Part shown: one piece after another, positions 1 through 64,000 of the stretch
How the letters are laid out: each line of letters opens with the position of its first letter
Numbering within the stretch: the stretch's first letter is position 1
Assembly (NCBI RefSeq): GCF_001571005.1
Contig: NZ_BCST01000002.1
Location: 248,001 to 312,000 of the forward strand
DNA length: 64,000 nucleotides
Direction of reading: 5' to 3'
From: Herbiconiux solani NBRC 106740
GTDB taxonomy: Bacteria > Actinomycetota > Actinomycetes > Actinomycetales > Microbacteriaceae
Made by a program: the position numbers and the translations under genes
The notes under the pieces: model-generated
Told to the model about the DNA's origin: nothing
Databases searched by the model: none
The model's input: the letters and a program-made list of their open reading frames with translations, nothing else

Positions 1-812
1 TCGCCCAGCCCGTACTTGAAGGTCACCCGCTTCGCGTCGACCCAGCGCGGCATCAGCAGCACCTCCTCGTGCTCGACGTTGACGCACTCGACGTCGCCGA
101 TGCCCTCGGGGAAGGTGAAGACCTCCGGCTCGGAGAACGGCGGGGTGGTGAACCAGCCCTTGTCCTTCTCCCAGATGACCGGTGGGTTCAGGCACTCCTC
201 GATCGTCGTCCAGATCGAGAACGAGGGGGCGAAGATCTCGTTGCCCTCCGAGTCGCGCACCACGAGATTCGCCCCGTCGCGGGTGCCGAGCTCGTCGATC
301 TCGGAGAAGAGGTGGTCGGCGGCGTACCGCGCGAAGACGTCCGAGAGCCCGGGCTCGACGCCCATGCCCACGAGTGCCAGCCGGCCCGCCTTCTCCCAGT
401 CGGGCGCCTGAGCGAACTGGTCGTCGCCGAGTTTGACGCCGGTCTCGGCGTAGGGGTCGACCGGGTTCGGTTCGGACAGGCTCATCGCCATGTCGAGGTA
501 GTCGGCGCCGGCTGCGAGCGCGCCCGCGAAGATCGTGGGTACGAACTTCGGCTCGACCGCGTTCATGACATGGGTGGCGCCGTGCTCGCGCGCGACGCGG
601 GCCACGTCGTCGGGATCGGACGCGTCGATGCGGTCGGCCCTGAAGCGGGCCGCGATCTCGTCACCGTGCCGCGACCCGACCCAGGCCACCGTGCGCTCCG
701 CACGCGCCAGGTCGTAGTCGGTCACGACGATCTGCTCGTAGAAGTCACGCCGCGCTGCGATCTTCGCGATAGCGTCACCCACGCCACCGGCACCCACCAG
801 GAGAATTCTCAT
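1..812 (-). CDS. Saccharopine dehydrogenase-like NAD(P)-binding protein (3' part beyond window)
   Basis: The protein starts MRILLVGAGGVGDAIAKIA, a Rossmann GxGGxG nucleotide-binding loop at residues 7-12, and continues with a DASD segment and an NAVEP(K) segment typical of the saccharopine dehydrogenase / Lys9 superfamily. About 270 residues are visible and the C-terminus lies outside the window. Family members are NAD(P)-dependent oxidoreductases. Those in actinobacteria are often not true lysine-pathway enzymes, so the substrate is left open. The ATG at 812 is preceded by no strong Shine-Dalgarno. The next gene on the same strand (CPBP protease) ends 128 bp upstream. Family assignment is from motif recognition; the pathway role is unknown. 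Confidence 0.8.
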   Translation of the reverse strand, partial: MRILLVGAGGVGDAIAKIAARRDFYEQIVVTDYDLARAERTVAWVGSRHGDEIAARFRADRIDASDPDDVARVAREHGATHVMNAVEPKFVPTIFAGALAAGADYLDMAMSLSEPNPVDPYAETGVKLGDDQFAQAPDWEKAGRLALVGMGVEPGLSDVFARYAADHLFSEIDELGTRDGANLVVRDSEGNEIFAPSFSIWTTIEECLNPPVIWEKDKGWFTTPPFSEPEVFTFPEGIGDVECVNVEHEEVLLMPRWVDAKRVTFKYGLG

Positions 813-940
813 GGGTCGACGCTATCGGTAAGCCCCCGCGAGCGGAACGGATCCCGCGCGCCTCTGGATAACGCATCCCGGCCTGTCGACAGCCGGCTCA
901 GACGCCCACAGAGCGGCCTGGGCCGTCCGAACCAGATTGG

Positions 941-1741
941 TCAGGACAGACCCGGCGCGACCGCCGGCGCCACGAGGATGTCGAGCACCGCGACCGAGAC
1001 GTTGAACACCGCGTGCGCGGCGATCGAGGGCCCGAGCCTCCGGGTCAGCAGCGCGAGGCTGCCGAGCACGAGGCCCACGACGAAGAGCGTGATGAGCCGG
1101 GAGACGGCGGCCGCCGACTCCGGCACCCCGTCGATGTGGAAGACGACGAACAGCAACGACGACGCCACGACGGCGACGACGCCGGCGGTGATCTCCCGGC
1201 CGCCACGGGCACCCGGCAGCCGGGGCCCGTCGTGCGAGCCGAGCACCGCGTTCTCGACCGAGCGCAGCACGAGCCCGCGGAAGAACAGTTCTTCGATCAC
1301 CGGGGTGACGACGGATGCCGCCACCACCGCGGTCAGCACGAACCAGACGGGGTCGCCCCCCACCCCACCCGTGAACGGCGTGGCCGGAGTGCCGGTCGCG
1401 AGCCGCACGGCCTCGGCGATCCCGATCGCGGTGAACCGCAGCAGGATGCCGGCGAGCAACCCGATGGCCAGGTCGAGCGGGCGGAAACGCAGCCCGAAAT
1501 CCGCCGCCAGGCTGCCACGGCCGCGCATCCGCGAGGCGATCAGCACGACTATCAGGAGGGGAAGCCAACCTCCGACGACCTGCTCGACGCCGTAGGCCAG
1601 GCGGGGCTGCGCCGCCATCGCCGGCAGCTCTGCGAGCAACCGGGCGGCGGAGGAGAGGAAGACGAACAGCACGATCCCGGCCGCCACGTCGAGGAGCCCC
1701 CAGCGCGGTCTGGTCCTGGTCGCGCCCCGCTCGTCCGTCAC
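941..1741 (-). CDS. CPBP family intramembrane metalloprotease
   Basis: A 266-residue polytopic membrane protein with the CPBP/CAAX-protease (Abi) signatures: an EELFFRGL glutamate pair plus Arg motif, then a FVVFH histidine motif and a further helix with a late conserved segment. In the family these residues bind the catalytic metal within the membrane, and members process prenylated proteins, mature bacteriocins or confer self-immunity. No bacteriocin gene is visible here. Start choice: a TACCGT box lies 6 nt before the GTG at 1741, consistent with a leaderless transcript; an in-frame GTG at 1747 is the alternative. The role in this organism is unknown. Confidence 0.85.
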   Translation of the reverse strand: MTDERGATRTRPRWGLLDVAAGIVLFVFLSSAARLLAELPAMAAQPRLAYGVEQVVGGWLPLLIVVLIASRMRGRGSLAADFGLRFRPLDLAIGLLAGILLRFTAIGIAEAVRLATGTPATPFTGGVGGDPVWFVLTAVVAASVVTPVIEELFFRGLVLRSVENAVLGSHDGPRLPGARGGREITAGVVAVVASSLLFVVFHIDGVPESAAAVSRLITLFVVGLVLGSLALLTRRLGPSIAAHAVFNVSVAVLDILVAPAVAPGLS

Positions 1742-1895
1742 CCCCACACGGTATCGCGAACGGTACCGCGGGAGGGCGACGGACGAGCCGTGGAGGCGGC
1801 GGATGGGCCGGCCGAGGCAGCCGAAGCCGCGGCGAACGGCCCCGCGGCAGCTGGCTGCGTGGCAGCCCGGCCGCGCGCCGAACCCGTCCGCAGCC

Positions 1896-2423
1896 TCACC
1901 GGCGACTGCCGGCGAGCTGCGGACGCGCCGCGGTGAGCGGACGGGCCGTGAACGAGACCCGCGTCACCTCGTCGCCGGCCGTCTCGGTGACGACCGGCAT
2001 CCCGGCCGCCGCGGCCGAGAGCCGCCGCCAGTCGAGTGCGCGTTCGACGTCGGGCTCGTGCCGCCGGGCCGTGGAGACCTCGACGACGACGTCGGGCGCG
2101 AGGAGCGCCCCCGCGTCGGCGAAGGCCCGGTGGGCCGACCTGACGAGCGCCGCGCCCCAGACCTCGGGGTGCGGGATCGAGGCGTGCACGAGCAGGCAGT
2201 GCAGCTCGACCGGGTGCACCGACCCGACGGGCCCCCACCAGACGCCGCGCGCCACCGGGAGGGTGGCGGCGTCGTCGACGAAGGCGAGCCAGGTCCATTC
2301 GCGGCGATAGGTGCCGGTGGCGAGGCCCCGGCCGAACCGCATGGGATCGACCCAGTGCGACGGATCGTGGTTGTTCAGATGAAGCAGTTGCGCGTCGGAC
2401 GCGCGGAGGGATGATGTGAACAC
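1896..2423 (-). CDS. Hypothetical protein, possibly a GNAT-like N-terminal domain
   Basis: A 175-residue soluble protein that I cannot place firmly. It starts at a GTG with a GAGGACA ribosome site about 7 nt upstream. Its first half (LLHLNNHDPSHW..., a Trp-rich strand pair, then a helix with LVRSAHRAFADAG) resembles the first domain of some tandem acetyltransferases, but a clear acetyl-CoA binding R/QxxGxG/A loop is absent. The end is Ala/Arg-rich low complexity. It is either a short free-standing protein or a truncated remnant. It lies 70 bp downstream of a 23-codon ORF that has its own promoter-like sequence, so the two are probably cotranscribed. Confidence 0.5.
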   Translation of the reverse strand: MFTSSLRASDAQLLHLNNHDPSHWVDPMRFGRGLATGTYRREWTWLAFVDDAATLPVARGVWWGPVGSVHPVELHCLLVHASIPHPEVWGAALVRSAHRAFADAGALLAPDVVVEVSTARRHEPDVERALDWRRLSAAAAGMPVVTETAGDEVTRVSFTARPLTAARPQLAGSRR

Positions 2424-2493
2424 GATGATGTCCTCAGAGTTGGGATGAGCGTGGATGAAGACGCTTCCCCGAGGAGACCCGGGCGGCTCTGGA

Positions 2494-2565
2494 TCAGGCC
2501 GCGAGACGGGAGAACGGGGGAAGCATCACGAGGGAAGCCGGAAACTTCTTAGCCGGTTCGATCAT
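2494..2565 (-). CDS. 23-residue small ORF with a strong ribosome binding site (leader peptide candidate)
   Basis: An ATG at 2565 opens a 23-codon frame (MIEPAKKFPASLVMLPPFSR then LAA) ending in TGA at 2494. Directly upstream is GAGGAGGTGA, a near-perfect Shine-Dalgarno, with 5 nt before the ATG. A promoter-like TTGCGC-N18-TACTGT lies at 2614-2643. The peptide is basic then hydrophobic and has no Cys. It is too short to name. It could be a leader peptide controlling the downstream 175-residue gene, a membrane-active microprotein, or a precursor peptide. Translation is inferred from the signals only. Confidence 0.5.
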   Translation of the reverse strand: MIEPAKKFPASLVMLPPFSRLAA

Positions 2566-2613
2566 GTGTTTCACCTCCTCATTCTCTCGGGCGACCGTGT
2601 GTCGCGGGTTCCG

Positions 2614-2643
2614 ACAGTATCGCCATCCGTTCGGCGGGCGCAA
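2614..2643 (-). promoter_or_regulatory. Putative sigma-A type promoter for the 23-codon ORF
   Basis: On the minus strand a TTGCGC -35-like hexamer (2643-2638) is followed after 18 nt by TACTGT (2619-2614), which fits the TANNNT pattern of actinobacterial -10 boxes. It would give a 5' leader of about 40 nt before the ATG at 2565. Predicted from sequence only. Confidence 0.45.
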
Positions 2644-2719
2644 CCCTTTTTCGAGGATCAGCGCCCGCCGACGGAGGCGAGTTGCCGTAGCCCTGTCCCA
2701 GCAGCTCAGATCACGTGGC

Positions 2720-4348
2720 TCAGTGCCCGCCGCCCGGCGCCCCCGTGCGACGCGGCAGCGCGAACACGAGCAGGAACGCGAGCACGCTGAACCCGACGCT
2801 CACGGCCATCGCGGCCGCCGAGCTGTTGACGAAGCCGGTCGCGACCGCATCCTGACCCTGGCCCTGGATCACCAGGCTGCCGAAGAACACGCTGCCGATC
2901 ACGGCGATGCCGACGGCAGAACCCACGCGCTGCATGGCGCTGATGACACCGGATGCGGCACCCGCCTCGGAGCGGTCGACGGTCGCCACGATGAACTGGG
3001 CGTTGGGGGCGATGAACAGGCCGTTGCCGACACCCGCGATGAACAGCGGGGCGATCAGTGCCCAGTTGGTGAGGTCGGCCGGTGCGGTGAGCATCAGCAC
3101 GAGCCAGACCCAGGCGAGGCCGATCACGACGAGCCCGGTTCCGATCGTCAGCACGAGCCGTCCGAGGCGCTGGGCCAGGCGGCTGCTCTGCGAGGAGCCG
3201 ATGATCGATCCGATCGCGAAGGGGATCGAGACGACACCCGACTCGAGCGCGGTGTGCCCGAGCCCGGCCTGCCAGAGCAGGGAAATGGTGAAGAAAATGC
3301 TCGTGAACGCGCCGAAGTAGACCAGGGCGAGGATCGTGCCGCCGGTGAACGCCGGGTGGCTGAACAGACGCGGAGGGACGAGGGGGCTGTGGCCGCGCTT
3401 GGAGTACTGCACCTCCCAGGCGCCGAAGGCGACCAGGAGCAGGGCGCCGCCGGCGAGGGAGAGGAAGGTCCAGAGCGGCCAGCCCTCGTCCTCGCCCTGG
3501 ATGAGGGGAACGAGGAGCGCGACGAGACCGGCGGAGATGAGGACGAGGCCGATCCAGTCGAGGCCGGTGCGGCCGGTGGCGGGAGCGGCTGCGGCTGCGG
3601 CTGCCGGCGAAGCGGCGTGGGCACCATGGACGCCCTTCGCGGCCGGTGCCCCGGCAGCACCTGCAGCCCCGGCGGCCGGAGCACCCCCGGCCTTGTTCCC
3701 GGCACCGCCGAACGCCGCAGCGCTCACTGCGGCGGCCTCGGCACGGCCCGGCAGCAGCACGATCGCGGCGATCAGGGTCGCGATGCCGATCGGCAGGTTG
3801 ACGCCGAAGACGAGGCGCCAGCCCTGCTCGGCGCCGAAGATCTCGATGATCAGGCCGCCGACGATCGGGCCGAGCGCGCTCGAGACACCGATGACCGCGC
3901 CCATGACGGCGAAGGCCTTGCCGCGCGACTGCGGCGGGAACAGCAGCTGGATGAACGCGGTCACGGCCGGCACGAAGATACCGCCCGCGAGGCCCTGAAC
4001 GACGCGGGCGGCGACGAGCTGGAAGTCGTTCTGTGACAGTCCGCAGGCCAGGCTCGCGACGGTGAACAGCGCCAGTCCGGTGAAGAAGACCCACTTGTGG
4101 CCGACCCGGTCGCCGATCCGGCCGGCCGGGATGAGCGCCAGGCCGAAGGCGAGGGCGTAGCCCGAGATGATCCAGGACAGCGTGGCCTCGGAGGCGTCGA
4201 TGCTGTCGCGGATGCTCGGCAGCGCCACGTTCACGATCGTGGTGTCGAGCAGGGCGATGAACATGCCGGCGAGCAGCACGATCAGCGCCTGCCACGCCCG
4301 GCGGGGCACCGCCGGCGCGGCGGGTTTTGTGGTTCGGGTGTCGGTCAT
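2720..4348 (-). CDS. MFS drug efflux transporter, DHA2 (14-TM) type
   Basis: A 542-residue major facilitator with the DHA2 hallmarks: LLDTTIVNVALPSI in helix 1 (motif D1), the helix 2-3 loop GRIGDRVGHK (motif A), RVVQGLAGG (motif B) and GPIVGGLI (motif C, antiporter). Residues of about 205-260, between helices 6 and 7, form an Ala/Gly/Pro-rich insert unlike the rest of the protein, probably a cytoplasmic linker. Family members are proton-coupled exporters of drugs and dyes. The ATG overlaps the stop of the PadR gene (ATGA), so both are one operon. This is a common arrangement in which a PadR repressor controls an efflux pump. The substrate is unknown. Confidence 0.9.
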   Translation of the reverse strand: MTDTRTTKPAAPAVPRRAWQALIVLLAGMFIALLDTTIVNVALPSIRDSIDASEATLSWIISGYALAFGLALIPAGRIGDRVGHKWVFFTGLALFTVASLACGLSQNDFQLVAARVVQGLAGGIFVPAVTAFIQLLFPPQSRGKAFAVMGAVIGVSSALGPIVGGLIIEIFGAEQGWRLVFGVNLPIGIATLIAAIVLLPGRAEAAAVSAAAFGGAGNKAGGAPAAGAAGAAGAPAAKGVHGAHAASPAAAAAAAPATGRTGLDWIGLVLISAGLVALLVPLIQGEDEGWPLWTFLSLAGGALLLVAFGAWEVQYSKRGHSPLVPPRLFSHPAFTGGTILALVYFGAFTSIFFTISLLWQAGLGHTALESGVVSIPFAIGSIIGSSQSSRLAQRLGRLVLTIGTGLVVIGLAWVWLVLMLTAPADLTNWALIAPLFIAGVGNGLFIAPNAQFIVATVDRSEAGAASGVISAMQRVGSAVGIAVIGSVFFGSLVIQGQGQDAVATGFVNSSAAAMAVSVGFSVLAFLLVFALPRRTGAPGGGH

Positions 4349-4914
4349 TGCGGATCGGCCTTTCGTGCCAGCTCGTCGTCGATGATCTCGGGGACGAGGG
4401 AGAGGAGTGTGCGGTGGGAGGCGATCTCCGCGCGGATACGGTCTGCGCGGTGATGCATCACCCAGGTCTCGGCGATGCTGAGGTGGGGCGCGGCCCGCAC
4501 CAGCATCGCCTCCTGTTCGGCGAGCAGACGCTCGAGTCCCAGGATGCGGAGTTCGAGGGCAGGGCCCATGCGGTCGAGACCGTCCGGGTCGAGCCGGGTG
4601 ACGGCGAGGTCGAAGGGATCGGGCCGGAAGACGATCGACCGCAGGCCCTCGTCGCGCTGCACGCCGAGCGCCGTGCGGCCCTCCTCCGTGATCGCGTAGA
4701 CCTGGCGTTCGGGGTAGTTGCCCTCCCGCTCGGTGCGCACCTCGCGGATCAGCCCCTCGTTCGCCAAGCGCTTGATCGCGCCGTAGAGACCCCCGACCGT
4801 GACGTCGGCCCAGAGGTGGATGCGCTCCTCCTCGGCCTGCAGTCGCAGCTGGTGCCCGTGCATCTCGCCGCGCGCGTCGAGCGCACCGAGGATGAACAAA
4901 CGCATGGGATTCAT
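4345..4914 (-). CDS. PadR family transcriptional regulator
   Basis: A 189-residue protein with an N-terminal winged helix (MRLFILGALDARGEMHGHQL, then the wing YGAIKRLANEGLIREVRTER, and YAITEEGRTAL) and a C-terminal helical dimerisation region (YP-type PadR with Vir_act_alpha_C-like end). It is translationally coupled to the downstream DHA2 efflux gene, so it most likely represses that operon and is relieved by a pump substrate. A TTGACA hexamer at 4945-4950, inside the end of the glycerate kinase gene, may be part of the promoter. A second in-frame ATG three codons downstream is an alternative start. Confidence 0.9.
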   Translation of the reverse strand: MNPMRLFILGALDARGEMHGHQLRLQAEEERIHLWADVTVGGLYGAIKRLANEGLIREVRTEREGNYPERQVYAITEEGRTALGVQRDEGLRSIVFRPDPFDLAVTRLDPDGLDRMGPALELRILGLERLLAEQEAMLVRAAPHLSIAETWVMHHRADRIRAEIASHRTLLSLVPEIIDDELARKADPQ

Positions 4915-4946
4915 GGGACTACTCTCGCACGACTAGTTCGGTGATG

Positions 4947-6086
4947 TCAAAGCGGGCTCGAGGCCAGGCGGCGGCCGGCCTCGTGCAGCCAGCGGAGCGG
5001 ATCGGACGTGGCCGCATCCACCCCGCCCGCCAGAGCGGCGAGCTCGAGGGCGTGGTCGAAGCCGCGGGGAGCGGCGCCGAACCGGCCCGCGACGAGCGCG
5101 ACCGAAACCGGGACCAAGGCGCCGGGACGAACGGCGCGGGCGCTATGGGCGAGGTCGCGCACGAGCGAGGGCACCTTGCCCGCCTCCGACTGCGCGTCGT
5201 AGCTTCCCTCCCCCGTGATCACGACGTCGGCGACGCCGAGGTGGGCGGCCAGGCCGAGTTCGTCGGCGACGGCGGCGGCTCCGGATGCTGTGGTCGCGCC
5301 CCACGCGGACAGAGCGAAGCCAGTTCCCCCGGCCGCGCCGGCGCCAGCGGCGTTCGGGTCGGCCCCAGTGGCCTCGCCGAGCAGCTCGGCGAAGTGGGCC
5401 AGGGCGGATTCGGCGCGGCGCTCGAGGCCGGTCTCGATGCCCTTCTGCGGACCGAAGACCGCGACGGCGCCGCGCCGGCCGACGAGCGGATTGGTGACGT
5501 CACTGAGCACGACCGCCCCGCGGGGCGGGAGCGGCAGCAGGGGTCCGAGGTCGACCTGGGCGATCTCGGCGAGGCCGGCGTTGCCGGGCTGGACGGGCCT
5601 GCCGTCGTGGTCGAGCAACCGAGCACCGAGGGCGGTGAGGAAGCCGGCACCGCCGTCGGTCGAGGCGCTCCCCCCGATCGCGAGCACGAGCCGGTCGACC
5701 CCCGCAGCCAGGGCGGCGCGCACGGCCTGGCCGAAGCCGACGGTGTGGGCCTCGAGCGGGAGCAGGCGGTGCAGCAGCGTGATCCCGCTCGTGCCGGCCA
5801 GCTCGACCACGCCCGTGCCACCCGTGCCGATGTCCGGCAGCAGCAACCAGTACGCATCCACCCGCCGGTCGTCCGGCCCCGAGACGGCCACCGGCATCCG
5901 CTGCGCGCCCGGGTGCGCGCGCTCGAACGCCTCGAGGGTCCCCTCGCCGCCGTCGGCCATCGGCACGCACCGCACGTCGTCGTCCGGCCGCACCGAGCGC
6001 CAGCCCGCGGCGATGCTCTCGGCCACCTCCACCGCCCGCGCCGTGCCCTTGTAGGAATCGGGGGCGACGACCACGGTGCGCTTCAC
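4947..6086 (-). CDS. glxK: Glycerate kinase
   Basis: A 379-residue glycerate kinase of the GlxK/GarK family, recognised by the start MKRTVVVAPDSYKGT, the ADGGEGT loop near residue 45, the IGGSASTDGG motif and the ITGEGSYDAQS motif near the end. It phosphorylates D-glycerate with ATP (GarK-type enzymes yield 2-phosphoglycerate). The GTG start is preceded by GAGGGG at a good distance. It is divergent from a D-2-hydroxyacid dehydrogenase gene of the glyoxylate/hydroxypyruvate reductase kind across about 134 bp, so the two may form a glyoxylate/glycerate salvage pair. It is upstream of, but not overlapping, the PadR-efflux operon. Confidence 0.92.
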   Translation of the reverse strand: MKRTVVVAPDSYKGTARAVEVAESIAAGWRSVRPDDDVRCVPMADGGEGTLEAFERAHPGAQRMPVAVSGPDDRRVDAYWLLLPDIGTGGTGVVELAGTSGITLLHRLLPLEAHTVGFGQAVRAALAAGVDRLVLAIGGSASTDGGAGFLTALGARLLDHDGRPVQPGNAGLAEIAQVDLGPLLPLPPRGAVVLSDVTNPLVGRRGAVAVFGPQKGIETGLERRAESALAHFAELLGEATGADPNAAGAGAAGGTGFALSAWGATTASGAAAVADELGLAAHLGVADVVITGEGSYDAQSEAGKVPSLVRDLAHSARAVRPGALVPVSVALVAGRFGAAPRGFDHALELAALAGGVDAATSDPLRWLHEAGRRLASSPL

Positions 6087-6220
6087 CCGCTCATCCCCTC
6101 ACGCCGCGCCCGGCCTGTCAATGCCGCCCTGCCGCCGCCGGCACGCTCATCCCCCATCGCCGCTGCCCGTCATCGGTGCGTCGCCTCTCGCCGCACGCCA
6201 CCGCACGGAACACTGGAGGC

Positions 6221-7210
6221 ATGGCCGAGCCCGATCACGCCCCCACCCGCATCCACCTCACCTTCGATCTCCCGCCGAAGGCCGCCGCCGACCTCGCGGC
6301 GAGCGGCCACCCCACCACCAGCACCGCCGACGTCGACGGCTCGAAAGAAGACCGCCGGCAGGCCCTGGTCGCCGCCGCGCCCGGCGCCTCCGCCATCATC
6401 GCCACGGTCTCCGACCTGGTCGACGCCGAGGTGATGGATGCCGCGGGCCCCGGCCTCCGCGTGATCGCGAACTACGGCGTCGGCTACGACAACATCGACG
6501 TGGCGGCGGCGCACGACCGCGGCATCGTCGTCACCAATACCCCGGGCGTGCTCGACGAGGCGACCGCCGACCTGGCCTTCGCCCTGCTGCTCGCCGGTGC
6601 CCGCCGCGTGGTCGAGGCCGACCGCTTCGTGCGCTCGGGGGCCGAGTGGAGCTGGGAGCCCGACTTCTTCGTCGGCCTCGACGTGAGCGCCGGCGCCACC
6701 CTCGGCATCGTCGGGCTCGGCCGCATCGGCTTCGCCGTGGCCCGCCGGGCGGCCGCGTTCGGGATGCGGATCGTCGCCACCGGATCCCGCGCCTCGAGCT
6801 CCGAGGCCGCCGCCCTGGGCGTGACCCCCGTCGAACTCCCCGAGCTCCTGGCGACGAGCGACGTCGTGACTCTGCACTGCCCGCTCACCCCCGAAACCCA
6901 TCACCTGATCGGCGCACCCCAGTTCGCCGCGATGAAGTCGAGCGCGCTGCTGGTCAACACCTCCCGCGGCGCCGTGGTCGACGAGGACGCGCTGCTCGAG
7001 GCCCTGCTCGAGGGCACGATCGGCGGCGCCGCCCTCGACGTCTACGAGCACGAACCCCGCGTGACGGCAGGGCTCCTCGCGCTGCCGAACGTGATCACCG
7101 CACCCCACATCGGCAGCGCCGGCATCGCGACCCGCGAACGGATGGGGGCGGTGGCCGTCGAGAACGCTCTCGCGGTCCTCGGCGGTGCCACCGCCCCCAA
7201 CCCGGTCTGA
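6221..7210 (+). CDS. D-isomer specific 2-hydroxyacid dehydrogenase (glyoxylate/hydroxypyruvate reductase-like)
   Basis: A 329-residue NAD(P)-dependent 2-hydroxyacid dehydrogenase. ANYGVGYDNID marks the substrate domain; GIVGLGRIG is the nucleotide loop; NTSRGAVVDEDAL carries the catalytic Arg, DVYEHEP the Glu and APHIGSA the His. The set matches glyoxylate/hydroxypyruvate and gluconate reductases of the GyaR/GhrB kind rather than SerA, because no ACT domain follows. The divergent glycerate kinase supports a role in reducing glyoxylate or hydroxypyruvate to glycolate or glycerate. The start at ATG 6221 was chosen because the conserved region begins shortly after it. Confidence 0.88.
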   Translation: MAEPDHAPTRIHLTFDLPPKAAADLAASGHPTTSTADVDGSKEDRRQALVAAAPGASAIIATVSDLVDAEVMDAAGPGLRVIANYGVGYDNIDVAAAHDRGIVVTNTPGVLDEATADLAFALLLAGARRVVEADRFVRSGAEWSWEPDFFVGLDVSAGATLGIVGLGRIGFAVARRAAAFGMRIVATGSRASSSEAAALGVTPVELPELLATSDVVTLHCPLTPETHHLIGAPQFAAMKSSALLVNTSRGAVVDEDALLEALLEGTIGGAALDVYEHEPRVTAGLLALPNVITAPHIGSAGIATRERMGAVAVENALAVLGGATAPNPV

Positions 7211-7211
7211 C

Positions 7212-7255
7212 GCGATCGGGGCCCGCCGAGCTCACGCCCGACGAGCCCCGATCGC
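7212..7255. terminator. Bidirectional terminator hairpin between convergent genes
   Basis: An 11-bp perfect inverted repeat (GCGATCGGGGC at 7212-7222, its complement at 7245-7255) sits 2 bp after the dehydrogenase stop and 17 bp before the end of nrdF. It can fold on either strand. There is no clear T-tract, as is usual in high-GC actinobacteria. Confidence 0.6.
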
Positions 7256-7272
7256 CTACCGGAAAGCTGGAC

Positions 7273-10437
<3,165 letters not shown>

Positions 10438-10453
<16 letters not shown>

Positions 10454-10848
10454 AGTCTGTCCAATCCGTTCTGGACGGCCTCGCGGTCATCCGGGGTTCC
10501 GAATACTTCGAATCGATGGAGGAGAGGCACCGTGCATTTGCGCGCGACGATGTCGCCCGCAAGGCAGTAGGCCTCGCCGAAGTTGGTGTTGCCGGCGGCG
10601 ACGACGCCCCGGATGAGTGAACGGTTGTGTTCGTCGTTCAGGAAGTGGATGACCTGCTTGGGCACGGCCCCGCCCATCCCGCCCCCGCCGTAGGTGGGGA
10701 GGACGAGGACGTAGGGCCGGGTGGCCTTCAGCTTCTCTTCACGTGAGTAGATCGGGATCCGGGACGCGGGGCGCCCCAGGCCTTCGACGAAGCGATGGGT
10801 GTTGCCCGACACGCTCGAGAAGTAGACGATCTCGGCGGCTTCGGGCAC
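10438..10848 (-). CDS. nrdI: NrdI flavodoxin-like ribonucleotide reductase assembly protein
   Basis: A 136-residue flavodoxin-like protein. The FMN phosphate loop [15 protein letters not shown] is at residues 11-25 and a GGGMGG loop and [18 protein letters not shown] flavin-binding region follow. NrdI supplies the oxidant that builds the dimanganese-tyrosyl cofactor of NrdF. The GTG start is 3 bp from the nrdH stop and its end overlaps nrdE, in the standard H-I-E-F order. Confidence 0.96.
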
Positions 10849-10851
10849 GGC

Positions 10852-11091
10852 CTAGCTCGCAGCGAGACGCGCGAGCTCTTCGATCTTGTCGGGACGGAAG
10901 CCGGACCAGTGGTCGCCCTCCGAGGTCATGACGACGGGAGCCTGGAGGTAGCCCAGCTCCTTGACCGTCTCGAGCGCCTTCTCGTCGACCGAGAGGTCGA
11001 AGATCTCGAACTCGAGACCCTTGTTCTCGAGGGCGCGATAGGTAGCGGTGCACTGGACGCAGGAGGGCTTCGTGTAGACCGTGATTGCCAT
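10852..11091 (-). CDS. nrdH: NrdH glutaredoxin-like redoxin
   Basis: A 79-residue thioredoxin-fold protein with the CVQC redox pair at Cys11 and Cys14 and the WSGFRPDKI segment that distinguishes NrdH from glutaredoxins and lets it take electrons from thioredoxin reductase. It reduces the C-terminal cysteines of NrdE. The ATG at 11091 was chosen over upstream in-frame codons because AAAGGTG lies 8 nt before it and the beta strand AITVYTKPS follows at once. It is the first gene of nrdHIEF. Confidence 0.96.
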   Translation of the reverse strand: MAITVYTKPSCVQCTATYRALENKGLEFEIFDLSVDEKALETVKELGYLQAPVVMTSEGDHWSGFRPDKIEELARLAAS

Positions 11092-11189
11092 GGACAAGCA
11101 CCTTTCTCGCGGGACGAACGACTGTGATGAAATCTGGAGATTCCGGGCCTTCCGCACTGTTTCAGTGGGCCTCGAGCTCCGGGACTTCA

Positions 11190-11205
11190 ATACTACATAT
11201 AGTTG
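11190..11205 (-). promoter_or_regulatory. NrdR box 1
   Basis: ATACTACATATAGTTG matches the known NrdR operator consensus (acaCWAtATaTwGtgt) at most core positions: CTA, ATATAG and T. It lies about 100 bp upstream of nrdH. NrdR represses ribonucleotide reductase genes when ATP/dATP levels signal sufficiency. The site overlaps candidate -10 sequences on the minus strand. Confidence 0.72.
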
Positions 11206-11221
11206 GCGGCGAAGGCGAGCA

Positions 11222-11237
11222 CCCCTAGATGAAGTGT
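11222..11237 (-). promoter_or_regulatory. NrdR box 2
   Basis: CCCCTAGATGAAGTGT matches the NrdR consensus at CTA, AT and AGTGT. Its core starts exactly 32 bp from that of box 1, about three helical turns, the spacing known for paired NrdR boxes in front of nrd operons. Confidence 0.65.
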
Positions 11238-11250
11238 TACACCCGTGTAA

Positions 11251-11280
11251 TTATCCACAGGGGCACCGGGCTTATGCACA
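11251..11280 (+). promoter_or_regulatory. Two DnaA-box matches upstream of nrdHIEF
   Basis: TTATCCACA at 11251-11259 is an exact canonical DnaA box and TTATGCACA at 11272-11280 fits the relaxed consensus TTWTNCACA; both are on the plus strand 21 bp apart. A partial ATCCACA follows near 11300. AT-rich 9-mers like these are not expected by chance this close together in such GC-rich DNA. They sit just upstream of the NrdR boxes. Confidence 0.6.
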
Positions 11281-11350
11281 GCGTTTCCGCTCCATCCATC
11301 CACAGGACGAAGGCCGGAAATCCGCCGAAATCACCTCTCCTGTGGAGAGC

Positions 11351-12691
11351 TCAGCGACTCTGGTCTGAGGATAACTTCGACCTCCGACACCGGGCGTGTC
11401 GGGCGTGTCGCACCAGCGTCACGAGTACCGCGACCACGGCGAGCGCGACCGGCACCAGGAGGTTGGCTCCGGCGAGCACGACGAGGCCCGCCACGAGCAC
11501 GACCGACACCGCGGCGAGCCACCAGCCCACCCCGAAACGAGGAAGCAGTCGCAGCGCCGCGACCACGCCCAGCGCGTACACCGCCACCATGCTCGAGGTG
11601 TGGATGAGGATGAACGGGGTCAGCATCCCCCCGGTCAGCACCATCGCGGTGTAGTAGGCCGCCACCAGGACGGCGACCAGCCCCAGCGCCCGCCGCGGAA
11701 CCCCTCCGGCCTCGGCCCCGCGCCCGAACCAGCGCGGCAGGTCGCGGTCGCGCCCGAGTGAAGCGCCGAGCTTGGCGAAGGCGGCGAGGTAGGCGTTCAG
11801 CACCCCGAGCGCCACGATGCCGGCGATCGAGGCCACCGCGACCCGCCCCCAGGCCGGAGCCGTCCGTTCGACCAGGTCGAGGAGGGGCACCGCGGTGTCG
11901 CCGGCGCGGTCGCCGAGCACCGTGACCGTCACGACCTGCAGCCCGAGGTAGCAGGCCCCGACCACGACGATCGCGATCGCCGTGGCGAGCGGGATCGTGC
12001 GGCGCGGCCGGCGGAACTCCCCCGCGATGTGGGTCACCGCCTCCCAGCCGGCGAAGGCCCAGACGAACAGGCTCACCGCGACGCCGACGCCCGCCCAGCC
12101 GTTCGGGAGGAACGGATCGAGGTTGGAGGCCTCTCCCGCCGGCGCCGCCACGACGACGACCCCGACCACGACCGCCACCAGCAACCCCGAGAGCACCAGC
12201 TGCGCGCGCCCCGAGAAGCGCAACCCGAACAGGTTGGAGACGAACGGCGGCACCAGCAGCACGGGCGCGACGACGAAGGCGATCCAGCCGGGAGCGCCCA
12301 GCACCGCCACCAGGTACTCGGCGCCGAGCAGCGCGACGACCGGGGTGCCCACGCTCACGCCGAAGAAGAACCAGTACCCGGCCATCCGCGCGGCCGTCGG
12401 CCCGAGGGCCAGCCGCACGAAGGTGGCGACCCCGCCGGCATCCGGATGTCGCGAGGCGAGTGCGGCGAAGGTGCCCGCGAGCGGTACCGACAGCACGATC
12501 AGGGCGAGCACCGCGAGGATCGAGCCGGGCCCGGCCGCCGCAGCGGCGAGCGCCGGCAGCACCAGGATGCCGGTGCCGAGCACGGCCGCGATGTAGAGGG
12601 CCGAGCCTTGCGCCAGCCCGACGCTCGGGACGCGCTGCCCGGCGGTGGCGGAGGCGGTGACCGAGGTGGGGGCGGGCGTCGGGGAGGTCAT
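11351..12691 (-). CDS. APC superfamily amino acid permease
   Basis: A 446-residue integral membrane protein with about 12 hydrophobic segments. The first helix carries GTGILVLPALAAAAAGPGS, the unwound substrate-binding motif of amino acid-polyamine-organocation carriers, and VWAFAGWEAVTHIAGEFRRPRRTIP marks helix 6 and the following loop. The pattern is closest to the YjeH-like exporters of branched-chain amino acids and methionine, but substrate is not determinable here. The C-terminus is short and basic. It is single, separated from nrdH by the regulatory region and from the MarR gene by about 100 bp. Confidence 0.87.
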   Translation of the reverse strand: MTSPTPAPTSVTASATAGQRVPSVGLAQGSALYIAAVLGTGILVLPALAAAAAGPGSILAVLALIVLSVPLAGTFAALASRHPDAGGVATFVRLALGPTAARMAGYWFFFGVSVGTPVVALLGAEYLVAVLGAPGWIAFVVAPVLLVPPFVSNLFGLRFSGRAQLVLSGLLVAVVVGVVVVAAPAGEASNLDPFLPNGWAGVGVAVSLFVWAFAGWEAVTHIAGEFRRPRRTIPLATAIAIVVVGACYLGLQVVTVTVLGDRAGDTAVPLLDLVERTAPAWGRVAVASIAGIVALGVLNAYLAAFAKLGASLGRDRDLPRWFGRGAEAGGVPRRALGLVAVLVAAYYTAMVLTGGMLTPFILIHTSSMVAVYALGVVAALRLLPRFGVGWWLAAVSVVLVAGLVVLAGANLLVPVALAVVAVLVTLVRHARHARCRRSKLSSDQSR

Positions 12692-12791
12692 GCGTTCAGT
12701 CTGCCCAGCCCTCGCCCGCCGGCGGAATGGCGCTTACGCCAGTCTCCGTCGACATCCTGCCAGTAGATGTTCGGGTGCCGAAGTGGACGGC

Positions 12792-13301
12792 TCAGGCGGG
12801 GCCGGCCGCATCGTGATGACTGAGCCAGGAGGTCAGGATGCGCTCGAGTGCGGCCCGGTCGGCCGCCGGCAGCTCGTCGACCAGGCGGCGCTCGTTGATC
12901 ATGTGGTCGGTGAACGCCGCGTCGATCCGCTCGAGGCCTTCCGTCGTCAGCGCCACCACCCGCCGCCGGCCGTCGCCCCCGGCGAGCCGCCGCGTGACCA
13001 GACCGGCCGCGACGAGCCGGTCGAGACGCTTGGTCATCGCCCCGGTGGTCACCATCGTGTGCTCGGCGAGCTCGCCCGGCGCCCGTTCGAACGGAGGGCC
13101 GGCTCGGCGCAGCGTGGCCAGCACATCGAACTCACCCTCGCTCAGGCCGTGCTCGGCGTAGACGGCGGTGAGTTCGGCGGTCAGCGCATCCGCGAGCCGG
13201 TGCAGCCGCCCGATGATCCCCTGGGGCGAGACGTCGACGTCGGGCCGCGCGTCACGCCACTCCGCCTGGATGCGCCCCACCCGGTCGTCCACTGTGCTCA
13301 T
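12792..13301 (-). CDS. MarR family transcriptional regulator
   Basis: A 169-residue winged-helix repressor. EFDVLATLRRAGPP, HTMVTTGAMTKRLDRLVAAGLVTR (recognition helix) and GGDGRRRVVALTTEG (wing) are the MarR core. It is divergent from an EamA transporter gene. The 40 bp between the two starts hold a 24-bp perfect palindrome plus a second GCTTCC/GGAAGC site, the expected operator. The ATG at 13301 is 7 nt from a TATAGT box within the palindrome, so its mRNA is probably leaderless. It likely represses both itself and the transporter. Confidence 0.92.
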   Translation of the reverse strand: MSTVDDRVGRIQAEWRDARPDVDVSPQGIIGRLHRLADALTAELTAVYAEHGLSEGEFDVLATLRRAGPPFERAPGELAEHTMVTTGAMTKRLDRLVAAGLVTRRLAGGDGRRRVVALTTEGLERIDAAFTDHMINERRLVDELPAADRAALERILTSWLSHHDAAGPA

Positions 13302-13309
13302 ACCCTCGA

Positions 13310-13333
13310 CTATAGCTTCCCGGGAAGCTATAG
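13310..13333. promoter_or_regulatory. 24-bp perfect palindrome, MarR operator and divergent -10 boxes
   Basis: CTATAGCTTCCC followed by its exact reverse complement occupies the centre of the MarR/EamA intergenic space. Extending one base outwards, each end reads TATAGT, a -10 box, on its own strand. On each strand 7 nt then separate TATAGT from the ATG. A TCGACT -35-like hexamer stands 17 bp before the plus-strand -10. A repressor bound here would block both promoters together. Confidence 0.8.
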
Positions 13334-13335
13334 TC

Positions 13336-13349
13336 GCTTCCATGGAAGC
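13336..13349. promoter_or_regulatory. Second MarR-type half-site pair over the EamA start codon
   Basis: GCTTCCATGGAAGC is a 14-bp perfect palindrome using the same GCTTCC/GGAAGC arms as the 24-bp operator 3 bp away. The EamA ATG lies at its centre. It may be a secondary binding site covering the transcription and translation start. Confidence 0.55.
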
Positions 13350-14262
13350 TAAATGGCGCTGGATCGCCGTCACCGCGATCGCCCCGGTCGCCTGGGGCTC
13401 CACCTACTTCGTGACCCGGCAGTTCCTCCCGGCCGACGTGCCGCTCTGGGGCGCTGTGCTGCGCGCGCTGCCGGCCGGCCTCATCCTGCTGCTGGTGGCT
13501 CGGCAGCGGCCCCGGGGCGACTGGTGGTGGAAGTCGCTCGCGCTCGGCGTGCTCAACGTGGGAGCGTTCTTCGTCTTGATCTACGCAGCCTCGCAGCTTC
13601 TGCCGACGAGCATCGCGTCCACCGTGATGGCCACCTCGGCGGCCGTACTCCTGTTGCTGGCGTGGCCGCTGCTCGGTCAGCGGCCCGGCCTGTTCGGGAT
13701 CATCGGCGCCGCAGTCGGCTTCGCCGGCGTCTGCGTGATGCTCGCCCAAGGCGGACACGGCGGCTCGAGCGCGATCGAGCCCCTCGGCATCCTCGTCTCC
13801 CTCGCCGCCATGCTGATGTCCTCGGTCGGCTTCATCCTCACCACCCGATGGGCGAAGGAGCAGCGGGTGCTCGCGGTCACCTCCTGGCAGCTCGTCGCCG
13901 GCGGTCTCGTCGTGCTCCCCGTCGCCGCCGCGCTCGAGGGGCCGCCGCCCGCACTCGATCCCACGGCACTGCTCGGCTTCGCCTACGTCACCGTGATCGC
14001 CACGGCGCTCGCCTTCCTGGCGTGGTTCACCGGCCTTCGGCACCTGCCGGCCGGCTCGGTGGGCCTGATCGGTCTGCTCAACCCCGTCACCGGCGTCCTG
14101 CTCGGCACCCTGATCGCGGGAGAGGCGTTCGGCCCGCAGCAGGCGATCGGCACCGCCCTCGTGCTCGGCGGGGTGCTGCTCGGCCAGCGTCGCCGGGGAG
14201 GCTCCGGATACGGTACCGTCCAAGGAACTCTTCATCCCACCGATCGAAACGGGGCCTCGTGA
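13342..14262 (+). CDS. EamA/DMT family transporter
   Basis: A 306-residue membrane protein with ten predicted helices in two EamA halves. The first begins APVAWGSTYFVTRQFLPADVPLWGAVLRALPAG (cut here to its features: the WGSTY entry motif and the xxRALPAG helix); the second ends GSVGLIGLLNPVTGVLLGTLIAGE. Family members export metabolites or amino acids. The ATG at 13342 is placed 7 nt after a TATAGT box, so translation is probably leaderless. Control by the divergent MarR is likely. The stop overlaps the GTG of the following metallopeptidase gene by 4 bp. Confidence 0.88.
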   Translation: MEAKWRWIAVTAIAPVAWGSTYFVTRQFLPADVPLWGAVLRALPAGLILLLVARQRPRGDWWWKSLALGVLNVGAFFVLIYAASQLLPTSIASTVMATSAAVLLLLAWPLLGQRPGLFGIIGAAVGFAGVCVMLAQGGHGGSSAIEPLGILVSLAAMLMSSVGFILTTRWAKEQRVLAVTSWQLVAGGLVVLPVAAALEGPPPALDPTALLGFAYVTVIATALAFLAWFTGLRHLPAGSVGLIGLLNPVTGVLLGTLIAGEAFGPQQAIGTALVLGGVLLGQRRRGGSGYGTVQGTLHPTDRNGAS

Positions 14263-16055
14263 CCGGATGCGTGCTGGCAGCGACAGGATTCGACTCGGGG
14301 CCGCTTCTGCTGGCCCTCGCCGTAATCGCGATCGGATCAGGGGCCACCTGGCTGCTGCTCGCTCGCCGGCGCGCACGCCGTGACGGGCGGCGGGGCAGCC
14401 TGGCCGCCTTCGCCGCCATCCCGTTGCTCGTGATCGCCCTGCTCGCCTCGGGCGGCCTCGCCCCGGCACCGGCCCAGGCCGCCGAGCCCTGCCCGACCGG
14501 CACCGCGGCGGCTCCCGCGACCCAGACGCCGGCGCCCGCGCCGACTCCCACCCCCACCGAGACCGCGACCCCGGTCGACTACACCCCGGGTGCCGCGGGC
14601 ATCGGCGACCCCTATTACCCGCTCGACGGCAACGGCGGCTACGACGTGCAGCACTACGGACTCGACCTGGCCTATGCGCCCGCCACGGACGTGCTTTCGG
14701 GCACGGTCACCGTCACTGCCCTCGCGACCCAGAACCTCTCGGCCTTCAACCTCGACTTCGACACCCGTGAGGCCGACGGCAGCGACTCGATCGTCATCTC
14801 GGCCGTCACGGTCAACGGGGCCGCCGCCGACTGGAGCCTCGCGACCACGCAGATCAGTAAGGACTCCGGCCAGCCGCAGCTCCCGGGCTCGACCGACGAC
14901 GACGCGACCCCGCCGCGCACCGAGCTGACCGTCATCCCGCACGCCGGCCTGCCGACCGGCTCGACGATCACCACCACGGTGACCTACAGCGGCGTGCCGA
15001 TCGAGGTCGACGACGCCTTCGGCCCCGCCGGAGTCTTCCGCACCCCGACCGGCGCCGTGATCGTCGGCCAGCCCCGCGTCGCCGCGACCTGGTTCCCCGC
15101 CAACGACCACCCCTCGGACAAGGCCACCTTCAGCACGAAGATGACCGTGCCCGACGGCCTGCAGGTCATCGGCAACGGCCGCCTGGCCTCGCAGCAGAGC
15201 GCGAACGGGCAGACCACCTGGGATTGGGAGATGGAGAAGCCGATGGCCACCTATCTCGCCACCGCGACGGTCGGCGACTACCGCATCGACGCCGAGACGG
15301 ATGCGGCGACCGGCATCACCTACTACGACGCGATCGACCCGGCCCTGTTCACCCGCGAGGCCGAGGGCGGTGGTGCGACCGTCGGAGATGTCGCGACCTC
15401 GATCTTCGCGACCGAGCCCCAGGTGATCGCGTTCCTCGAGAAGTCCTTCGGCGACTACCCGTTCAGCGAGGCCGGCGGCATCGCGATCGGCGAGATCGGC
15501 ACCGGAGACGACCTGCCGTACGCGCTCGAGAACCAGACCCGTCCGATCTACCCGGCCTGGTCGTTCCCGGCGGACGCGGATGCGTCGGTCGTCGTGCACG
15601 AGCTCGCGCACCAGTGGTACGGCGACAGCGTCTCGATGGAGCGCTGGTCGGACATCTGGCTGAACGAGGGCTTCGCCACCTACGCCGAGTGGCTCTGGAC
15701 GGAAGACCAGACGGGCTTCACGCCGCAGCAGGAGTTCGATGCGTACTACGCCGACCCGACCGATGGCGATGCGTCCGACGACGCCGCGTTCTGGGCGACC
15801 GTGGTCGCCGACCCGGGCGCGGCCGGCATCTTCGACTCCGCCGTCTACACCCGCGGAGCGATGACCCTCCAGGCGCTCAGGAACGAGGTCGGCGACACGG
15901 CCTTCTTCGCCATCCTCAAGGGCTGGGCGAGCGAGAAGGGCGGCACCTCGGCGTCGACCGCCGAGTTCGAGGCCTACGCCGAGCAGGTCTCGGGCCAGGA
16001 CCTCGACGCCCTGTTCACGGCCTGGCTGCACACGGGCGCGAAGCCCGCGCTCTAG
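14259..16055 (+). CDS. Secreted M1 family metallopeptidase with sorting-signal-like N-terminus
   Basis: A 598-residue zinc aminopeptidase-like protein. HELAHQW at residues 447-453 is the HExxH zinc site and LNEGFA at 468-473 supplies the third ligand Glu470, 18 residues on; ALENQ before it takes the place of GAMEN. The N-terminus is odd: LAATG at residues 6-10, a 20-residue hydrophobic stretch and RRRARRDGRR, which together look like a sortase sorting signal but are at the wrong end. A second hydrophobic segment with an AQA-A cleavage site near residue 75 and a Thr/Pro-rich linker follow. The GTG start overlaps the EamA stop. The LPxTG-like interpretation is inference. Confidence 0.88.
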   Translation: MTGCVLAATGFDSGPLLLALAVIAIGSGATWLLLARRRARRDGRRGSLAAFAAIPLLVIALLASGGLAPAPAQAAEPCPTGTAAAPATQTPAPAPTPTPTETATPVDYTPGAAGIGDPYYPLDGNGGYDVQHYGLDLAYAPATDVLSGTVTVTALATQNLSAFNLDFDTREADGSDSIVISAVTVNGAAADWSLATTQISKDSGQPQLPGSTDDDATPPRTELTVIPHAGLPTGSTITTTVTYSGVPIEVDDAFGPAGVFRTPTGAVIVGQPRVAATWFPANDHPSDKATFSTKMTVPDGLQVIGNGRLASQQSANGQTTWDWEMEKPMATYLATATVGDYRIDAETDAATGITYYDAIDPALFTREAEGGGATVGDVATSIFATEPQVIAFLEKSFGDYPFSEAGGIAIGEIGTGDDLPYALENQTRPIYPAWSFPADADASVVVHELAHQWYGDSVSMERWSDIWLNEGFATYAEWLWTEDQTGFTPQQEFDAYYADPTDGDASDDAAFWATVVADPGAAGIFDSAVYTRGAMTLQALRNEVGDTAFFAILKGWASEKGGTSASTAEFEAYAEQVSGQDLDALFTAWLHTGAKPAL

Positions 16056-17269
16056 CGGGGCAGCGCCCGGTCGAGGTCGGCGAGCAGGTCGTCGACCGAC
16101 TCGATGCCGACCGAGAGGCGGATGACGTTCTCCGGCACCTCGAGCACGGTCCCCTTCACCGAGGCGTGCGTCATCTCCGACGGGTAGCCGATCAGCGACT
16201 CGACGCCGCCGAGCGACTCCGCGAGCTGGAAGAGCTGCGTCGACTCCGCGAGCTTCCGTGCCGCCGCCGGCCCACCGGAGAGCGCGAGCGAGATCATGCC
16301 GCCGAACGACTTCATCTGCCGCGCGGCCAGCTCGTGCCCCGGATGCGTGGGCAGGCCCGGGTAGTACACCGCGTCGAGCGCGGGGTGACCGACCAAGTGC
16401 TCGGCGATCGTCTGGGCGTTGGACGAGTGCCGGTCCATCCGCACCGCGAGGGTCTTGATTCCGCGGGTGGTGAGCCAGGCATCCATCGGCCCCGAGATCC
16501 CGCCGGAGGCGAACTGCAGGAAGCGCACCTTCTCCTCGAGCTCGTCGTCGTTCAGCACGACCGCGCCACCGAGCACGTCGGAGTGACCGCCGAGGTACTT
16601 GGTGGTCGAGTGCACGACGATGTCGGCGCCGAGCGAGAGCGGCTGCTGCAGGTAGGGCGAGGCGAAGGTGTTGTCGACGACGACCAGGGCGCCGGCGGCG
16701 TGGCCGATCTCGGCGAGCGCGGCCACGTCGCTGATCTTCATCAGCGGGTTCGACGGCGTCTCGAGCCAGAGCAGCTTGGTGCGTCCGCCGGCGACGGCCG
16801 CGGCGACCGCGTCGAGGTCGCTCATCTCGACGACGACGTTCTCGACACCCCACTTGCCGTGGATGCGCTCGATCAGCCGGTGCGTGCCCCCGTAGACGTC
16901 GTTGCCGAGCACGATCCGGTCGCCGGGCTCGAGCACCGCGCGGAGCAGCGCGTCCTCGGCGGCGAGCCCGGAGGCGAACGAGAGGCCGTGCTTCGCCCCC
17001 TCGAGCGAGGCCAGCAGGGTCTCGAGCGAGGTGCGCGTGGGGTTGCCGCCGCGGGCGTACTCGTAGCCGTTGCGGAACCCGCCGATGCCGTCCTGCACGA
17101 AGGTGCTGGTGAAGTAGACCGGCGGGATGATCGCGCCCGTGGTGGGGTCGAACTCCTGACCGGCGTGGATGGCACGGGTCTCGAAGGCCTCGTCCCGTGC
17201 GAAGTCGTCGTCCGCGACCGTGCGGTGGGCCTTCTCGGAGTCGTCGGGCCGGGGTGTGTTCTCAGTCAT
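16052..17269 (-). CDS. Cystathionine gamma-synthase / gamma-lyase (PLP enzyme)
   Basis: A 405-residue trans-sulfuration enzyme. Features include RAIHAGQEFDPTTGAIIPPV, YEYARGGNPTR (phosphate and substrate contacts), SGLAAEDALL, WLETPSNPLM, and HSTTKYLGGHSD with the PLP-binding lysine. Synthase and lyase are not separable by eye. The gene lies 35 bp downstream of a cystathionine beta-synthase gene, which favours a reverse transsulfuration role (cystathionine to cysteine). The ATG at 17269 has AAAGGACA upstream. Its stop codon shares the bases CTAG with the stop of the convergent metallopeptidase. Confidence 0.92.
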   Translation of the reverse strand: MTENTPRPDDSEKAHRTVADDDFARDEAFETRAIHAGQEFDPTTGAIIPPVYFTSTFVQDGIGGFRNGYEYARGGNPTRTSLETLLASLEGAKHGLSFASGLAAEDALLRAVLEPGDRIVLGNDVYGGTHRLIERIHGKWGVENVVVEMSDLDAVAAAVAGGRTKLLWLETPSNPLMKISDVAALAEIGHAAGALVVVDNTFASPYLQQPLSLGADIVVHSTTKYLGGHSDVLGGAVVLNDDELEEKVRFLQFASGGISGPMDAWLTTRGIKTLAVRMDRHSSNAQTIAEHLVGHPALDAVYYPGLPTHPGHELAARQMKSFGGMISLALSGGPAAARKLAESTQLFQLAESLGGVESLIGYPSEMTHASVKGTVLEVPENVIRLSVGIESVDDLLADLDRALPR

Positions 17270-17304
17270 GTCGTCTGTCCTTTCGTCGTCGCGCTCGGGC
17301 GCGG

Positions 17305-18672
17305 TCACGCTTCGCTCAGGAAGGTGAGGAGGTCTTGCCGCGTGATGACCGAGACGGGCTTGCCGTCGTCGCTCACGAGCAGGGCCGGGGAGTCCTTCAG
17401 CGCCGCCCGGGCCGCCGACAGCGGCTCGTTGGCGCCGATCAGGGGCAGGGGTTCGCCGACGAAGTCGCCGACCTTGTCGGTCATCGCCGCCTTGCCGCCG
17501 AAGACCTGGTCGAGCAGGGCCTGCTCGTCGAGCGATCCGACGACCTCGCCCATCACGACCGGCGGCTCGGCGGTCAGCACGGGCAGCTGCGAGACGCCGT
17601 AGGTCGTCATGATCTCGATGGCGTCGTGCACCGTGTCCGACGGATGCACGTGCACGAGAGCAGGAAGACCGCCCTCCTTGCGGGCCAGGATGTCGCGAAC
17701 GGTCGACCCCTCGCTCTCGGAGGCGAAGCCGTAGGAGCGCATCCACTTCTCGTTGAAGATCTTGCCGAGGTAGCCGCGCCCGCCGTCCGGCAGGAGGACG
17801 ACGACTACCGCGTCGGCCGGGAGGTCGCGCGCGGCCTTCAGGGCGGCGGCGACGGCGAGGCCGCTGGAGCCGCCCACGAGCAGTCCCTCCTCGCGCGCCA
17901 GCCGGCGGGTCAGCTCGAAGGACTCGGCGTCGGAGGCGGCGATGATCTCGTCGACCACGCTGCCGTCGTAGGCGGCCGGCCAGAAGTCCTCGCCGACGCC
18001 CTCGACCAGGTAGGGGCGGCCGGTACCGCCGGAGTAGACCGAGCCCTCGGGGTCGGCGCCGATGACCGTGACCCGCCCGTCGGATACCTCTTTCAGGTAG
18101 CGCCCGACGCCGCTGATCGTGCCGCCGGTTCCGACGCCCGCGACGAAGTGGGTGATCTCACCCTCGGTGTCGCGCCAGATCTCGGGGCCGGTGGTCTCGT
18201 AGTGGCTGAGCGGCCCGTTCGGGTTGGAGTACTGGTTGGGCTTGAACGCGCCGGGGATCTCCCTCGCGAGGCGGTCGGACACCGAGTAATAGGAGTCCGG
18301 GTCCTCCGGCGCGACCGCGGTCGGCGTCACGACGATCTCGGCCCCGTACGCGGTGAGCACGTTGCGCTTGTCCTCGCCGACCTTGTCGGGCAGCACGAAG
18401 ACGCAGCGGTAGCCGCGCTGCTGGGCGACCAGGGCGAGCCCGATGCCGGTGTTGCCCGAGGTGGGCTCGACGATCGTGCCGCCGGGCTTCAACAGTCCGT
18501 CGCGCTCGGCCGCGTCGATGATGCGGGTCGCGATCCGGTCTTTCGACGAGCCGCCCGGGTTGAGGTACTCGACCTTGGCGAGCACGGTGGCGGCGATGCC
18601 CTTGGTGACGCTGTTGAGCTTCACGAGCGGGGTGTCGCCGACGAGGTCGATGACGCTTTCTGCGTACTTCAT
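17305..18672 (-). CDS. Cystathionine beta-synthase
   Basis: A 455-residue PLP enzyme that condenses serine (or O-acetylserine) with homocysteine. GDTPLVKLN opens the fold, NPGGSSKDRIATRII carries the PLP lysine, PTSGNTGIGLALV binds the substrate carboxylate and GVGTGGTISGVGRYLKE binds phosphate. Residues from about 335 on form two CBS domains (DTVHDAIEIMTTYGVSQLPV and PLSAARAALKDSPALLVSDD), which separates it from plain cysteine synthase. The ATG at 18672 follows AAGGACA. It is first in a two-gene operon with the gamma-synthase/lyase. Confidence 0.93.
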   Translation of the reverse strand: MKYAESVIDLVGDTPLVKLNSVTKGIAATVLAKVEYLNPGGSSKDRIATRIIDAAERDGLLKPGGTIVEPTSGNTGIGLALVAQQRGYRCVFVLPDKVGEDKRNVLTAYGAEIVVTPTAVAPEDPDSYYSVSDRLAREIPGAFKPNQYSNPNGPLSHYETTGPEIWRDTEGEITHFVAGVGTGGTISGVGRYLKEVSDGRVTVIGADPEGSVYSGGTGRPYLVEGVGEDFWPAAYDGSVVDEIIAASDAESFELTRRLAREEGLLVGGSSGLAVAAALKAARDLPADAVVVVLLPDGGRGYLGKIFNEKWMRSYGFASESEGSTVRDILARKEGGLPALVHVHPSDTVHDAIEIMTTYGVSQLPVLTAEPPVVMGEVVGSLDEQALLDQVFGGKAAMTDKVGDFVGEPLPLIGANEPLSAARAALKDSPALLVSDDGKPVSVITRQDLLTFLSEA

Positions 18673-18993
18673 GGAGTGTCCTTGGTGAGGCTGGGCCTCG
18701 CACCCGCTACGTGCACGAGCGTGCACGGCGCGCTGCGAGAGCGGCGGCTGGGGGGTGGCGAATCGTCTGTGAAGAAGGGACGTCGCTCAGCGACGACAAC
18801 AGAGGAGATTCACGAACACCCCTCCACTGTATCCCACGCGGGGGCCGGGCCGCCGGGCCGCCCGCATCTCCGTGGCCGTCGAATTCCGGCACCGCGGGCG
18901 CGGGTACGGTCGCGCGGTTCCGGGGCCTCGCGAGCGGATGCGGCCTACGATGAAAACGCGGTGACTTCCGACGCCGCCGAACGGAGAACCCTC
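18673..18993. promoter_or_regulatory. 321-bp divergent intergenic region, transsulfuration operon / F420-G6PDH
   Basis: No gene is seen here. On the minus strand TACAGT (18831-18826) fits a -10 box and would give a leader of about 150 nt for the cystathionine beta-synthase. A small hairpin CGTCGCT/AGCGACG is at 18781-18795. On the plus strand TACGAT (18946-18951) lies 9 nt before a GTG at 18961. I could not recognise a riboswitch. Confidence 0.4.
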
Positions 18994-20007
18994 GTGAGCG
19001 ACACCTCCCCCTTCCGCATCGGCTACAAGGCCTCGGCCGAGCAGTTCGCGCCGTCCGAGCTCCTGGACTACGGGGTGCTCGCCGAGCAGGCGGGCTTCGA
19101 CTCCGTCTTCATCTCCGACCACCTTCAGCCGTGGCGGCACACCGGCGGCCACGCTCCCGCGGCCATCCCGTGGCTCGGGGCGCTCGGGGCGCGCACCGAG
19201 CGCATCCTGATGGGCACCTCCGTGCTCACCCCGACCATGCGGTACCACCCCGCCGTGATCGCGCAGGCGTTCGGCACCCTGGGGTCGATGTACCCCGGGC
19301 GCGTGATCCTCGGCGTCGGCACGGGCGAGTCGCTCAACGAGGTGGCCCTCGGGCTGCCCTGGCCCGATCAGAAGGAGCGGTTCGCGCGCCTCAAGGAGGC
19401 CGTGATGCTGATCGAGCAGCTCTGGCGCGAGGACAGGGTCACGCACGAGGGCGAGTACTACACGACCGAGAACGTCACGATCTACGACCGGCCCGAGAAC
19501 CCGGTGCCGATCTACATCGGGGGCGCGGGGCCGGCGGCGACGCGTCTCGCGGGCCGCATCGCGCAGGGCTTCATCACCACCTCGGGCAAGGCGCCGGAGC
19601 TGTACTCCGAGACGCTGATGCCGGCGCTGGCCGACGGCATCGCGAAGGGCGAGCGCACCTCGCCGGTCGACACGATGCTCGAGATGAAGGTCTCGTACGA
19701 CCACGACAAGCACCGCGCCCTGGAAGACACGCGCTTCTGGGGCGCCCTGGCCCTGACCCCGGACGAGAAGACCGGCATCGAGGACCCGATGGAGATGGAG
19801 CGCCGGGCCGACGAGCTGCCGATCGAGCGGGTGGCGACGCGCTGGGTGGTCTCGGACGACCCGGAGGAGATCGTGGCGGGCATCCGCCCCTACGTCGAGC
19901 TGGGCTTCCGGCACCTGGTGTTCCACGCCCCCGGACCGGACCAGACGCGGTTCCTCGAGGTGTTCGGCAGCGAGGTCGTGCCGCGGCTGCGGGCGCTGTT
20001 CGGCTGA
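18994..20007 (+). CDS. fgd: F420-dependent glucose-6-phosphate dehydrogenase
   Basis: A 337-residue luciferase-like TIM-barrel enzyme. The sequence follows mycobacterial Fgd1 closely over its whole length as I remember it: GYKASAEQFAP, SDHLQPWRHTGGHAP, LGTSVLTPT-like MGTSVLTPTMRYHPAVIAQA, GVGTGESLNE, ITTSGKAPELY and HLVFHAPGPDQTRFLE. It oxidises glucose-6-phosphate and reduces coenzyme F420, so the host should make F420. The GTG at 18994 has GGAGA 8 nt upstream; an in-frame GTG at 18961, near a TACGAT box, is an alternative leaderless start. Confidence 0.93.
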   Translation: MSDTSPFRIGYKASAEQFAPSELLDYGVLAEQAGFDSVFISDHLQPWRHTGGHAPAAIPWLGALGARTERILMGTSVLTPTMRYHPAVIAQAFGTLGSMYPGRVILGVGTGESLNEVALGLPWPDQKERFARLKEAVMLIEQLWREDRVTHEGEYYTTENVTIYDRPENPVPIYIGGAGPAATRLAGRIAQGFITTSGKAPELYSETLMPALADGIAKGERTSPVDTMLEMKVSYDHDKHRALEDTRFWGALALTPDEKTGIEDPMEMERRADELPIERVATRWVVSDDPEEIVAGIRPYVELGFRHLVFHAPGPDQTRFLEVFGSEVVPRLRALFG

Positions 20008-20032
20008 GCCGCGCGGAGGGCTCCGGCGAACG

Positions 20033-20080
20033 CTGACACTGACACTGACGCTGCCGCTGCCGCTGACGCCGACGCTGCCG
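20033..20080. repeat. Hexanucleotide tandem repeat, 8 units
   Basis: Eight consecutive 6-bp units of the form CTGACR/CTGCCG (one CCGACG) lie between the convergent F420-G6PDH and ABC exporter genes. No hairpin or coding role is evident. Confidence 0.75.
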
Positions 20081-20128
20081 ACGCGGCCGGCCGCGAGTGC
20101 TCTGCGGCGGAGCCGCGGCGGCGTGCCC

Positions 20129-22018
20129 TTACGCCGTCGACAGCTGCTGCTCGTACAGTCGCGCGTACGCACCGTCGCGGGCGAGCAGCTCGCTGTGCGA
20201 GCCGGACTCCACGATCCGCCCCGCGTCGACCACGAAGATGACGTCGGCGTTCACGATCGTCGACAGCCGGTGCGCGATCGCGATGGTCGTACGGCCGCGG
20301 GCGGCCGTGTCGAGCGCATCCTGCACCACCCGCTCCGAGATCGAGTCGAGCGCGCTCGTCGCCTCGTCGAGGATGAGCACGGCCGGGTCTTTCAGCAGCA
20401 CCCGGGCGATCGCGATCCGCTGCTTCTCGCCGCCGGAGAGCCGGTAGCCGCGCTCCCCCACGACGGTGTCGTACCCGTCGGGGAAGCTCATGATCCGCTC
20501 ATGGATGTTCGCCTGCCGGGCCGCGTCGACCAGCTCGTCGGCCGTCGCGTCGGGCCGCGCGTAGCGCAGGTTGTCGGCGATCGTGGCGTGGAAGAGGTAG
20601 GTCTCCTGGCTCACGATGCCGAGCCGGTCGATCAGCGACTGATGCCGCAGCTCGCGCACGTCCCGCCCGTCGACGAGCACCGCACCCGAGGTCGCCTCGT
20701 AGAGCCGGGGCACCAGGTACGAGACCGTCGTCTTGCCGGCGCCGGAGGGGCCGACGAAGGCCGCGAACTGCCCGGGCTCGACCGTGAACGACACGTCGTC
20801 GAGGGTGGGATGCTCGGGCTCGCCGTCGGGGTAGACGAAGCCGACGTGGTCGAACTGCACGCGACCCGCCATGCCCGAGCGCGGGAGGTCGACGGCGTCC
20901 GGCGCATCCGTGATCGAGGGCCGAAGATCGAGGTACTCGAAGATGCGCGCGAACAGGGCGCCCGAGGTCTGCAGGTCGAGGCCGACCCGCATGAGCCCGA
21001 GGAGCGGCCACATCAACCGGGCCTGCACGGTCGTGAAGGCGACGATCGTTCCCGCCGTGATGTCGACGCCGCCCGCGATCAGGTAGCCCGAGACGAGGTA
21101 GACCACGGCCGGCACGATCGAGAGCACGATCTGAACGATCGCGAAGAACCACTGACCGCTCATCTGCTGGCGCACCTGCAGGGAGATCTGGGTGTCGTTC
21201 TCATCCGAATAGCGGGTGATCTCGGCGTTCTGCCGGTTGAAGCTCTTGGCGAGCAGGATGCCCGAGACGCTCAGTGTCTCCTGTGTGATCGCCGTCATCT
21301 CCGACAGCGACTCCTGCGTCTGCGACGCGATCCGCGCACGCACCTGACCGACCCGGCGCTGCACCCAGACCAGGATCGGCATCAGGATGACCGCCACCAG
21401 CGTGAGCTGCCAGCTGAGCAGCAGCATGGCGACGAGCGCGGCGATCACCGTGACCGTGTTGCCGAGCACGCTCGACACGGTGTTGGTGAGCACGTTCGCG
21501 ACCCCGCCGACGTCGTTCTGCAGCCGCGACTGGATGACGCCGGTCTTCGTACGGGTGAAGAACGCGAGCTCCATGCTCTGCAGGTGTGAGAACAGGCGGA
21601 TGCGGAGGTCGCCCATCACCCGGTTGCCGACGCGCGCGGTCAGGTAGGTCTGCCAGACGCCGAGCGCCGCCGAGACGATCCAGATCAGCACCATCAGCCC
21701 GACGAGCTCGATCAGCACCGGGATGTTCGGGCCGCCCGAGGGGAACAGCCCCAGGTCGAAGGCCTGCTGGGTGAGCAGCGGCGGGATCACCGTGAGGGCG
21801 GCTCCGACCAGCACGAGCGCACCGGTGACGATGAGCGCACGGCGGTACGGGATGAACAGCGTCGAGATACGGCGGAACAGGTTCGGGATCTTCGGCGCAT
21901 CGGCGTTCGCCGCCTTCTGCGCATTGCGGTCTCCGCCGGAGACCCGCCCGCCACCCGGGTGGCTGCGCCCGCCCGCTGCCGCCACTGCAGCCATCCGGCC
22001 GCCACCAACACCGCTCAT
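20129..22018 (-). CDS. ABC exporter, fused membrane and ATPase domains (MdlB-like)
   Basis: A 629-residue half-transporter. After a 40-residue Gly/Ala-rich tail come six transmembrane helices (ABC type I exporter fold), then a nucleotide-binding domain with Walker A GPSGAGKTT, Q-loop VSQETYLFH, signature RLSGGEKQRIAIARVLL, Walker B AVLILDEATSALD and the H-loop IAHRLSTI. Such proteins work as homo- or heterodimers exporting lipids, peptides or drugs. The ATG at 22018 was preferred over the upstream GTG at 22066 because a 10-bp terminator-like hairpin lies between them. It is alone and convergent with fgd. Confidence 0.88.
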   Translation of the reverse strand: MSGVGGGRMAAVAAAGGRSHPGGGRVSGGDRNAQKAANADAPKIPNLFRRISTLFIPYRRALIVTGALVLVGAALTVIPPLLTQQAFDLGLFPSGGPNIPVLIELVGLMVLIWIVSAALGVWQTYLTARVGNRVMGDLRIRLFSHLQSMELAFFTRTKTGVIQSRLQNDVGGVANVLTNTVSSVLGNTVTVIAALVAMLLLSWQLTLVAVILMPILVWVQRRVGQVRARIASQTQESLSEMTAITQETLSVSGILLAKSFNRQNAEITRYSDENDTQISLQVRQQMSGQWFFAIVQIVLSIVPAVVYLVSGYLIAGGVDITAGTIVAFTTVQARLMWPLLGLMRVGLDLQTSGALFARIFEYLDLRPSITDAPDAVDLPRSGMAGRVQFDHVGFVYPDGEPEHPTLDDVSFTVEPGQFAAFVGPSGAGKTTVSYLVPRLYEATSGAVLVDGRDVRELRHQSLIDRLGIVSQETYLFHATIADNLRYARPDATADELVDAARQANIHERIMSFPDGYDTVVGERGYRLSGGEKQRIAIARVLLKDPAVLILDEATSALDSISERVVQDALDTAARGRTTIAIAHRLSTIVNADVIFVVDAGRIVESGSHSELLARDGAYARLYEQQLSTA

Positions 22019-22033
22019 GCGCTCAGCGTACGC

Positions 22034-22057
22034 CGGGCCTCCGACGCCGGAGGCCCG
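22034..22057 (-). terminator. Terminator hairpin after the sugar ABC operon
   Basis: CGGGCCTCCG, loop ACGC, then the exact complement, forms a 10-bp GC-rich stem 33 bp beyond the stop of the distal sugar permease gene and just before the ABC exporter start. There is no T-run. Confidence 0.6.
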
Positions 22058-22090
22058 TTCCTCCACGGGCGAAACACCGGCACCCCGCGA

Positions 22091-23074
22091 CTACCCCTTC
22101 GTCGAACCCGCCAGCAGGCCGCGCACGAAGAAGCGCTGCAGGGCGAAGAACACGATCAGCGGCACCACGATGGCCACGAACGCGCCCGCCGTGAGGAGGT
22201 ACCAGTCCTGACCGCGCGAACCCGTGATCTCGGCCAGCAGCTTGGTGATCGGAGCCACCCCGCCGTCGGCGAAGATCAGCGCCACCAGCAGGTCGTTCCA
22301 GACCCAGAGGAACTGGAAGATCGCGAACGACGCCAGCGCCGGCATCGTCAGCGGCAGGATGATGCGGAAGAAGATCTGCCCGTGACCGGCGCCGTCGACC
22401 CGGGCCGCCTCGATGACCTCACGCGGGATCTCCGACACGAAGTTGTGCAGCAGGAAGATCGCGAGCGGCAGGGCGAAGATCGTGTGCGCGATCCAGACCT
22501 GCGAGAAGGTGCCGTTCGACGGGATCCCGGCGAAGAGCCAGTCGTCGCCGACCGAGAGTCCGCGCGAGAACAGCGACAGCAGCGGAACCAGCGCCATCTG
22601 GATCGGCACGATCTGCAGCGCGAAGACGCCGATGAACAGCCAGTCCTTGCCCTTGAAGTCGATCCACGCGAAGGCGTAGGCGGCCAGCGCCGCGATCACC
22701 AGCGGGATCAGCGTGGCCGGGATCGTGATCGCGATCGAGTTGACGAACGACGAGGCGATCGTCACCTGCGAGTTGCCGGCCTGCAGCACCTCGGTGTAGT
22801 TGTCGAGCGTGAAGCCCGGGTTGAAGAGGGTCGTCCACCACCCGGTGGTCTGGATCGCGTTGCGGTCGCGGAACGAGGAGATGAACAGGCCGAAGGTCGG
22901 CACGGTCCAGATGATCGCGATGATCAGGGCCGCGATCGTCGCGCCACGGCTGGTGAGCCGGCGCTTCGTGCGCTTGACCGGCGACTCCTCGCGTTCGATG
23001 GCCTTCTCGCCGCCCCGCAGCTGCTTGCGGGTGTTGGGGTCGACCGGCAGGTCGATCGGCTGCACGGCGCTCAT
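22091..23074 (-). CDS. Sugar ABC transporter permease, MalG/AglG type
   Basis: A 327-residue inner-membrane protein with six helices after a charged N-terminal tail of about 45 residues. The EAARVDGAGHGQIFFRIILPL segment is the EAA loop that contacts the ATPase. It pairs with the overlapping upstream MalF-type permease (4-bp ATGA overlap) and the binding protein further upstream. No ATPase gene is in the operon, so a shared MsiK-type ATPase elsewhere must be used. The C-terminus ends in GLLAGSTKG, common for CUT1 permeases. Confidence 0.93.
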   Translation of the reverse strand: MSAVQPIDLPVDPNTRKQLRGGEKAIEREESPVKRTKRRLTSRGATIAALIIAIIWTVPTFGLFISSFRDRNAIQTTGWWTTLFNPGFTLDNYTEVLQAGNSQVTIASSFVNSIAITIPATLIPLVIAALAAYAFAWIDFKGKDWLFIGVFALQIVPIQMALVPLLSLFSRGLSVGDDWLFAGIPSNGTFSQVWIAHTIFALPLAIFLLHNFVSEIPREVIEAARVDGAGHGQIFFRIILPLTMPALASFAIFQFLWVWNDLLVALIFADGGVAPITKLLAEITGSRGQDWYLLTAGAFVAIVVPLIVFFALQRFFVRGLLAGSTKG

Positions 23075-24201
23075 CGGATCTCCCTCTGCTTCTTGATCTG
23101 CCTGGCGTTGTAGATGACGATCGGCATCACCAGGATGAACAGGATGACGGCGAAGGCCGCCGACCGCCCGTATTCGAAGTTCTTGAACTGCGTGTACATC
23201 TCGTTCGCCAGCACGCTGGTGTCGTTAGCGCCGGCCGTCATGGTGCGGACGATGTCGAAGACCTTCAGCGACGCGATCGAGATGGTGGTGATCACCACGA
23301 TCAGCGACGAGCGGATGCCCGGCACCGTGACGTTGACGAAGCGCTGCCAGGCGTTGGTGCCGTCGAGCTCTGCGGCTTCGAGCTGCTCGGTCGGCACGCC
23401 CTTGATGGCGGCCGAGAGCACGACCATCGCGAATCCGGTCTGGATCCAGATCAGCACGACGATCAGGAAGAAGGTGTTCCAGGGCGACTCCTGCAGCCAC
23501 TGCACGGGCTGCCCGCCGAACCAGACCACGAGCTGGTTGAGCAGACCGATCTGGTTCTCGTCGACCGGGCGGTAGGTGTAGACGAAGCGCCAGATGATCG
23601 AGGCGCCCACGAACGAGATCGCCATCGGCATGAAGACGAGGATCTTGAAGAACTTCTCACCGCGGCTCTTGTCGATGAAGACCGCGTAGGCGAGGCCGAA
23701 GATCGTCGAGGCGGCCGGCACGACCAGCACCCAGATGATGGTGTTGAGGATCACGCGGAGGTTCTGCGGCTGCGTGAGCACCCAGACGAAGTTGTCGAGC
23801 CCGACGAAGTTGCCGCGGCTGGAGAACAGCGAGTCGATCGCCGTCTTGATCGTCGGGTAGATCAGGCCCACCAGCAGCAGGATGATCGCGGGGGCCAGGA
23901 AGCCCACCAGCTGGAAGAGGTAGCCCGCGCCCTGCTTGGAGCGGCGGTCGAGGTAGAAGAACAGCAGACCCAGGGCCGCGGCGATGAGCGCCGCCCACCA
24001 GACCGAGCCGAGCAGCACCAGCGCCAGGAACGGCGCGACCACGCACACGGCGAGGCGGATGATCGTGTACTTACGCCCCGTACGGGGCGCGATCTCCACG
24101 AAGAAGAGGATCAACGCGACGACGATGCCGAACGCGATGACGACGATGGGGATCTGCGCCAACGGAGGCAGCTTCCCCACCCAGAGGAGGAAATCCGACA
24201 T
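23071..24201 (-). CDS. Sugar ABC transporter permease, MalF/AglF type
   Basis: A 376-residue permease with an extended N-terminus holding three extra helices before the core six, as in AglF-like alpha-glucoside permeases. The EAA loop reads LEAAELDGTNAWQRFVNVTVPG. It overlaps the MalG-type gene by 4 bp and is 147 bp downstream of the binding protein gene, with a strong hairpin in that gap. The likely substrate class is oligosaccharides or alpha-glucosides, judged from resemblance only. Confidence 0.92.
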   Translation of the reverse strand: MSDFLLWVGKLPPLAQIPIVVIAFGIVVALILFFVEIAPRTGRKYTIIRLAVCVVAPFLALVLLGSVWWAALIAAALGLLFFYLDRRSKQGAGYLFQLVGFLAPAIILLLVGLIYPTIKTAIDSLFSSRGNFVGLDNFVWVLTQPQNLRVILNTIIWVLVVPAASTIFGLAYAVFIDKSRGEKFFKILVFMPMAISFVGASIIWRFVYTYRPVDENQIGLLNQLVVWFGGQPVQWLQESPWNTFFLIVVLIWIQTGFAMVVLSAAIKGVPTEQLEAAELDGTNAWQRFVNVTVPGIRSSLIVVITTISIASLKVFDIVRTMTAGANDTSVLANEMYTQFKNFEYGRSAAFAVILFILVMPIVIYNARQIKKQREIR

Positions 24202-24282
24202 GACAACCTTTCGAGTGCAGCTCTGAACTCAGGATCGGCCCGACGCCCGGCGTCGTTGAGACACCGTAGCACCGGGGTGCGC

Positions 24283-24314
24283 GGAGGCCGCCCGAATCTC
24301 TTCGGGCGGCCTCC
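24283..24314 (-). terminator. Strong intra-operon hairpin (attenuation of permease genes)
   Basis: A perfect 14-bp stem (GGAGGCCGCCCGAA at 24283-24296 and its complement at 24301-24314) with a TCTC tetraloop lies between the binding-protein and permease genes. In sugar ABC operons such hairpins protect or terminate the message after the binding-protein gene so that it is made in excess. Confidence 0.75.
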
Positions 24315-24348
24315 TTGCATCCATTCGATTACCGGAGGGACGGACGAC

Positions 24349-25671
24349 CTATTCTGTCGGCCAGCCGCCTTCGATCTGGGTCAGGACATCGGACTGCGGC
24401 GTGCCGTCGATCCAGCTGACCATTCCCTTCCAGAACGTTCCGGCACCCACGGCGCCGGGCATCAGGTCGGAGGCGTCGAAGCGGAACGTGGTGTCCGGGT
24501 CCTGCAGGATGCTGATGGCCTGCTGCAGGATCGGGCTCGTCGCGCTCTTCGGGTCGAGACCCGTGTTCGCCGAGATCACGCCACCGAGGGAGACGCGGCT
24601 GTTCGCCCACTCGGGGCTCGAGAGGTACTCCTGCACCTTGACGGTGTCGGCGTCGTTCGAGAACGCTCCGACGATCTCGCCACCACCGGTGACTGCCGTC
24701 TCGCCCGCCTTGACGGCCGGGGTCACGAAGGCCCAGATGTCGGCGTCGGGGCCGACGGTCGCGCCGGCGTCGGTGAGGAAGCCGTCGAAGAACGACGCCT
24801 GGTGGGTGAGCGAGCAGGTGCCCGAGGCCATGGCGGTCGCCACGTCGCCGAACGCCGTGGCGTTGATCGACTTGACGTCACCGAAGCCGGCGTTGACGTA
24901 GCTCGGGTTCAGCAGGATGTCGCCGACCGCGGTGAACGCGTCGGAGATCTGCGGGTCGGTGAACTTGACCTCGTTCTTGACCCACTGGTCGTAGACGTCA
25001 GGGCCGGACTGGCGCAGGACCAGGTCTTCGACCCAGTCGGTGCCCGGCCAGCCGGTGGCGTCGCCCGAGCCGAAGCCGGCGCACCACGGGGCTGCGCCCA
25101 GGGTGGTCTGCATCTTGGCGGTCAGGTCGACCATCTCCTGGTACGTCTTCGGGACCTCCCAGCCGTTCGCCGCGAACTGCTTCGGCGAGTACCAGATGAA
25201 GCCCTTGACGCTGGCCATCAGCGGAGCACCGTAGAAGGTGTCGTCGACGGTGCCGTAGGTCTTCCAGTCGCTCGACCAGTACTGGTCGACGTTCGACTCG
25301 ACGCCCTCGGGCGCCTTCTGGATGAAGCCGCGCGACGCGAGGTCGGCGAGCAGACCCGGCTGCGGGAAGATCGCGAGGTCGGGCGGGTTGCCGCCCTGGG
25401 CACGGATGCCGATCTGCGACTCGAACTCCTTGGACGACTCGTACTGGATGTCGATGTTGTTCGCCTTCTCCCAGTCGGCCCAGGACTGCTCGAGCAGCTC
25501 GGCCTCGGTGTCGGCGATCGTTCCGTACACGGTCACGACGCCGTCGGCTTCACCGACGGTGTTGGCGGAAGAACCCCCGCCGGCGCCGCCCGAACAACCG
25601 ACGAGCGCGAGCCCGAGGCCCGTCGCAAGGGCGATGGGTGCTGTGACACGGCGGTGCAAGATGGACCGCAT
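24349..25671 (-). CDS. Sugar ABC transporter substrate-binding lipoprotein (AglE-like)
   Basis: A 440-residue binding protein. The N-terminus MRSILHRRVTAPIALATGLG leads to a lipobox LVGC with Cys at residue 26, then a Gly/Ser linker and a family 1 solute-binding fold (ESQIGIRAQGGNPPDLAIFP, GWPGTDWVEDLVL, VTGGGEIVGAF). Its length and the AglF-like permease suggest alpha-glucosides or maltodextrins. The ATG is preceded by GAGGAGG. It heads the operon, and LacI-type operators lie upstream, so induction by the sugar through the divergent LacI regulator is expected. Confidence 0.93.
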   Translation of the reverse strand: MRSILHRRVTAPIALATGLGLALVGCSGGAGGGSSANTVGEADGVVTVYGTIADTEAELLEQSWADWEKANNIDIQYESSKEFESQIGIRAQGGNPPDLAIFPQPGLLADLASRGFIQKAPEGVESNVDQYWSSDWKTYGTVDDTFYGAPLMASVKGFIWYSPKQFAANGWEVPKTYQEMVDLTAKMQTTLGAAPWCAGFGSGDATGWPGTDWVEDLVLRQSGPDVYDQWVKNEVKFTDPQISDAFTAVGDILLNPSYVNAGFGDVKSINATAFGDVATAMASGTCSLTHQASFFDGFLTDAGATVGPDADIWAFVTPAVKAGETAVTGGGEIVGAFSNDADTVKVQEYLSSPEWANSRVSLGGVISANTGLDPKSATSPILQQAISILQDPDTTFRFDASDLMPGAVGAGTFWKGMVSWIDGTPQSDVLTQIEGGWPTE

Positions 25672-25784
25672 TTCTCCTCCTCATTGAGTAGACGTGAACG
25701 GACCGATGGGCCCGCCCACTCTCCGATCGACCGATCGGACTAGGACAGAACGCCCCCGTCAAGGTGCCTCAGGGAGCGGGTGTA

Positions 25785-25798
25785 GGGAAACCTTTCCA
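25785..25798. promoter_or_regulatory. LacI-type operator 1 (near the ABC operon)
   Basis: GGGAAACCTTTCCA differs from the ideal LacI-family palindrome TGGAAACGTTTCCA at two positions. It lies 114 bp upstream of the binding-protein start. Confidence 0.55.
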
Positions 25799-25859
25799 TA
25801 AGTCTCAGCAATTTACAAGCGACTTCGAACACCGGTGAAGAAGGTAACGATTTGGTTGC

Positions 25860-25873
25860 AGAGAGCGCTCTCA
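25860..25873. promoter_or_regulatory. LacI-type operator 2 (centre of the intergenic region)
   Basis: AGAGAGCGCTCTCA contains a 12-bp perfect palindrome with the central CG typical of LacI/GalR sites. It is midway between the divergent binding-protein and regulator genes. Confidence 0.5.
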
Positions 25874-25942
25874 CGAGATGCTCACGAGCAACCCCTCCGG
25901 AGCCCAGTACTGACGCGGAACCGCTCCTACCCACTAGGATTG

Positions 25943-25956
25943 TGGAAGCGTTTGCA
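25943..25956. promoter_or_regulatory. LacI-type operator 3 (at the regulator's own promoter)
   Basis: TGGAAGCGTTTGCA is an exact match to the LacI/GalR consensus TGNAANCGNTTNCA and lies 22 bp before the lacI-family start codon, suggesting autoregulation. With the two other sites it makes a looping arrangement possible. The remainder of the 307-bp gap (25672-25978) shows no gene. Confidence 0.65.
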
Positions 25957-25978
25957 GGCGTATGACGAGGAGGTCGTG

Positions 25979-27001
25979 ATGTCGGGCATCGAAGACGTCG
26001 CGAGTCTCGCGGGAGTATCGAAGGCGACCGTGTCGCGCGCGCTCAGCGGGCGTGGTTACGTCTCGAGCGAGACGCGCACCCGGGTCACCGAGGCCGCTCA
26101 GAGTCTCGGCTACGTCGTCTCCTCCAGCGCATCCAGTCTGGTCACCGGGCGCACGAGCAACGTCGGCGTCATCATCCCGGTGATCAACCAGTGGTTCTTC
26201 GGCAGCATCATCGAGGGCGTCGAACGCGCGCTGCTCGACCGCGGCTACGACCTGATGCTCTACAACCTGACCAAGTCGCACGCCGAGCGCACGCGGGTGT
26301 TCGAGTACTTCCTCGTGCGCAAGCGGGTGGATGCGGTGATCGCCGTGACCCTCGAGATCACCCCCGAGGAAGCGGAGCAGCTGCTCGCCCTGGGCAAGCC
26401 CATCGCCGGCATCGGCGGGCCGCTCGCCGGCATCCCGACCCTGGGCATCGACGACGTCGAGGCCGCGCGGCTCGCCACCGAGCACCTGCTGCTGCTCGGG
26501 CACCGCGACATCATGCACGTGGGCGGCGACCTCGACGAGCAGATGGACTTCCATGTCCACACCAAGCGCCTCAAGGGCTACCTGCAGGCCCTCGAGGCTG
26601 CGGGCATCCGGTACGACGAGAAGTCGTTCGTGCCCACGCACTTCGACATCCCGGGCGGCTACCGCGCGGGCAAGCAGATCCTCGGCGATCCGCGACGTCG
26701 CCCCACGGCGATCTTCGCGGCCGCCGACGAGGTGGCGATCGGCATCATCCTCGCCGCGCGTGAGCTCGGCCTCTCGGTGCCGGAGGACCTGTCGGTCATC
26801 GGCATCGACAACCACCCCCTGGCCGAGATGTTCGGCCTGACCTCGATCGAGCAGCGACCGGACGAGCAGGGCGAACTCGCGGTCGACTGGGTCATCCGCC
26901 AGCTGGAGGAGCCGGGGTGGATGCCGCCGACCGAGCACGCCTACCTGCCCGCGACCCTGATCATCCGGTCGTCGACGGGGCGGCCGCGGCGCACGTCCTG
27001 A
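25979..27001 (+). CDS. LacI family transcriptional regulator
   Basis: A 340-residue repressor. The helix-turn-helix is IEDVASLAGVSKATVSRAL at residues 3-21, followed by the hinge region and a periplasmic-binding-protein-like sugar domain (NVGVIIPVINQWFFGSIIEG, HLLLLGHRDIMHVGG, AIFAAADEVAIGIILAARELG, DLSVIGIDNHPLAEMFGLTS). It is divergent from the alpha-glucoside-type ABC operon and most likely represses it until the sugar binds. The ATG at 25979 has GAGGAGG 7 nt upstream; a GTG immediately before it is also in frame. Confidence 0.93.
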   Translation: MSGIEDVASLAGVSKATVSRALSGRGYVSSETRTRVTEAAQSLGYVVSSSASSLVTGRTSNVGVIIPVINQWFFGSIIEGVERALLDRGYDLMLYNLTKSHAERTRVFEYFLVRKRVDAVIAVTLEITPEEAEQLLALGKPIAGIGGPLAGIPTLGIDDVEAARLATEHLLLLGHRDIMHVGGDLDEQMDFHVHTKRLKGYLQALEAAGIRYDEKSFVPTHFDIPGGYRAGKQILGDPRRRPTAIFAAADEVAIGIILAARELGLSVPEDLSVIGIDNHPLAEMFGLTSIEQRPDEQGELAVDWVIRQLEEPGWMPPTEHAYLPATLIIRSSTGRPRRTS

Positions 27002-27036
27002 GCACCGATCGCCACATCGACGCTGCGGGTTAACGG

Positions 27037-27069
27037 CGGATGCCCCGGGCCAGTGGCCCGGGGCATCCG
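27037..27069. terminator. Bidirectional terminator between lacI-family gene and rplL
   Basis: A perfect 15-bp stem (CGGATGCCCCGGGCC and its complement) with a 3-nt loop, followed by TTTC on the plus strand, sits between the convergent regulator and ribosomal protein genes. Confidence 0.8.
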
Positions 27070-27085
27070 TTTCGAAGCAGTGAGA

Positions 27086-27469
27086 CTACTTGAGGGTGAC
27101 GGTGGCGCCGGCCTCTTCGAGCTGGGCCTTCGCCTTGTCAGCGGCCTCCTTGGTCGCGCCCTCGAGCACGGCCTTGGGGGCGCCGTCAACGAGAGCCTTC
27201 GCCTCACCGAGGCCGAGGCTGGTGAGGGCGCGCACCTCCTTGATGACCTGGATCTTCTTCTCGCCGGCCGACTCGAGGATGACGTCGAAAGCGGTCTGCT
27301 CCTCGACCTCCTCAGCGGCGGCGGCCGGGCCGGCAGCACCGGCAACGGCGACGGGGGCGGCGGCGGTGACCTCGAAGGTCTCCTCGAACGCCTTGACGAA
27401 CTCGCTCAGCTCGATGAGCGTGAGCTCCTTGAAAGCCTCGAGCAGTTCCTCGGTGGAAAGCTTTGCCAT
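27086..27469 (-). CDS. rplL: 50S ribosomal protein L7/L12
   Basis: A 127-residue L7/L12: N-terminal dimerisation helix [24 protein letters not shown] (shown in part), an Ala/Gly-rich hinge near residues 40-55 and the C-terminal factor-binding domain with [20 protein letters not shown]. It forms the flexible stalk of the large subunit and recruits translation GTPases. The gene is 50 bp downstream of rplJ and ends at a strong terminator. Confidence 0.97.
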
Positions 27470-27519
27470 GTTGTTCTCCTTGTTTGGTAGTTAGTTCAAC
27501 CGCGTGACCGAGCGAGAGC

Positions 27520-28035
27520 TCAGGACGCGGACTCCTGCTTCTCGCGCAGCGCTTCGACCGTGCGAACGGCCTTCGACAGCGGTGCGTTGAAGAGATAGGC
27601 GGCTCCGAACAGCGAGGCCTTGAAGGCACCGGCGAGCTTCGCCAGCAGGACTTCACGGGACTCGAGGTCGGCCAGCTTGGTGACCTCGGCTGCGGTGAGG
27701 GGGTTACCGTCGAAGTACCCGCCCTTCACGACCAGCAGAGGGTTTGCCTTGGCAAAGTCACGCAGCGACTTGGCGACGGCCACGGGGTCACCGTGGACGA
27801 AGGCGATCGCGGACGGACCGGCGAGCTCGTCGTCGAACGACGAGATGCCGGCGTTGTTCGCCGCGATCTTGGTCAGCGTGTTCTTTACCACGGCGTATGA
27901 CGCGTGCTCACGGATGTTGCCGCGCAGCTGCTTGAGCTGGGCGACCGTGAGACCGCGATACTCGGTCAGCAGAACGGCGGTCGAGCTCTGGAAGAGTTCC
28001 GTGAGCTCGGCTACCGAGGCTTCCTTGTTCGCCAT
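27520..28035 (-). CDS. rplJ: 50S ribosomal protein L10
   Basis: A 171-residue L10: [33 protein letters not shown] and [12 protein letters not shown] in the N-terminal domain, and a C-terminal helix that binds L7/L12 dimers. It anchors the stalk to 23S rRNA. The ATG at 28035 follows AGGAG. The 5' leader has an intrinsic terminator-like hairpin, so expression is probably feedback-controlled by L10 or the L10-L12 complex. Confidence 0.96.
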
Positions 28036-28200
28036 GGCGCTCCTAGTAATCGTTGATGTGACCGGAATGACCATCGGCACACACGAAAAAAGCTCCGGCA
28101 CAGGAGGCCGGAGCGGGAGAACCAGCGAGAACGCTGAGACGCTTGCTTCGTACACCTGCGCAGGTCTTCGCTCATGCGAATCTTCGATCGGATGCTGCTT
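28036..28200 (-). promoter_or_regulatory. rplJ-rplL leader RNA (L10 leader-like)
   Basis: The roughly 160 nt upstream of rplJ contain no gene but several complementary segments, among them GCGTCTCAGCGTTCTCGC and the terminator-like hairpin at 28086-28114. A GATAAT -10 candidate lies at 28210-28205 on the minus strand, which would make this stretch the transcribed leader. L10 leaders are known autoregulatory elements in bacteria; assignment here rests on position and the hairpin. Confidence 0.55.
28086..28114 (-). terminator. Intrinsic terminator/attenuator inside the rplJ leader
   Basis: On the minus strand GCTCCGGC, a 7-nt loop and GCCGGAGC are followed directly by six T residues, a textbook intrinsic terminator and unusual for this GC-rich genome. 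It is 51 bp before the rplJ ATG, so it must be bypassed for rplJL expression. Confidence 0.8.
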
Positions 28201-28244
28201 GCGCATTATCTGATGACCGGCGGTCTTTGGCCTCGTACATACTA

Positions 28245-28287
28245 AGCGGCCCGGCACCGCGACGCAAATCGCAGGTGACGGGCCGCT
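28245..28287. terminator. Hairpin downstream of the small membrane protein gene
   Basis: AGCGGCCCG at 28245-28253 pairs perfectly with 28279-28287, extended inward by CACC/GGTG after one mismatch. It lies 12 bp beyond the stop of the 53-residue gene and upstream of the rplJ promoter region. Confidence 0.6.
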
Positions 28288-28298
28288 CGGTGTTCAGG

Positions 28299-28460
28299 TC
28301 AGCGGCGGTTGCCGGTGATGAAGCGCAGCAGGAACACGATCAGCGCGATCACGAGCAGCGCGATGCCGACGTACAGGAGGAACTGCAGCGACGACACGAA
28401 TCCACCGGTGAACAGCAGGATGATCGCCACGATGACGATGATGATGACGAGGATGTTCAT
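28299..28460 (-). CDS. Small membrane protein, unknown function
   Basis: A 53-residue, almost entirely hydrophobic protein with two predicted helices (MNILVIIIVIVAIILLFTGG and the LLYVGIALLVIALIVFLL region) and a basic end RFITGNRR. GAAGG lies about 10 nt before the ATG. Small proteins of this type are common in actinobacteria, but I know no function. It lies between the histidine kinase gene (upstream, same strand) and its own terminator-like hairpin, so it could be cotranscribed with the two-component system. Confidence 0.6.
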   Translation of the reverse strand: MNILVIIIVIVAIILLFTGGFVSSLQFLLYVGIALLVIALIVFLLRFITGNRR

Positions 28461-28533
28461 TGATTCCAGACCTTCCGTAGGCGGGATCGTGTCCCTCGGC
28501 CCCGTGGCCGTGATTGTCAACGTACCGCGATCG

Positions 28534-29985
28534 TCAGGCGAGCGGGAGGGTGACCGTGAACACGGTGCTGCCCGGAGTGCTCCGGACGGAGACCGCGCCG
28601 CCGTGCGCATCCACGACCGCTTTGACGATCGCGAGGCCGAGACCGGTGCTGCCGGCATGCCGTGACCGGGACGAGTCGCCGCGCACGAAGCGCTCGAACA
28701 GCGTCGGGAGGAGCTCGGGGTCGATGCCCGGGCCGTCGTCGGCGATCGTGACGCGGGCGGCCGGCGCGTGCGACGTGCCGTCCGCATCTGGTTGTGGCCG
28801 TGTGCGGTCGAGTGAGACCCGCACCGTCGTGCCGGCCGGGGTGTGCACCCGGGCGTTCGCGAGCAGGTTGGCGAAGACCTGGTGCAGTCGGGCCGCGTCT
28901 CCGGCGACCTCGACCGGTTCCTCGGGGAGGTCGAGCTCCCAGAGATGGGCGGGACCGGCGGCGTGGGCGTCGCTCACGACGTCGACCAGGATGAGCGAGA
29001 GGTCGACCGGCGTGACCGCGAGCTCGGGCTTCGCGTCCAGCCGCGCGAGCAGCAGCAGGTCCTCGACCAGGGAGGTCATCCGGGTCGCCTCGGACTCGAT
29101 TCGGCCAAGGGAGTGCGACACGTCCTCGGGCAGCTCGCCGGAGGTGCGGCGGGTGAGCTCGGCGTACCCGCGGATGCTCGCAAGGGGCGTGCGCAGCTCG
29201 TGGCTCGCATCCGCGACGAACTGCCGCACCTTGTTCTCGCTCTGCTGGCGGGAGGTGAGGGCCGAGGCGACGTGCTCGAGCATCCGGTTGAAGGCCAGGC
29301 CCACCCGGCCCACCTCGGAGCGTGGATCTGTGTCGCCGACGGGGACGCGTTCGCCGAGCGCCACGTCACCGCGGTCGAGGGGAAGCTCGGCGACCCGGCT
29401 CGCGGTCGCCGTCACGCGGTCGAGCGGGCGCAGGGCGAGGCGGATCACGAGGAAGCCGGCGATCCCGGCCAGCAGCATCGCGCCGGCGGTGACGGCGACG
29501 ATCACGACGATCTGCTGCGAGAGGGTGCTCGTGACGTCGGAGAGCGGGAGGCCGGTCACCACGATGTCGCCCGCCGTCGTGACGGTCTGCGACTCGATGC
29601 GGTAATCGCCCAGGGACTCGATCGACACGCTCGTGGCCTGGCGCCCGGGCTCCACACCGTCGAGCGAGGCGAGCTCGCTCGCCGTGAGACCCTGCAGCGC
29701 GCCGTTCTGGTCGAGCACGAAGCCACTGGTCGCGACTCCGCCGGAGACCACGGCCACGACGGTTCCGGATGCCTGGCCGAGAGTGAGCCCCGACTGGGCG
29801 CCCGGCCCGCCCTGCGCGGTCTGCGAGAGCGAGATGATCGTGCGGTTCGAGGCCTCGTGCAGCTGTGAGTCGAGGCGGTTGAGGAGGAAGCCGTTCAGGG
29901 CGACAGTGCTGACCACCCCGATGATCACCCCGGCGAGCGCGATCAGCCCGAGCACGCTCAGGATCAGCGTTCGCCGGAGGGTCAC
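28534..29985 (-). CDS. Sensor histidine kinase
   Basis: A 483-residue OmpR-class kinase. Helix 1 is at residues 7-30, an extracytoplasmic sensor domain of about 125 residues follows, helix 2 is at 159-184, then HAMP. The dimerisation domain has FVADASHELRTPL with phospho-acceptor His262. The ATPase domain shows N box NLLANARVHTPAG, G1 DDGPGID and G2 GSTGLGLAIV. It overlaps the response regulator gene by 4 bp, so the two form one signalling system. The signal is unknown; architecture resembles mycobacterial TrcS/MprB-like kinases. Confidence 0.93.
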   Translation of the reverse strand: MTLRRTLILSVLGLIALAGVIIGVVSTVALNGFLLNRLDSQLHEASNRTIISLSQTAQGGPGAQSGLTLGQASGTVVAVVSGGVATSGFVLDQNGALQGLTASELASLDGVEPGRQATSVSIESLGDYRIESQTVTTAGDIVVTGLPLSDVTSTLSQQIVVIVAVTAGAMLLAGIAGFLVIRLALRPLDRVTATASRVAELPLDRGDVALGERVPVGDTDPRSEVGRVGLAFNRMLEHVASALTSRQQSENKVRQFVADASHELRTPLASIRGYAELTRRTSGELPEDVSHSLGRIESEATRMTSLVEDLLLLARLDAKPELAVTPVDLSLILVDVVSDAHAAGPAHLWELDLPEEPVEVAGDAARLHQVFANLLANARVHTPAGTTVRVSLDRTRPQPDADGTSHAPAARVTIADDGPGIDPELLPTLFERFVRGDSSRSRHAGSTGLGLAIVKAVVDAHGGAVSVRSTPGSTVFTVTLPLA

Positions 29986-30725
29986 AGGGCGGGCTTCAGC
30001 ATGTAGCCGGCGCCGCGCACCGTGTGGATCATCGGGGTGCGGCCGGCGTCGACCTTTTTGCGGAGGTAGGAGATGTAGATCTCGACCACGCTGGACTTGC
30101 CGCCGAAGTCGTAGCTCCAGACCCGGTCGAGGATCTGCGCCTTGCTGAGCACGCGGCGCGGGTTGCGCATGAGGTAGCGGAGCAGCTCGAACTCGGTCGC
30201 GGTGAGCTCGATCGGGTCGCCGTCGCGGAAGACCTCGTGGCTGTCCTCGTTGAGCTCGAGGTCGCCGATCGTGACGATCGGGTCGTCGGCGTCAGCCACG
30301 ACGAGGGTGGAACGGCGGATGAGCCCGCGCAGGCGCGCGACCAGTTCTTCGAGGCTGAACGGCTTCGTGACGTAGTCGTCGCCGCCCGCGGTGAGCCCGG
30401 CGATGCGGTCGTCGAGCGCATCCTTCGCGGTGAGGAAGAGCACCGGCGTCTCGTGTCCGTCGCCGCGGACGCGGCTCAGCACCTGCAGCCCGTCGATGTC
30501 GGGCAGCATCACGTCGAGCACGATGACGTCGGGGCGGAACTCCCGGGCCATCGTGATGGCCTGCCGGCCTTCGCTGGCGGTCTTGACCTCCCAGCCCTCG
30601 TAGCGCAGGGCCATCGAGAGCAGGTCGGTGAGGGTGTTCTCGTCGTCGACCACGAGGGCGCGCACCGGCGAACCATCGGCTCGGCGCAGACGGGGCTGCT
30701 TGGCGGGGGTCGCTTCGATACTCAC
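29982..30725 (-). CDS. OmpR/PhoB family response regulator (TrcR-like)
   Basis: A 247-residue regulator. The receiver domain has acidic residues VVDDE near residue 27, phospho-acceptor Asp71 in VIVLDVMLPD and the conserved Lys in TKPFSLEELVARL. The C-terminal winged helix carries ELTATEFELLRYLMRNPRRVLSK and the recognition helix region VEIYISYLRKKVDAG. GTG at 30725 (MSIEATPAKQPRLRR) is taken as the start; a TTG at 30743 is the longest alternative. It is first in the operon with the histidine kinase. Confidence 0.94.
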   Translation of the reverse strand: MSIEATPAKQPRLRRADGSPVRALVVDDENTLTDLLSMALRYEGWEVKTASEGRQAITMAREFRPDVIVLDVMLPDIDGLQVLSRVRGDGHETPVLFLTAKDALDDRIAGLTAGGDDYVTKPFSLEELVARLRGLIRRSTLVVADADDPIVTIGDLELNEDSHEVFRDGDPIELTATEFELLRYLMRNPRRVLSKAQILDRVWSYDFGGKSSVVEIYISYLRKKVDAGRTPMIHTVRGAGYMLKPAL

Positions 30726-30809
30726 GATTACCAGTATTGGCAATCGGCTATGAGGAGTCTATGAGGGGTCGGGGTGGTGTCTGAGAGTTCGGGCTGGTGC
30801 CGGGCTGAT

Positions 30810-30888
30810 CTGTCGGTGGGTGCCGGCTGCCCGTGTCGGTGGGGCCGGGCTGCTCGTGTCGGTGGGGCCGGGCTGCTCGTGTCGGTGG
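30810..30888. repeat. 23-bp tandem repeat, about 3.4 copies
   Basis: Units start at 30810 (degenerate), 30833 and 30856 (both identical over 23 bp, GTGTCGGTGGGGCCGGGCTG plus CTC) and 30879 (first 10 bp). Partial echoes occur on both sides. The array fills the gap between the divergent response regulator and the YqaJ-type nuclease gene and ends 33 bp before the latter's start. Confidence 0.85.
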
Positions 30889-30921
30889 CTCGGTGTCGGT
30901 CGGGCGGGAGACAATGGAGGG

Positions 30922-31560
30922 GTGTCGGATCTCATGCTCTCGTTCCCGTGGGAGGAGCATGCCGTCCCCGCGCCGCCTCCCCCGCACGAGCGGCGGATCG
31001 TCGCTCGCTCGACCGACCGCGTCGCCTGGCTCCGGGCCCGCAGCCGCGGGGTCACCGCGACGGATGCCGCCCGGCTCGCCAGCGCCGCCGCCGTGCGCGC
31101 GGTCGCCTGGGAGAAATTCAACGGCTCGGGCTTCGGCGGCAACGCCTTCACCGATCACGGCCGTGCACGCGAGCCCGAGATCGCGGCCTGGGTGCAGAAC
31201 GAGTACGCGATCGAACCGAGCGTGGCGCTCTTCCACGCGGCTCGTTCGCGTCACCACCTGGCGACGCCCGACGGCATCCGTGTCACCACCTCCGGCGCAC
31301 TCGAGCTCGCCGAGATCAAGACGACGTCGAAGCCGTGGACCCGCATCCCGCGCAGCTATCTGCGCCAGGTCTGGTGGCAGCAGTACGTGCTGGGGGCGGA
31401 GCGCACGCTCGTGGTCTGGGAGCAGCACGTCGATTTCGTGCCCCTGGCGAGCGATCCGCGTTGCCAGTGGGTCGATCGCGACGAGTCGCAGATCGAGCTC
31501 CTCGTGCACCGGGCCGATGAGCTGCTGGAGTGGATGCGCGGCGAGCGGGGTCGCGCATGA
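30922..31560 (+). CDS. YqaJ viral recombinase family nuclease
   Basis: A 212-residue PD-(D/E)xK nuclease of the YqaJ/lambda-exonuclease superfamily. GVTATDAARL is the substrate-entry motif, FTDHGRAREPEIAAWV carries a catalytic Glu, ATPDGI the Asp and ELAEIKTTSKPW the ExK pair; RQVWWQQYVLGAER follows. Related proteins degrade one DNA strand from ends. Single chromosomal copies occur widely in actinobacteria outside phages, with no known role. Start is uncertain: GTG 30922 has GGAGG only 1 nt away, and ATG 30934 has it 13 nt away. The stop overlaps the next small ORF (ATGA). Confidence 0.85.
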   Translation: MSDLMLSFPWEEHAVPAPPPPHERRIVARSTDRVAWLRARSRGVTATDAARLASAAAVRAVAWEKFNGSGFGGNAFTDHGRAREPEIAAWVQNEYAIEPSVALFHAARSRHHLATPDGIRVTTSGALELAEIKTTSKPWTRIPRSYLRQVWWQQYVLGAERTLVVWEQHVDFVPLASDPRCQWVDRDESQIELLVHRADELLEWMRGERGRA

Positions 31561-31643
31561 GCGTCGTCCTGGTGCAGTCGGCCTCGGCGGGACTGGTCGC
31601 GCGGTTGCTCGACCGGATGTCCTACGAAGAGGAGCTCTCATGA
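31557..31643 (+). CDS. 28-residue small ORF coupled to both neighbours
   Basis: An ATG that overlaps the YqaJ gene stop (ATGA) opens 28 codons (MSVVLVQSASAGLVARLLDR then MSYEEELS), and the stop again overlaps the ATG of the alpha/beta hydrolase (ATGA). Its first five residues equal those of the hydrolase (MSVVL). It may be a translated coupling peptide or the remnant of a duplicated hydrolase 5' end. Coding status is not certain. Confidence 0.35.
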   Translation: MSVVLVQSASAGLVARLLDRMSYEEELS

Positions 31644-32431
31644 GCGTGGTTCTGTTCCACGGCCTCGGTGGATCTGGTGCCGATCTGCTCGACCAGCTCG
31701 GCCCGATCATCCCGTCCGGCCTCCCGGTCTTCGCTCCGGATGTGCGCGGGCACGGTTCGACCGCGCCGCTCGACCCGTCGCTCCCGGCCTCGGCCTTCTC
31801 GATCGAAGCCCTGACCGACGACATCGCCGCGCGCATCGCCGAGTGGCGGGCGACCCTTCCGGCCGCTCAGGCGGCCGAGCCCCTGACGGTCATCGGCACC
31901 TCCATGGGTGCCGCCATCGCCCTCCGGCTCGGGATGCGCCTCGGAACCGAGCCCGGCGAGCTGGAACGTCTGGTCTTCGTGCGCCCCGCCTTCACCGACG
32001 TGCCGTTGCCGCACAATCTGCGGGCATTCCCCGTGATCGGTGAGCTTCTCGCCGACGTGGGCCCCGAGGAGGGCGCCCGGATCTTCCTCGGTACCGAGGT
32101 CTACGCCGACACCCTGGCCGAGTCGCCGACGGCGGCCGAGGCCCTGCTCGGCCAGTTCCACAGCCCGGATGCCGCCGCCCGCTCACGTCGTCTTCTCGAG
32201 ATCCCGCGTTCGGTGGCCTTCGACGACTCCGAGAGCCTGGCCGACATCGTCGTGCCCACCGCGATCGTGTGGGCCCCGCGCGACCCCGTGCATCCGATCT
32301 CCGTCGCCGAGCTCTGGATGGACGAGCTCGAGGGTGCCGTCAGCCTCCCCCTCCCGGCCCGGGACGACGACCCCGTCGCCTACCTCGAGGCCACCCGCAC
32401 CACCCTCGCCGCCCACCTCGACTGGTCCTGA
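31640..32431 (+). CDS. Alpha/beta hydrolase
   Basis: A 263-residue alpha/beta-hydrolase fold protein. FHGLGGSG forms the oxyanion loop, DVRGHG follows strand 4, GTSMGAA is the nucleophile elbow with Ser at its centre, and the C-terminal region has a DPVHP Asp/His-type segment. Substrate is not predictable. GAGGAG lies 6 nt before the ATG. It is the last of a coupled set with the YqaJ-type gene and a 28-codon ORF. The stop is 7 bp from the end of a convergent cell-wall-binding protein gene. Confidence 0.85.
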   Translation: MSVVLFHGLGGSGADLLDQLGPIIPSGLPVFAPDVRGHGSTAPLDPSLPASAFSIEALTDDIAARIAEWRATLPAAQAAEPLTVIGTSMGAAIALRLGMRLGTEPGELERLVFVRPAFTDVPLPHNLRAFPVIGELLADVGPEEGARIFLGTEVYADTLAESPTAAEALLGQFHSPDAAARSRRLLEIPRSVAFDDSESLADIVVPTAIVWAPRDPVHPISVAELWMDELEGAVSLPLPARDDDPVAYLEATRTTLAAHLDWS

Positions 32432-32438
32432 CGCTCGC

Positions 32439-33734
32439 TCACGGGCACGGGGTCAGGGCCTGCACCGCTGGCGACAAGGTGGACGGCCCTCCCAGAAGAA
32501 CGACCTCCGAAGGTGCCAGGTGGTAGATGGCCGTCAGGACGCTCGACGGGATGCAGCCCGTCGGCACGATGAACAGCGGGCTGTCGTCGTGTCCGGCGGC
32601 CGCACCGCCGCTGAGCGCATCGGCGAATCCGACACCGCTGGCCACGTAGACCCGGCCCGACGAGGTGAAGGCCTCGTTCACGGCCACTCCCGTGGCGTAG
32701 CGGTCGGGCCCGTTGACCCGCGGCCCGATCCCGCCGTCCGGATTGATCGTCGTGGAAGCGCTCCGGGCGAGCTCACCGGTGAAGGAGGCCGGACCTCCGA
32801 CGACGTGGGCCGAGGTGAATCCACTGGACTGGAAGAAGCTCATCTCCGCAGGAGTGAGGGACGTGCTTGCGCCATTCAGCAGCAGCACCGATTGACCCGT
32901 GTGGGTGGCTGCGGGGCCGGCGGTCAAGGCGTCCGGGAAGCCGAGACCAGAGACCAGAGTGGGCGCTTTGGAGGCGGAGTTGCCGAAGAGGGGATTCGCA
33001 AGGAGATTTCGAGAGACCGCGTAACGGTCTTCACCGACGATGCGGGTGACCCGGGCGCCCGTCGTCGCGAGCTGAGCCTCGACCGCCGGCGAGAGCGTCA
33101 GGGCACCCCCGACCAGGGCGATGTCCGTGGCGCCCAGCCGCCTGATCTCCGCCAGGACCTCTGCCGGCACCGCGCCCGACTGCGCGAGAAGGATCGGTGC
33201 GTCATGGATACCGGCGACGCCGGAGGCACTCAGCGCGTCAGCGAACTTCTCGCCGCTCACGACGTACACGATCGGCGACGCCATGAACATGCGCGCAGAG
33301 GTCGCCACCGCGGTCTGGTAGCGGTCCGCACCCTCGATGCGGGTCACCGTCGGCTCCGCCTTGACGAGCATCTGGCAGATCGTGTCGCGCTGGCCGGTGG
33401 AACCGTCTTCACGAGGATACGAGCTCGTGACGACGAAGTTGTAGGTGCCCACTGCCGTCGGGGTGCCCGCGTACTCGAAGTCGTTGTTGAGGATGAGCTC
33501 GGGAGGGAGCGGCCCGTTGACTCGAACCGTCCCGATCGGCTTGTCGCGCGCCGGCGTGAGCGGGATGGGATGACCGACGATCGCTGCGCGCGGGCAGAGC
33601 GGAGTGACGACGTTGTCGGCGGCCTCCGCCGCCGGTGCGCCGACCACGCTGAGACCACCGGCGAGCAGCAAGGCGGCGGCTGTGGAGGCGATGGCTCGTC
33701 TCAGTGTGAGGTGCGAGGTGAGTGCAGGGATCAT
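32439..33734 (-). CDS. Secreted cell-wall-binding-repeat protein (CW_binding_2), paralog A
   Basis: A 431-residue secreted protein: signal peptide ending AEAA near residue 39, a small Ig-like domain (GTPTAVGTYNFVVT) bracketed by Cys47 and Cys120 that may form a disulfide, then three cell-wall-binding type 2 repeats. Repeats are marked by RIEGADRYQTAV, RIVGEDRYAVSR and RVNGPDRYATGV together with VYVVSGEKFADALS, LVSGLGFPDALT and VYVASGVGFADALS. The C-terminus has a Cys pair (CIPSSVL and LTPCP). Repeats of this kind are known from clostridial Cwp proteins. No enzyme domain is seen. A 17-bp inverted repeat lies 63 bp upstream. Confidence 0.88.
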   Translation of the reverse strand: MIPALTSHLTLRRAIASTAAALLLAGGLSVVGAPAAEAADNVVTPLCPRAAIVGHPIPLTPARDKPIGTVRVNGPLPPELILNNDFEYAGTPTAVGTYNFVVTSSYPREDGSTGQRDTICQMLVKAEPTVTRIEGADRYQTAVATSARMFMASPIVYVVSGEKFADALSASGVAGIHDAPILLAQSGAVPAEVLAEIRRLGATDIALVGGALTLSPAVEAQLATTGARVTRIVGEDRYAVSRNLLANPLFGNSASKAPTLVSGLGFPDALTAGPAATHTGQSVLLLNGASTSLTPAEMSFFQSSGFTSAHVVGGPASFTGELARSASTTINPDGGIGPRVNGPDRYATGVAVNEAFTSSGRVYVASGVGFADALSGGAAAGHDDSPLFIVPTGCIPSSVLTAIYHLAPSEVVLLGGPSTLSPAVQALTPCP

Positions 33735-33797
33735 GGGGTGTCCGATCGCCGAAGGGTCTTTTCACCCATGCTGGCGGAGGAACACCGCACCCCCTCG

Positions 33798-33814
33798 TGA
33801 GCAATTGCTACTCA
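33798..33814 (-). promoter_or_regulatory. Shared 17-bp inverted repeat upstream of paralog A
   Basis: TGAGCAATTGCTACTCA (plus-strand reading) fits TGAGYA-N5-TACYCA and contains a 10-bp perfect palindrome AGCAATTGCT when read on the minus strand. It begins 64 bp before the start codon of the gene ending at 32439. Confidence 0.65.
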
Positions 33815-33831
33815 ATTGCCGCTAGCCGGAA

Positions 33832-34539
33832 CTATGACCAGAGCGTCGAGATCGACTCTGCAGGGGTTCCCGTCGGCTTGTCGAGACCAGCACCATCGAA
33901 GACGGCGGGAGCAGGGCCACGGGCGGACTCGCGGGCGAGGATGGCCGCCAGGCCGACGAGCCAGGCGAGGGCCACGGTCGTCGCCACGAGTTCCAGGATG
34001 CCGCCGAGCTGCGTCGCGAGCTGGAGGAGCGAGAGGATGCCGCCGAATCCCGCGATGACCGCGACGACGACCGCCGAGACGAGGGAGAAGCGAGCGAGGC
34101 GGCGGAAGCGGCGGTCGGCCGCCGCCTGCAGCATCACGAGGGCGGCCGCGGCGAAGCCGATGACCGCGCAGACCGTGTGGATCAGGTCCTGCCAGGTGAA
34201 CGCCGCGCCGACCGGCAGCGGGCAGTAGCGCGTGCAGGTGACCTGCGACGCGATGCCGAACATGAGGCCGGCCACGAGGAGGACGATCGACGACGGCACG
34301 AACGCGAGCCATCGCATCCGGGGTCTGAGTCGAGGCGCCGCCAGGGCGCACACGATCGCCGAACATGCGACCAGTGTCATGGCCACCCGGAACACGCCGG
34401 CGGTCGGTTCGCCCGTCGCGCCGAGCTCGCTGACGTAGAGGAAGCGGTCGGCGCCGAGGCGGGCGACCCAGATGAGCACGAGACCCGAGCCCGCCAGAAG
34501 CGCAGCCATCGAGAGCCCGATCGTGCGCAACGTGCTCAT
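33832..34539 (-). CDS. DUF998-type membrane protein
   Basis: A 235-residue protein with six predicted helices. RYCPLP in the loop after helix 3 and the IHTVCAVIGFAAAAL helix fit the DUF998 family (formerly related to Frag1-like/DsbB-like six-helix proteins). CTRYC gives a Cys pair in the outer loop. Function is unknown. It lies between two cell-wall-binding-repeat genes but lacks the 17-bp repeat found upstream of those. It is divergent from the quinone-reductase-like gene. Confidence 0.75.
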   Translation of the reverse strand: MSTLRTIGLSMAALLAGSGLVLIWVARLGADRFLYVSELGATGEPTAGVFRVAMTLVACSAIVCALAAPRLRPRMRWLAFVPSSIVLLVAGLMFGIASQVTCTRYCPLPVGAAFTWQDLIHTVCAVIGFAAAALVMLQAAADRRFRRLARFSLVSAVVVAVIAGFGGILSLLQLATQLGGILELVATTVALAWLVGLAAILARESARGPAPAVFDGAGLDKPTGTPAESISTLWS

Positions 34540-34767
34540 GGCGGTCTCGGGGCTTCCTGCTCGGACGGCCGGATGCAGGCCGAAGTCACTGAAGCGTACG
34601 ACGTCTGTCGCGAGTTTGCACCCCAGTGACCTGACCGTAACACCGGTGAATCATTCACCCCATAACGTGAGGATCAGCCGACAAGGCGACGCAGTGGAGC
34701 GGGAGCCCGAGCCCCCTGGTGTGTGACAGAAGCTGTTGTGTGGCCGAGACGACCGGAAGGGCTGACG

Positions 34768-35793
34768 ATGATCGAGCAATGGAGTGGATCGTCGAGGACA
34801 TCGAGTCCGACACTCACGCACCCGAAGACCATGCGCGCGGCGGTGCTCGCCGAGTTCGGGGCGCCGGACGCGTTCCGGATAGCCGAGGTCCCGACCCCCG
34901 TTCGGATCAACGCCGAGGTGCTCGTCAAGGTCGCTGCCGCCGGCGTTAATCCGATCGACGCGAAGACGCGGGCCGGGAAGGGCGTGGCCGACGCGGTCAC
35001 CTCCCTTCCGTGCATCCTCGGGTACGACTTCGCCGGTGTGGTCGTCGAGATCCCGTTCGCAGGGCATCCGCTGAACGTCGGCGACGAGGTCTTCGGCATG
35101 ATGTCGACCCCGCGGGGCGAGGGCTCCTACGCCGAGTACGTCTCGGTGCCGAGCCTGCAGGTCACCCGGACGCCCAAGACCTTGTCCCTCATTGAGGCGG
35201 GCGCCGTGCCTCTCGCGGCCCTGACCGCCTGGGGGCTCGTCGTCGATCTCGCCAAGGCGCACGAGGGGCAGCGGATGCTCATCACCGGCGCCTCGGGTGG
35301 CGTCGGCCACTTCGCGGTGCAGTTCGCCTCGTACTTCGGGGTGAGGGTCGCGGCGACGGCATCGGCCCGCAACCAGGCCTGGCTGCGCGAGCTCGGCGCG
35401 AGCACCGTGCTCGACTACGACCTAACCGGTTGGGAGGACCAGCTCTCGGATCTCGATGTCGTGGTGGACCTCGTCGGCAACACCGTCGACGACACCGGGC
35501 GGCGCGCGCTCACGACGCTGCGGCCCGGAGGTCTCATGGTGAACGCTCCGACGGGCAGCTGGCCGACCCTCGACGAGGAGGCGGCCGAGGCGGGCGTGCG
35601 CGCGACTACCTTCAAGGTGGCTCCGGATGCGGCGACCCTCGCCGTCGTCGCCCGGCTCATCGACTCGGGCGACGTGCGCGTGCACATCGACAAGACTTTT
35701 CCGCTCGCCGACATCGCCGCGGCCCATGCCAGCCTCGAATCCGGCCACACGCGCGGCAAGCTCGTGCTGCAGATCGGCGAGCTGCCCTTCTGA
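34768..35793 (+). CDS. Zinc-free medium-chain dehydrogenase/quinone oxidoreductase-like protein
   Basis: A 341-residue NADP-dependent MDR family enzyme: MRAAVLAEFGAPDAFRIAEV start, NPIDAKTR, GYDFAGVV, GDEVFGM, the nucleotide loop ITGASGGVGHFAVQFA and the end GKLVLQI. No zinc ligands are present, so it belongs with quinone oxidoreductase/enoyl reductase-like members. ATG 34768 has GGAAGG 7 nt before it and adds a 21-residue tail to the conserved start at Met22; translation from 34831 is the alternative. Physiological substrate unknown. Confidence 0.87.
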   Translation: MIEQWSGSSRTSSPTLTHPKTMRAAVLAEFGAPDAFRIAEVPTPVRINAEVLVKVAAAGVNPIDAKTRAGKGVADAVTSLPCILGYDFAGVVVEIPFAGHPLNVGDEVFGMMSTPRGEGSYAEYVSVPSLQVTRTPKTLSLIEAGAVPLAALTAWGLVVDLAKAHEGQRMLITGASGGVGHFAVQFASYFGVRVAATASARNQAWLRELGASTVLDYDLTGWEDQLSDLDVVVDLVGNTVDDTGRRALTTLRPGGLMVNAPTGSWPTLDEEAAEAGVRATTFKVAPDAATLAVVARLIDSGDVRVHIDKTFPLADIAAAHASLESGHTRGKLVLQIGELPF

Positions 35794-35840
35794 GGCCTGG
35801 CCGGTGGTGCCCGCCACCACGGGCGCCGTCAGGTTCACCG

Positions 35841-36935
35841 TCACGGACACGGCGTCAGCGCCTCGACCGCGGGAGTGAGCGTCAGCGGGCCACCGAGCAC
35901 GACGATGCGAGTCGGGTGGAGCCGGACCAGGTCGTCGAGCACCGCCTGCGGCACGCAGTTCTGCTGCACCACGTAGAGGGGCGCGCGATCGTGAGCGGCG
36001 AGCGGTCCGCCGCTCAGCGCATCCGGAAACGACATCCCGCTGGCCAGATAGGCCGTCGTGGCTGCGCCGAAGGCGAGCTGGTTGATGCGCACGCCGGTCG
36101 AGTACCGGTCCGGCCCGCTCACCCGTCTCACGGTTCGGGACGTCGCGAGAGCGGCCTCGAGCTCTGCGCTCACAGTCGACGTGCCGCCGACGACGTCGAC
36201 CTGATCCACACCTCGCGTGTCGAGCAGGGCGAGTTCGGCATCGGTCGGCCGGGGTTCTGACCCGTCGACGAGGAGGACCGGCGAGCCCGAGCTGCTGGCC
36301 GCGGGTGCCGCGGTCAGGGCATCCGGAAACGACGCTCCCCCGGCGAGATGGATGCGCGACGACGCCGGTGCGCCCACCGCGCCGTCACCGATGAGGGCCC
36401 GTGATACCTCGAACCGGTCCGCGCCGGCCACGCGGATCACGGTGGACCCGGCACTGGCCCGGGAGAGCTGGTCCATCACCTCGTCCGACAGGGTTCTCTC
36501 GCCGCCGACGACGACGATCACGTCCGGGGCGAGACGGTTGAGTTCGGTGGCGGTACTGACAGGGACGCTGCGCGCCATGGTCAGCAGGAGCGGAGCATCC
36601 CTGGTCGCGGCGACGGATGCGGCGGTCAGCGCATCCGGGAACGCCTCGCCGCTCGCGACGTAGACCAGCTCGCTCTGGGTGAAGCCGAGCGAGCGGGACG
36701 CGAGGGCGGCCTGGGCGTAACGGTCGGCGGCCGCGAGCCGTTCTGGGACGGGGAGGACGCGTCGCGCCGCAGAGACGCCCCCACCGGGAGTCGCAGCCGC
36801 ACCCACCCCCACACCCGCGGGCAGCGGTGCCGCCGTGGCTCGGGCCACCGATGCAACAAGCCCTGGCGCCCCGAGCATCAGCGCACCGAGTGCAAGGACG
36901 AGCAATCGGTGCCAGGCCGGCCGACCGGGGGTCAT
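35841..36935 (-). CDS. Secreted cell-wall-binding-repeat protein (CW_binding_2), paralog B
   Basis: A 364-residue secreted protein with a signal peptide (hydrophobic residues 10-30, ARATAAP) and three cell-wall-binding type 2 repeats marked RLAAADRYAQAA, RVAGADRFEVSR and RVSGPDRYSTGV. Unlike the other three paralogs it lacks the N-terminal Ig-like domain and goes straight into the repeats. The C-terminal Cys pair is kept (CVPQAVL and LTPCP). The 17-bp inverted repeat lies 59 bp upstream. It is convergent with the quinone-reductase-like gene. Confidence 0.86.
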   Translation of the reverse strand: MTPGRPAWHRLLVLALGALMLGAPGLVASVARATAAPLPAGVGVGAAATPGGGVSAARRVLPVPERLAAADRYAQAALASRSLGFTQSELVYVASGEAFPDALTAASVAATRDAPLLLTMARSVPVSTATELNRLAPDVIVVVGGERTLSDEVMDQLSRASAGSTVIRVAGADRFEVSRALIGDGAVGAPASSRIHLAGGASFPDALTAAPAASSSGSPVLLVDGSEPRPTDAELALLDTRGVDQVDVVGGTSTVSAELEAALATSRTVRRVSGPDRYSTGVRINQLAFGAATTAYLASGMSFPDALSGGPLAAHDRAPLYVVQQNCVPQAVLDDLVRLHPTRIVVLGGPLTLTPAVEALTPCP

Positions 36936-36994
36936 AAGCGGGGGTTCGACGAGTTCATGGCACGATCATCGCCCGCAACGCTCGAACGGCGGTA

Positions 36995-37011
36995 TGAGCA
37001 ATCATTACCCA
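36995..37011 (-). promoter_or_regulatory. Shared 17-bp inverted repeat upstream of paralog B
   Basis: TGAGCAATCATTACCCA (plus-strand reading) is the most divergent copy but keeps both half-sites TGAGYA and TACYCA. It begins 60 bp before the start codon of the gene ending at 35841. Confidence 0.6.
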
Positions 37012-37066
37012 CCGCTGTCGGCGGCGGGTTCCTCACCGTCCAGCCCCAAGGCGGGCGATCGGATGC

Positions 37067-37621
37067 TTACGCCGAAGCGTCCGTTCTGACCGGAAGCACC
37101 CGCTCGAAGACGAAGTCGTCGTGGAGTTCGTCACCGACGAGGAACGTCTTGACGCCGACCCGCTCGAAGCCGCTCTTCTCGTAGAAGCGCTGAGCCCGCT
37201 CGTTCCGCTGGTTGACGCCGAGCCAAATGCTCACCGCGCCCGCCTCGGCGGCGGCCTCCATCGACGCCTCCATGAGTGCCCGGGCCACTCCGTGCCCGTG
37301 GAAGTTCGCGCGCACATAGCACTTGCTCAACTCCGCGGTGGGCCGGTTGCGAACGGCCTGTACGACGTTCTCGTCAGCCGGGTCGCCGAGGATCACCAGG
37401 GTGTAACCGGCGATCTCGCCGTCGACGTCGGCGAGCAGAACGATCGCGCTGTCGGTCGAGAGATACCGGGTGAACTCGGCCTCGGACAGGTTCGCGGCGA
37501 TGAACGAGGCGATGGACTCGGGCGCGGTGCCGGGAGGGCAGGCGAGCTCGAACGTCTCCGCTGCGACGGCGGCGACGATTCTCGCGTCTTCCGGACGTGC
37601 CCGGCGAACCCTCGTGACCAT
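37067..37621 (-). CDS. GNAT family N-acetyltransferase
   Basis: A 184-residue acetyltransferase: RRARPEDARIVAAVAAETF start, AELSKCYVRANFHGHGVARALMEASM with the acetyl-CoA loop (R/HGHGVA, a Q/RxxGxG variant) and QRNERAQRFYEKSGFERVG as the C-terminal motif. The substrate is unknown. ATG 37621 is chosen; a GTG two codons upstream is also possible. It is between two cell-wall-binding-repeat genes on the same strand, with a terminator hairpin before it, so it is probably transcribed separately. Confidence 0.85.
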   Translation of the reverse strand: MVTRVRRARPEDARIVAAVAAETFELACPPGTAPESIASFIAANLSEAEFTRYLSTDSAIVLLADVDGEIAGYTLVILGDPADENVVQAVRNRPTAELSKCYVRANFHGHGVARALMEASMEAAAEAGAVSIWLGVNQRNERAQRFYEKSGFERVGVKTFLVGDELHDDFVFERVLPVRTDASA

Positions 37622-37689
37622 GTTCACAAACTACCCGGACTTGCCGTTTCCGCCCCGCCGCCGAACCGCTTCCCGACAGAACGATGAAG

Positions 37690-37717
37690 AACGCCCGGCC
37701 ACGACGGGCCGGGCGTT
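37690..37717 (-). terminator. Terminator hairpin after paralog C
   Basis: AACGCCCGGCC, a 6-nt loop and the exact complement form an 11-bp stem ending in TT, 63 bp after the stop of the gene at 37780-39051 and before the acetyltransferase start. Confidence 0.7.
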
Positions 37718-37779
37718 CCAGGTCGGAGGCCGCGCTCAGTCGCGCGGCTCGGACGTGCGTCTCAGACGTGCGCCTCAGG

Positions 37780-39051
37780 TCAGCAGGGCTTCAGCATGTC
37801 CACCTGCGAGCTGAGCGTCGCATCGCCGCCGAGGATGACGATCTTCGTCGGCTCGAGCCGCACGATCTCCTGCAGCACCGGCTTCGGCACGCAGTGCTTC
37901 TGGACCAGGTAGACCGGGGCGCCCTGCTCGCCGGCGACCGGGGCGGCACTGAGCGCATCCGGGAACACCTCGCCGCTGGCCAGGTAGAACGTCGAAGCGG
38001 TGGTGAACGCCTGGTTCACCGCGACCGCGCCGCTGTACCGGTCGGGGCCGCTCGCGCGGGTGACCGAGAACAGATCGGCGCCCAGCGAATCCTGGATGCC
38101 CTGGCTCACCGTGAGCGGGCCGCCCGCGATGCGGACCGTGGTCGTGCCGAGGTCGGTGAGGAGGCCGATCTCCGCCGGCGTGGCCGCCGTGGCGGTGCCG
38201 TCGACCAGCAGGACCGGCCCGTTGACCGCGATGGCGGCGGGCGATGCAGCGAGCGCGTCAGGGAAGGTGTTGCCCGCAGCCACGTATACCTCGGTCGCTA
38301 CCGGCACTCCGAACATCGGATCCGCGATCAGGGCGCGGGATCCGGCGTAGCGGTCGGCACCCCAGACCCGCGTGACCGTCGCGTCACCGAAGGACGCGGT
38401 CAGGTCGGCGACCACGGCCTCGGACACGGACGCCGCGCCTCCGACCACCACGATGTCATCCGGCGACAGCCTCGTCAGCTCCGCACGGGTGCTCGCAGGC
38501 AGCGCGCCCGCCTGGGTCAGCAGCAGCGGTGCCCCCTGCACCCCCGCGACCGATCCGGCGCTCAATGCATCGGCGAACTTCTCGCCGCTGGCGACGTAAA
38601 CCAGGTTCGATCCCATAGTGAACTGCGACGCCGACACCTTGGCCGCCTGGTCGTACCGATCGACCCCCTGGATGCGCGTCGGCGTCGGCGCGGTCTTCAC
38701 CGTCATCATGCAGACCATGCTCTCGGCCGGAACGTCCTCCTTCTGCACCGTCAGGGTGAAGGTGGTCATGCCCGCGGTGGTGGGTGTTCCCGAGAAGGTG
38801 TTGCCGGTGAGCGTCACGCCGGGCGGCAGGGAGCCCACTGACACCGATGCGACGGCCCGCGCATCCACCTCGGACAGAGCGCTGGACGGCACCAGGTCGA
38901 TCCCGCGGTACGCCGTGGCCTGAGGACACACCGGCCCGGCGCCGATGGCGAAGGCCGCCCCGGCGGGTGCGGCGACCGCGAGAGCGGCGAGGGCGACAGC
39001 GCCAAGAAGAGCGCCGCGATGAAGGCGGGAAGGAAGAACAGAACGAGTCAC
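37780..39051 (-). CDS. Secreted cell-wall-binding-repeat protein (CW_binding_2), paralog C
   Basis: A 423-residue secreted protein. A signal peptide ends near AGAAFA; a Cys-bracketed Ig-like domain follows (CPQATAYRG, then FSGTPTTAGMTTFTLTV, then MVCMM). Three cell-wall-binding type 2 repeats carry RIQGVDRYDQAA, RVWGADRYAGSR and RASGPDRYSGAV with LVYVASGEKFADALS, VYVAAGNTFPDALA and FYLASGEVFPDALS. The C-terminus has CVPKPVL and MLKPC. The 17-bp repeat lies 73 bp upstream. The domain plan matches paralogs A and D. The upstream DNA shares a module with that of D, pointing to tandem duplication. Confidence 0.88.
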   Translation of the reverse strand: MTRSVLPSRLHRGALLGAVALAALAVAAPAGAAFAIGAGPVCPQATAYRGIDLVPSSALSEVDARAVASVSVGSLPPGVTLTGNTFSGTPTTAGMTTFTLTVQKEDVPAESMVCMMTVKTAPTPTRIQGVDRYDQAAKVSASQFTMGSNLVYVASGEKFADALSAGSVAGVQGAPLLLTQAGALPASTRAELTRLSPDDIVVVGGAASVSEAVVADLTASFGDATVTRVWGADRYAGSRALIADPMFGVPVATEVYVAAGNTFPDALAASPAAIAVNGPVLLVDGTATAATPAEIGLLTDLGTTTVRIAGGPLTVSQGIQDSLGADLFSVTRASGPDRYSGAVAVNQAFTTASTFYLASGEVFPDALSAAPVAGEQGAPVYLVQKHCVPKPVLQEIVRLEPTKIVILGGDATLSSQVDMLKPC

Positions 39052-39124
39052 GACGGATCACTTTCGGGAGAAGAACACGGGAACGGGTTCTGTCATCCTG
39101 TGTGCTCACCGCCCCCGAGCGTTA

Positions 39125-39141
39125 TGAGTACTTCCTACCCA
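39125..39141 (-). promoter_or_regulatory. Shared 17-bp inverted repeat upstream of paralog C
   Basis: TGAGTACTTCCTACCCA (plus-strand reading) fits TGAGYA-N5-TACYCA. It begins 74 bp before the start codon and is flanked by GTTA, as is copy D. Confidence 0.65.
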
Positions 39142-39153
39142 CCAACGCAGAAT

Positions 39154-39175
39154 GGGCCCGCCGTGAGGCGAGCCC
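39154..39175 (-). terminator. Terminator hairpin after paralog D (copy of the rplA terminator)
   Basis: GGGCCCGCC, loop GTGA, GGCGAGCCC: a 9-bp stem with one mismatch, 23 bp beyond the stop of the gene at 39199-40503. It is the near-identical counterpart of the hairpin at 40621-40648. Confidence 0.65.
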
Positions 39176-39198
39176 TTCCGCGAACAGACGCAGTGTGG

Positions 39199-40503
39199 TC
39201 AGTCGGTCTTACAGACGTTCAGGGTGTCGAACCCGGCGCCGAGCGTTCCGGTGCCACCCAGGATGACGACCTTGGACGGAGCCAGACGACCGATCGTCTG
39301 AGCCGCATCCACGCCCAAGCACAATGCCGAGCTGATCACCAGCGGCGAACCCTTCGCGCCGGCAGCAGCCCCACCGGTCAGCGCGTCGGGGAAGACCTCA
39401 CCGCTCGCGAGATAAACGGTGTCGGCGGTCGTGAACCCCGCGTTGACGGCGGCACTCGTGGTGTAGCGGCTCGCTCCGGCCCGGCGGGTGGTGGTGAATC
39501 CCTTGGCCAGCTCGGTCTGCAGGCCGGCGCTCACCGAGGCCTCGCCCCCGACGATGACCGCGTTCTTCGCGGCCAGATCGGTGAGGATCGCCTTCTCGTC
39601 GGTCGTGAGGACCGTCTCGGCCCCGTTCACCAGCAGCACCGGCGCACCGGTGAGTGCCGCAACGGGCGCAGCGCTCAAAGCGTCGGGGAAGGAGGCGCCT
39701 GTCGTGACGAACACGTCGTCCGAGGTCGCGATTCCGAAGTCGTCGTTCGCGATGAGGGCGCGGGAGACGGCGTAGCGATCGACCCCTCCGATGCGCGTGA
39801 CATCGGTGGCGTCCGGCAGTGCGGCCTCGAGCGTCAGGATGACGTCATCGGAGACGGTCAGAGGACCACCCACGATGACGACGTCAGCCGGGTCGACGCG
39901 CTTGATCTCGGCGAGGACCGATGCGGGGATCGCCCCCGCCTGGGTGAGCAGCAGCGGCGCCTTCTTCTCACCGGCGATCGCCGCGGCGCTGAGTGCATCC
40001 GGGTACTTCTCGCCGCTCGCGAGGTAGACCACGTCGGCACCGGTCGGGTAGGTCGCCTTCGACACCTGGACGCTCTGGTCGTACCGATCCGTACCCGCCG
40101 TGCGCGTGACCGTCGGGGCAGCCTTCACCTCCATGGTGCAGGTCACCTGCTTCTCGACGGGCATGCCCATGTCGTCCAAGCCCTGCGCCTTCAGCATGAA
40201 GCTCGACATCTGCGTGTGCGCGGCGACGCCCTTGATCACGCCGTTGAGGTCGACGATGCCGTCGGGGTACTCCCCGGTGCGGACGACCGTGAAGCCGGCA
40301 TCCGTCGCCGCCTTGTCGAGGGGCGAGACCGGAATGATCGGAAGGCCGGCCGAGGCCACCGCCTGAGGACAGATCGGCGTGGGCACCATGAACGGCGCGG
40401 CCGAGGCGGACTGTTCGGCGAGAGGAGTGGCAGACGCGGCGAGGACGAGCGCCAGACCGGCACCGATCATGAGGCGCGGGTGCTGGAGCGAGAGGGATGA
40501 CAT
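39199..40503 (-). CDS. Secreted cell-wall-binding-repeat protein (CW_binding_2), paralog D
   Basis: A 434-residue secreted protein. A signal peptide with SASA cleavage near residue 34 is followed by CPQAVASAG and VTCTM, the Cys pair of an N-terminal domain. Three cell-wall-binding type 2 repeats carry RTAGTDRYDQSV, RIGGVDRYAVSR and RRAGASRYTTSA with VVYLASGEKYPDALS, VFVTTGASFPDALS and VYLASGEVFPDALT. The end has CLGVDAA and LNVCKTD. The 17-bp repeat lies 74 bp upstream. It is the first of the cluster after the rplK-rplA operon, with that operon's terminator between. Confidence 0.88.
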   Translation of the reverse strand: MSSLSLQHPRLMIGAGLALVLAASATPLAEQSASAAPFMVPTPICPQAVASAGLPIIPVSPLDKAATDAGFTVVRTGEYPDGIVDLNGVIKGVAAHTQMSSFMLKAQGLDDMGMPVEKQVTCTMEVKAAPTVTRTAGTDRYDQSVQVSKATYPTGADVVYLASGEKYPDALSAAAIAGEKKAPLLLTQAGAIPASVLAEIKRVDPADVVIVGGPLTVSDDVILTLEAALPDATDVTRIGGVDRYAVSRALIANDDFGIATSDDVFVTTGASFPDALSAAPVAALTGAPVLLVNGAETVLTTDEKAILTDLAAKNAVIVGGEASVSAGLQTELAKGFTTTRRAGASRYTTSAAVNAGFTTADTVYLASGEVFPDALTGGAAAGAKGSPLVISSALCLGVDAAQTIGRLAPSKVVILGGTGTLGAGFDTLNVCKTD

Positions 40504-40577
40504 GGACGGGCCTTCTTCTTCAGGGGGTATCGAATGGTTGACGTCCGATCATCCCCCGGCCTGGCGAGCCACCGTTA

Positions 40578-40594
40578 TGAGCAATTTCTACTCA
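40578..40594 (-). promoter_or_regulatory. Shared 17-bp inverted repeat upstream of paralog D
   Basis: TGAGCAATTTCTACTCA (plus-strand reading) fits TGAGYA-N5-TACYCA and is flanked by GTTA as in copy C. It begins 75 bp before the start codon. Confidence 0.65.
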
Positions 40595-40620
40595 ATCGAG
40601 CAACCCAACCACCAACGCAG

Positions 40621-40648
40621 AAAGGGCCCGCCGTGAGGCGAGCCCTTT
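40621..40648 (-). terminator. Terminator hairpin of the rplK-rplA operon
   Basis: AAAGGGCCCGCC, loop GTGA, GGCGAGCCCTTT: a 12-bp stem with one mismatch, 37 bp after the rplA stop. The A/T ends make it competent on both strands. The 41 bp from 40611 to 40651 recur at 39141-39180. Confidence 0.75.
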
Positions 40649-40685
40649 CCGTGCCGTGCGACGAGCGCAGCGGCGGTACAGCGAA

Positions 40686-41375
40686 CTAGATCGCGTTGAC
40701 GTCCAGCGGGATGCCGGGACCGAAGGTGGTCGACACGGCGCCCTTCTGGATGTAGCGGCCCTTCGAGGCGCTCGGCTTGAGGCGCACGACCTCTTCGAGA
40801 GCGGCCTTGATGTTGTCGTCGAGCTGCTCGGGGGTGAAGCCGGCCTTGCCCACGACGAAGTGCACGTTGGAGTGCTTGTCGACGCGGAACTCGATCTTTC
40901 CACCCTTGATCTCGTTGACGGCCTTTGCGACGTCGGGGGTCACGGTGCCGGTCTTCGGGTTGGGCATGAGGCCGCGGGGGCCGAGCACCTTTCCGAGACG
41001 ACCGACCTTGCCCATGAGCTCCGGGGTCGAGACGGCGGAGTCGAACGAGGTGTAGCCGCCGGCCACCTTCTCGATCAGCTCGTCGCCGCCGACCTCGTCG
41101 GCACCCGCGGCGATCGCGGCCTCAGCGGCCGGACCCGTCGCGAACACGATGACGCGGGCGGTCTTGCCGGTGCCGTGCGGGAGGATGACGGTGCCGCGCA
41201 CCATCTGGTCGGCCTTGCGGGGGTCGACGCCGAGCTTGAGCGCGACCTCGACGGTGCTGTCGAACTTCGACGAGCCCGTCTCACGAGCCAGGTTCACTGC
41301 CTCGGACGGGGTGTAGTACTTGCCGGCTTCGATCTTCTCGGCCGCGGCCCGGTAGGCCTTTGACTTCTGTGCCAT
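40686..41375 (-). CDS. rplA: 50S ribosomal protein L1
   Basis: A 229-residue L1 protein: [51 protein letters not shown], the [10 protein letters not shown] loop ([11 protein letters not shown]) and [15 protein letters not shown]. It binds 23S rRNA at the E-site stalk and in many bacteria represses the rplKA message. The ATG at 41375 has GGAGGAGG upstream. It is 14 bp from rplK. Confidence 0.97.
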
Positions 41376-41389
41376 TTCCAGCCTCCTCC

Positions 41390-41821
41390 TTATGCCTCGA
41401 CCGTGATGCCCATGGAACGGGCAGTACCGGCGATGATCTTCATTGCAGCGTCGACGTCGTTCGCGTTCAGGTCGACCTGCTTCTGCTCGGCGATCTGACG
41501 GACCTGGTCCTTGGTGAGCTTCGCGACCTTGACGGTGTGCGGAGTCGAGGAGCCCTTGGCGACGCCGGCGGCCTTCTTGATGAGCTCCGCCGCGGGCGGG
41601 GTCTTCAGGACGAAGGTGAACGAGCGGTCTTCGTAGACCGTGATCTCGACCGGGATGACGTTGCCGCGCTGCGACTCGGTCGCGGCGTTGTACGCCTTGC
41701 AGAACTCCATGATGTTGACGCCGTGCTGACCGAGCGCCGGGCCGATGGGCGGGGCGGGGTTGGCGGCGCCGGCCTGGATCTGAAGCTTGATCAGACCTGT
41801 GACCTTCTTCTTCGGTGCCAT
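41390..41821 (-). CDS. rplK: 50S ribosomal protein L11
   Basis: A 143-residue L11: [39 protein letters not shown] and the C-terminal RNA-binding domain with [11 protein letters not shown]. It forms the GTPase-associated centre with 23S rRNA. First gene of rplK-rplA, 123 bp downstream of nusG with a likely own promoter in that gap. Confidence 0.97.
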
Positions 41822-41944
41822 TTCTTCTCTTTTCTATCGAGCCGCGCGAACGCGGCGCTCCCACCACGGGGCTTCTCCCCGCAGCGGTGTGACGGATGCC
41901 CGCGAGGGCAACCGCAAGATTCTAGCTGAAAAGCCTGAGAGGCC
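41822..41944 (-). promoter_or_regulatory. rplK promoter and leader
   Basis: TAGAAT at 41924-41919 on the minus strand is a good -10 box. Beyond it the leader holds two GC-rich inverted repeats (TGCCCTCGCGGGCA, and GCGGGGAGAAGCCCCG), which may be an L1-binding site or part of nusG termination. A -35 box is not clear. Confidence 0.45.
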
Positions 41945-42862
41945 CTACAGCTTCGTGACCTGGTCGAACGACAGCTCGACCGGGGTCTCGCGCTCGAACA
42001 GGGAGACGAGCACCGTGAGCTTGCCGCTCTCCGGCTTGATCTCGCTGATCGACCCCGGAAGACCCGCGAACGAGCCCTCCTTGATCGTGATGGTCTCGCC
42101 GACCTCGAAGTCGATCTCGGCCGGGATGCTGCGCGCCACGGCCTTGCCGCCCTTGCCGCCCGCGGTCTTGGCGGTCGGCACCTCCTTGACCTCGACGAGG
42201 CTCTTCAGCATGTTGAAGGCCTCCTCGAAGCGGAGGGGCGTCGGGTTGTGGGAGTTGCCGACGAACCCGGTGACACCGGGGGTGTGGCGCACGACGGACC
42301 AGCTGTCCTCGTTGAGGAACATGCGCACGAGCACGTAGCCCGGGATGCGCACGCGCGTCACCAGCTTGCGCTGGCCGTTCTTGATCTCGACGACATCCTC
42401 CATCGGGACCTCGACCTGGAAGACGAAGTCCTCCATGCCCATCGAGGTCTTGCGGCTCTCGATGTTCGACTTCACGCGCTTCTCGAAGCCGGCGTAGGAG
42501 TGGATGACGTACCACTTGCCGGGCAGCGAACGCAGCTCGGCGCGGAAGGCGTCGTAGGGGTCGACCTCGGCCGCATCCTCGTCGCCTTCGCCATCGCCCT
42601 CGCCGGAGACGGCGTCGGCAGCAGCAGCGGCGGACTCGTCGGAGTCGTCAGACGCAGCATCCGCATCCACCGGCTGGTCGGCGATCGCCGCATCCGGGTC
42701 TTCGAGCACGTCGAGCACCGCTGCGGCCTCGTCGAAGTCGCCGATGTTCAGCGCGTCGTCGACCACAGCATCCGCTTCAGGGTCTGCTGCCTCGTCGATC
42801 GCCTCGAGCAGGGCGTCGAGGTCGGCCGGCACGCCGACTTCTTCGGGCTTTGAGTCAGACAC
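41945..42862 (-). CDS. nusG: Transcription termination/antitermination protein NusG
   Basis: A 305-residue NusG with an acidic, Ala/Asp-rich N-terminal extension of about 115 residues, as is usual in actinobacteria. The NGN domain runs from [20 protein letters not shown] to [19 protein letters not shown] and [13 protein letters not shown], and the KOW domain has [19 protein letters not shown]. It links RNA polymerase to ribosomes or Rho. The GTG at 42862 ([10 protein letters not shown]) was chosen over a TTG at 42877. It is 35 bp downstream of secE. Confidence 0.96.
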
Positions 42863-42897
42863 GGAGTTGTATTCCAATTCTTGTTGGTTCAGCCGGC

Positions 42898-43173
42898 TCA
42901 GGCCGGGGGATTTCCGAAGACGATCACCGCGAGCCAGCCGAACAGCTGGTCGAGACCGAACACGATCGCCATCATGATGACCACGAAGACCAGCACGACG
43001 AGCGTGTAGTTCAGCAGCTCACGACGGGTCGGGGTGACGACCTTCTTCAGTTCTGTGAAGACCTGCCTGATGAACAGGGCGATCCGGGCGAAGGGGTTGC
43101 GCTTGGCAGCCCGATCTTTCTTGGCATTCTCTACGACGTCCTCGGAGGGTTCGTCGACTATTTTTCGTGCCAC
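42898..43173 (-). CDS. secE: Preprotein translocase subunit SecE
   Basis: A 91-residue SecE: a charged N-terminal part, the conserved amphipathic [22 protein letters not shown] and one transmembrane helix ([17 protein letters not shown]). It holds SecY together in the translocon. The start is GTG 43173 with AAAGGTA 9 nt upstream. It follows the tRNA-Trp gene by 27 bp and is probably cotranscribed with it and with nusG. Confidence 0.96.
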
Positions 43174-43200
43174 CGTTTCAGTACCTTTCACAAGCCGGTG

Positions 43201-43273
43201 CAGGGCGGACAGGACTCGAACCTGCAACCTGCGGTTTTGGAGACCGCTGCTCTACCAATTGAGCCACCGCCCT
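43201..43273 (-). tRNA. trnW: tRNA-Trp (anticodon CCA)
   Basis: The 73-nt minus-strand gene folds as a cloverleaf: acceptor AGGGCGG/CCGCCCT, D-arm with GGCTCAATTGGTAGAGC, anticodon stem GCGGT/ACCGC with loop CTCCAAA and anticodon CCA, and T-arm GCAGGTTCGAGTCCTGT (shown in part). The discriminator is G and the 3' CCA is not encoded. Position directly upstream of secE-nusG is the standard actinobacterial order. Confidence 0.96.
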
Positions 43274-43415
43274 TGGGGAGACAAATCGCGCCGCTTCGCT
43301 ACACTCACCTCAGGGAAGACCTGAAAAATTGGCATAGAAAAGCTTGGCGGATTCAACCACCGTCAGCCAGTGTAAGCGACTTCCGATACGACTGCAAAGG
43401 CGAGCAAGGAGCACC

Positions 43416-44450
43416 ATGCGCACCAGTCCGTTCCGGGTCGGATTCGTGGCCACACTGGGGGCGTTGATCGCCGTGGCCCTCGGGTTCGCCTTCATCCAGC
43501 TCTCGACGGTGGTGATCTGCATCCTCGCGTCGCTGTTCCTGGCCCTCGGGCTCGACCCGCTCGTGCGCTTCCTCACCCGGCGGCGGATCCCGCGCGGCTG
43601 GGCCATCCTGCTGGTCTTCGCCCTGGTGATCGCCTTCGCCGTGCTGGTCGTCTTCCTGGTCATCCCGGCGGTCGTCGACCAGACCACCGAGCTGGTGTCG
43701 AACCTGCCGGGGGCGGTCAAGGCCGTGACCGAGGAGAAGTGGTTCGGCGAGGTGTTCGGGTCGTCGGTCGACACCCAGAAACTCGTGAGCGACCTCGAGA
43801 GCTACCTGTCGGATCCGAACAATTTGGCGGCTCTCGGCGGCGGCGTGCTGAAGATCGGCGTCGCGCTGGTCAACGGGATCTCGGGCGGCATCCTGGTGCT
43901 CGTGCTGACCCTGTTCTTCCTCGGCTCGCTCGAGGCCGTGAAGAGCAGCCTCTACGTGCTCGTGCCGATGTCCAAGCGCGAGGGGGTCGTCTCGATCACC
44001 GAGCAGATCGTGCGCTCGATCGGCAAGTACGTCAGCGGCCAGGTGATCCTCGCGGGCACCAACGGCGTCTTCGGCTTCATCGCGATGGTGATCATCGGGG
44101 TGCCCTACGCGGGCGCCCTCGCCGTGGTGGCGTTCCTGCTGGCGCTCATCCCGCTGGTCGGCACGATCATCAGCGCGGTGCTGGTGACCTTCATCGGCCT
44201 GACCGTCTCGCCCGGGGTCGCCATCGCGATCGGCATCTACTTCCTCGTGTACATGCAGGTCGAGGCGTACGTGCTGAGCCCGCGGGTCATGAACAAAGCG
44301 GTCGACGTGCCCGGCATCCTCGTGGTGATCGGCGCGCTGGTGGGCGGCACGCTGCTCGGCGTGCTCGGCGCCCTGATCGCGGTGCCCGTGGTCGCCTCGC
44401 TCCTCATCATCGTCAAGCAGGTCGTGGTTCCGAGGCAGGCCAAGGCGTGA
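43416..44450 (+). CDS. AI-2E family transporter (PerM-like)
   Basis: A 344-residue membrane protein with about eight helices. The family signatures LGLDPLVRFLTRRRIPRGWAI near residue 50, GVPYAGALAVVAFLLALIPLVGTI (shown as its start) and QVEAYVLSPRVMNKAVDVPG are present. The family includes AI-2 exporter TqsA and Na+/H+ antiporters, so no substrate can be given. AAGGAG lies 4 nt before ATG 43416. It overlaps the MarC gene by 4 bp. Confidence 0.88.
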   Translation: MRTSPFRVGFVATLGALIAVALGFAFIQLSTVVICILASLFLALGLDPLVRFLTRRRIPRGWAILLVFALVIAFAVLVVFLVIPAVVDQTTELVSNLPGAVKAVTEEKWFGEVFGSSVDTQKLVSDLESYLSDPNNLAALGGGVLKIGVALVNGISGGILVLVLTLFFLGSLEAVKSSLYVLVPMSKREGVVSITEQIVRSIGKYVSGQVILAGTNGVFGFIAMVIIGVPYAGALAVVAFLLALIPLVGTIISAVLVTFIGLTVSPGVAIAIGIYFLVYMQVEAYVLSPRVMNKAVDVPGILVVIGALVGGTLLGVLGALIAVPVVASLLIIVKQVVVPRQAKA

Positions 44451-45067
44451 GCGACATGATCAGCGCTCCGACGATCATGACGAGCGCGATCGCACTGCTG
44501 ACCATCGCGAACCCGATCGGCAGCCTGCCGATCTTCCTCAACCTGACGAAGGACTTCGACCGGGCCCGTCAGCGCCGGATCGGCATCCTGGTGGGCATCG
44601 CGGTCTTCGCGGTGCTGACGGTGTCGCTGCTTCTCGGCAAGCTCATCCTCGAGGCGTTCAGCATCGACATCACGTCGTTCCGGATCGCCGGCAACCTGCT
44701 GGTCGCCTCGATCGGCTGGGGCATGCTGACCGCGAAGGCGAACGTGCTGACCGTCTCGGACTCGCAGTCGCCCGTGGTCGTGCCCCTCGCCATCCCGCTC
44801 ATCGCGGGGCCGGGTGCGATCAGTCTCGTGATCACCTTCGCCGAGAACTACGGCACTCCGCTCGACCTGCTCGCCGGGGTGCTGGTGAACCTCGGCATCG
44901 CGCTCGTGATCGCGGTCGCGCTGTTCTTCGCGCCCGAGGTGGCGCGGGTGGTCAAACCGACCGGGATGAGCATCGTCACCCGCATCTTCGGTCTGCTGCT
45001 GCTCTCGATCGCGGTGCAGTCCATCCTCGGCGCGCTCACCACCGTCTTCCCGGTGCTCACCAAGTAG
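44447..45067 (+). CDS. MarC family membrane protein
   Basis: A 206-residue six-helix protein of the MarC/SnatA family: LLTIANPIGSLPIFLNLT, FRIAGNLLVASIGWGML and PLAIPLIAGPGAISLVI are the conserved NPxG and PxxxGPG segments. MarC proteins have no settled function, though archaeal SnatA carries small neutral amino acids. GTG 44447 overlaps the previous stop (GTGA), with ATG 44456 as an alternative. Confidence 0.88.
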   Translation: MSDMISAPTIMTSAIALLTIANPIGSLPIFLNLTKDFDRARQRRIGILVGIAVFAVLTVSLLLGKLILEAFSIDITSFRIAGNLLVASIGWGMLTAKANVLTVSDSQSPVVVPLAIPLIAGPGAISLVITFAENYGTPLDLLAGVLVNLGIALVIAVALFFAPEVARVVKPTGMSIVTRIFGLLLLSIAVQSILGALTTVFPVLTK

Positions 45068-45076
45068 CCTGGGGGT

Positions 45077-46276
45077 GTGACGAACCACCCCCGCATCTCG
45101 AAACGAATCGCCGCCATCGCCGAATCGGCGACCCTCAAGGTCGACGCGAAGGCCAAGAGCCTGCAGGCCGCCGGTCGCCCGGTGATCAGCTACGCGGCGG
45201 GCGAGCCCGATTTCGCGACCCCGGCGCACATCGTGGAGGCCGCAGCCGCCGCGGTGCTCGAGCCGAAGAACTACCGCTACACGCCGGCCGCGGGGCTGCC
45301 GGAGCTGCGCGAGGCGATCGCCGCGAAGACGCTCCGCGACAGCGGGCTCGAGGTCGCGCCCTCGCAGGTCATCGTCACGAACGGCGGCAAGCAGGCCGTC
45401 TACGAGTCGTTCGCCACCCTGCTCGACCCGGGCGACGAGGTGCTCGTGCCGACCCCGTTCTGGACCACGTACCCCGAGGCCATCGCTCTCGCCGGCGGCG
45501 TGCCCGTCGAGGTCTTCGCCGGCAGCGACCAGAACTACCTCGTCACGGTCGAGCAGCTCGAAGCAGCCCTCACGCCCCGCACGAAGGTGCTGCTGTTCGT
45601 CTCGCCCTCGAACCCCACCGGCGCCGTCTACTCGTCCGAGCAGACGAAGGCGATCGGCGAGTGGGCCGAGGCCAACGGCCTCTGGGTGATCAGCGACGAG
45701 ATCTATCAGAACCTGGTCTACGACGGCCTCCGCGCCGTCTCGATCGTCGAGGCCGTGCCCGCACTGGCCGACCGCACCCTTCTGGTCAACGGCGTGGCCA
45801 AGACCTACGCGATGACCGGATGGCGGGTGGGCTGGATGGTCGGCCCCCAGGATGCGATCAAGGCCGCGTCGAACCTGCAGTCGCACCTCTCGTCGAACGT
45901 CGCGAACATCTCGCAGCGTGCCGCGATCGCCGCCCTGAACGGGCCGCAGGACACGGTCGACGTGATGCGCGAGACCTACCAGCGCCGCCGTTCTCTGATC
46001 GTCGACGGCCTCAACGCGATCGACGGGATGCACGTGCCGACGCCGGAGGGCGCCTTCTACGTCTACGCCGACGTGACCGGACTGCTCGGGCGCACCTGGG
46101 GCGGAGTGACGCCGACGACCTCGCTCGAGCTGGCCGACCTCATCCTCGACCAGATCGAGGTGGCGACGGTTCCGGGCGAGGCGTTCGGGCCGAGCGGGTA
46201 CCTGCGGTTGTCGTACGCGCTGGGCGACGAGGCGCTGCTCGAGGGCGTGGGCCGGCTGCAGCGACTGTTCGCCTGA
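45077..46276 (+). CDS. PLP-dependent class I aminotransferase (aspartate aminotransferase-like)
   Basis: A 399-residue fold type I aminotransferase: [66 protein letters not shown], and [17 protein letters not shown] with the PLP lysine. The motifs match the Ib aspartate/prephenate aminotransferases, here in the neighbourhood tRNA-Trp/secE where actinobacteria often carry aspC. The GTG at 45077 has a TAGCCT box 6 nt upstream and may be leaderless. It follows marC by 9 bp. Confidence 0.92.
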
Positions 46277-46360
46277 GCTGCCGGCCGCCGCGATCCTCGA
46301 ATCGCGGCGGATAGGCCGGTGAAGGTGGTGCGGGCGGCTGGTTGCCGACACGATGGACCA

Positions 46361-47269
46361 ATGAGCACCGACGACACCTCCGACCCCGCCGTGCGCGTGC
46401 GCGACCTGCGAAAGGACTACGGGCACTTCCACGCCGTCGACGGGATCAGCTTCGACATCGAGCGCGGCGAGACCTTCGCGCTCCTCGGGCCGAACGGGGC
46501 CGGCAAGAGCACGACGGTCGAGATCCTCGAGGGGTACCGCGAGCGCACCAGCGGCGAGGTCAGCGTGCTCGGCCAGGATCCGCGGCACGCCGGACTCGCC
46601 TGGAAGGCCCGCCTCGGCATCGTGCTGCAGCAGACCGGAGAGAGCGGCAACGTCTCGGTGCGCGAGCAGCTCGCCCACTTCGCCTCGCTCTACCCGAACC
46701 CGCGCGACGTCGACGAGGTGATCGCCGCCGTCGGGCTCGAGGAGAAGGCGAAGACCCGCATCAAGTCGCTCTCCGGCGGCCAGCGGCGCCGGGTCGACGT
46801 GGCCCTCGGGATCGTCGGGCGCCCCGAACTCCTCTTCCTCGACGAGCCGACCACCGGGTTCGACCCCGAGGCGCGCCGCCAGTTCTGGGAGCTCATCCGG
46901 TCGCTCTCCCGCGAGGGCACCACGATCGTGCTCACCACCCACTACCTCGACGAGGCCGCTCAGCTGAGCGACCGCGCCGCCGTCATCGCGGGAGGACGCC
47001 TGATCGAGATGGGCCCGGTCCACGAGCTCGGGCCGGCCGAGGCCCGCATCCCGATCGTGCGGTGGCGGGATGCGTCGGGGCTTCACGAGGAGCGGACCGA
47101 GACCCCGGCCGCCCGCGTCGCCGCCCTGGTCGCGGCCCACGGAGAGCTGCCCGAGCTCGAGGTCATCCGCCCCGGCCTCGAGGACATCTACCTCGACCTG
47201 GTCGCCACCGCCGAAGCCGAGACGCGCGCACAGACCCCGACACAGGAACAGACACGAGTCGACGCATGA
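46361..47269 (+). CDS. ABC-2 type exporter ATPase
   Basis: A 302-residue ABC ATPase: Walker A LLGPNGAGKSTT, Q-loop VLQQTGESGNVS, signature SLSGGQRRRVDVALG, Walker B LLFLDEPTTGFDP and H-loop LTTHYLDEA. After the nucleotide domain is a roughly 80-residue C-terminal extension typical of DrrA/CcmA-like export ATPases. It overlaps the downstream permease by 4 bp (ATGA). The ATG at 46361 is chosen over an upstream one 14 codons earlier because the conserved fold starts soon after it. Substrate unknown. Confidence 0.9.
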   Translation: MSTDDTSDPAVRVRDLRKDYGHFHAVDGISFDIERGETFALLGPNGAGKSTTVEILEGYRERTSGEVSVLGQDPRHAGLAWKARLGIVLQQTGESGNVSVREQLAHFASLYPNPRDVDEVIAAVGLEEKAKTRIKSLSGGQRRRVDVALGIVGRPELLFLDEPTTGFDPEARRQFWELIRSLSREGTTIVLTTHYLDEAAQLSDRAAVIAGGRLIEMGPVHELGPAEARIPIVRWRDASGLHEERTETPAARVAALVAAHGELPELEVIRPGLEDIYLDLVATAEAETRAQTPTQEQTRVDA

Positions 47270-48117
47270 CCACCACGCCCACCCGGCCCACCGCATCCTT
47301 CGGCCCCCTCCGCACCCTGAGACTGGGCCTCGCCCGCGCGGTCTACGAGACGACGATCTACTTCCGCGCCGGCGACACGATCTTCTTCACCTTCCTCTTC
47401 CCGGTCGTGCTGCTCGGCATCTTCTCGGTCGCATTCCAGGGCCTCGGCAACGTCGGCGAGGTGAACGGTCAGGGCGGCGTCTCGCAGGCCGCCTTCTACC
47501 TGCCCGGGATGATCGCCGCCGGCATCCTGCTGAGCGGGGTGCAGAACCTCGGCATCGACATCGCCGTCGAGCGGAGCGACGGCACGCTCAAGCGCCTCGC
47601 CGGCACCCCGCTGCCCGTAGTGTCGTACTTCATGGGTAAGATCGGCCAGGTGCTGGTGACCTCGCTCGCACAGATCGCCATCCTCATCCTGCTCGCCCGG
47701 GTGGCGTTCGGCGTCGAACTGCCCACGGAGCCGGCCAAGTGGCTCACCTTCGCCTGGGTCTACCTGCTCAGCATCTCGACCGCGGCCGTGCTCGGCATCG
47801 CGATCTCGCAGCTGCCGAAATCGGGCAAGAGCGCCTCGCCCGTGATCATCCCGCCGCTGCTCGTGCTGCAGTTCATCTCGGGCGTCTACATCTCGTTCTC
47901 GCTGCTGCCGGACTGGCTGCAGGCGATCTCGAGCGTCTTCCCGCTGAAGTGGATTGCGCAGGGGATGCGCTCGGTCTTCCTCCCCGACGACTTCGCGGCC
48001 GCCGAGGTGGGCGGCAGCTGGGACCTGCCGGGCGTGGCGATCGTGCTCGGCATCTGGCTGGTCGTGGGGCTCGTGGTGTGCCGGATCGGCTTCCGCTGGA
48101 TCCGCAAGGACAGCTGA
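47266..48117 (+). CDS. ABC-2 type exporter permease
   Basis: A 283-residue membrane protein with six helices of the ABC2_membrane family: YFRAGDTIFFTFLFPVVLLG near the start, the cytoplasmic VERSDGTLKRLAGTPLP region and PLLVLQFISGVYISFSLLPDW. It is coupled to the ATPase gene upstream. The last codons and stop are followed by an exact 21-bp tandem copy of themselves, so the next gene, convergent, ends only 37 bp away. Confidence 0.9.
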   Translation: MTTTPTRPTASFGPLRTLRLGLARAVYETTIYFRAGDTIFFTFLFPVVLLGIFSVAFQGLGNVGEVNGQGGVSQAAFYLPGMIAAGILLSGVQNLGIDIAVERSDGTLKRLAGTPLPVVSYFMGKIGQVLVTSLAQIAILILLARVAFGVELPTEPAKWLTFAWVYLLSISTAAVLGIAISQLPKSGKSASPVIIPPLLVLQFISGVYISFSLLPDWLQAISSVFPLKWIAQGMRSVFLPDDFAAAEVGGSWDLPGVAIVLGIWLVVGLVVCRIGFRWIRKDS

Positions 48118-48143
48118 GCGAGCCGCAAGGACAGCTGAGCGAG
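48102..48143. repeat. Tandem 21-bp direct repeat at the permease 3' end
   Basis: CCGCAAGGACAGCTGAGCGA plus G occurs at 48102-48122 and again at 48123-48143 without a mismatch. The first copy includes the stop codon of the permease gene, so the second is untranslated. Confidence 0.9.
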
Positions 48144-48154
48144 CCGCCTACCCC

Positions 48155-48907
48155 CTACGCGTTCTCCTTCCGGAACGTCCGCGTCCCTACGTACAGCCCG
48201 GCCGCGAAGAGCGCCAGCGTCCAGATCACGCCCCACATCGTCGTGATCGTGAAGAAGTTCCCGGCGAACAGCTCGCGGATCGCGTTCACGATGTACTTCG
48301 TCGGCATGAAGTCGCTGACCACCTGCAGCCACTGCGGTCCGATCGTCATCGGCAGCAGGATGCCCGACAGGAGCAGCACCGGCAGCGCGATGCTGTTGAT
48401 CACCGGCGCCATCACATCCTCGCTCTTGGTCGTGAGCGCCAGCGCGTTCGAGGCGGCAGCGCACGCGGCGCCGAGCAGCACGGTCAGCACGAGGCCGAGT
48501 GCCATGCCCCCGATCGACCCGGTGAGTCCGAACAGGAACGCCAGGCCGATCAGCACGAGCCCCTGCACGAACAGCTGCAGCACGTCGCGCAGGATGCGCC
48601 CGAGCAGCAGCGCGGTGCGACTCGCCGGCGTCACCCGCTCGGCCTCGATCACGCCCGCCCGCCACTCGGCGATCAGCCCGAACCCGGCGAACAGCGCCCC
48701 GAACAGGCCCAGCTGCACGAGCAGCCCCGGCACGAACAGCGTGTACGCGTTCTGCGCGCCGAGCGAACCGGCGAGCGGCTCGAGCAGCGGGCCGAAGAGC
48801 ACCAGGTAGAGGATGGGCTGCACCAGACCGATGATCACCCAGGCCGGGTTGCGCAGCGCCAGTCGCAGCTGGCGGCGAAAGACGATGTAGGTCTCTCTCC
48901 AGAACAT
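48155..48907 (-). CDS. ABC-2 type exporter permease (DrrB-like)
   Basis: A 250-residue six-helix permease: FRRQLRLALRNPAWVIIGLVQP start, then IEAERVTPASRTALLLGRILRD in the first cytoplasmic loop, and a terminal FRKENA tail. It matches the daunorubicin-type DrrB export permeases. It starts 3 bp after the stop of the DrrA-like ATPase gene. Together they form an exporter facing the previous one tail to tail. Confidence 0.9.
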   Translation of the reverse strand: MFWRETYIVFRRQLRLALRNPAWVIIGLVQPILYLVLFGPLLEPLAGSLGAQNAYTLFVPGLLVQLGLFGALFAGFGLIAEWRAGVIEAERVTPASRTALLLGRILRDVLQLFVQGLVLIGLAFLFGLTGSIGGMALGLVLTVLLGAACAAASNALALTTKSEDVMAPVINSIALPVLLLSGILLPMTIGPQWLQVVSDFMPTKYIVNAIRELFAGNFFTITTMWGVIWTLALFAAGLYVGTRTFRKENA

Positions 48908-48910
48908 TGG

Positions 48911-49891
48911 TCAGGCTCCTTCTCGCAGCGAACGGCCGGTCAGGGTGAGGAAGACGTCGTCGAGCGTGGGCCGGCGCACCTCGATCGACTCGAGCGCGAT
49001 GCCCTCGGCGTCGAGCGCGCGGATCAGGCCCGCGACCTCGTGCCCCGCCCCGCGCACCCGGGCGCGCACCGTGGCGGCTCCGGCACCCGCGGCGCCGTCG
49101 GCCGGCTCCGAGTCGGCGATGGCGGCGAGCAGCCGTGCCGCCGCCGGTGCCTGCGCCGGATCGGCGACCACGAGCTCGACGAGATCGCCCGAGACCTGCC
49201 GCTTCAGTGCATCCGGAGTGTCGCTCGCGACGATCACCCCGTGGTCGATGACGAGGATGCGGTCGCAGAGTGCGTCGGCCTCGTCGAGATAGTGGGTGGT
49301 GAGGAAGATCGTGGCCCCGCGCTTCACCCGGAGATCGGAGATGTGGGTCCAGAGGTTCGCGCGCGCCTGCGGGTCGAGCCCCGTGGTCGGCTCGTCGAGG
49401 AACACGAGGGTCGGGTCGTGCACGAGCCCCATCGCGATGTCGAGGCGACGACGTTGCCCGCCGGACATCGCCCGCGGCTGGCGCTCCCACAGACCGTCGA
49501 GGTCGAGCTGCTCGAAGAGTTCGCGGCCGCGCGTCTCGGCCTGCTTCTGACTGATGCCGTAGAGCATCCCGTGATCCATGATCTCCTCGCCGGCCCGCGC
49601 CTCGGGCGAGGTCGAGCCGCTCTGCGAGACGTAGCCGATGCTGCGGCGCACCTGCTGCGACTGGGTCGCGACGTCGTAGCCGGCCACCGTCGCCGACCCG
49701 GCCGTGGGCTTGAGCAGCGTCGTCAGCATCCGGAGCGTGGTCGTCTTCCCGGCTCCGTTCGGGCCGAGGAAGCCGACGATCTCCCCCTCGGCGACGTCGA
49801 TGTCGACCCCGGCGACCGCCTTGACCTGCTCCTTCTGCTTACCCCGCCCCCGCCCGTCGAACGTGCGGGCGAGCCCTCGCGCGTGGATCAT
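48911..49891 (-). CDS. ABC-2 type exporter ATPase (DrrA-like)
   Basis: A 326-residue ATPase of the daunorubicin resistance family: Walker A FLGPNGAGKTTT, Q-loop VSQSGSTSPEARAGEE, signature AMSGGQRRRLDIAMGL, Walker B LVFLDEPTTGLDP, H-loop LTTHYLDEAD and a C-terminal domain ending in RPTLDDVFLTLTGRS, the DrrA C-motif. GAAGGAGA lies 6 nt before ATG 49891; an ATG at 49927 is the alternative. Upstream is an inverted repeat AATGTG-N9-CACATT over a TAATGT -10 box, so a dedicated repressor is likely. Confidence 0.92.
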   Translation of the reverse strand: MIHARGLARTFDGRGRGKQKEQVKAVAGVDIDVAEGEIVGFLGPNGAGKTTTLRMLTTLLKPTAGSATVAGYDVATQSQQVRRSIGYVSQSGSTSPEARAGEEIMDHGMLYGISQKQAETRGRELFEQLDLDGLWERQPRAMSGGQRRRLDIAMGLVHDPTLVFLDEPTTGLDPQARANLWTHISDLRVKRGATIFLTTHYLDEADALCDRILVIDHGVIVASDTPDALKRQVSGDLVELVVADPAQAPAAARLLAAIADSEPADGAAGAGAATVRARVRGAGHEVAGLIRALDAEGIALESIEVRRPTLDDVFLTLTGRSLREGA

Positions 49892-49916
49892 CCGGTCTCC
49901 TTCTCGGCCCTGCGGC

Positions 49917-49937
49917 AATGTGGACATCGTTCACATT
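49917..49937 (-). promoter_or_regulatory. Inverted repeat over the DrrAB-like promoter
   Basis: AATGTG-N9-CACATT spans 49917-49937. On the minus strand TAATGT (49938-49933) fits a -10 box, placing the repeat over the -10 and start site. AATGT/ACATT arms are typical of PadR-family operators; the regulator is not in the neighbourhood. Confidence 0.5.
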
Positions 49938-49970
49938 AGGGCCCGGAGTGCCGACTGCGGAAGACCCGGC

Positions 49971-51185
49971 TCAGATCCCGTGGCCGAGGAACACCGGTTC
50001 GGGCTGCAGCAGCACGCCGAACTCGGCCATCACCCGGCCCTGCACGAAGCGCGCGAGCTCGGCCACATCGGCGGCCAGGCCGCCCCCGGAGGGCCCGGAT
50101 GCTGCGGCGCCGCCCGCCGTGTTCACGATCGCCAGCGTGTGCTTCGACGAGATCGCCGCCGTCGATCCCGGAAGCGAGAACCCCTTCCGCACCCCGGCGC
50201 GCTCGATCAGCCACGCGGCGCTGAGCTTCACGTGGTACTCGGCCGGCAGTCGTCGCGCGGCGTGGTCGCCGTCGATCGACACCCCGGTTCCGGCGTCGCC
50301 GATCGGCACGACCAGATCCGGTTCGTCCGGCTCGATCTGCCAGCGCGGTGCATCCGAGGGGAGCGTGCGCGCGAAGGCCTCGGTCACGATCGGGTTGGTG
50401 AAGAACGAGCCGGCGCTCACCGAGTCCGGGTCGGCCGCATCCAGGACCATGCCCTTCGAGGCGCGAAGGCCGAGCACCGTCGCGCGGACCTCGGTCAGCG
50501 GCATCCGCTCGCCGACCTCGACCCCGAGCGCGGTCGCGAGCTGGCCGTAGGCGATCGGACGGCTGAGGGGCACGGTGTCGCCGTCGCGCGCATCCGTCAG
50601 GTCGAAGGTGACCGAGAGCACGACACCGCGCCGGCCGCGCTTGAAGACGGAGGTGCGGTAGCCCAGCCCGAGTTCCTCGCGCCGCAGCCGGACGACCTCG
50701 CCCGAGTCGGCGTCGAGGAAGTCGAGCGAAACGATCGAGGATTCGACCTCCTGCCCGTAGGCGCCGATGTTCTGGATGGGCGCGGCCCCCACCGAACCGG
50801 GGATGCCGGACAGCGCCTCCATGCCGCTCAGCCCGTTCTCGACGGCGTAGCGCACGAGACCGTCCCAGGACTCGCCCGCCTGCACGCGGAGTCGCACGGT
50901 GCCCGACTTCGCCGGAAGCGTGGCGATCCCGCGGGTGGCGACCCGGATGACGGTTCCCTCGAAGCCCTCGTCGGCGACGACCACGTTGGAGCCCCCGCCG
51001 AGCACGAACCAGCGCTCGGGGTCGTCGTCCTCGTCGGCCCAGGCCTGCCGGGCGAGGTCGAGCAGCTCGGGCTCGGTCGTCGCGGTCAGCAGGCGCTCGG
51101 CCGGGCCGCCGACGCGCAGGGTCGTGAGCCGGGCGAGCGGAGTCGCCGCCGAGCCCGTTGAAGACACCGAACCCGGATCCGTCAC
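49971..51185 (-). CDS. murB: UDP-N-acetylenolpyruvoylglucosamine reductase
   Basis: A 404-residue FAD enzyme of peptidoglycan precursor synthesis, which reduces enolpyruvyl-UDP-GlcNAc to UDP-MurNAc. It shows LTTLRVGGPAERL, VLGGGSNVVVADEGFEG (FAD binding), GIPGSVGAAPIQNIGAYG and GSFFTNPIV, whose Ser is the catalytic proton donor region, then the family's C-terminal AAWLIERAGVRKGF. The start ATG overlaps the MaoC gene stop (ATGA), so it shares that operon. Confidence 0.95.
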   Translation of the reverse strand: MTDPGSVSSTGSAATPLARLTTLRVGGPAERLLTATTEPELLDLARQAWADEDDDPERWFVLGGGSNVVVADEGFEGTVIRVATRGIATLPAKSGTVRLRVQAGESWDGLVRYAVENGLSGMEALSGIPGSVGAAPIQNIGAYGQEVESSIVSLDFLDADSGEVVRLRREELGLGYRTSVFKRGRRGVVLSVTFDLTDARDGDTVPLSRPIAYGQLATALGVEVGERMPLTEVRATVLGLRASKGMVLDAADPDSVSAGSFFTNPIVTEAFARTLPSDAPRWQIEPDEPDLVVPIGDAGTGVSIDGDHAARRLPAEYHVKLSAAWLIERAGVRKGFSLPGSTAAISSKHTLAIVNTAGGAAASGPSGGGLAADVAELARFVQGRVMAEFGVLLQPEPVFLGHGI

Positions 51186-51613
51186 GGCAGCCTGACGAGC
51201 ACCTGGGCCTTGCCCAGCACGGTGCCGCCCTCGACGGTCACGGTCAGGTCGATGCGCGCGGTCCTCTCGGCCTCGTCGACCTTCCCGATCACCGCACGCA
51301 CCGACACGTCGGCGCCCTCGGTGGGATGCACGACCACGGGCCGCGTGAACCGCACCTGGTAGTCGAGCACGCGCGCCGGGTCGCGCAACCAGTCGACGAC
51401 CGGCTGCACGGCAAGCCCCATGGTGAGCATCCCGTGGGCGAGCACGCCCGGCAAGCCGACCTCGGCAGCGACGTCGTCGCGGTAGTGGATGGCGTTGAAG
51501 TCGCCGGAGGCGCCCGCGTAGCGCACGAGCGACTCGCGCGTCAGGTGGTAGGTCGCCTCGGCGACCACATCGCCGGGGACGAAGGGGTGGACCAGGACCT
51601 CGTCGCTCGTCAT
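51182..51613 (-). CDS. MaoC-like dehydratase (HadB-type)
   Basis: A 143-residue hotdog-fold protein: RYAGASGDFNAIHYRDDVAAEVGLPGVLAHGML (given in part) carries the hydratase 2 Asp and His catalytic residues (GDFNAIH). It matches the mycobacterial HadB subunit of the (3R)-hydroxyacyl-ACP dehydratase. The upstream gene (overlap 4 bp) supplies the partner HadA-like subunit. In mycobacteria hadABC lies next to secE-nusG-rplK-rplA and this general neighbourhood is retained here. Role: fatty acid elongation dehydration step. Confidence 0.88.
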   Translation of the reverse strand: MTSDEVLVHPFVPGDVVAEATYHLTRESLVRYAGASGDFNAIHYRDDVAAEVGLPGVLAHGMLTMGLAVQPVVDWLRDPARVLDYQVRFTRPVVVHPTEGADVSVRAVIGKVDEAERTARIDLTVTVEGGTVLGKAQVLVRLP

Positions 51614-52059
51614 GCCGCGTCCCCTCTCACCACGAGGGTCGAGGTGGCGGTGGCCACGTGCTCGTCCCGCGCATCCCGGATGGTGGTCTCGGCGGCCACC
51701 ATGGCGTTGCCCCCGAGGGTCTTGATGCTCGTGATCGACAGCTGCGCGGTGAGCTCGTCGCCGGCCACGATCGGCCGGGTGTACGAGAACTGCTGCGAGC
51801 CGTGCACGACGTGGGTGAGCTCGATCCCCGAGTCCTCGATCGCGAAGAGCTGGTCGAGGGTGAGCTGCTGCACCACGATCGCGAACGTGGGGGGCGCGAC
51901 GACGTCGGCGTAACCGGCCTCGCGCGCCGACTCGACGCTGTAGTTCACGGGGTCGGAGGCGAACACGGCGCGCGAGAACTCGCGCACCTTCTCGCGTCCG
52001 ACGAGATAGGGGCTCGTCTTGGCGAACTCCCGCTCGATCAGGTCCTGGTTGACTGGCAC
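51610..52059 (-). CDS. MaoC N-terminal-like dehydratase (HadA-type)
   Basis: A 149-residue hotdog-fold protein without the catalytic GDxNxxH motif; it has YLVGREKVREFSRAVFASD and VVAPPTFAIVVQQ, the pattern of the HadA/FAS1-like dehydratase substrate-binding subunit. It overlaps the HadB-like gene. The GTG at 52059 lies exactly 7 nt after a TAAGAT box, so a leaderless start there is preferred over ATG 52068. Confidence 0.87.
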   Translation of the reverse strand: MPVNQDLIEREFAKTSPYLVGREKVREFSRAVFASDPVNYSVESAREAGYADVVAPPTFAIVVQQLTLDQLFAIEDSGIELTHVVHGSQQFSYTRPIVAGDELTAQLSITSIKTLGGNAMVAAETTIRDARDEHVATATSTLVVRGDAA

Positions 52060-52100
52060 GCTTCTCATCTTACGTTCGCGGCTCCAGTAGGGTCGGTGGC

Positions 52101-53036
52101 GTGCGACTAGGTGTGCTCGACGTCGGATCCAACACGGTCCATCTCATCGTCGTGGATGCGCATCCCGGCGCCCGGCCCGTGCCCGCTGCGTCGCACAAGT
52201 CGGTACTGCGCCTGATGCGCTACCTCGAACCCGACGGCGGGATCAGCGAGGACGGCGTACTCGCGATCATCGCCGCGATCTCCGCCGCCACCGAGGTCGC
52301 CCGCCGCGAGGGCATCGACGAGCTGCTGCCGATGGCCACCTCGGCCCTCCGCGAGGCCCGGAACGGCGAGGAGGTGCTCGCCCGGATCGAGCAGGAGACC
52401 GGGGTCGCGCTGCGGGTGCTGACCGGCGAGGACGAGGGGCGCCTGACCTTCCTGGCCATCCGCCGCTGGTACGGCTGGTCCTCCGGCAACATCCTGCTCT
52501 TCGACATCGGCGGAGGCTCGCTCGAGATCGCCGCCGGCAGCGACGAATACCCCGAGGTCGCCGTCTCGCTGCCCCTCGGCGCCGGCCGCACCACAGTGCA
52601 GTTCTTCCCCGACGATCCGCCCTCGCCCGAGCAGATGCTCGAACTGCGGGCGCACTCCCGTGCGGTGATGCGAGCGGATGCGCTGCCCCTGTTCGAGCAG
52701 CTGCCGCCGTTCGAGCACGTGGTCGGGTCGTCGAAAACCATCCGCTCGCTCGCACGACTGGCGGGTTCGTCGTTCGCGAGCAGCTCGATCGGCGGCGAGG
52801 ACAGGCTGACGCTGCGGCGCTCGGAGCTGAAGGACTGGATCCCGCGCCTCGGGCAACTGCCCGCCGAGGCCCGGCAGGCGCTGCCCGGGATCACGCCGGA
52901 CCGCACCTTCCAGATCGTGGCCGGAGCCGTGGTGCTGCACTCGGCGATGAAGCTGTACGACGTCGACGAGCTCGAGGTCTCGCCGTGGGCGCTGCGGGAA
53001 GGCATCCTGCTGCGCTACCTCGACGGGCTCGGCTAA
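52101..53036 (+). CDS. Ppx/GppA family phosphatase
   Basis: A 311-residue actin-like ATPase-fold protein: VLDVGSNTVHLIVVDAH (phosphate 1), TSALREARNGEEVLARIEQETG, GEDEGRLTFLAIR and LLFDIGGGSLEIAAG (phosphate 2). Family members hydrolyse exopolyphosphate and/or guanosine pentaphosphate in the stringent response; this short type is like mycobacterial Ppx1. The GTG start is 7 nt from a TAGGGT box, so the transcript is probably leaderless. Divergent from hadA-like with only 41 bp between starts. Confidence 0.92.
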   Translation: MRLGVLDVGSNTVHLIVVDAHPGARPVPAASHKSVLRLMRYLEPDGGISEDGVLAIIAAISAATEVARREGIDELLPMATSALREARNGEEVLARIEQETGVALRVLTGEDEGRLTFLAIRRWYGWSSGNILLFDIGGGSLEIAAGSDEYPEVAVSLPLGAGRTTVQFFPDDPPSPEQMLELRAHSRAVMRADALPLFEQLPPFEHVVGSSKTIRSLARLAGSSFASSSIGGEDRLTLRRSELKDWIPRLGQLPAEARQALPGITPDRTFQIVAGAVVLHSAMKLYDVDELEVSPWALREGILLRYLDGLG

Positions 53037-53051
53037 GCCCGGCGCCGCACC

Positions 53052-53873
53052 CTAGCCCGAGACCGCCCACAGGGCGACCGCGCTCGCGGCGGCGACGTTG
53101 AGCGAGTCGATGCCGTGCAGCATCGGGATCTGAACGACGGTGTCGGCCGCCCGGATCGCCTCGGCGGTGAGTCCCGCACCCTCGGTGCCGAGCACCAGGG
53201 CGACCCGCTCGGGGACGTTCCGTTCGAAGTCGCGGAGGCTCACCGCATCCGGAGTCAGGGCCAGCGCCGCGATGTGGAAGCCGTGCGCGTGGAGCAGCGG
53301 CCCGAGCTCGTCCCACTCGCCGACCCTCGTCCACGGCACCTGCAGCACCGTGCCCATGCTCACGCGGATCGCGCGGCGGTAGAACGGGTCGGAGCAGCGC
53401 GGCGAGACCAGTACGGCGTCGGCCCCGATCGCGCCGGCCGAGCGGAAGATCGCGCCGACGTTGGTCGGGTCGACGACGTCCTCGATCACCACCACCCGGC
53501 GGGCGCCGCGGAGGAGCTCGGCCGGGTCGGGCAGCGGCGGCCTCGTCATGGCGGCGATCAGGCCGCGGTGCAACAGGTAGCCGGTGAGCTCGCCGAGCAG
53601 TTCGGCCGGGCCGACGAACACCGGGACGTCGGGGTGCCCGCCCGCCTCGAGTGCGGCGACCGCCTCGTGCTCGCTCGCCCCGAGGGCCAGCACCGAGCGA
53701 GGGACGTGGCCGGCACGCAGGGCGCGTTCGAGCACCAGCAGCGACTCGGCGATGTACAGCCCGTTCTCGCGGCCCGGCTCGCTGCGCTTCGCGTTCTTGA
53801 GCGCCACATCGGTCGCGTGCGCGTAGTCGGCGAGACGCGGATCCTGCAGATCCTCGACGCGGATGACGGGCAT
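53052..53873 (-). CDS. SpoU/TrmH family RNA 2'-O-methyltransferase
   Basis: A 273-residue SPOUT methyltransferase: an N-terminal L30e-like domain (NGLYIAESLLVLERALRAG), then VVVIEDVVDPTNVGAIFRSAGAIG (motif 1), ALVLGTEGAGL (motif 2) and IPMLHGIDSLNVAAASAVALW (motif 3), the knot that binds S-adenosylmethionine. The rRNA or tRNA target is not evident. The ATG at 53873 is directly after the divergent VanZ end; both it and VanZ lie on the minus strand. Confidence 0.9.
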   Translation of the reverse strand: MPVIRVEDLQDPRLADYAHATDVALKNAKRSEPGRENGLYIAESLLVLERALRAGHVPRSVLALGASEHEAVAALEAGGHPDVPVFVGPAELLGELTGYLLHRGLIAAMTRPPLPDPAELLRGARRVVVIEDVVDPTNVGAIFRSAGAIGADAVLVSPRCSDPFYRRAIRVSMGTVLQVPWTRVGEWDELGPLLHAHGFHIAALALTPDAVSLRDFERNVPERVALVLGTEGAGLTAEAIRAADTVVQIPMLHGIDSLNVAAASAVALWAVSG

Positions 53874-53884
53874 GGAACGAGAGT

Positions 53885-54373
53885 CTAGGGTGCGGGCGCG
53901 GGCCGGATGCGGCGACGGGCCAGCGCGCGGACGCCGAGCATGAGCACCGCGCCGAGCAGGGCGCCCGCGGTGTTCGTGATGAGGTCGTTGACGTCGGCGG
54001 TGCGGCCGTCGTCGAGCAGGTACTGCGTGATCTCGATCGTGAGCGTCGCGGCCAGCGCGATGCCGAGGACGGTGAGGATGCGCGCGCCCGCGAGCACCAG
54101 CAGCAGGCCGAGCGGCACGAAGACGAAGACGTTGAGCACCGCGTCGACCGCCGAGCCGCGGCCGTCGAACTGCAGGGGCACCAGGTTGAGCCGCACGCCG
54201 AGCCCGCTGCCCGGGCGCAGGGTCATGAACGCCACCCCGGCGGCCCAGATGAGGGTGAGCAGCACCACCGGGCCGCGTGACACGGGCCCGGGGATCAGCC
54301 CGCGGCCGACCGCGACCATGCCGAGCGCCACGAGGAGCCCGGCGAACAGCAGGCTCAGGAGGTATTCGAGCAT
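53885..54373 (-). CDS. VanZ family membrane protein
   Basis: A 162-residue protein with four or five helices. TLRPGSGLGVRLNLVPLQ and VFVFVPLGLLLVL followed by IEITQYLLDDGRTADVNDLITNTAGALLG are the VanZ signatures (E-QY, R-DVNDxxxN). VanZ-like proteins occur in teicoplanin resistance clusters but also very widely in genomes without resistance. It precedes the methyltransferase gene by 11 bp. Confidence 0.88.
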   Translation of the reverse strand: MLEYLLSLLFAGLLVALGMVAVGRGLIPGPVSRGPVVLLTLIWAAGVAFMTLRPGSGLGVRLNLVPLQFDGRGSAVDAVLNVFVFVPLGLLLVLAGARILTVLGIALAATLTIEITQYLLDDGRTADVNDLITNTAGALLGAVLMLGVRALARRRIRPAPAP

Positions 54374-54573
54374 GCAGTGATGGTGTCATGCGGCGGGGCC
54401 CGCCGCCTGGGCGTGCGCCGGGAGGGGCTGGGGGTGGGTCGACCGCGTTTGATCGACAGACGTGGACGAGCGCGGAGCCGGAGCGCGGTTTGCGGCCCCG
54501 GAGGCGTGGGCGGCGGGCTCGTAGTGCAGTCTGAGGGACGAAGGGTCGCTGCTACCGGAACGAGGAGACTGTC

Positions 54574-54942
54574 GTGTCCACCTCGAACGCACCGGTTCCG
54601 GAAGCGTGGGGTGACTTCGCGGTGGGGACCCCGTGGTCGGACGACCCGGCCGTGGTGTTCCAGTGCCGCACCGACGAGCCGGAGTGCGACGACGACCTCC
54701 TGGTCTACCGGGACCGCCTCGTCATCCGCCCCACCGGCGACCGGCCCCCGGCGACCCTCGCCCTTTCCCGGATCGAGAGCTGGGAGATCGAGCGCCGGGG
54801 CGTGGTGCTCCTCCTCCGCCTGTGCCCGACGGCCGGCGACCCGCTCGAGGCACGCCTCTCGGCGACCTTCGAACCCCCTCTGACGAGGACCCTGACGAGG
54901 CTGCTCGGGCAGCCCGGGACGGCATCCCGCCGCCCCCTGTGA
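54574..54942 (+). CDS. Hypothetical protein
   Basis: A 122-residue soluble protein with a Cys pair (VFQCRTDEPECDDDLLVYRD) and an alternating strand pattern (RLVIRPTGDRPPATLALSRIES, given in part, then WEIERRGVVLLLRLC), which suggests a compact beta barrel such as a PH-like domain, with a C-terminal helix. GAGGAG lies 7 nt before the GTG. I recognise no family. It is 33 bp upstream of the AraC-type gene on the same strand. Confidence 0.55.
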   Translation: MSTSNAPVPEAWGDFAVGTPWSDDPAVVFQCRTDEPECDDDLLVYRDRLVIRPTGDRPPATLALSRIESWEIERRGVVLLLRLCPTAGDPLEARLSATFEPPLTRTLTRLLGQPGTASRRPL

Positions 54943-54975
54943 ATTACCGGCCACGGTATGCCATGATTCGTCTCG

Positions 54976-55929
54976 ATGACTGACGAACTCTCGGTCTCCC
55001 GAGCGGGGATGGGCGGCCGTGACCTCGACGAGGCGCGCGCCATGTACGAGGACGACTACTCGGGCACGGGGTTCGTGGCCGAGCTCAGCGACGAGGCCTT
55101 CGCGTACCGCTACACGGTCGCCGGCGACGCGAACATGACCCTGCGGTCGTCGATGTTCCTCGGCTCCATCCAGGGCACGATCCAGCCCGAGAACGAGTAC
55201 GTCGTCTCCTGGATCCTCGGCGGCTCCGGAGTGATGGACCTGGGCGGAGACGAGACGGCGCTGGTGCTCGGGCGGCCGGCGATGTTCCCCACCGGGCGGC
55301 CGTTCGCGTTCGAGTTCCAGGACTACCGGCAGAGCCTCATCCACTTCAATGCGGGCTTCCTCGAACGGGTCGCGGCCGAGCACGAAGACGCTCTGCACGC
55401 GCCGATCCACTTCGACCACGCCGCGGCGCCGGCGCCCGAGGCGCTGGTGCGATGGAAGGGCGTCGTCGACGAGAGCGCGCTCCTCATCCTCACCGGGGCG
55501 CCGACTCCGCTGCAGATGTCCGAACTCAGCCGGCGGACGGCGACGGCCCTGCTCGACACCTTCCCTCACGAGACGACCCCGCTGCCGCCCGTCCTCCTCA
55601 AGCCGCGGAACGTGCGGCTCCGGCGGGCCGTCGACCACCTGCACGCGCACGCCCATGAGCCGCTCACCACCAGCGACGTCGCCGAGGTGGTCGGCCTCTC
55701 GCCCCGGAGCCTCCAGCAGGCCTTCCAGCGCCAGCTCGGTGTGAGCCCCACGGAGTACCTCCGCGGCATCCGGCTCGACCGCGTGAACGTCGAGCTCCTC
55801 CACCTCGCACCGGAGCACAGCACCGTCGGCGAGGTCGCCGCGCGCTGGGGCTTCACGAACCCGGGCCGCTTCGCCGGGGCCTATTTGGCCCGTTTCGGCG
55901 AGTATCCGCGCGACACCCTGGGACGCTGA
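54976..55929 (+). CDS. AraC family transcriptional regulator
   Basis: A 317-residue regulator. The N-terminal 180 residues resemble an AraC_binding_2-type sensor with beta strands (YVVSWILGGSGVMDLGGD, FEFQDYRQSLIHF). The C-terminal 100 residues form the double helix-turn-helix: LRRAVDHLHAHAHEPLTTSD, VVGLSPRSLQQAFQRQLGVSPTEYLRGIRLDR (given as its parts) and VAARWGFTNPGRFAGAYLARFGEYP. No Shine-Dalgarno is seen before the ATG. The effector and regulated genes are unknown; the two short genes downstream are candidates. Confidence 0.9.
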   Translation: MTDELSVSRAGMGGRDLDEARAMYEDDYSGTGFVAELSDEAFAYRYTVAGDANMTLRSSMFLGSIQGTIQPENEYVVSWILGGSGVMDLGGDETALVLGRPAMFPTGRPFAFEFQDYRQSLIHFNAGFLERVAAEHEDALHAPIHFDHAAAPAPEALVRWKGVVDESALLILTGAPTPLQMSELSRRTATALLDTFPHETTPLPPVLLKPRNVRLRRAVDHLHAHAHEPLTTSDVAEVVGLSPRSLQQAFQRQLGVSPTEYLRGIRLDRVNVELLHLAPEHSTVGEVAARWGFTNPGRFAGAYLARFGEYPRDTLGR

Positions 55930-56023
55930 CGCGTTTTCTGGACAGAGTCCAGCAGAACGCGTCCCGGTGCGATGCAATGGTGCGAGCACACCGTTTCGGT
56001 GCGCGACGAATCGAGGATCATCC

Positions 56024-56398
56024 GTGCCCTGCCACAGCCACGCCCTACTGACCCGGTGGGTGGCTGACTTCGTCAGGACCACCCCGACCTCCAGCTCGAT
56101 CGAGGTTCTGCACCAGGACGGCTTCGACGGCGAGGACGGTGGACTCGTCGTGGTCCGCCCCCGCGGCGTCCATGCCGAGCTCTACCTGCTGCCGGCCTCG
56201 CCCGGTGAATCCCGCTTCGTCGTCACCATCGCGGCCCTGGCGAACGAGGTGACCATCGACTCGCTCCAGCTCCTGCTGCTGAGCGAGGAGCTGAAGAACG
56301 CCTCGGCGCTGTGCGATCACCTCGAGAGCCGGTCGAGGGCGATGACCATGACGACAGGAGAGGCCGGCGGTGGGATTACTGCTCTACGCGAACGATGA
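56024..56398 (+). CDS. Hypothetical protein paired with a DUF7882-type protein
   Basis: A 124-residue protein of unknown family: a strand-rich centre (SIEVLHQDGFDGEDGGLVVV, RPRGVHAELYLLPASPGESR) and a C-terminal helix (DSLQLLLLSEELKNASALCD). GTG 56024 is chosen because GAGGAT lies 7 nt upstream. It overlaps the next gene by 29 bp in another frame, so the two are translated together. Confidence 0.6.
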   Translation: MPCHSHALLTRWVADFVRTTPTSSSIEVLHQDGFDGEDGGLVVVRPRGVHAELYLLPASPGESRFVVTIAALANEVTIDSLQLLLLSEELKNASALCDHLESRSRAMTMTTGEAGGGITALRER

Positions 56399-56678
56399 TC
56401 AGGGCGTCGAGTTCGACGACCGCACCCTCGCGCATCTGAAGCTCGTCATCATCGGCAAGCTGCGGCGCCAGGAGTCGTTCGCGCTCTCCTGGGCCCGCTC
56501 GCAGGCCAGCGGCAGCGGGCGCGAGACCATCTGGCTCTCCCCGTCAATCCCGCTGCGGTTCTGGATCGACAACGCCGAGGCCGGGCCGCTGAACCGCGCG
56601 TGGCTCGACCTGCTCGCGCAGTCGGCCGAGCGCGGCGACCTCCGGGTCACGGCCGAGCCGGTGGAAGAGGCCCCCTAG
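56370..56678 (+). CDS. DUF7882-type small protein
   Basis: A 102-residue protein: MGLLLYANDDQGVEFDDRTL, AHLKLVIIGKLRRQESFALSW, and GRETIWLSPSIPLRFWID, followed by PLNRAWLDLLAQSA. Short proteins with this pattern are frequent in Microbacteriaceae (once loosely annotated as ATP-dependent DNA ligase-like) and have no known function. GGAGAGG lies 7 nt before the GTG start. The overlap with the 124-residue gene upstream implies a joint role. Confidence 0.65.
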   Translation: MGLLLYANDDQGVEFDDRTLAHLKLVIIGKLRRQESFALSWARSQASGSGRETIWLSPSIPLRFWIDNAEAGPLNRAWLDLLAQSAERGDLRVTAEPVEEAP

Positions 56679-56700
56679 ACCCCGTAGGCGTCAGGACGTG

Positions 56701-56737
56701 CGAAGGCCCGCCACGCAGCGATGCGGGCGGGCCTTCG
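56701..56737. terminator. Bidirectional terminator between DUF7882-type and CsbD genes
   Basis: CGAAGGCCCGCC at 56701-56712 pairs perfectly over 12 bp with 56726-56737, with a 13-nt loop. It separates two convergent genes. Confidence 0.75.
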
Positions 56738-56754
56738 TCGGGACTGTGCGAACG

Positions 56755-56928
56755 TCAGTGCTTGAATGCGTCCTTGACGTTCTCGCCGGCGTTCTTGAGG
56801 TCGGCCTTCGACTGGTCGGCCTTGCCCTCGGCGACCTTCGAGTCGTCGTCGGTGGCCTTGCCGAATGCTTCCTTCGCCTTGCCGCCGAGGTCTTCGGCCG
56901 CGTTCCCGATCTTGTCTCCAATACCCAT
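56755..56928 (-). CDS. CsbD family stress protein
   Basis: A 57-residue hydrophilic protein: GIGDKIGNAAEDLGGKAKEA, then DDSKVAEGKADQSKADLKNA and GENVKDAF, the Lys/Ala/Gly-rich CsbD pattern. CsbD proteins are induced by general stress in several bacteria; their molecular role is unknown. AAAGGTG lies 6 nt before the ATG. Confidence 0.9.
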   Translation of the reverse strand: MGIGDKIGNAAEDLGGKAKEAFGKATDDDSKVAEGKADQSKADLKNAGENVKDAFKH

Positions 56929-57016
56929 GATGAGCACCTTTCCTTCGTCAGAACCGCGAGTGGCGGTGATTCCAGGATGCTCCAGTCGCCGAGAACCGCA
57001 ACAGATTGTCAGCGAT

Positions 57017-57095
57017 CGCGGATGAACGGGGCTCGCGGAACATCCGGGTTCACGGATGATCGGGGTTCGCGGATGATCGGGTCGCGGGTCATCCG
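57017..57095. repeat. 17-bp tandem repeat, about 4.5 copies
   Basis: Units CGCGGATGAACGGGGCT (57017), CGCGGAACATCCGGGTT (57034), CACGGATGATCGGGGTT (57051), CGCGGATGATCGGGT (57068) and a partial unit from 57083 follow each other. The array fills the space upstream of csbD and enters the last codons of the gene ending at 57089. Confidence 0.8.
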
Positions 57096-58591
57096 CACCA
57101 GTCGGGCAGGAATCCCGCGACACCCCGCGTGGTCGCCCCGCTGGCGATGTCGACGAAGTAGGTCGACATGTCCGAGTACCCGGGCAGCGCGTAGCCGTCG
57201 TTGAGTGCCCCGGCCGGCACGACCTCGACCGCGAGGTACTGGCCGTTCGGCGAGACGCAGAAGTCGCGCACCCGGGAGCCGGCGGTCGTCGACCGGTAGA
57301 GCTCCCTGGTGCCGGCCGCATCCGCGAGGGCGATGACGGATGCCGCGACCGGGCTGTCACTGCTGTAGTCGACGTCGTCGTACTGCCGGATCGTCACTCC
57401 CCCGGCCTGCACCACGATCTTCTTCGGGTAGTACTTCGGGTCGACAACGGGCACGAAGACGGGCAACGCGGTGACGGCGCCGGTGGACAGGTCGATGGTC
57501 GACTCGCCCTCGCCGTCGGCCACCACGAGCTGCACCCCGCCCGGCAGGAACCCGCGCATCTGCGTGTGTCGGCCGAGCGGTGTCGGCTCGCCGCCCTTCA
57601 GCGGATCGACGAGGTAGAGCTGCTGATCCGAGCCCTGGCCCACGAGCGAGGAGGTGCCCGGCACGAACCGCCAGTCGACGAGCGGCAGCGGAGCGCCCCC
57701 GAACCCGGCCACCGGGTCGGCGCGGCCGGAGGCGGAGAGGGGGTCGAAGACGAACACGGCATCCTGATACGGGGTGCCGGCCGCATCGGCCCCGCCGCTC
57801 ACCGTGAAGCCGAACAGGCGCGAGGTCGGCGAGGAGCGGAGGTTCTGCAGGCGCGCACCGGTGGGGGTCGGCACGGTGACGGCCGAGCCGCCGTCCGGCA
57901 CGACCTCGAGGCTGGTGTTGCCCTGGTCGTCGGCGACGATCGCGGCGAGGGCGACGTCGGTGACCGCGTACTGCAGGATGTGCGGGGCCTCGAACACGAC
58001 CTCGCTCGTCGCATCCGGACCCGCGGCGATGCCGGAGCGGAGCACCTGGTCCTCGGGCCGGCCGGGGTCGCGGGCCGCCGCCCCGCCCTGCCGGAGCAGG
58101 GTGTAGACGGGCACGTCGGGCGTGTCGAAGCTGTAGTCGAGCGAACCGGAGAGTCCGGTGTCGGCGCCGACGACCCTGTCGACCCGCACATGGTAGGTCG
58201 TGGCGTAGTCGAGCAGGCCGGAGAAGGCGAGGGTCACGTCGGGGCCGGACGCGGTCACGTCGACCGGGGCGGCCGGTGAGACGCTCACCTGGTCGGGCGT
58301 GATCGGGGCGAGGGACTGGTCGGCGTGCAGCACGAGCTTCTGGCCGTCGCGGGCGATCACGGCCGGGAGGTTGATGGAGGCCGAGTCGATCGTGGGCCCG
58401 CGGAGGACGGCCGCAGCGCCGAGCCCGACGGAGAGCAGGGCGAGCGCGGCGATGGTGGCCGTCGTCGTGCGGCGGTAGCGGCGCCAGCGGCGGTCGGCGC
58501 CGCGCTTCGTCGGCTGGTCGCTCGACCGCCGGGCGGTCGCGGGGCGGCCGGTCGTCGGCGGCTGCTCAGTCGGCTGCTGCTCAGTAGACAT
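57089..58591 (-). CDS. Membrane-anchored beta-propeller-like protein, unknown function
   Basis: A 500-residue protein with a 45-residue Arg/Thr-rich cytoplasmic tail, one helix (TTATIAALALLSVGLGAAAVL), an Ig-like segment (PITPDQVSVSPAAPVDVTAS) and then blade-like repeats (LQNLRSSPTSRLFGFTVS, LVDWRFVPGTSSLVGQGSDQ, VRDFCVSPNGQYLAVEVVPA) as in TolB/WD40-type propellers. Two Cys (FCVSP and DWCG) are near the end. It overlaps the TIGR03943 gene by 11 bp, suggesting a joint membrane complex. No family is recognised. Confidence 0.65.
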   Translation of the reverse strand: MSTEQQPTEQPPTTGRPATARRSSDQPTKRGADRRWRRYRRTTTATIAALALLSVGLGAAAVLRGPTIDSASINLPAVIARDGQKLVLHADQSLAPITPDQVSVSPAAPVDVTASGPDVTLAFSGLLDYATTYHVRVDRVVGADTGLSGSLDYSFDTPDVPVYTLLRQGGAAARDPGRPEDQVLRSGIAAGPDATSEVVFEAPHILQYAVTDVALAAIVADDQGNTSLEVVPDGGSAVTVPTPTGARLQNLRSSPTSRLFGFTVSGGADAAGTPYQDAVFVFDPLSASGRADPVAGFGGAPLPLVDWRFVPGTSSLVGQGSDQQLYLVDPLKGGEPTPLGRHTQMRGFLPGGVQLVVADGEGESTIDLSTGAVTALPVFVPVVDPKYYPKKIVVQAGGVTIRQYDDVDYSSDSPVAASVIALADAAGTRELYRSTTAGSRVRDFCVSPNGQYLAVEVVPAGALNDGYALPGYSDMSTYFVDIASGATTRGVAGFLPDWCG

Positions 58592-59453
58592 ACGGCTCCG
58601 CGGGCTGGTCGACCGCGGCGAGCGCCGTGGGCTCGAGCACGATCGCCTGGGTGCTCGACGTGCTCGGGTTCGACCCGAAGCCGCCGGTCGCGTGCACCCA
58701 GCTGTCGACGGCGTAGTCGCTCTGCCACCCCGGCAGATAGACGGGCACGCCCACGGGCTGGGCGTCGACGGCGCAGCAGGTCACCACGAACCGGGCGACG
58801 TAGAACACGTTGTCGGGGTCGGCGGGGTCGGGCGTGACGAAGCCGGTGATGTCGGCCGTCTTGCCCGCGAGGTAGTCCTCGCCGGCGCCCTGGCGGAGGA
58901 GCGAGGCCCAGTCCTTGACCGTGAACGTCGTGGTGTCGCTGCCGACGAGATCGGTCGCCGACTGGCCGGCCGCGTCGGCCGCCGCGTTCGTCAGGGCGGC
59001 CGAGGCGTTGAGGTCGCGCTGGTCGACCGTGGCCGAGGTGAGGGTCGAGGGCGGCACGACGAGCAGGGCGCCGACCGTCCCGGCGACGATGAGCGCGGTG
59101 GCGGCGACCCACGCGGTCGTGCGCCATCCGGAGCCCGTCCTTGCCACCGCCGTGTCGTCGTGGACATGGTCGTGGTCGTGCCTGTCGCCGTCTGCGTGGC
59201 CGTGCCCGCCGCCGTCTGCGTGCCCGTGCCCGTCGCCGTGGTCGTGACCGTCGTCATCCGCCGCACCCGGTACGAGCGCGAACGCCGCGATGACCGCGAT
59301 GCCCGCGAGCACCGCCATGACGACCGTGAACTCGTAGTAGCGGGGGTGGATGTAGAGGCCCAGCTGGCCGGTCGCGGCCAGCCAGACGATCGCGACGACG
59401 CCGATCAGGCTGAGGACGATCCCGCGCCAGCGGGAGAGCAGACGGTCACGCAA
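58581..59453 (-). CDS. TIGR03943/DUF1980 family protein with His-rich loop
   Basis: A 290-residue membrane protein: two N-terminal helices, then a loop with ten His between residues 70 and 98 alternating with Asp and Gly, a third helix, and an extracytoplasmic domain with the family CC motif at Cys226-Cys227 (VVTCCAVDAQPVGVPVY). Proteins of this family are the constant partner of DUF318 permeases. The His cluster suggests binding of zinc, cobalt or nickel. It overlaps both neighbours and so forms one operon with them. Confidence 0.85.
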   Translation of the reverse strand: MRDRLLSRWRGIVLSLIGVVAIVWLAATGQLGLYIHPRYYEFTVVMAVLAGIAVIAAFALVPGAADDDGHDHGDGHGHADGGGHGHADGDRHDHDHVHDDTAVARTGSGWRTTAWVAATALIVAGTVGALLVVPPSTLTSATVDQRDLNASAALTNAAADAAGQSATDLVGSDTTTFTVKDWASLLRQGAGEDYLAGKTADITGFVTPDPADPDNVFYVARFVVTCCAVDAQPVGVPVYLPGWQSDYAVDSWVHATGGFGSNPSTSSTQAIVLEPTALAAVDQPAEPYVY

Positions 59454-60522
59454 TGAGGTTCACTCCGAATCCGAGGGCGATGGAGGCGAGGGCGACGATC
59501 GCGACGAGGCGCACCAGGGCCGCCGTCGTGAAGGTCGTGCGCATGAGGGTGATCATCTTGACGTCGACCATGGCGCCGAAGACGAGGAAGGCGACCACCC
59601 CGCCCGGCAGGAAGGTCGAGCCGAAGGCGAGGATGAAGAAGGCGTCGACGTTCGAGCAGATCGCGACCACGAAGGCCAGCAGCATCAGGGCGAGCACCGA
59701 CCAGATCGGGTTGCTTCCGAGGGCCACCAGGATGTCGCGGGAGAGGCCGACCTGGATCGCACCCGCGATCGCCGAGCCCACGATCAGCGCGGGCAGCATG
59801 GTCGAGGTCTCCTCGGCGAAGGCGACCACCGAGCGGCGGAGGCGCGGGCGGGCGCCCGCCGAGCCAGACCCGGAGGGGCCTGCCTCGATCCGGCAGGCGG
59901 CCTCGAAGCGCGGGGTGAGCAGCGCCTCGGGCTGCGGGTGACGGCTGAACACCCAGCCCACGAGGTTCGCGATGACGAAGCCGCCGATGATCCGGCCGGC
60001 CAGGATCCCGTCGTTCCAGCCGAAGGCCTGGTACGTGGTGACGATCGTCACCGGATTGAGAATCGGGGCGGCCAGCAGGAAGGTCATCGCCTCGGGGACG
60101 CTGAAGCCCTTCATGATGAAGCCGCGGGCCAGCGGCACGTTGCCGCACTCACAGACCGGCAGCAGCACGCCGACCAGCGAGATGACGACCCGGCGGAGCC
60201 AGGGCGTGCGCGGCATGATCCGGTGCAGCCACCGATCCGGCACCCAGAACCGCACCACGATCGAGATCAGGATGCCGAGGAACACGAAGGGCAGCGACTC
60301 GATCACGACGCTGGTCGCGAGGGTGACGAAGTCGCGCATCCGGTTCGGGAGCGCCCCGGCGTCGAGGTCGCTCGTGACCAGGCGGAGCACGATCAGGGCG
60401 GCGGCGACCACGGCGCCGATCACGAGCCCGATCATCCGCGACCGAGACCGCGACCCCGGCGGCCGGCCGCCCGGAGTGCCCACCGGGCGGGTGGCTCCTC
60501 GAGCGATCAGGTCCTGGGTCAC
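59446..60522 (-). CDS. DUF318/ArsP-like permease
   Basis: A 358-residue permease with eight to ten helices. LPVCECGNVPLARG around Cys124 and Cys126 is the conserved cysteine motif of the DUF318 (YraQ/ArsP) family, and SNVDAFFILAF its second signature. Some family members export organoarsenicals; the pair with TIGR03943 is found in B. subtilis as YcgR-YcgQ and has been linked to zinc regulons. GTG 60522 is 7 nt after TACCCT, so the mRNA is probably leaderless. I saw no Zur box upstream. Confidence 0.87.
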   Translation of the reverse strand: MTQDLIARGATRPVGTPGGRPPGSRSRSRMIGLVIGAVVAAALIVLRLVTSDLDAGALPNRMRDFVTLATSVVIESLPFVFLGILISIVVRFWVPDRWLHRIMPRTPWLRRVVISLVGVLLPVCECGNVPLARGFIMKGFSVPEAMTFLLAAPILNPVTIVTTYQAFGWNDGILAGRIIGGFVIANLVGWVFSRHPQPEALLTPRFEAACRIEAGPSGSGSAGARPRLRRSVVAFAEETSTMLPALIVGSAIAGAIQVGLSRDILVALGSNPIWSVLALMLLAFVVAICSNVDAFFILAFGSTFLPGGVVAFLVFGAMVDVKMITLMRTTFTTAALVRLVAIVALASIALGFGVNLIA

Positions 60523-60628
60523 ATCCGCCAGGGTAGAGGACGGGCGGTGGCGAACCCTGGGGAACCGCATCTGCTCGACCGAGGAACGCGGCGATCGACG
60601 CGTGCCCATCGCCCGCTCGATGCTCTCG

Positions 60629-61789
60629 TCAGATCGATCCCGCCGCAATTTCTTCGATCACGCACACTGCGGCACCGAGCGCCCAGTCGAAGAAGGTGTG
60701 TTTGGTGAGCGTCAGTTCAGCCTTGGCCGCCGCACCGAAAGCGTGCTCCGCGATCGTCGATTTCAATCGGTCGGCGTAGAGCTCGTACTCGAGCGCGCCT
60801 TCTCCCGCGATGATGACCCGTTCCGGGCCGATGATGTTGATCAGCGCAGCCAGGGCGGCCCCGATCACCTCGCCCGCGGCTTCGAAGGCCTCGATCGACG
60901 GCAGATGATTCTCGTGCGCGAGACGGATGACGTCGGCGGCCTCCAGATCGGGCATGCCGGTCGCAGTTCTGACCCTGTCCACGATGGCCCGCGTCGATGC
61001 CACCGTCTCTACGCATCCGTGGCGGCCGCAGCTGCAGACCAGGTCGCGCGGGGCGAGCGGGAGATGGCCGATCTCCCCTGAGACCCCGTATGCGCCATCG
61101 ACGATCCTTCCGTTTACGAAGAGGCCGCAACCGATGCCTTCACCGATCGTGACCACCGCGAAGGATCTGGCGTCTCGACCTGCTCCGAAGAGGTGCTCCG
61201 CGATCGTCAGCGCTCGAACGTCGTTCTCGACGGTCACCGGCAAGGCCAGTCGCGTTTCGAGTAGGTGCCGGAGGGGCACGTCCGTCCAGCCGAGGAGGGG
61301 CGAGTCGCGGATGATTCCTGCGGTGCGATCGACGTCACCGGAGATGGCGACCCCGAGTCCATCCACGGCGGGCCCGGGATTCGTCTCGCGGATCTGGTCG
61401 ACCACCTCTGCGATCGAGTCGATGATCTCCCGCACGTCGTGGGCTCTGTTCCGTGCTGTCGCGAAGGCAATCTGTACTCCGCTGAGATCGGTGAGAACGC
61501 CGTACGTGGTGGTCCCGGTTACTTTCACACCGATGATGTGGGCGCGGCCGTGCGCAACGGCAAGTGGGTTAACCGGGCGACCGACTCCGAGTTCTCCACG
61601 GTCATCGGGAATGGTCTCGACGACGAAACCGGCCTCGATCAAGGGGTTCACTGCTTTTGTCACGGCGGATTGCGAGAGTCCGGTGGCTCGAGCCACGTCG
61701 ATCCGGCCGAGAGGCCCATGGGTGAGGATGCGGCGGAAGACCGCGACCGAGGCCGGTGAGCTGACGGGTATCCGGTTGAGCGTGTTCAT
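60629..61789 (-). CDS. ROK family transcriptional repressor
   Basis: A 386-residue NagC/XylR-like protein. The winged helix is at residues 13-60 (FRRILTHGPLGRIDVARATG, LSQSAVTKAVNPLIEAGFV). The sugar-kinase-like domain has VENDVRALTIAEHLFG, IGEGIGCGLFVNG, the ROK zinc site GEIGHLP ... CSCGRHGCVE and NIIGPERVIIAGEG. Being last in an operon with sugar ABC permeases (ATGA overlap), it most likely senses their sugar. Codon use is less G/C-biased than further upstream in the window. Confidence 0.92.
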   Translation of the reverse strand: MNTLNRIPVSSPASVAVFRRILTHGPLGRIDVARATGLSQSAVTKAVNPLIEAGFVVETIPDDRGELGVGRPVNPLAVAHGRAHIIGVKVTGTTTYGVLTDLSGVQIAFATARNRAHDVREIIDSIAEVVDQIRETNPGPAVDGLGVAISGDVDRTAGIIRDSPLLGWTDVPLRHLLETRLALPVTVENDVRALTIAEHLFGAGRDARSFAVVTIGEGIGCGLFVNGRIVDGAYGVSGEIGHLPLAPRDLVCSCGRHGCVETVASTRAIVDRVRTATGMPDLEAADVIRLAHENHLPSIEAFEAAGEVIGAALAALINIIGPERVIIAGEGALEYELYADRLKSTIAEHAFGAAAKAELTLTKHTFFDWALGAAVCVIEEIAAGSI

Positions 61790-62631
61790 CCCTTGAGTCC
61801 TGAACTCGCGATGCCGGCGAAAAATTGTCTCTGCAGCGCGATGAATACCGCGATGAGTGGCAGTGAGGCGAGAAGTGAACCCGCCATGAGAGTCGGATAG
61901 TCCGTGCCGTACTGCCCTTGCAGCGTTGCGAGCCCGACTGGCAGAGTCATGTTCTCCTTCGAGGAGGTGATGATGAGCGGCCACAACAGGTCGTTCCAAG
62001 AGTACAGCGCGGTCAATACTGTGAGTGCGGCGAGTGTCGGTCCCACCATGGGCAGCATGACTCTCCAGAAGATCTGGAACGCATTAGCACCGTCGAGGCG
62101 GGCAGCCTCTTCGAATTCCTTGGGCACACTCATGAAGGCTTGCCGGAGCAGGAACGTCCCGAATGCCGAGAAGATCCCCGGAAGTGCGATCGCCGGAATC
62201 GTGTCCAGGAGACCGAGACTCTTCATCAGATCGAACTGAGCGATCAAGAACAACTGGCTGGGCGCCATGAGCATGATGAGGAACAACCCGAACAGGACAT
62301 TCCGTCCGGGAAATGTCATGCGGGCGAACCCATAGGCGGCGAGGGAACAGATCAGAAGTTGACCTCCTACTCGGATGACGAGGGCCGCAGCCGAAACCCC
62401 CACCATCCCGACGACGGGAACCGAGTCGAAGAATCGTGCGAAGGCGTCAACCGTCAGGTCGCTGGGGAAGAAGACGGGAGGCACGGCTCGCGACTCGGCG
62501 ACCGTCTTCAGCGCGGTCAGGAGTTGCCACAGGAACGGGAAGACCATTGCCGCTGCGGCGACCACCAGCACGGCGTGCGCCGCCCAGGTCGATTTGACCC
62601 GTCGCCGAGCCCGGGGATTCGCATCAACCAT
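61786..62631 (-). CDS. Sugar ABC transporter permease, MalG type
   Basis: A 281-residue permease with six helices and the EAA loop KEFEEAARLDGANAFQIFWR. The C-terminus FFAGIASSGLKG is typical of CUT1 proteins. It overlaps the MalF-type gene by 8 bp upstream and the ROK gene by 4 bp downstream. No ATPase gene is within the visible operon. Confidence 0.93.
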   Translation of the reverse strand: MVDANPRARRRVKSTWAAHAVLVVAAAAMVFPFLWQLLTALKTVAESRAVPPVFFPSDLTVDAFARFFDSVPVVGMVGVSAAALVIRVGGQLLICSLAAYGFARMTFPGRNVLFGLFLIMLMAPSQLFLIAQFDLMKSLGLLDTIPAIALPGIFSAFGTFLLRQAFMSVPKEFEEAARLDGANAFQIFWRVMLPMVGPTLAALTVLTALYSWNDLLWPLIITSSKENMTLPVGLATLQGQYGTDYPTLMAGSLLASLPLIAVFIALQRQFFAGIASSGLKG

Positions 62632-63544
62632 AGAAGACCCACTTTCGCTGGAGACGGAACTGGAGTGCGGTGACGGCCATGATGATCACGAGGAGAACGA
62701 TCGCTATTGCGGCACCGTAGCCGCGGTCGTATTCCACGAACGCCTTCTGGAAGAACAGGTACACGACGGTTTGCGACCCCTGTTCAGCGGGCGAACCGCG
62801 ACCGATCATCACGTAGATCAGGTCGAACATCTGCAGGGACGAAATGACGGAGAGCACGGAGACGAGGAACACGCTAGGGCTCAGAAGCGGCAGGGTGATT
62901 GCGAAGAACTGTCGGATCGAACCGGCGCCGTCCAGAGATGACGCCTCGAAGAGGTCCTGCGATATGGCTTGGATTCCGGCGCCCAGAATGATGATGTTCG
63001 TCCCGAGGCTGGACCAGATGCCGACGATGGCGACTGCATAGATGGCGACGTCGGGATCCGCGACCCAGCTCGGTCCGTCTATGCCGAAGGCGGCCAGCGC
63101 CTGGTTGATCACCCCGAAATCTCCGTTGTAGATGTAACGCCAGACCATTCCCACAGCAACGGGCAAGGTGACCACGGGCAGGAAGAACAACACCCGGTAG
63201 GTGGTCCTGAACCGCTTCACCGAGTTGATGAGTGCCGCGAGGACAATCGCGATCGGGACGCCCAGGAGCACGATGGCCGTGAATATAAGGCTGTTGCGTA
63301 AAGCGGTCCAGAATTCGGCATCGAGGAAGAGTGACAGGTAGTTGTCAGCGCCGACGAATGTCGAACCGCCGAAGGGGCCGGTCTTGGTGAAGCTCGTCAC
63401 GAAGGTCGAGATCAGCGGCACGATGTAGAGAGCCAACAGCCCCACGAGGGCCGGTGCGACGAACGCCAAGCCCGTCAGGGCGTTGCTGATGCGGAGTAGG
63501 GCGGGGCGCCGAGTGGCGCCCCGCCTGGACGTGACTGCGCTCAT
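62624..63544 (-). CDS. Sugar ABC transporter permease, MalF/UgpA type
   Basis: A 306-residue permease: LTGLAFVAPALVGLLALYIV, helix 3 region VLFFLPVVTLPVAVGMVWRY and the EAA loop LFEASSLDGAGSIRQFFAIT. It overlaps the substrate-binding protein gene by 4 bp and the MalG-type gene by 8 bp. The substrate is unknown. Confidence 0.93.
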   Translation of the reverse strand: MSAVTSRRGATRRPALLRISNALTGLAFVAPALVGLLALYIVPLISTFVTSFTKTGPFGGSTFVGADNYLSLFLDAEFWTALRNSLIFTAIVLLGVPIAIVLAALINSVKRFRTTYRVLFFLPVVTLPVAVGMVWRYIYNGDFGVINQALAAFGIDGPSWVADPDVAIYAVAIVGIWSSLGTNIIILGAGIQAISQDLFEASSLDGAGSIRQFFAITLPLLSPSVFLVSVLSVISSLQMFDLIYVMIGRGSPAEQGSQTVVYLFFQKAFVEYDRGYGAAIAIVLLVIIMAVTALQFRLQRKWVFYG

Positions 63545-64000
63545 TCTTTTGCGAGGGCCTCGTCCATTTTCGTGGCCAGGTCATCGGCGGCCTGCTCGAC
63601 GGAGACGGATCCGTCCCACGCCGGCGTCAAGAGGTCGTCCTCGTATTCATTCCAGACCGCGGTATTGGCAGACACCGGGTAGAGGACTCCGTCGGGCACC
63701 TCGTCCAGGAAGGCCTGCAGGTTGAACTCCGGCATCGAGTCGACCCAGGCCTGCTGCGTGTTCTCGTAGGCCGGGATGACCGCTCCTGTGGCCGCCTGGA
63801 TCTCGGCCGCCTCCTTACCTCCGAGGAAGAGAAGGAACTTTTTCAGTTCCTCGGGATGTTTCGAGTTGGCGAAGCCGACGTTCTGGATGCCGTTGATGAC
63901 CGTCGCCCGGGTCTCGCCTGCAGGCAGAACGGTGACGTCGATCTTCGAGCGGAGGTCGGGGTTGTCGTAGAAGCGCTGCGCGTAGAACGAACCGCCGTAA
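63541..64000 (-). CDS. Sugar ABC transporter substrate-binding protein (C-terminal part only)
   Basis: The last 153 residues of a family 1 solute-binding protein run from the window edge to the stop at 63541. INGIQNVGFANSKHPEELKK and FLLFLGGKEAAEIQ are the characteristic penultimate helices, and the end QAADDLATKMDEALAKE is typical of CUT1 binding proteins. The N-terminus and lipobox lie outside. It is the first visible gene of the ROK-associated sugar operon. Confidence 0.9.
   Translation of the reverse strand, partial: YGGSFYAQRFYDNPDLRSKIDVTVLPAGETRATVINGIQNVGFANSKHPEELKKFLLFLGGKEAAEIQAATGAVIPAYENTQQAWVDSMPEFNLQAFLDEVPDGVLYPVSANTAVWNEYEDDLLTPAWDGSVSVEQAADDLATKMDEALAKE

Follow-up and report, generated by a model that had tools for sequence, protein, structure and literature searches.

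A palindromic operator at surface-protein genes of Herbiconiux and a candidate LuxR-type activator

Large LuxR-type (LAL) regulators, of which MalT is the classic example, carry AAA_16 and GerE domains at opposite ends, an arrangement shared by the 894-aa protein, here called LAL-A, that we propose as a candidate regulator. The LAL regulators in the literature surveyed concern antibiotic clusters, whereas LAL-A would be associated with surface genes across a whole genus and with a palindrome of 17 bp. Two described binding sites resemble this palindrome. The HAIR element of HspR has the core TGAGT-N7-ACTCA, with the same core spacing, although the full HAIR is found separately in the Herbiconiux solani genome. 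The MacR consensus, TGAGTAC-NN-GTACTCA, has similar half-sites and a spacing one base shorter. MacR belongs to a two-component system, MacRS, unlike the LAL-A candidate. MacRS of Streptomyces coelicolor is reported to control membrane-protein genes of morphogenesis (PMC10345050).

Regarding the putative targets, their CWB2 repeats are common to clostridial surface proteins such as the S-layer protein SlpA. Nevertheless, the proteins described below are short (364–434 aa), unlike clostridial S-layer proteins, and the NCBIfam profile S-layer_Clost matched residues 132–353 of one of them (gene 4) with 73.7 bits, far under its cut-off of 650. Our literature search found nothing that describes this regulon, nor any described regulator of CWB2 proteins in actinobacteria.

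Operators in the window and in the genus

In the stretch of H. solani DNA analysed (64 kb, hereafter the window), the original prediction had placed four copies of TGAGYA-N5-TACYCA, each 59–74 bp 5' of a CW_binding_2 gene, and these coordinates were confirmed. The features are as follows, with the -10 positions obtained by arithmetic:

33798..33814, minus strand: operator 1, TGAGTAGCAATTGCTCA in gene direction, exact motif match
33768..33773, minus strand: predicted -10 CAGCAT, 24 bp past operator 1
32439..33734, minus strand: CWB2 gene 1, 431 aa, N-terminus of secreted type, PF04122 142.3 bits in three stretches
36995..37011, minus strand: operator 2, TGGGTAATGATTGCTCA in gene direction, exact motif match
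36965..36970, minus strand: predicted -10 GATGAT, 24 bp past operator 2
35841..36935, minus strand: CWB2 gene 2, 364 aa, PF04122 151.3 bits in three stretches
39125..39141, minus strand: operator 3, TGGGTAGGAAGTACTCA in gene direction, exact motif match
39095..39100, minus strand: predicted -10 CAGGAT, 24 bp past operator 3
37780..39051, minus strand: CWB2 gene 3, 423 aa, PF04122 155.5 bits in three stretches
40578..40594, minus strand: operator 4, TGAGTAGAAATTGCTCA in gene direction, exact motif match
40548..40553, minus strand: predicted -10 GATGAT, 24 bp past operator 4
39199..40503, minus strand: CWB2 gene 4, 434 aa, PF04122 153.6 bits in three stretches

All four proteins matched the Pfam profile PF04122 (CW_binding_2) with 142–156 bits against a cut-off of 24.9, and the gap from operator to start was 63, 59, 73, and 74 bp for genes 1, 2, 3, and 4, respectively. 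In gene orientation the motif reads TGRGTA-N5-TRCTCA and forms a degenerate palindrome of 17 bp. Its four copies compare with 0.01 expected in the window, and four were reached in none of 100 dinucleotide shuffles. No fifth exact copy was found within the 64 kb, and allowing two mismatches to the palindromic form gave only chance level (12 matches vs. 9.2 expected).

The genome-wide search revealed 10 palindromic sites in H. solani, outnumbering the single one found with a reversed-pattern control, and conservation in relatives was borne out as well, since the operator recurred in each of the 15 other Herbiconiux genomes tested (8–15 sites each; reversed control 0–3). The matches were not, as had been anticipated for a regulon, confined to CW_binding_2 or secreted genes: further H. 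solani sites were found at sepH and a DUF4193-like gene, with the operator between the two, at a gene for a sortase-type surface protein, and at the large ATP-binding LuxR gene that encodes LAL-A, while in a few species sites were also present at globin and metabolic genes. The labels DUF4193, Bcp, G6PD, and ClpB/Clp ATPase used for genes in this analysis are our presumed identifications.

A strict site was present at 5 of the 31 CWB2 genes of the H. solani genome, a gene number that comes from our own clustering of 92 repeats, which rules out that all CW_binding_2 genes share the operator. In addition, a profile scan of 30 CWB2 repeat loci (representing fewer than 30 genes, some loci stopping short of the gene start) showed no operator at any gene beyond those where one had been seen before. 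The regulon is genuine, but it takes in only part of the CWB2 genes. The earlier proposal of one regulator with a surface-protein regulon holds in part: it is favoured by the recurrence of the motif, the excess over control, and a -10-like element apart from the repeat (see below), but is incomplete in view of the sites at non-secreted genes and the exclusion of most CW_binding_2 genes. By a crude rule, a signal-peptide-like N-terminus was detected in 60 of 207 genes adjoining sites vs. 52 of 913 others; gene calls outside the window came from a simple custom caller with approximate starts, and the CWB2 HMM was built on 8 repeats from three window proteins. For sixteen of 168 sites no start was called within 400 bp, and five of these sites lie inside called genes.

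Fixed spacing between operator and -10

Of 50 non-redundant CWB2 promoters (one start, L072, was entered manually), 47 have the pattern nAnnnT exactly 24 bp past the operator, against an expectation of 1.13; on the opposite side of CWB2 sites it was found in 1 of 54. The same spacing was detected in 41 of the 95 promoters of other genes, where 2.35 would be expected. The promoters of the DUF4193-like, SepH, and LAL-A genes were left out of this second set, as were sites for which no start was called up to 260 bp away. In H. solani, 8 of the 10 sites showed this geometry in one direction, including all four window sites. The CWB2 promoters have a poor -35 and T at the first -10 position in only one of the 50; 35 of them have TAAC behind the operator, near the -35 position. 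The -10-like element is separate from the repeat, which speaks against the latter being simply part of a standard promoter.

The hallmark of class II activation, an operator at fixed spacing beside the -35 region, is present in those 47 CWB2 promoters, and the arrangement of operator and -10 is, as read from the DNA, the layout expected of a putative class II activator. We consider it likely that TGAGYA-N5-TRCTCA is the operator of such an activator of Herbiconiux surface and envelope genes, with LAL-A as its best candidate. The protein would lie against the -35 region, centred around 45 bp 5' of the predicted start of transcription. Since the promoters have a poor -35 and only a weak -10, it would turn on the gene set by recruiting RNA polymerase to them. 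The predicted starts, 36 bp past the operators, are near 33761, 36958, 39088, and 40541 on the minus strand. The 24-bp geometry is absent at LAL-A's own promoter and at sepH/DUF4193, and the regulation of these genes is consequently not accounted for by the model.

LAL-A and its co-occurrence with the sites

For this regulon we put forward one particular protein as candidate regulator. The LAL-A gene of H. solani (G000:C6:232543-235221) lies outside the window, and encodes a LuxR-family protein whose length ranges from about 840 to 960 aa across genomes. Its C-terminus matches GerE (PF00196, 37.5 bits vs. a cut-off of 23.5, residues 821–872), its sequence also weakly matches the GerE entry 1fse of the PDB, and its N-terminus matches AAA_16 (PF13191, 34.5 bits vs. 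32.6) at residues 16–88 only. The middle, from about 318 to 800, is mostly helical in a low-confidence model (mean pLDDT 59.3, pTM 0.35), and a sub-cut-off match to AbsR2 was also obtained. The most likely activator would thus combine an N-terminal AAA ATPase, a helical middle, and a C-terminal helix-turn-helix of GerE type. The LAL-A locus was found in 15 Herbiconiux genomes, 14 of them with a strict operator in its promoter and one (G007) with an N4 form, which suggests that LAL-A may regulate its own gene. A pair of CTACGYA sequences also precedes LAL-A and may be the target of a further factor.

Site counts, which were read by eye, were compared across 398 genomes of the family. A LAL-A ortholog was present in 12, and these had 5–12 sites each, whereas three or more sites were found in 9 of the 386 without detected LAL-A, with a maximum of 5. 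Absence of LAL-A is not absolute in this comparison, because only top candidates were scored (the two best per genome in the family, nine in the other LAL-A search), and the effective sample is small, as the co-occurrence comes mostly from a single clade, made up of one genus and one further genome. This further genome, G063, represents the sole other genus with LAL-A and has sites at LAL-A, at sepH/DUF4193, and at a surface-protein pair; a looser pattern gave 6 sites vs. 5 for the control, and a tight pattern 5 vs. 1. The 24-bp geometry was present at 3 of 6 sites in G063. In genomes where LAL-A was not detected, 19 sites were inspected and one showed it; these sites were taken from 20 hand-picked regions, four of them not included. 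In addition, a survey of the DUF4193-like promoter in 30 genomes of 29 genera detected the operator in G063 only, a candidate case of a promoter that is conserved in other respects but has gained an operator only in the company of the presumed regulator.

Two genomes without detected LAL-A count against this protein as sole owner of the sites. G018 contains five tight sites, two of them inside a called gene, and no surface-gene pattern was seen among the five. G163 also has five, of which three precede secreted-type or globin genes (one of these three adjoining a LAL-B-type gene, see below) and one lies inside a called gene. In Herbiconiux itself, G009 showed 12 sites and LAL-A was not found, although a gap at LAL-A is possible because this assembly is 92% complete.

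If LAL-A is the activator, the case would be that of a large ATPase of LuxR type linked to surface genes throughout a genus. We put forward tentatively, as a reading somewhat against the odds, that LAL-A switches on a surface coat peculiar to this lineage, which is tied to cell division and whose outer face changes by promoter capture. As an ATPase-type LuxR sensor, LAL-A would then activate a changing bank of CWB2 proteins, numerous in H. solani with their 31 genes, and sortase-type surface proteins; the operator located between sepH and the DUF4193-like gene would couple the coat to cell division, and surface genes would be recruited singly by acquiring an operator 24 bp before their -10. 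As the operator is defined, the starts are predicted exactly, and a candidate regulator has a name, this surface-protein programme becomes testable in a few experiments.

Other possible binders and modes of action

The same activator regulon might have another GerE-type protein as its main binder, for instance the globin-linked LAL-B, with LAL-A as a target or sharing the sites. LAL-B has operator-like sites 53–64 bp before its adjoining globin gene in four Herbiconiux genomes, a LAL related to it has similar globin sites in genomes of other genera (G163, G392, and G438), where LAL-A was not detected, and the sequence RTVDNHL in the recognition-helix region is common to LAL-A and the Herbiconiux LAL-B; the sites of G009 also favour a binder other than LAL-A. 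This reading is nevertheless unlikely, as the number of sites tracks LAL-A across the 398 genomes, the 24-bp geometry is nearly missing from the inspected sites of LAL-A-less genomes, and an examination of the genes at sites showed LAL-B among them in no more than 4 of the 16 Herbiconiux genomes.

Binding by a repressor instead of an activator would agree with the position of the operator at LAL-A and sepH/DUF4193, outside that of an activator, but it is improbable given the exact spacing to the -10, the poor -35, and the rarity of T at the first -10 position in the CWB2 promoters. A response regulator of NarL type, akin to MacR of Streptomyces, has still less to recommend it: the half-sites coincide and the LAL-A site of G007 is N4-spaced, but nearly all sites have N5, even if N5 was built into the search pattern.

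We rejected as very hard to sustain the possibility that the repeat simply belongs to a sigma promoter of standard or alternative kind, to which the TAAC behind the operator could point, because the motif is palindromic and recurs at promoters of other geometry, and TAAC is missing from many promoters with the 24-bp spacing. Finally, HspR, a MerR-family protein, was discarded as a practically negligible candidate despite the identical HAIR core spacing, since the CT/AG flanks are missing from the sites (T precedes the motif in 15% of 160 oriented sites) and the full CTTGAGT-N7-ACTCAAG of H. solani stands apart from them, before a gene that we take to encode a Clp ATPase.

Operator sites in H. 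solani and across the genus

All four 17-bp palindromic copies that the original prediction had placed one ahead of each CW_binding_2 (CWB2) gene of the window were confirmed, in a number far above chance, and every one of the four encoded proteins contains three CW_binding_2 stretches. In gene direction (minus strand), the operators and their distances to the start codon are as follows:

TGAGTAGCAATTGCTCA, first CWB2 operator, 63 bp
TGGGTAATGATTGCTCA, second CWB2 operator, 59 bp
TGGGTAGGAAGTACTCA, third CWB2 operator, 73 bp
TGAGTAGAAATTGCTCA, fourth CWB2 operator, 74 bp

Over the 3.85-Mb genome (G000), the pattern TGRGYA-N5-TRCYCA gave 10 matches versus 1 for the reversed pattern. Five of them belong to CW_binding_2 genes, namely the four in the window and a site at G000:C3:276969, located 36 bp ahead of the start codon as we read it. 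Another lies between two divergent genes, of which the first has no family and the second encodes a secreted surface protein that matches choice-of-anchor D and a sortase-type tail below the cut-offs, a further one between sepH (NCBIfam match) and a small gene that we take to be DUF4193-like, and one ahead of a large LuxR-type gene, LAL-A, whereas the two remaining sites (L075, L076) have neighbours without interpretable role. The 92 CW_binding_2 repeats of this genome clustered into about 31 genes, mostly with three repeats each and most of them without operator; with only five carrying a site, the operator marks a subset. The matches are not limited to CW_binding_2 or other secreted genes, as those at sepH/DUF4193-like and the LuxR gene show, and what was proposed as a small regulon of secreted surface proteins is better described as a recurrent operator regulon, rich in CW_binding_2 but limited to a subset of these genes and including sepH and the LuxR gene.

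The operator is kept in relatives, with 8–15 sites per genome in 15 other Herbiconiux genomes (reversed pattern, 0–3). Regions were fetched for all 158 of these sites, 168 once G000 was added, and a called gene start was found at most 400 bp away at 152 of the 168. CW_binding_2 proteins were next to 53 sites, or 54 when the manually added L072 is counted; a site stood beside both SepH and the DUF4193-like gene in 16/16 genomes, the surface protein appeared as 16 proteins in 15 loci with its divergent partner in 14 loci, and LAL-A was the neighbour in 14. In addition, a secreted family of 330–343 aa, whose single scanned member matches Vgb_lyase, was found at 8 sites, and rarer recurrent neighbours were globin (4) and presumed peroxiredoxin-like (4) and G6PD-like (3) genes. 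That the regulon is real seems to us practically certain.

The component parts are of known kinds, while the regulon and its operator appear to be new. In the accessible literature, mostly outside subscription papers and including PMC10345050 and PMC3466318, we found no account of this operator, of a LAL regulon in Herbiconiux or of any regulator for CW_binding_2 genes in actinobacteria.

Promoter geometry

Oriented alignment of the promoters showed the palindrome (followed in CWB2 promoters by TAAC) and, 24 bp downstream, an A peak with a T peak four bases later, resembling the second and sixth bases in a -10 hexamer. After dropping promoters at least 70% alike, nAnnnT at 24 bp was present in 47 of 50 CWB2 promoters (1.13 expected; next best position, 6) and in 41 of 95 others (2.35 expected), whereas the other flank of CWB2 sites had it in 1 of 54; it was absent from the SepH, DUF4193-like and LAL-A promoters. 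In G000, this geometry was present at 8 of the 10 sites when they were read one way, namely the four in the window as well as L072, L073, L075 and L076, the last without a clear gene.

The operator centre would thereby fall near -45 relative to the predicted transcription start, and class II activators sit near -45. A start codon 36 bp after the operator would coincide with this predicted start, so such genes would be leaderless. T is rare at the first -10 position (1/50 CWB2 promoters) and no good -35 was visible on inspection of CWB2 promoters, a combination that we read as putative dependence on an activator. Judging from sequence, activation through a fixed operator to -10 spacing is very probable.

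LAL-A as the candidate regulator

LAL-A of G000 (894 aa, domains AAA_16 and GerE) probably owns the regulon. Among 99 relatives, it was found in 15/16 Herbiconiux genomes and in G063, from another genus, with a weak match in G032. Its promoter carries TGAGTARAACCTACTCA in 14 Herbiconiux genomes, and that of G007 has an N4 form instead; the search of G009 gave neither the gene nor a TGAGTARAACCTACTCA-type promoter site. Family-wide (E up to 1e-100, two best candidates scored per genome), 12 of 398 genomes had an ortholog, 11 Herbiconiux and G063, with 8, 11, 6, 10, 11, 8, 9, 12, 11, 8, 8 and 5 tight-pattern sites; among the 386 genomes with no ortholog detected, 116 had at least one site and 9 at least three, with a maximum of 5. 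G063 has sites at LAL-A, sepH/DUF4193 and the surface-protein pair (tight pattern, 5 versus 1 for the control; loose pattern, 6 versus 5). Of DUF4193-like promoters from 30 genomes of 29 genera, only that of G063 has the operator, the other 29 showing at least two mismatches to it over 330 bp. LAL-A of G063 is 53% identical overall to that of G000, with 46/50 residues identical in the helix-turn-helix stretch compared.

In the LAL-A promoter, CTACGYA occurs twice in direct orientation (L074:8369-8397), with 22 bp between the copies, which lie at -64 and -42 relative to the operator. The pair is at these positions in 15/15 Herbiconiux genomes with a LAL-A locus, G063 shares the 22-bp spacing, and among 308 fetched loci it was restricted to LAL-A loci plus one instance in L088. 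A second regulator likely acts on LAL-A. The stretch from LAL-A to beyond a tRNA-Lys (L074:625-8000) contains small genes along with an integrase-like gene and a regulator of the XRE type, resembling an integrated element next to LAL-A in G000. Elsewhere (L114, L136, L230), LAL-A is flanked by genes that we assume to be peroxiredoxin-like and G6PD-like, each with its own site in L114 and L136, which hints at a link to oxidative stress.

LAL-B and other motif-like sites

Operator-like sites also accompany a second LAL, LAL-B, which is encoded next to a truncated globin, in four Herbiconiux genomes; related LAL/globin pairs have them in G163, G392 and G438, 53–68 bp ahead of globin. The 24-bp geometry was found at 1/19 sites, hand-chosen for inspection, in genomes without LAL-A versus 3/6 in G063. 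Several LALs may therefore read similar half-sites, whereas the 24-bp layout goes with LAL-A. This arrangement of a LAL-type LuxR gene, a truncated globin and an operator-like site ahead of the globin occurs in several genera (L295, L296, L301; L096, L097, L182, L191).

In five genomes, all from a single other genus, TGAGCAATCCGTGCTCA lies 51–65 bp ahead of a presumably flgB-like gene heading what we take to be a flagellar gene cluster (L289-L293). Finally, a full element CTTGAGTTGACCTGACTCAAG, which we take to be HAIR-like, precedes a presumed Clp ATPase gene at G000:C3:279276 (L040, L072).
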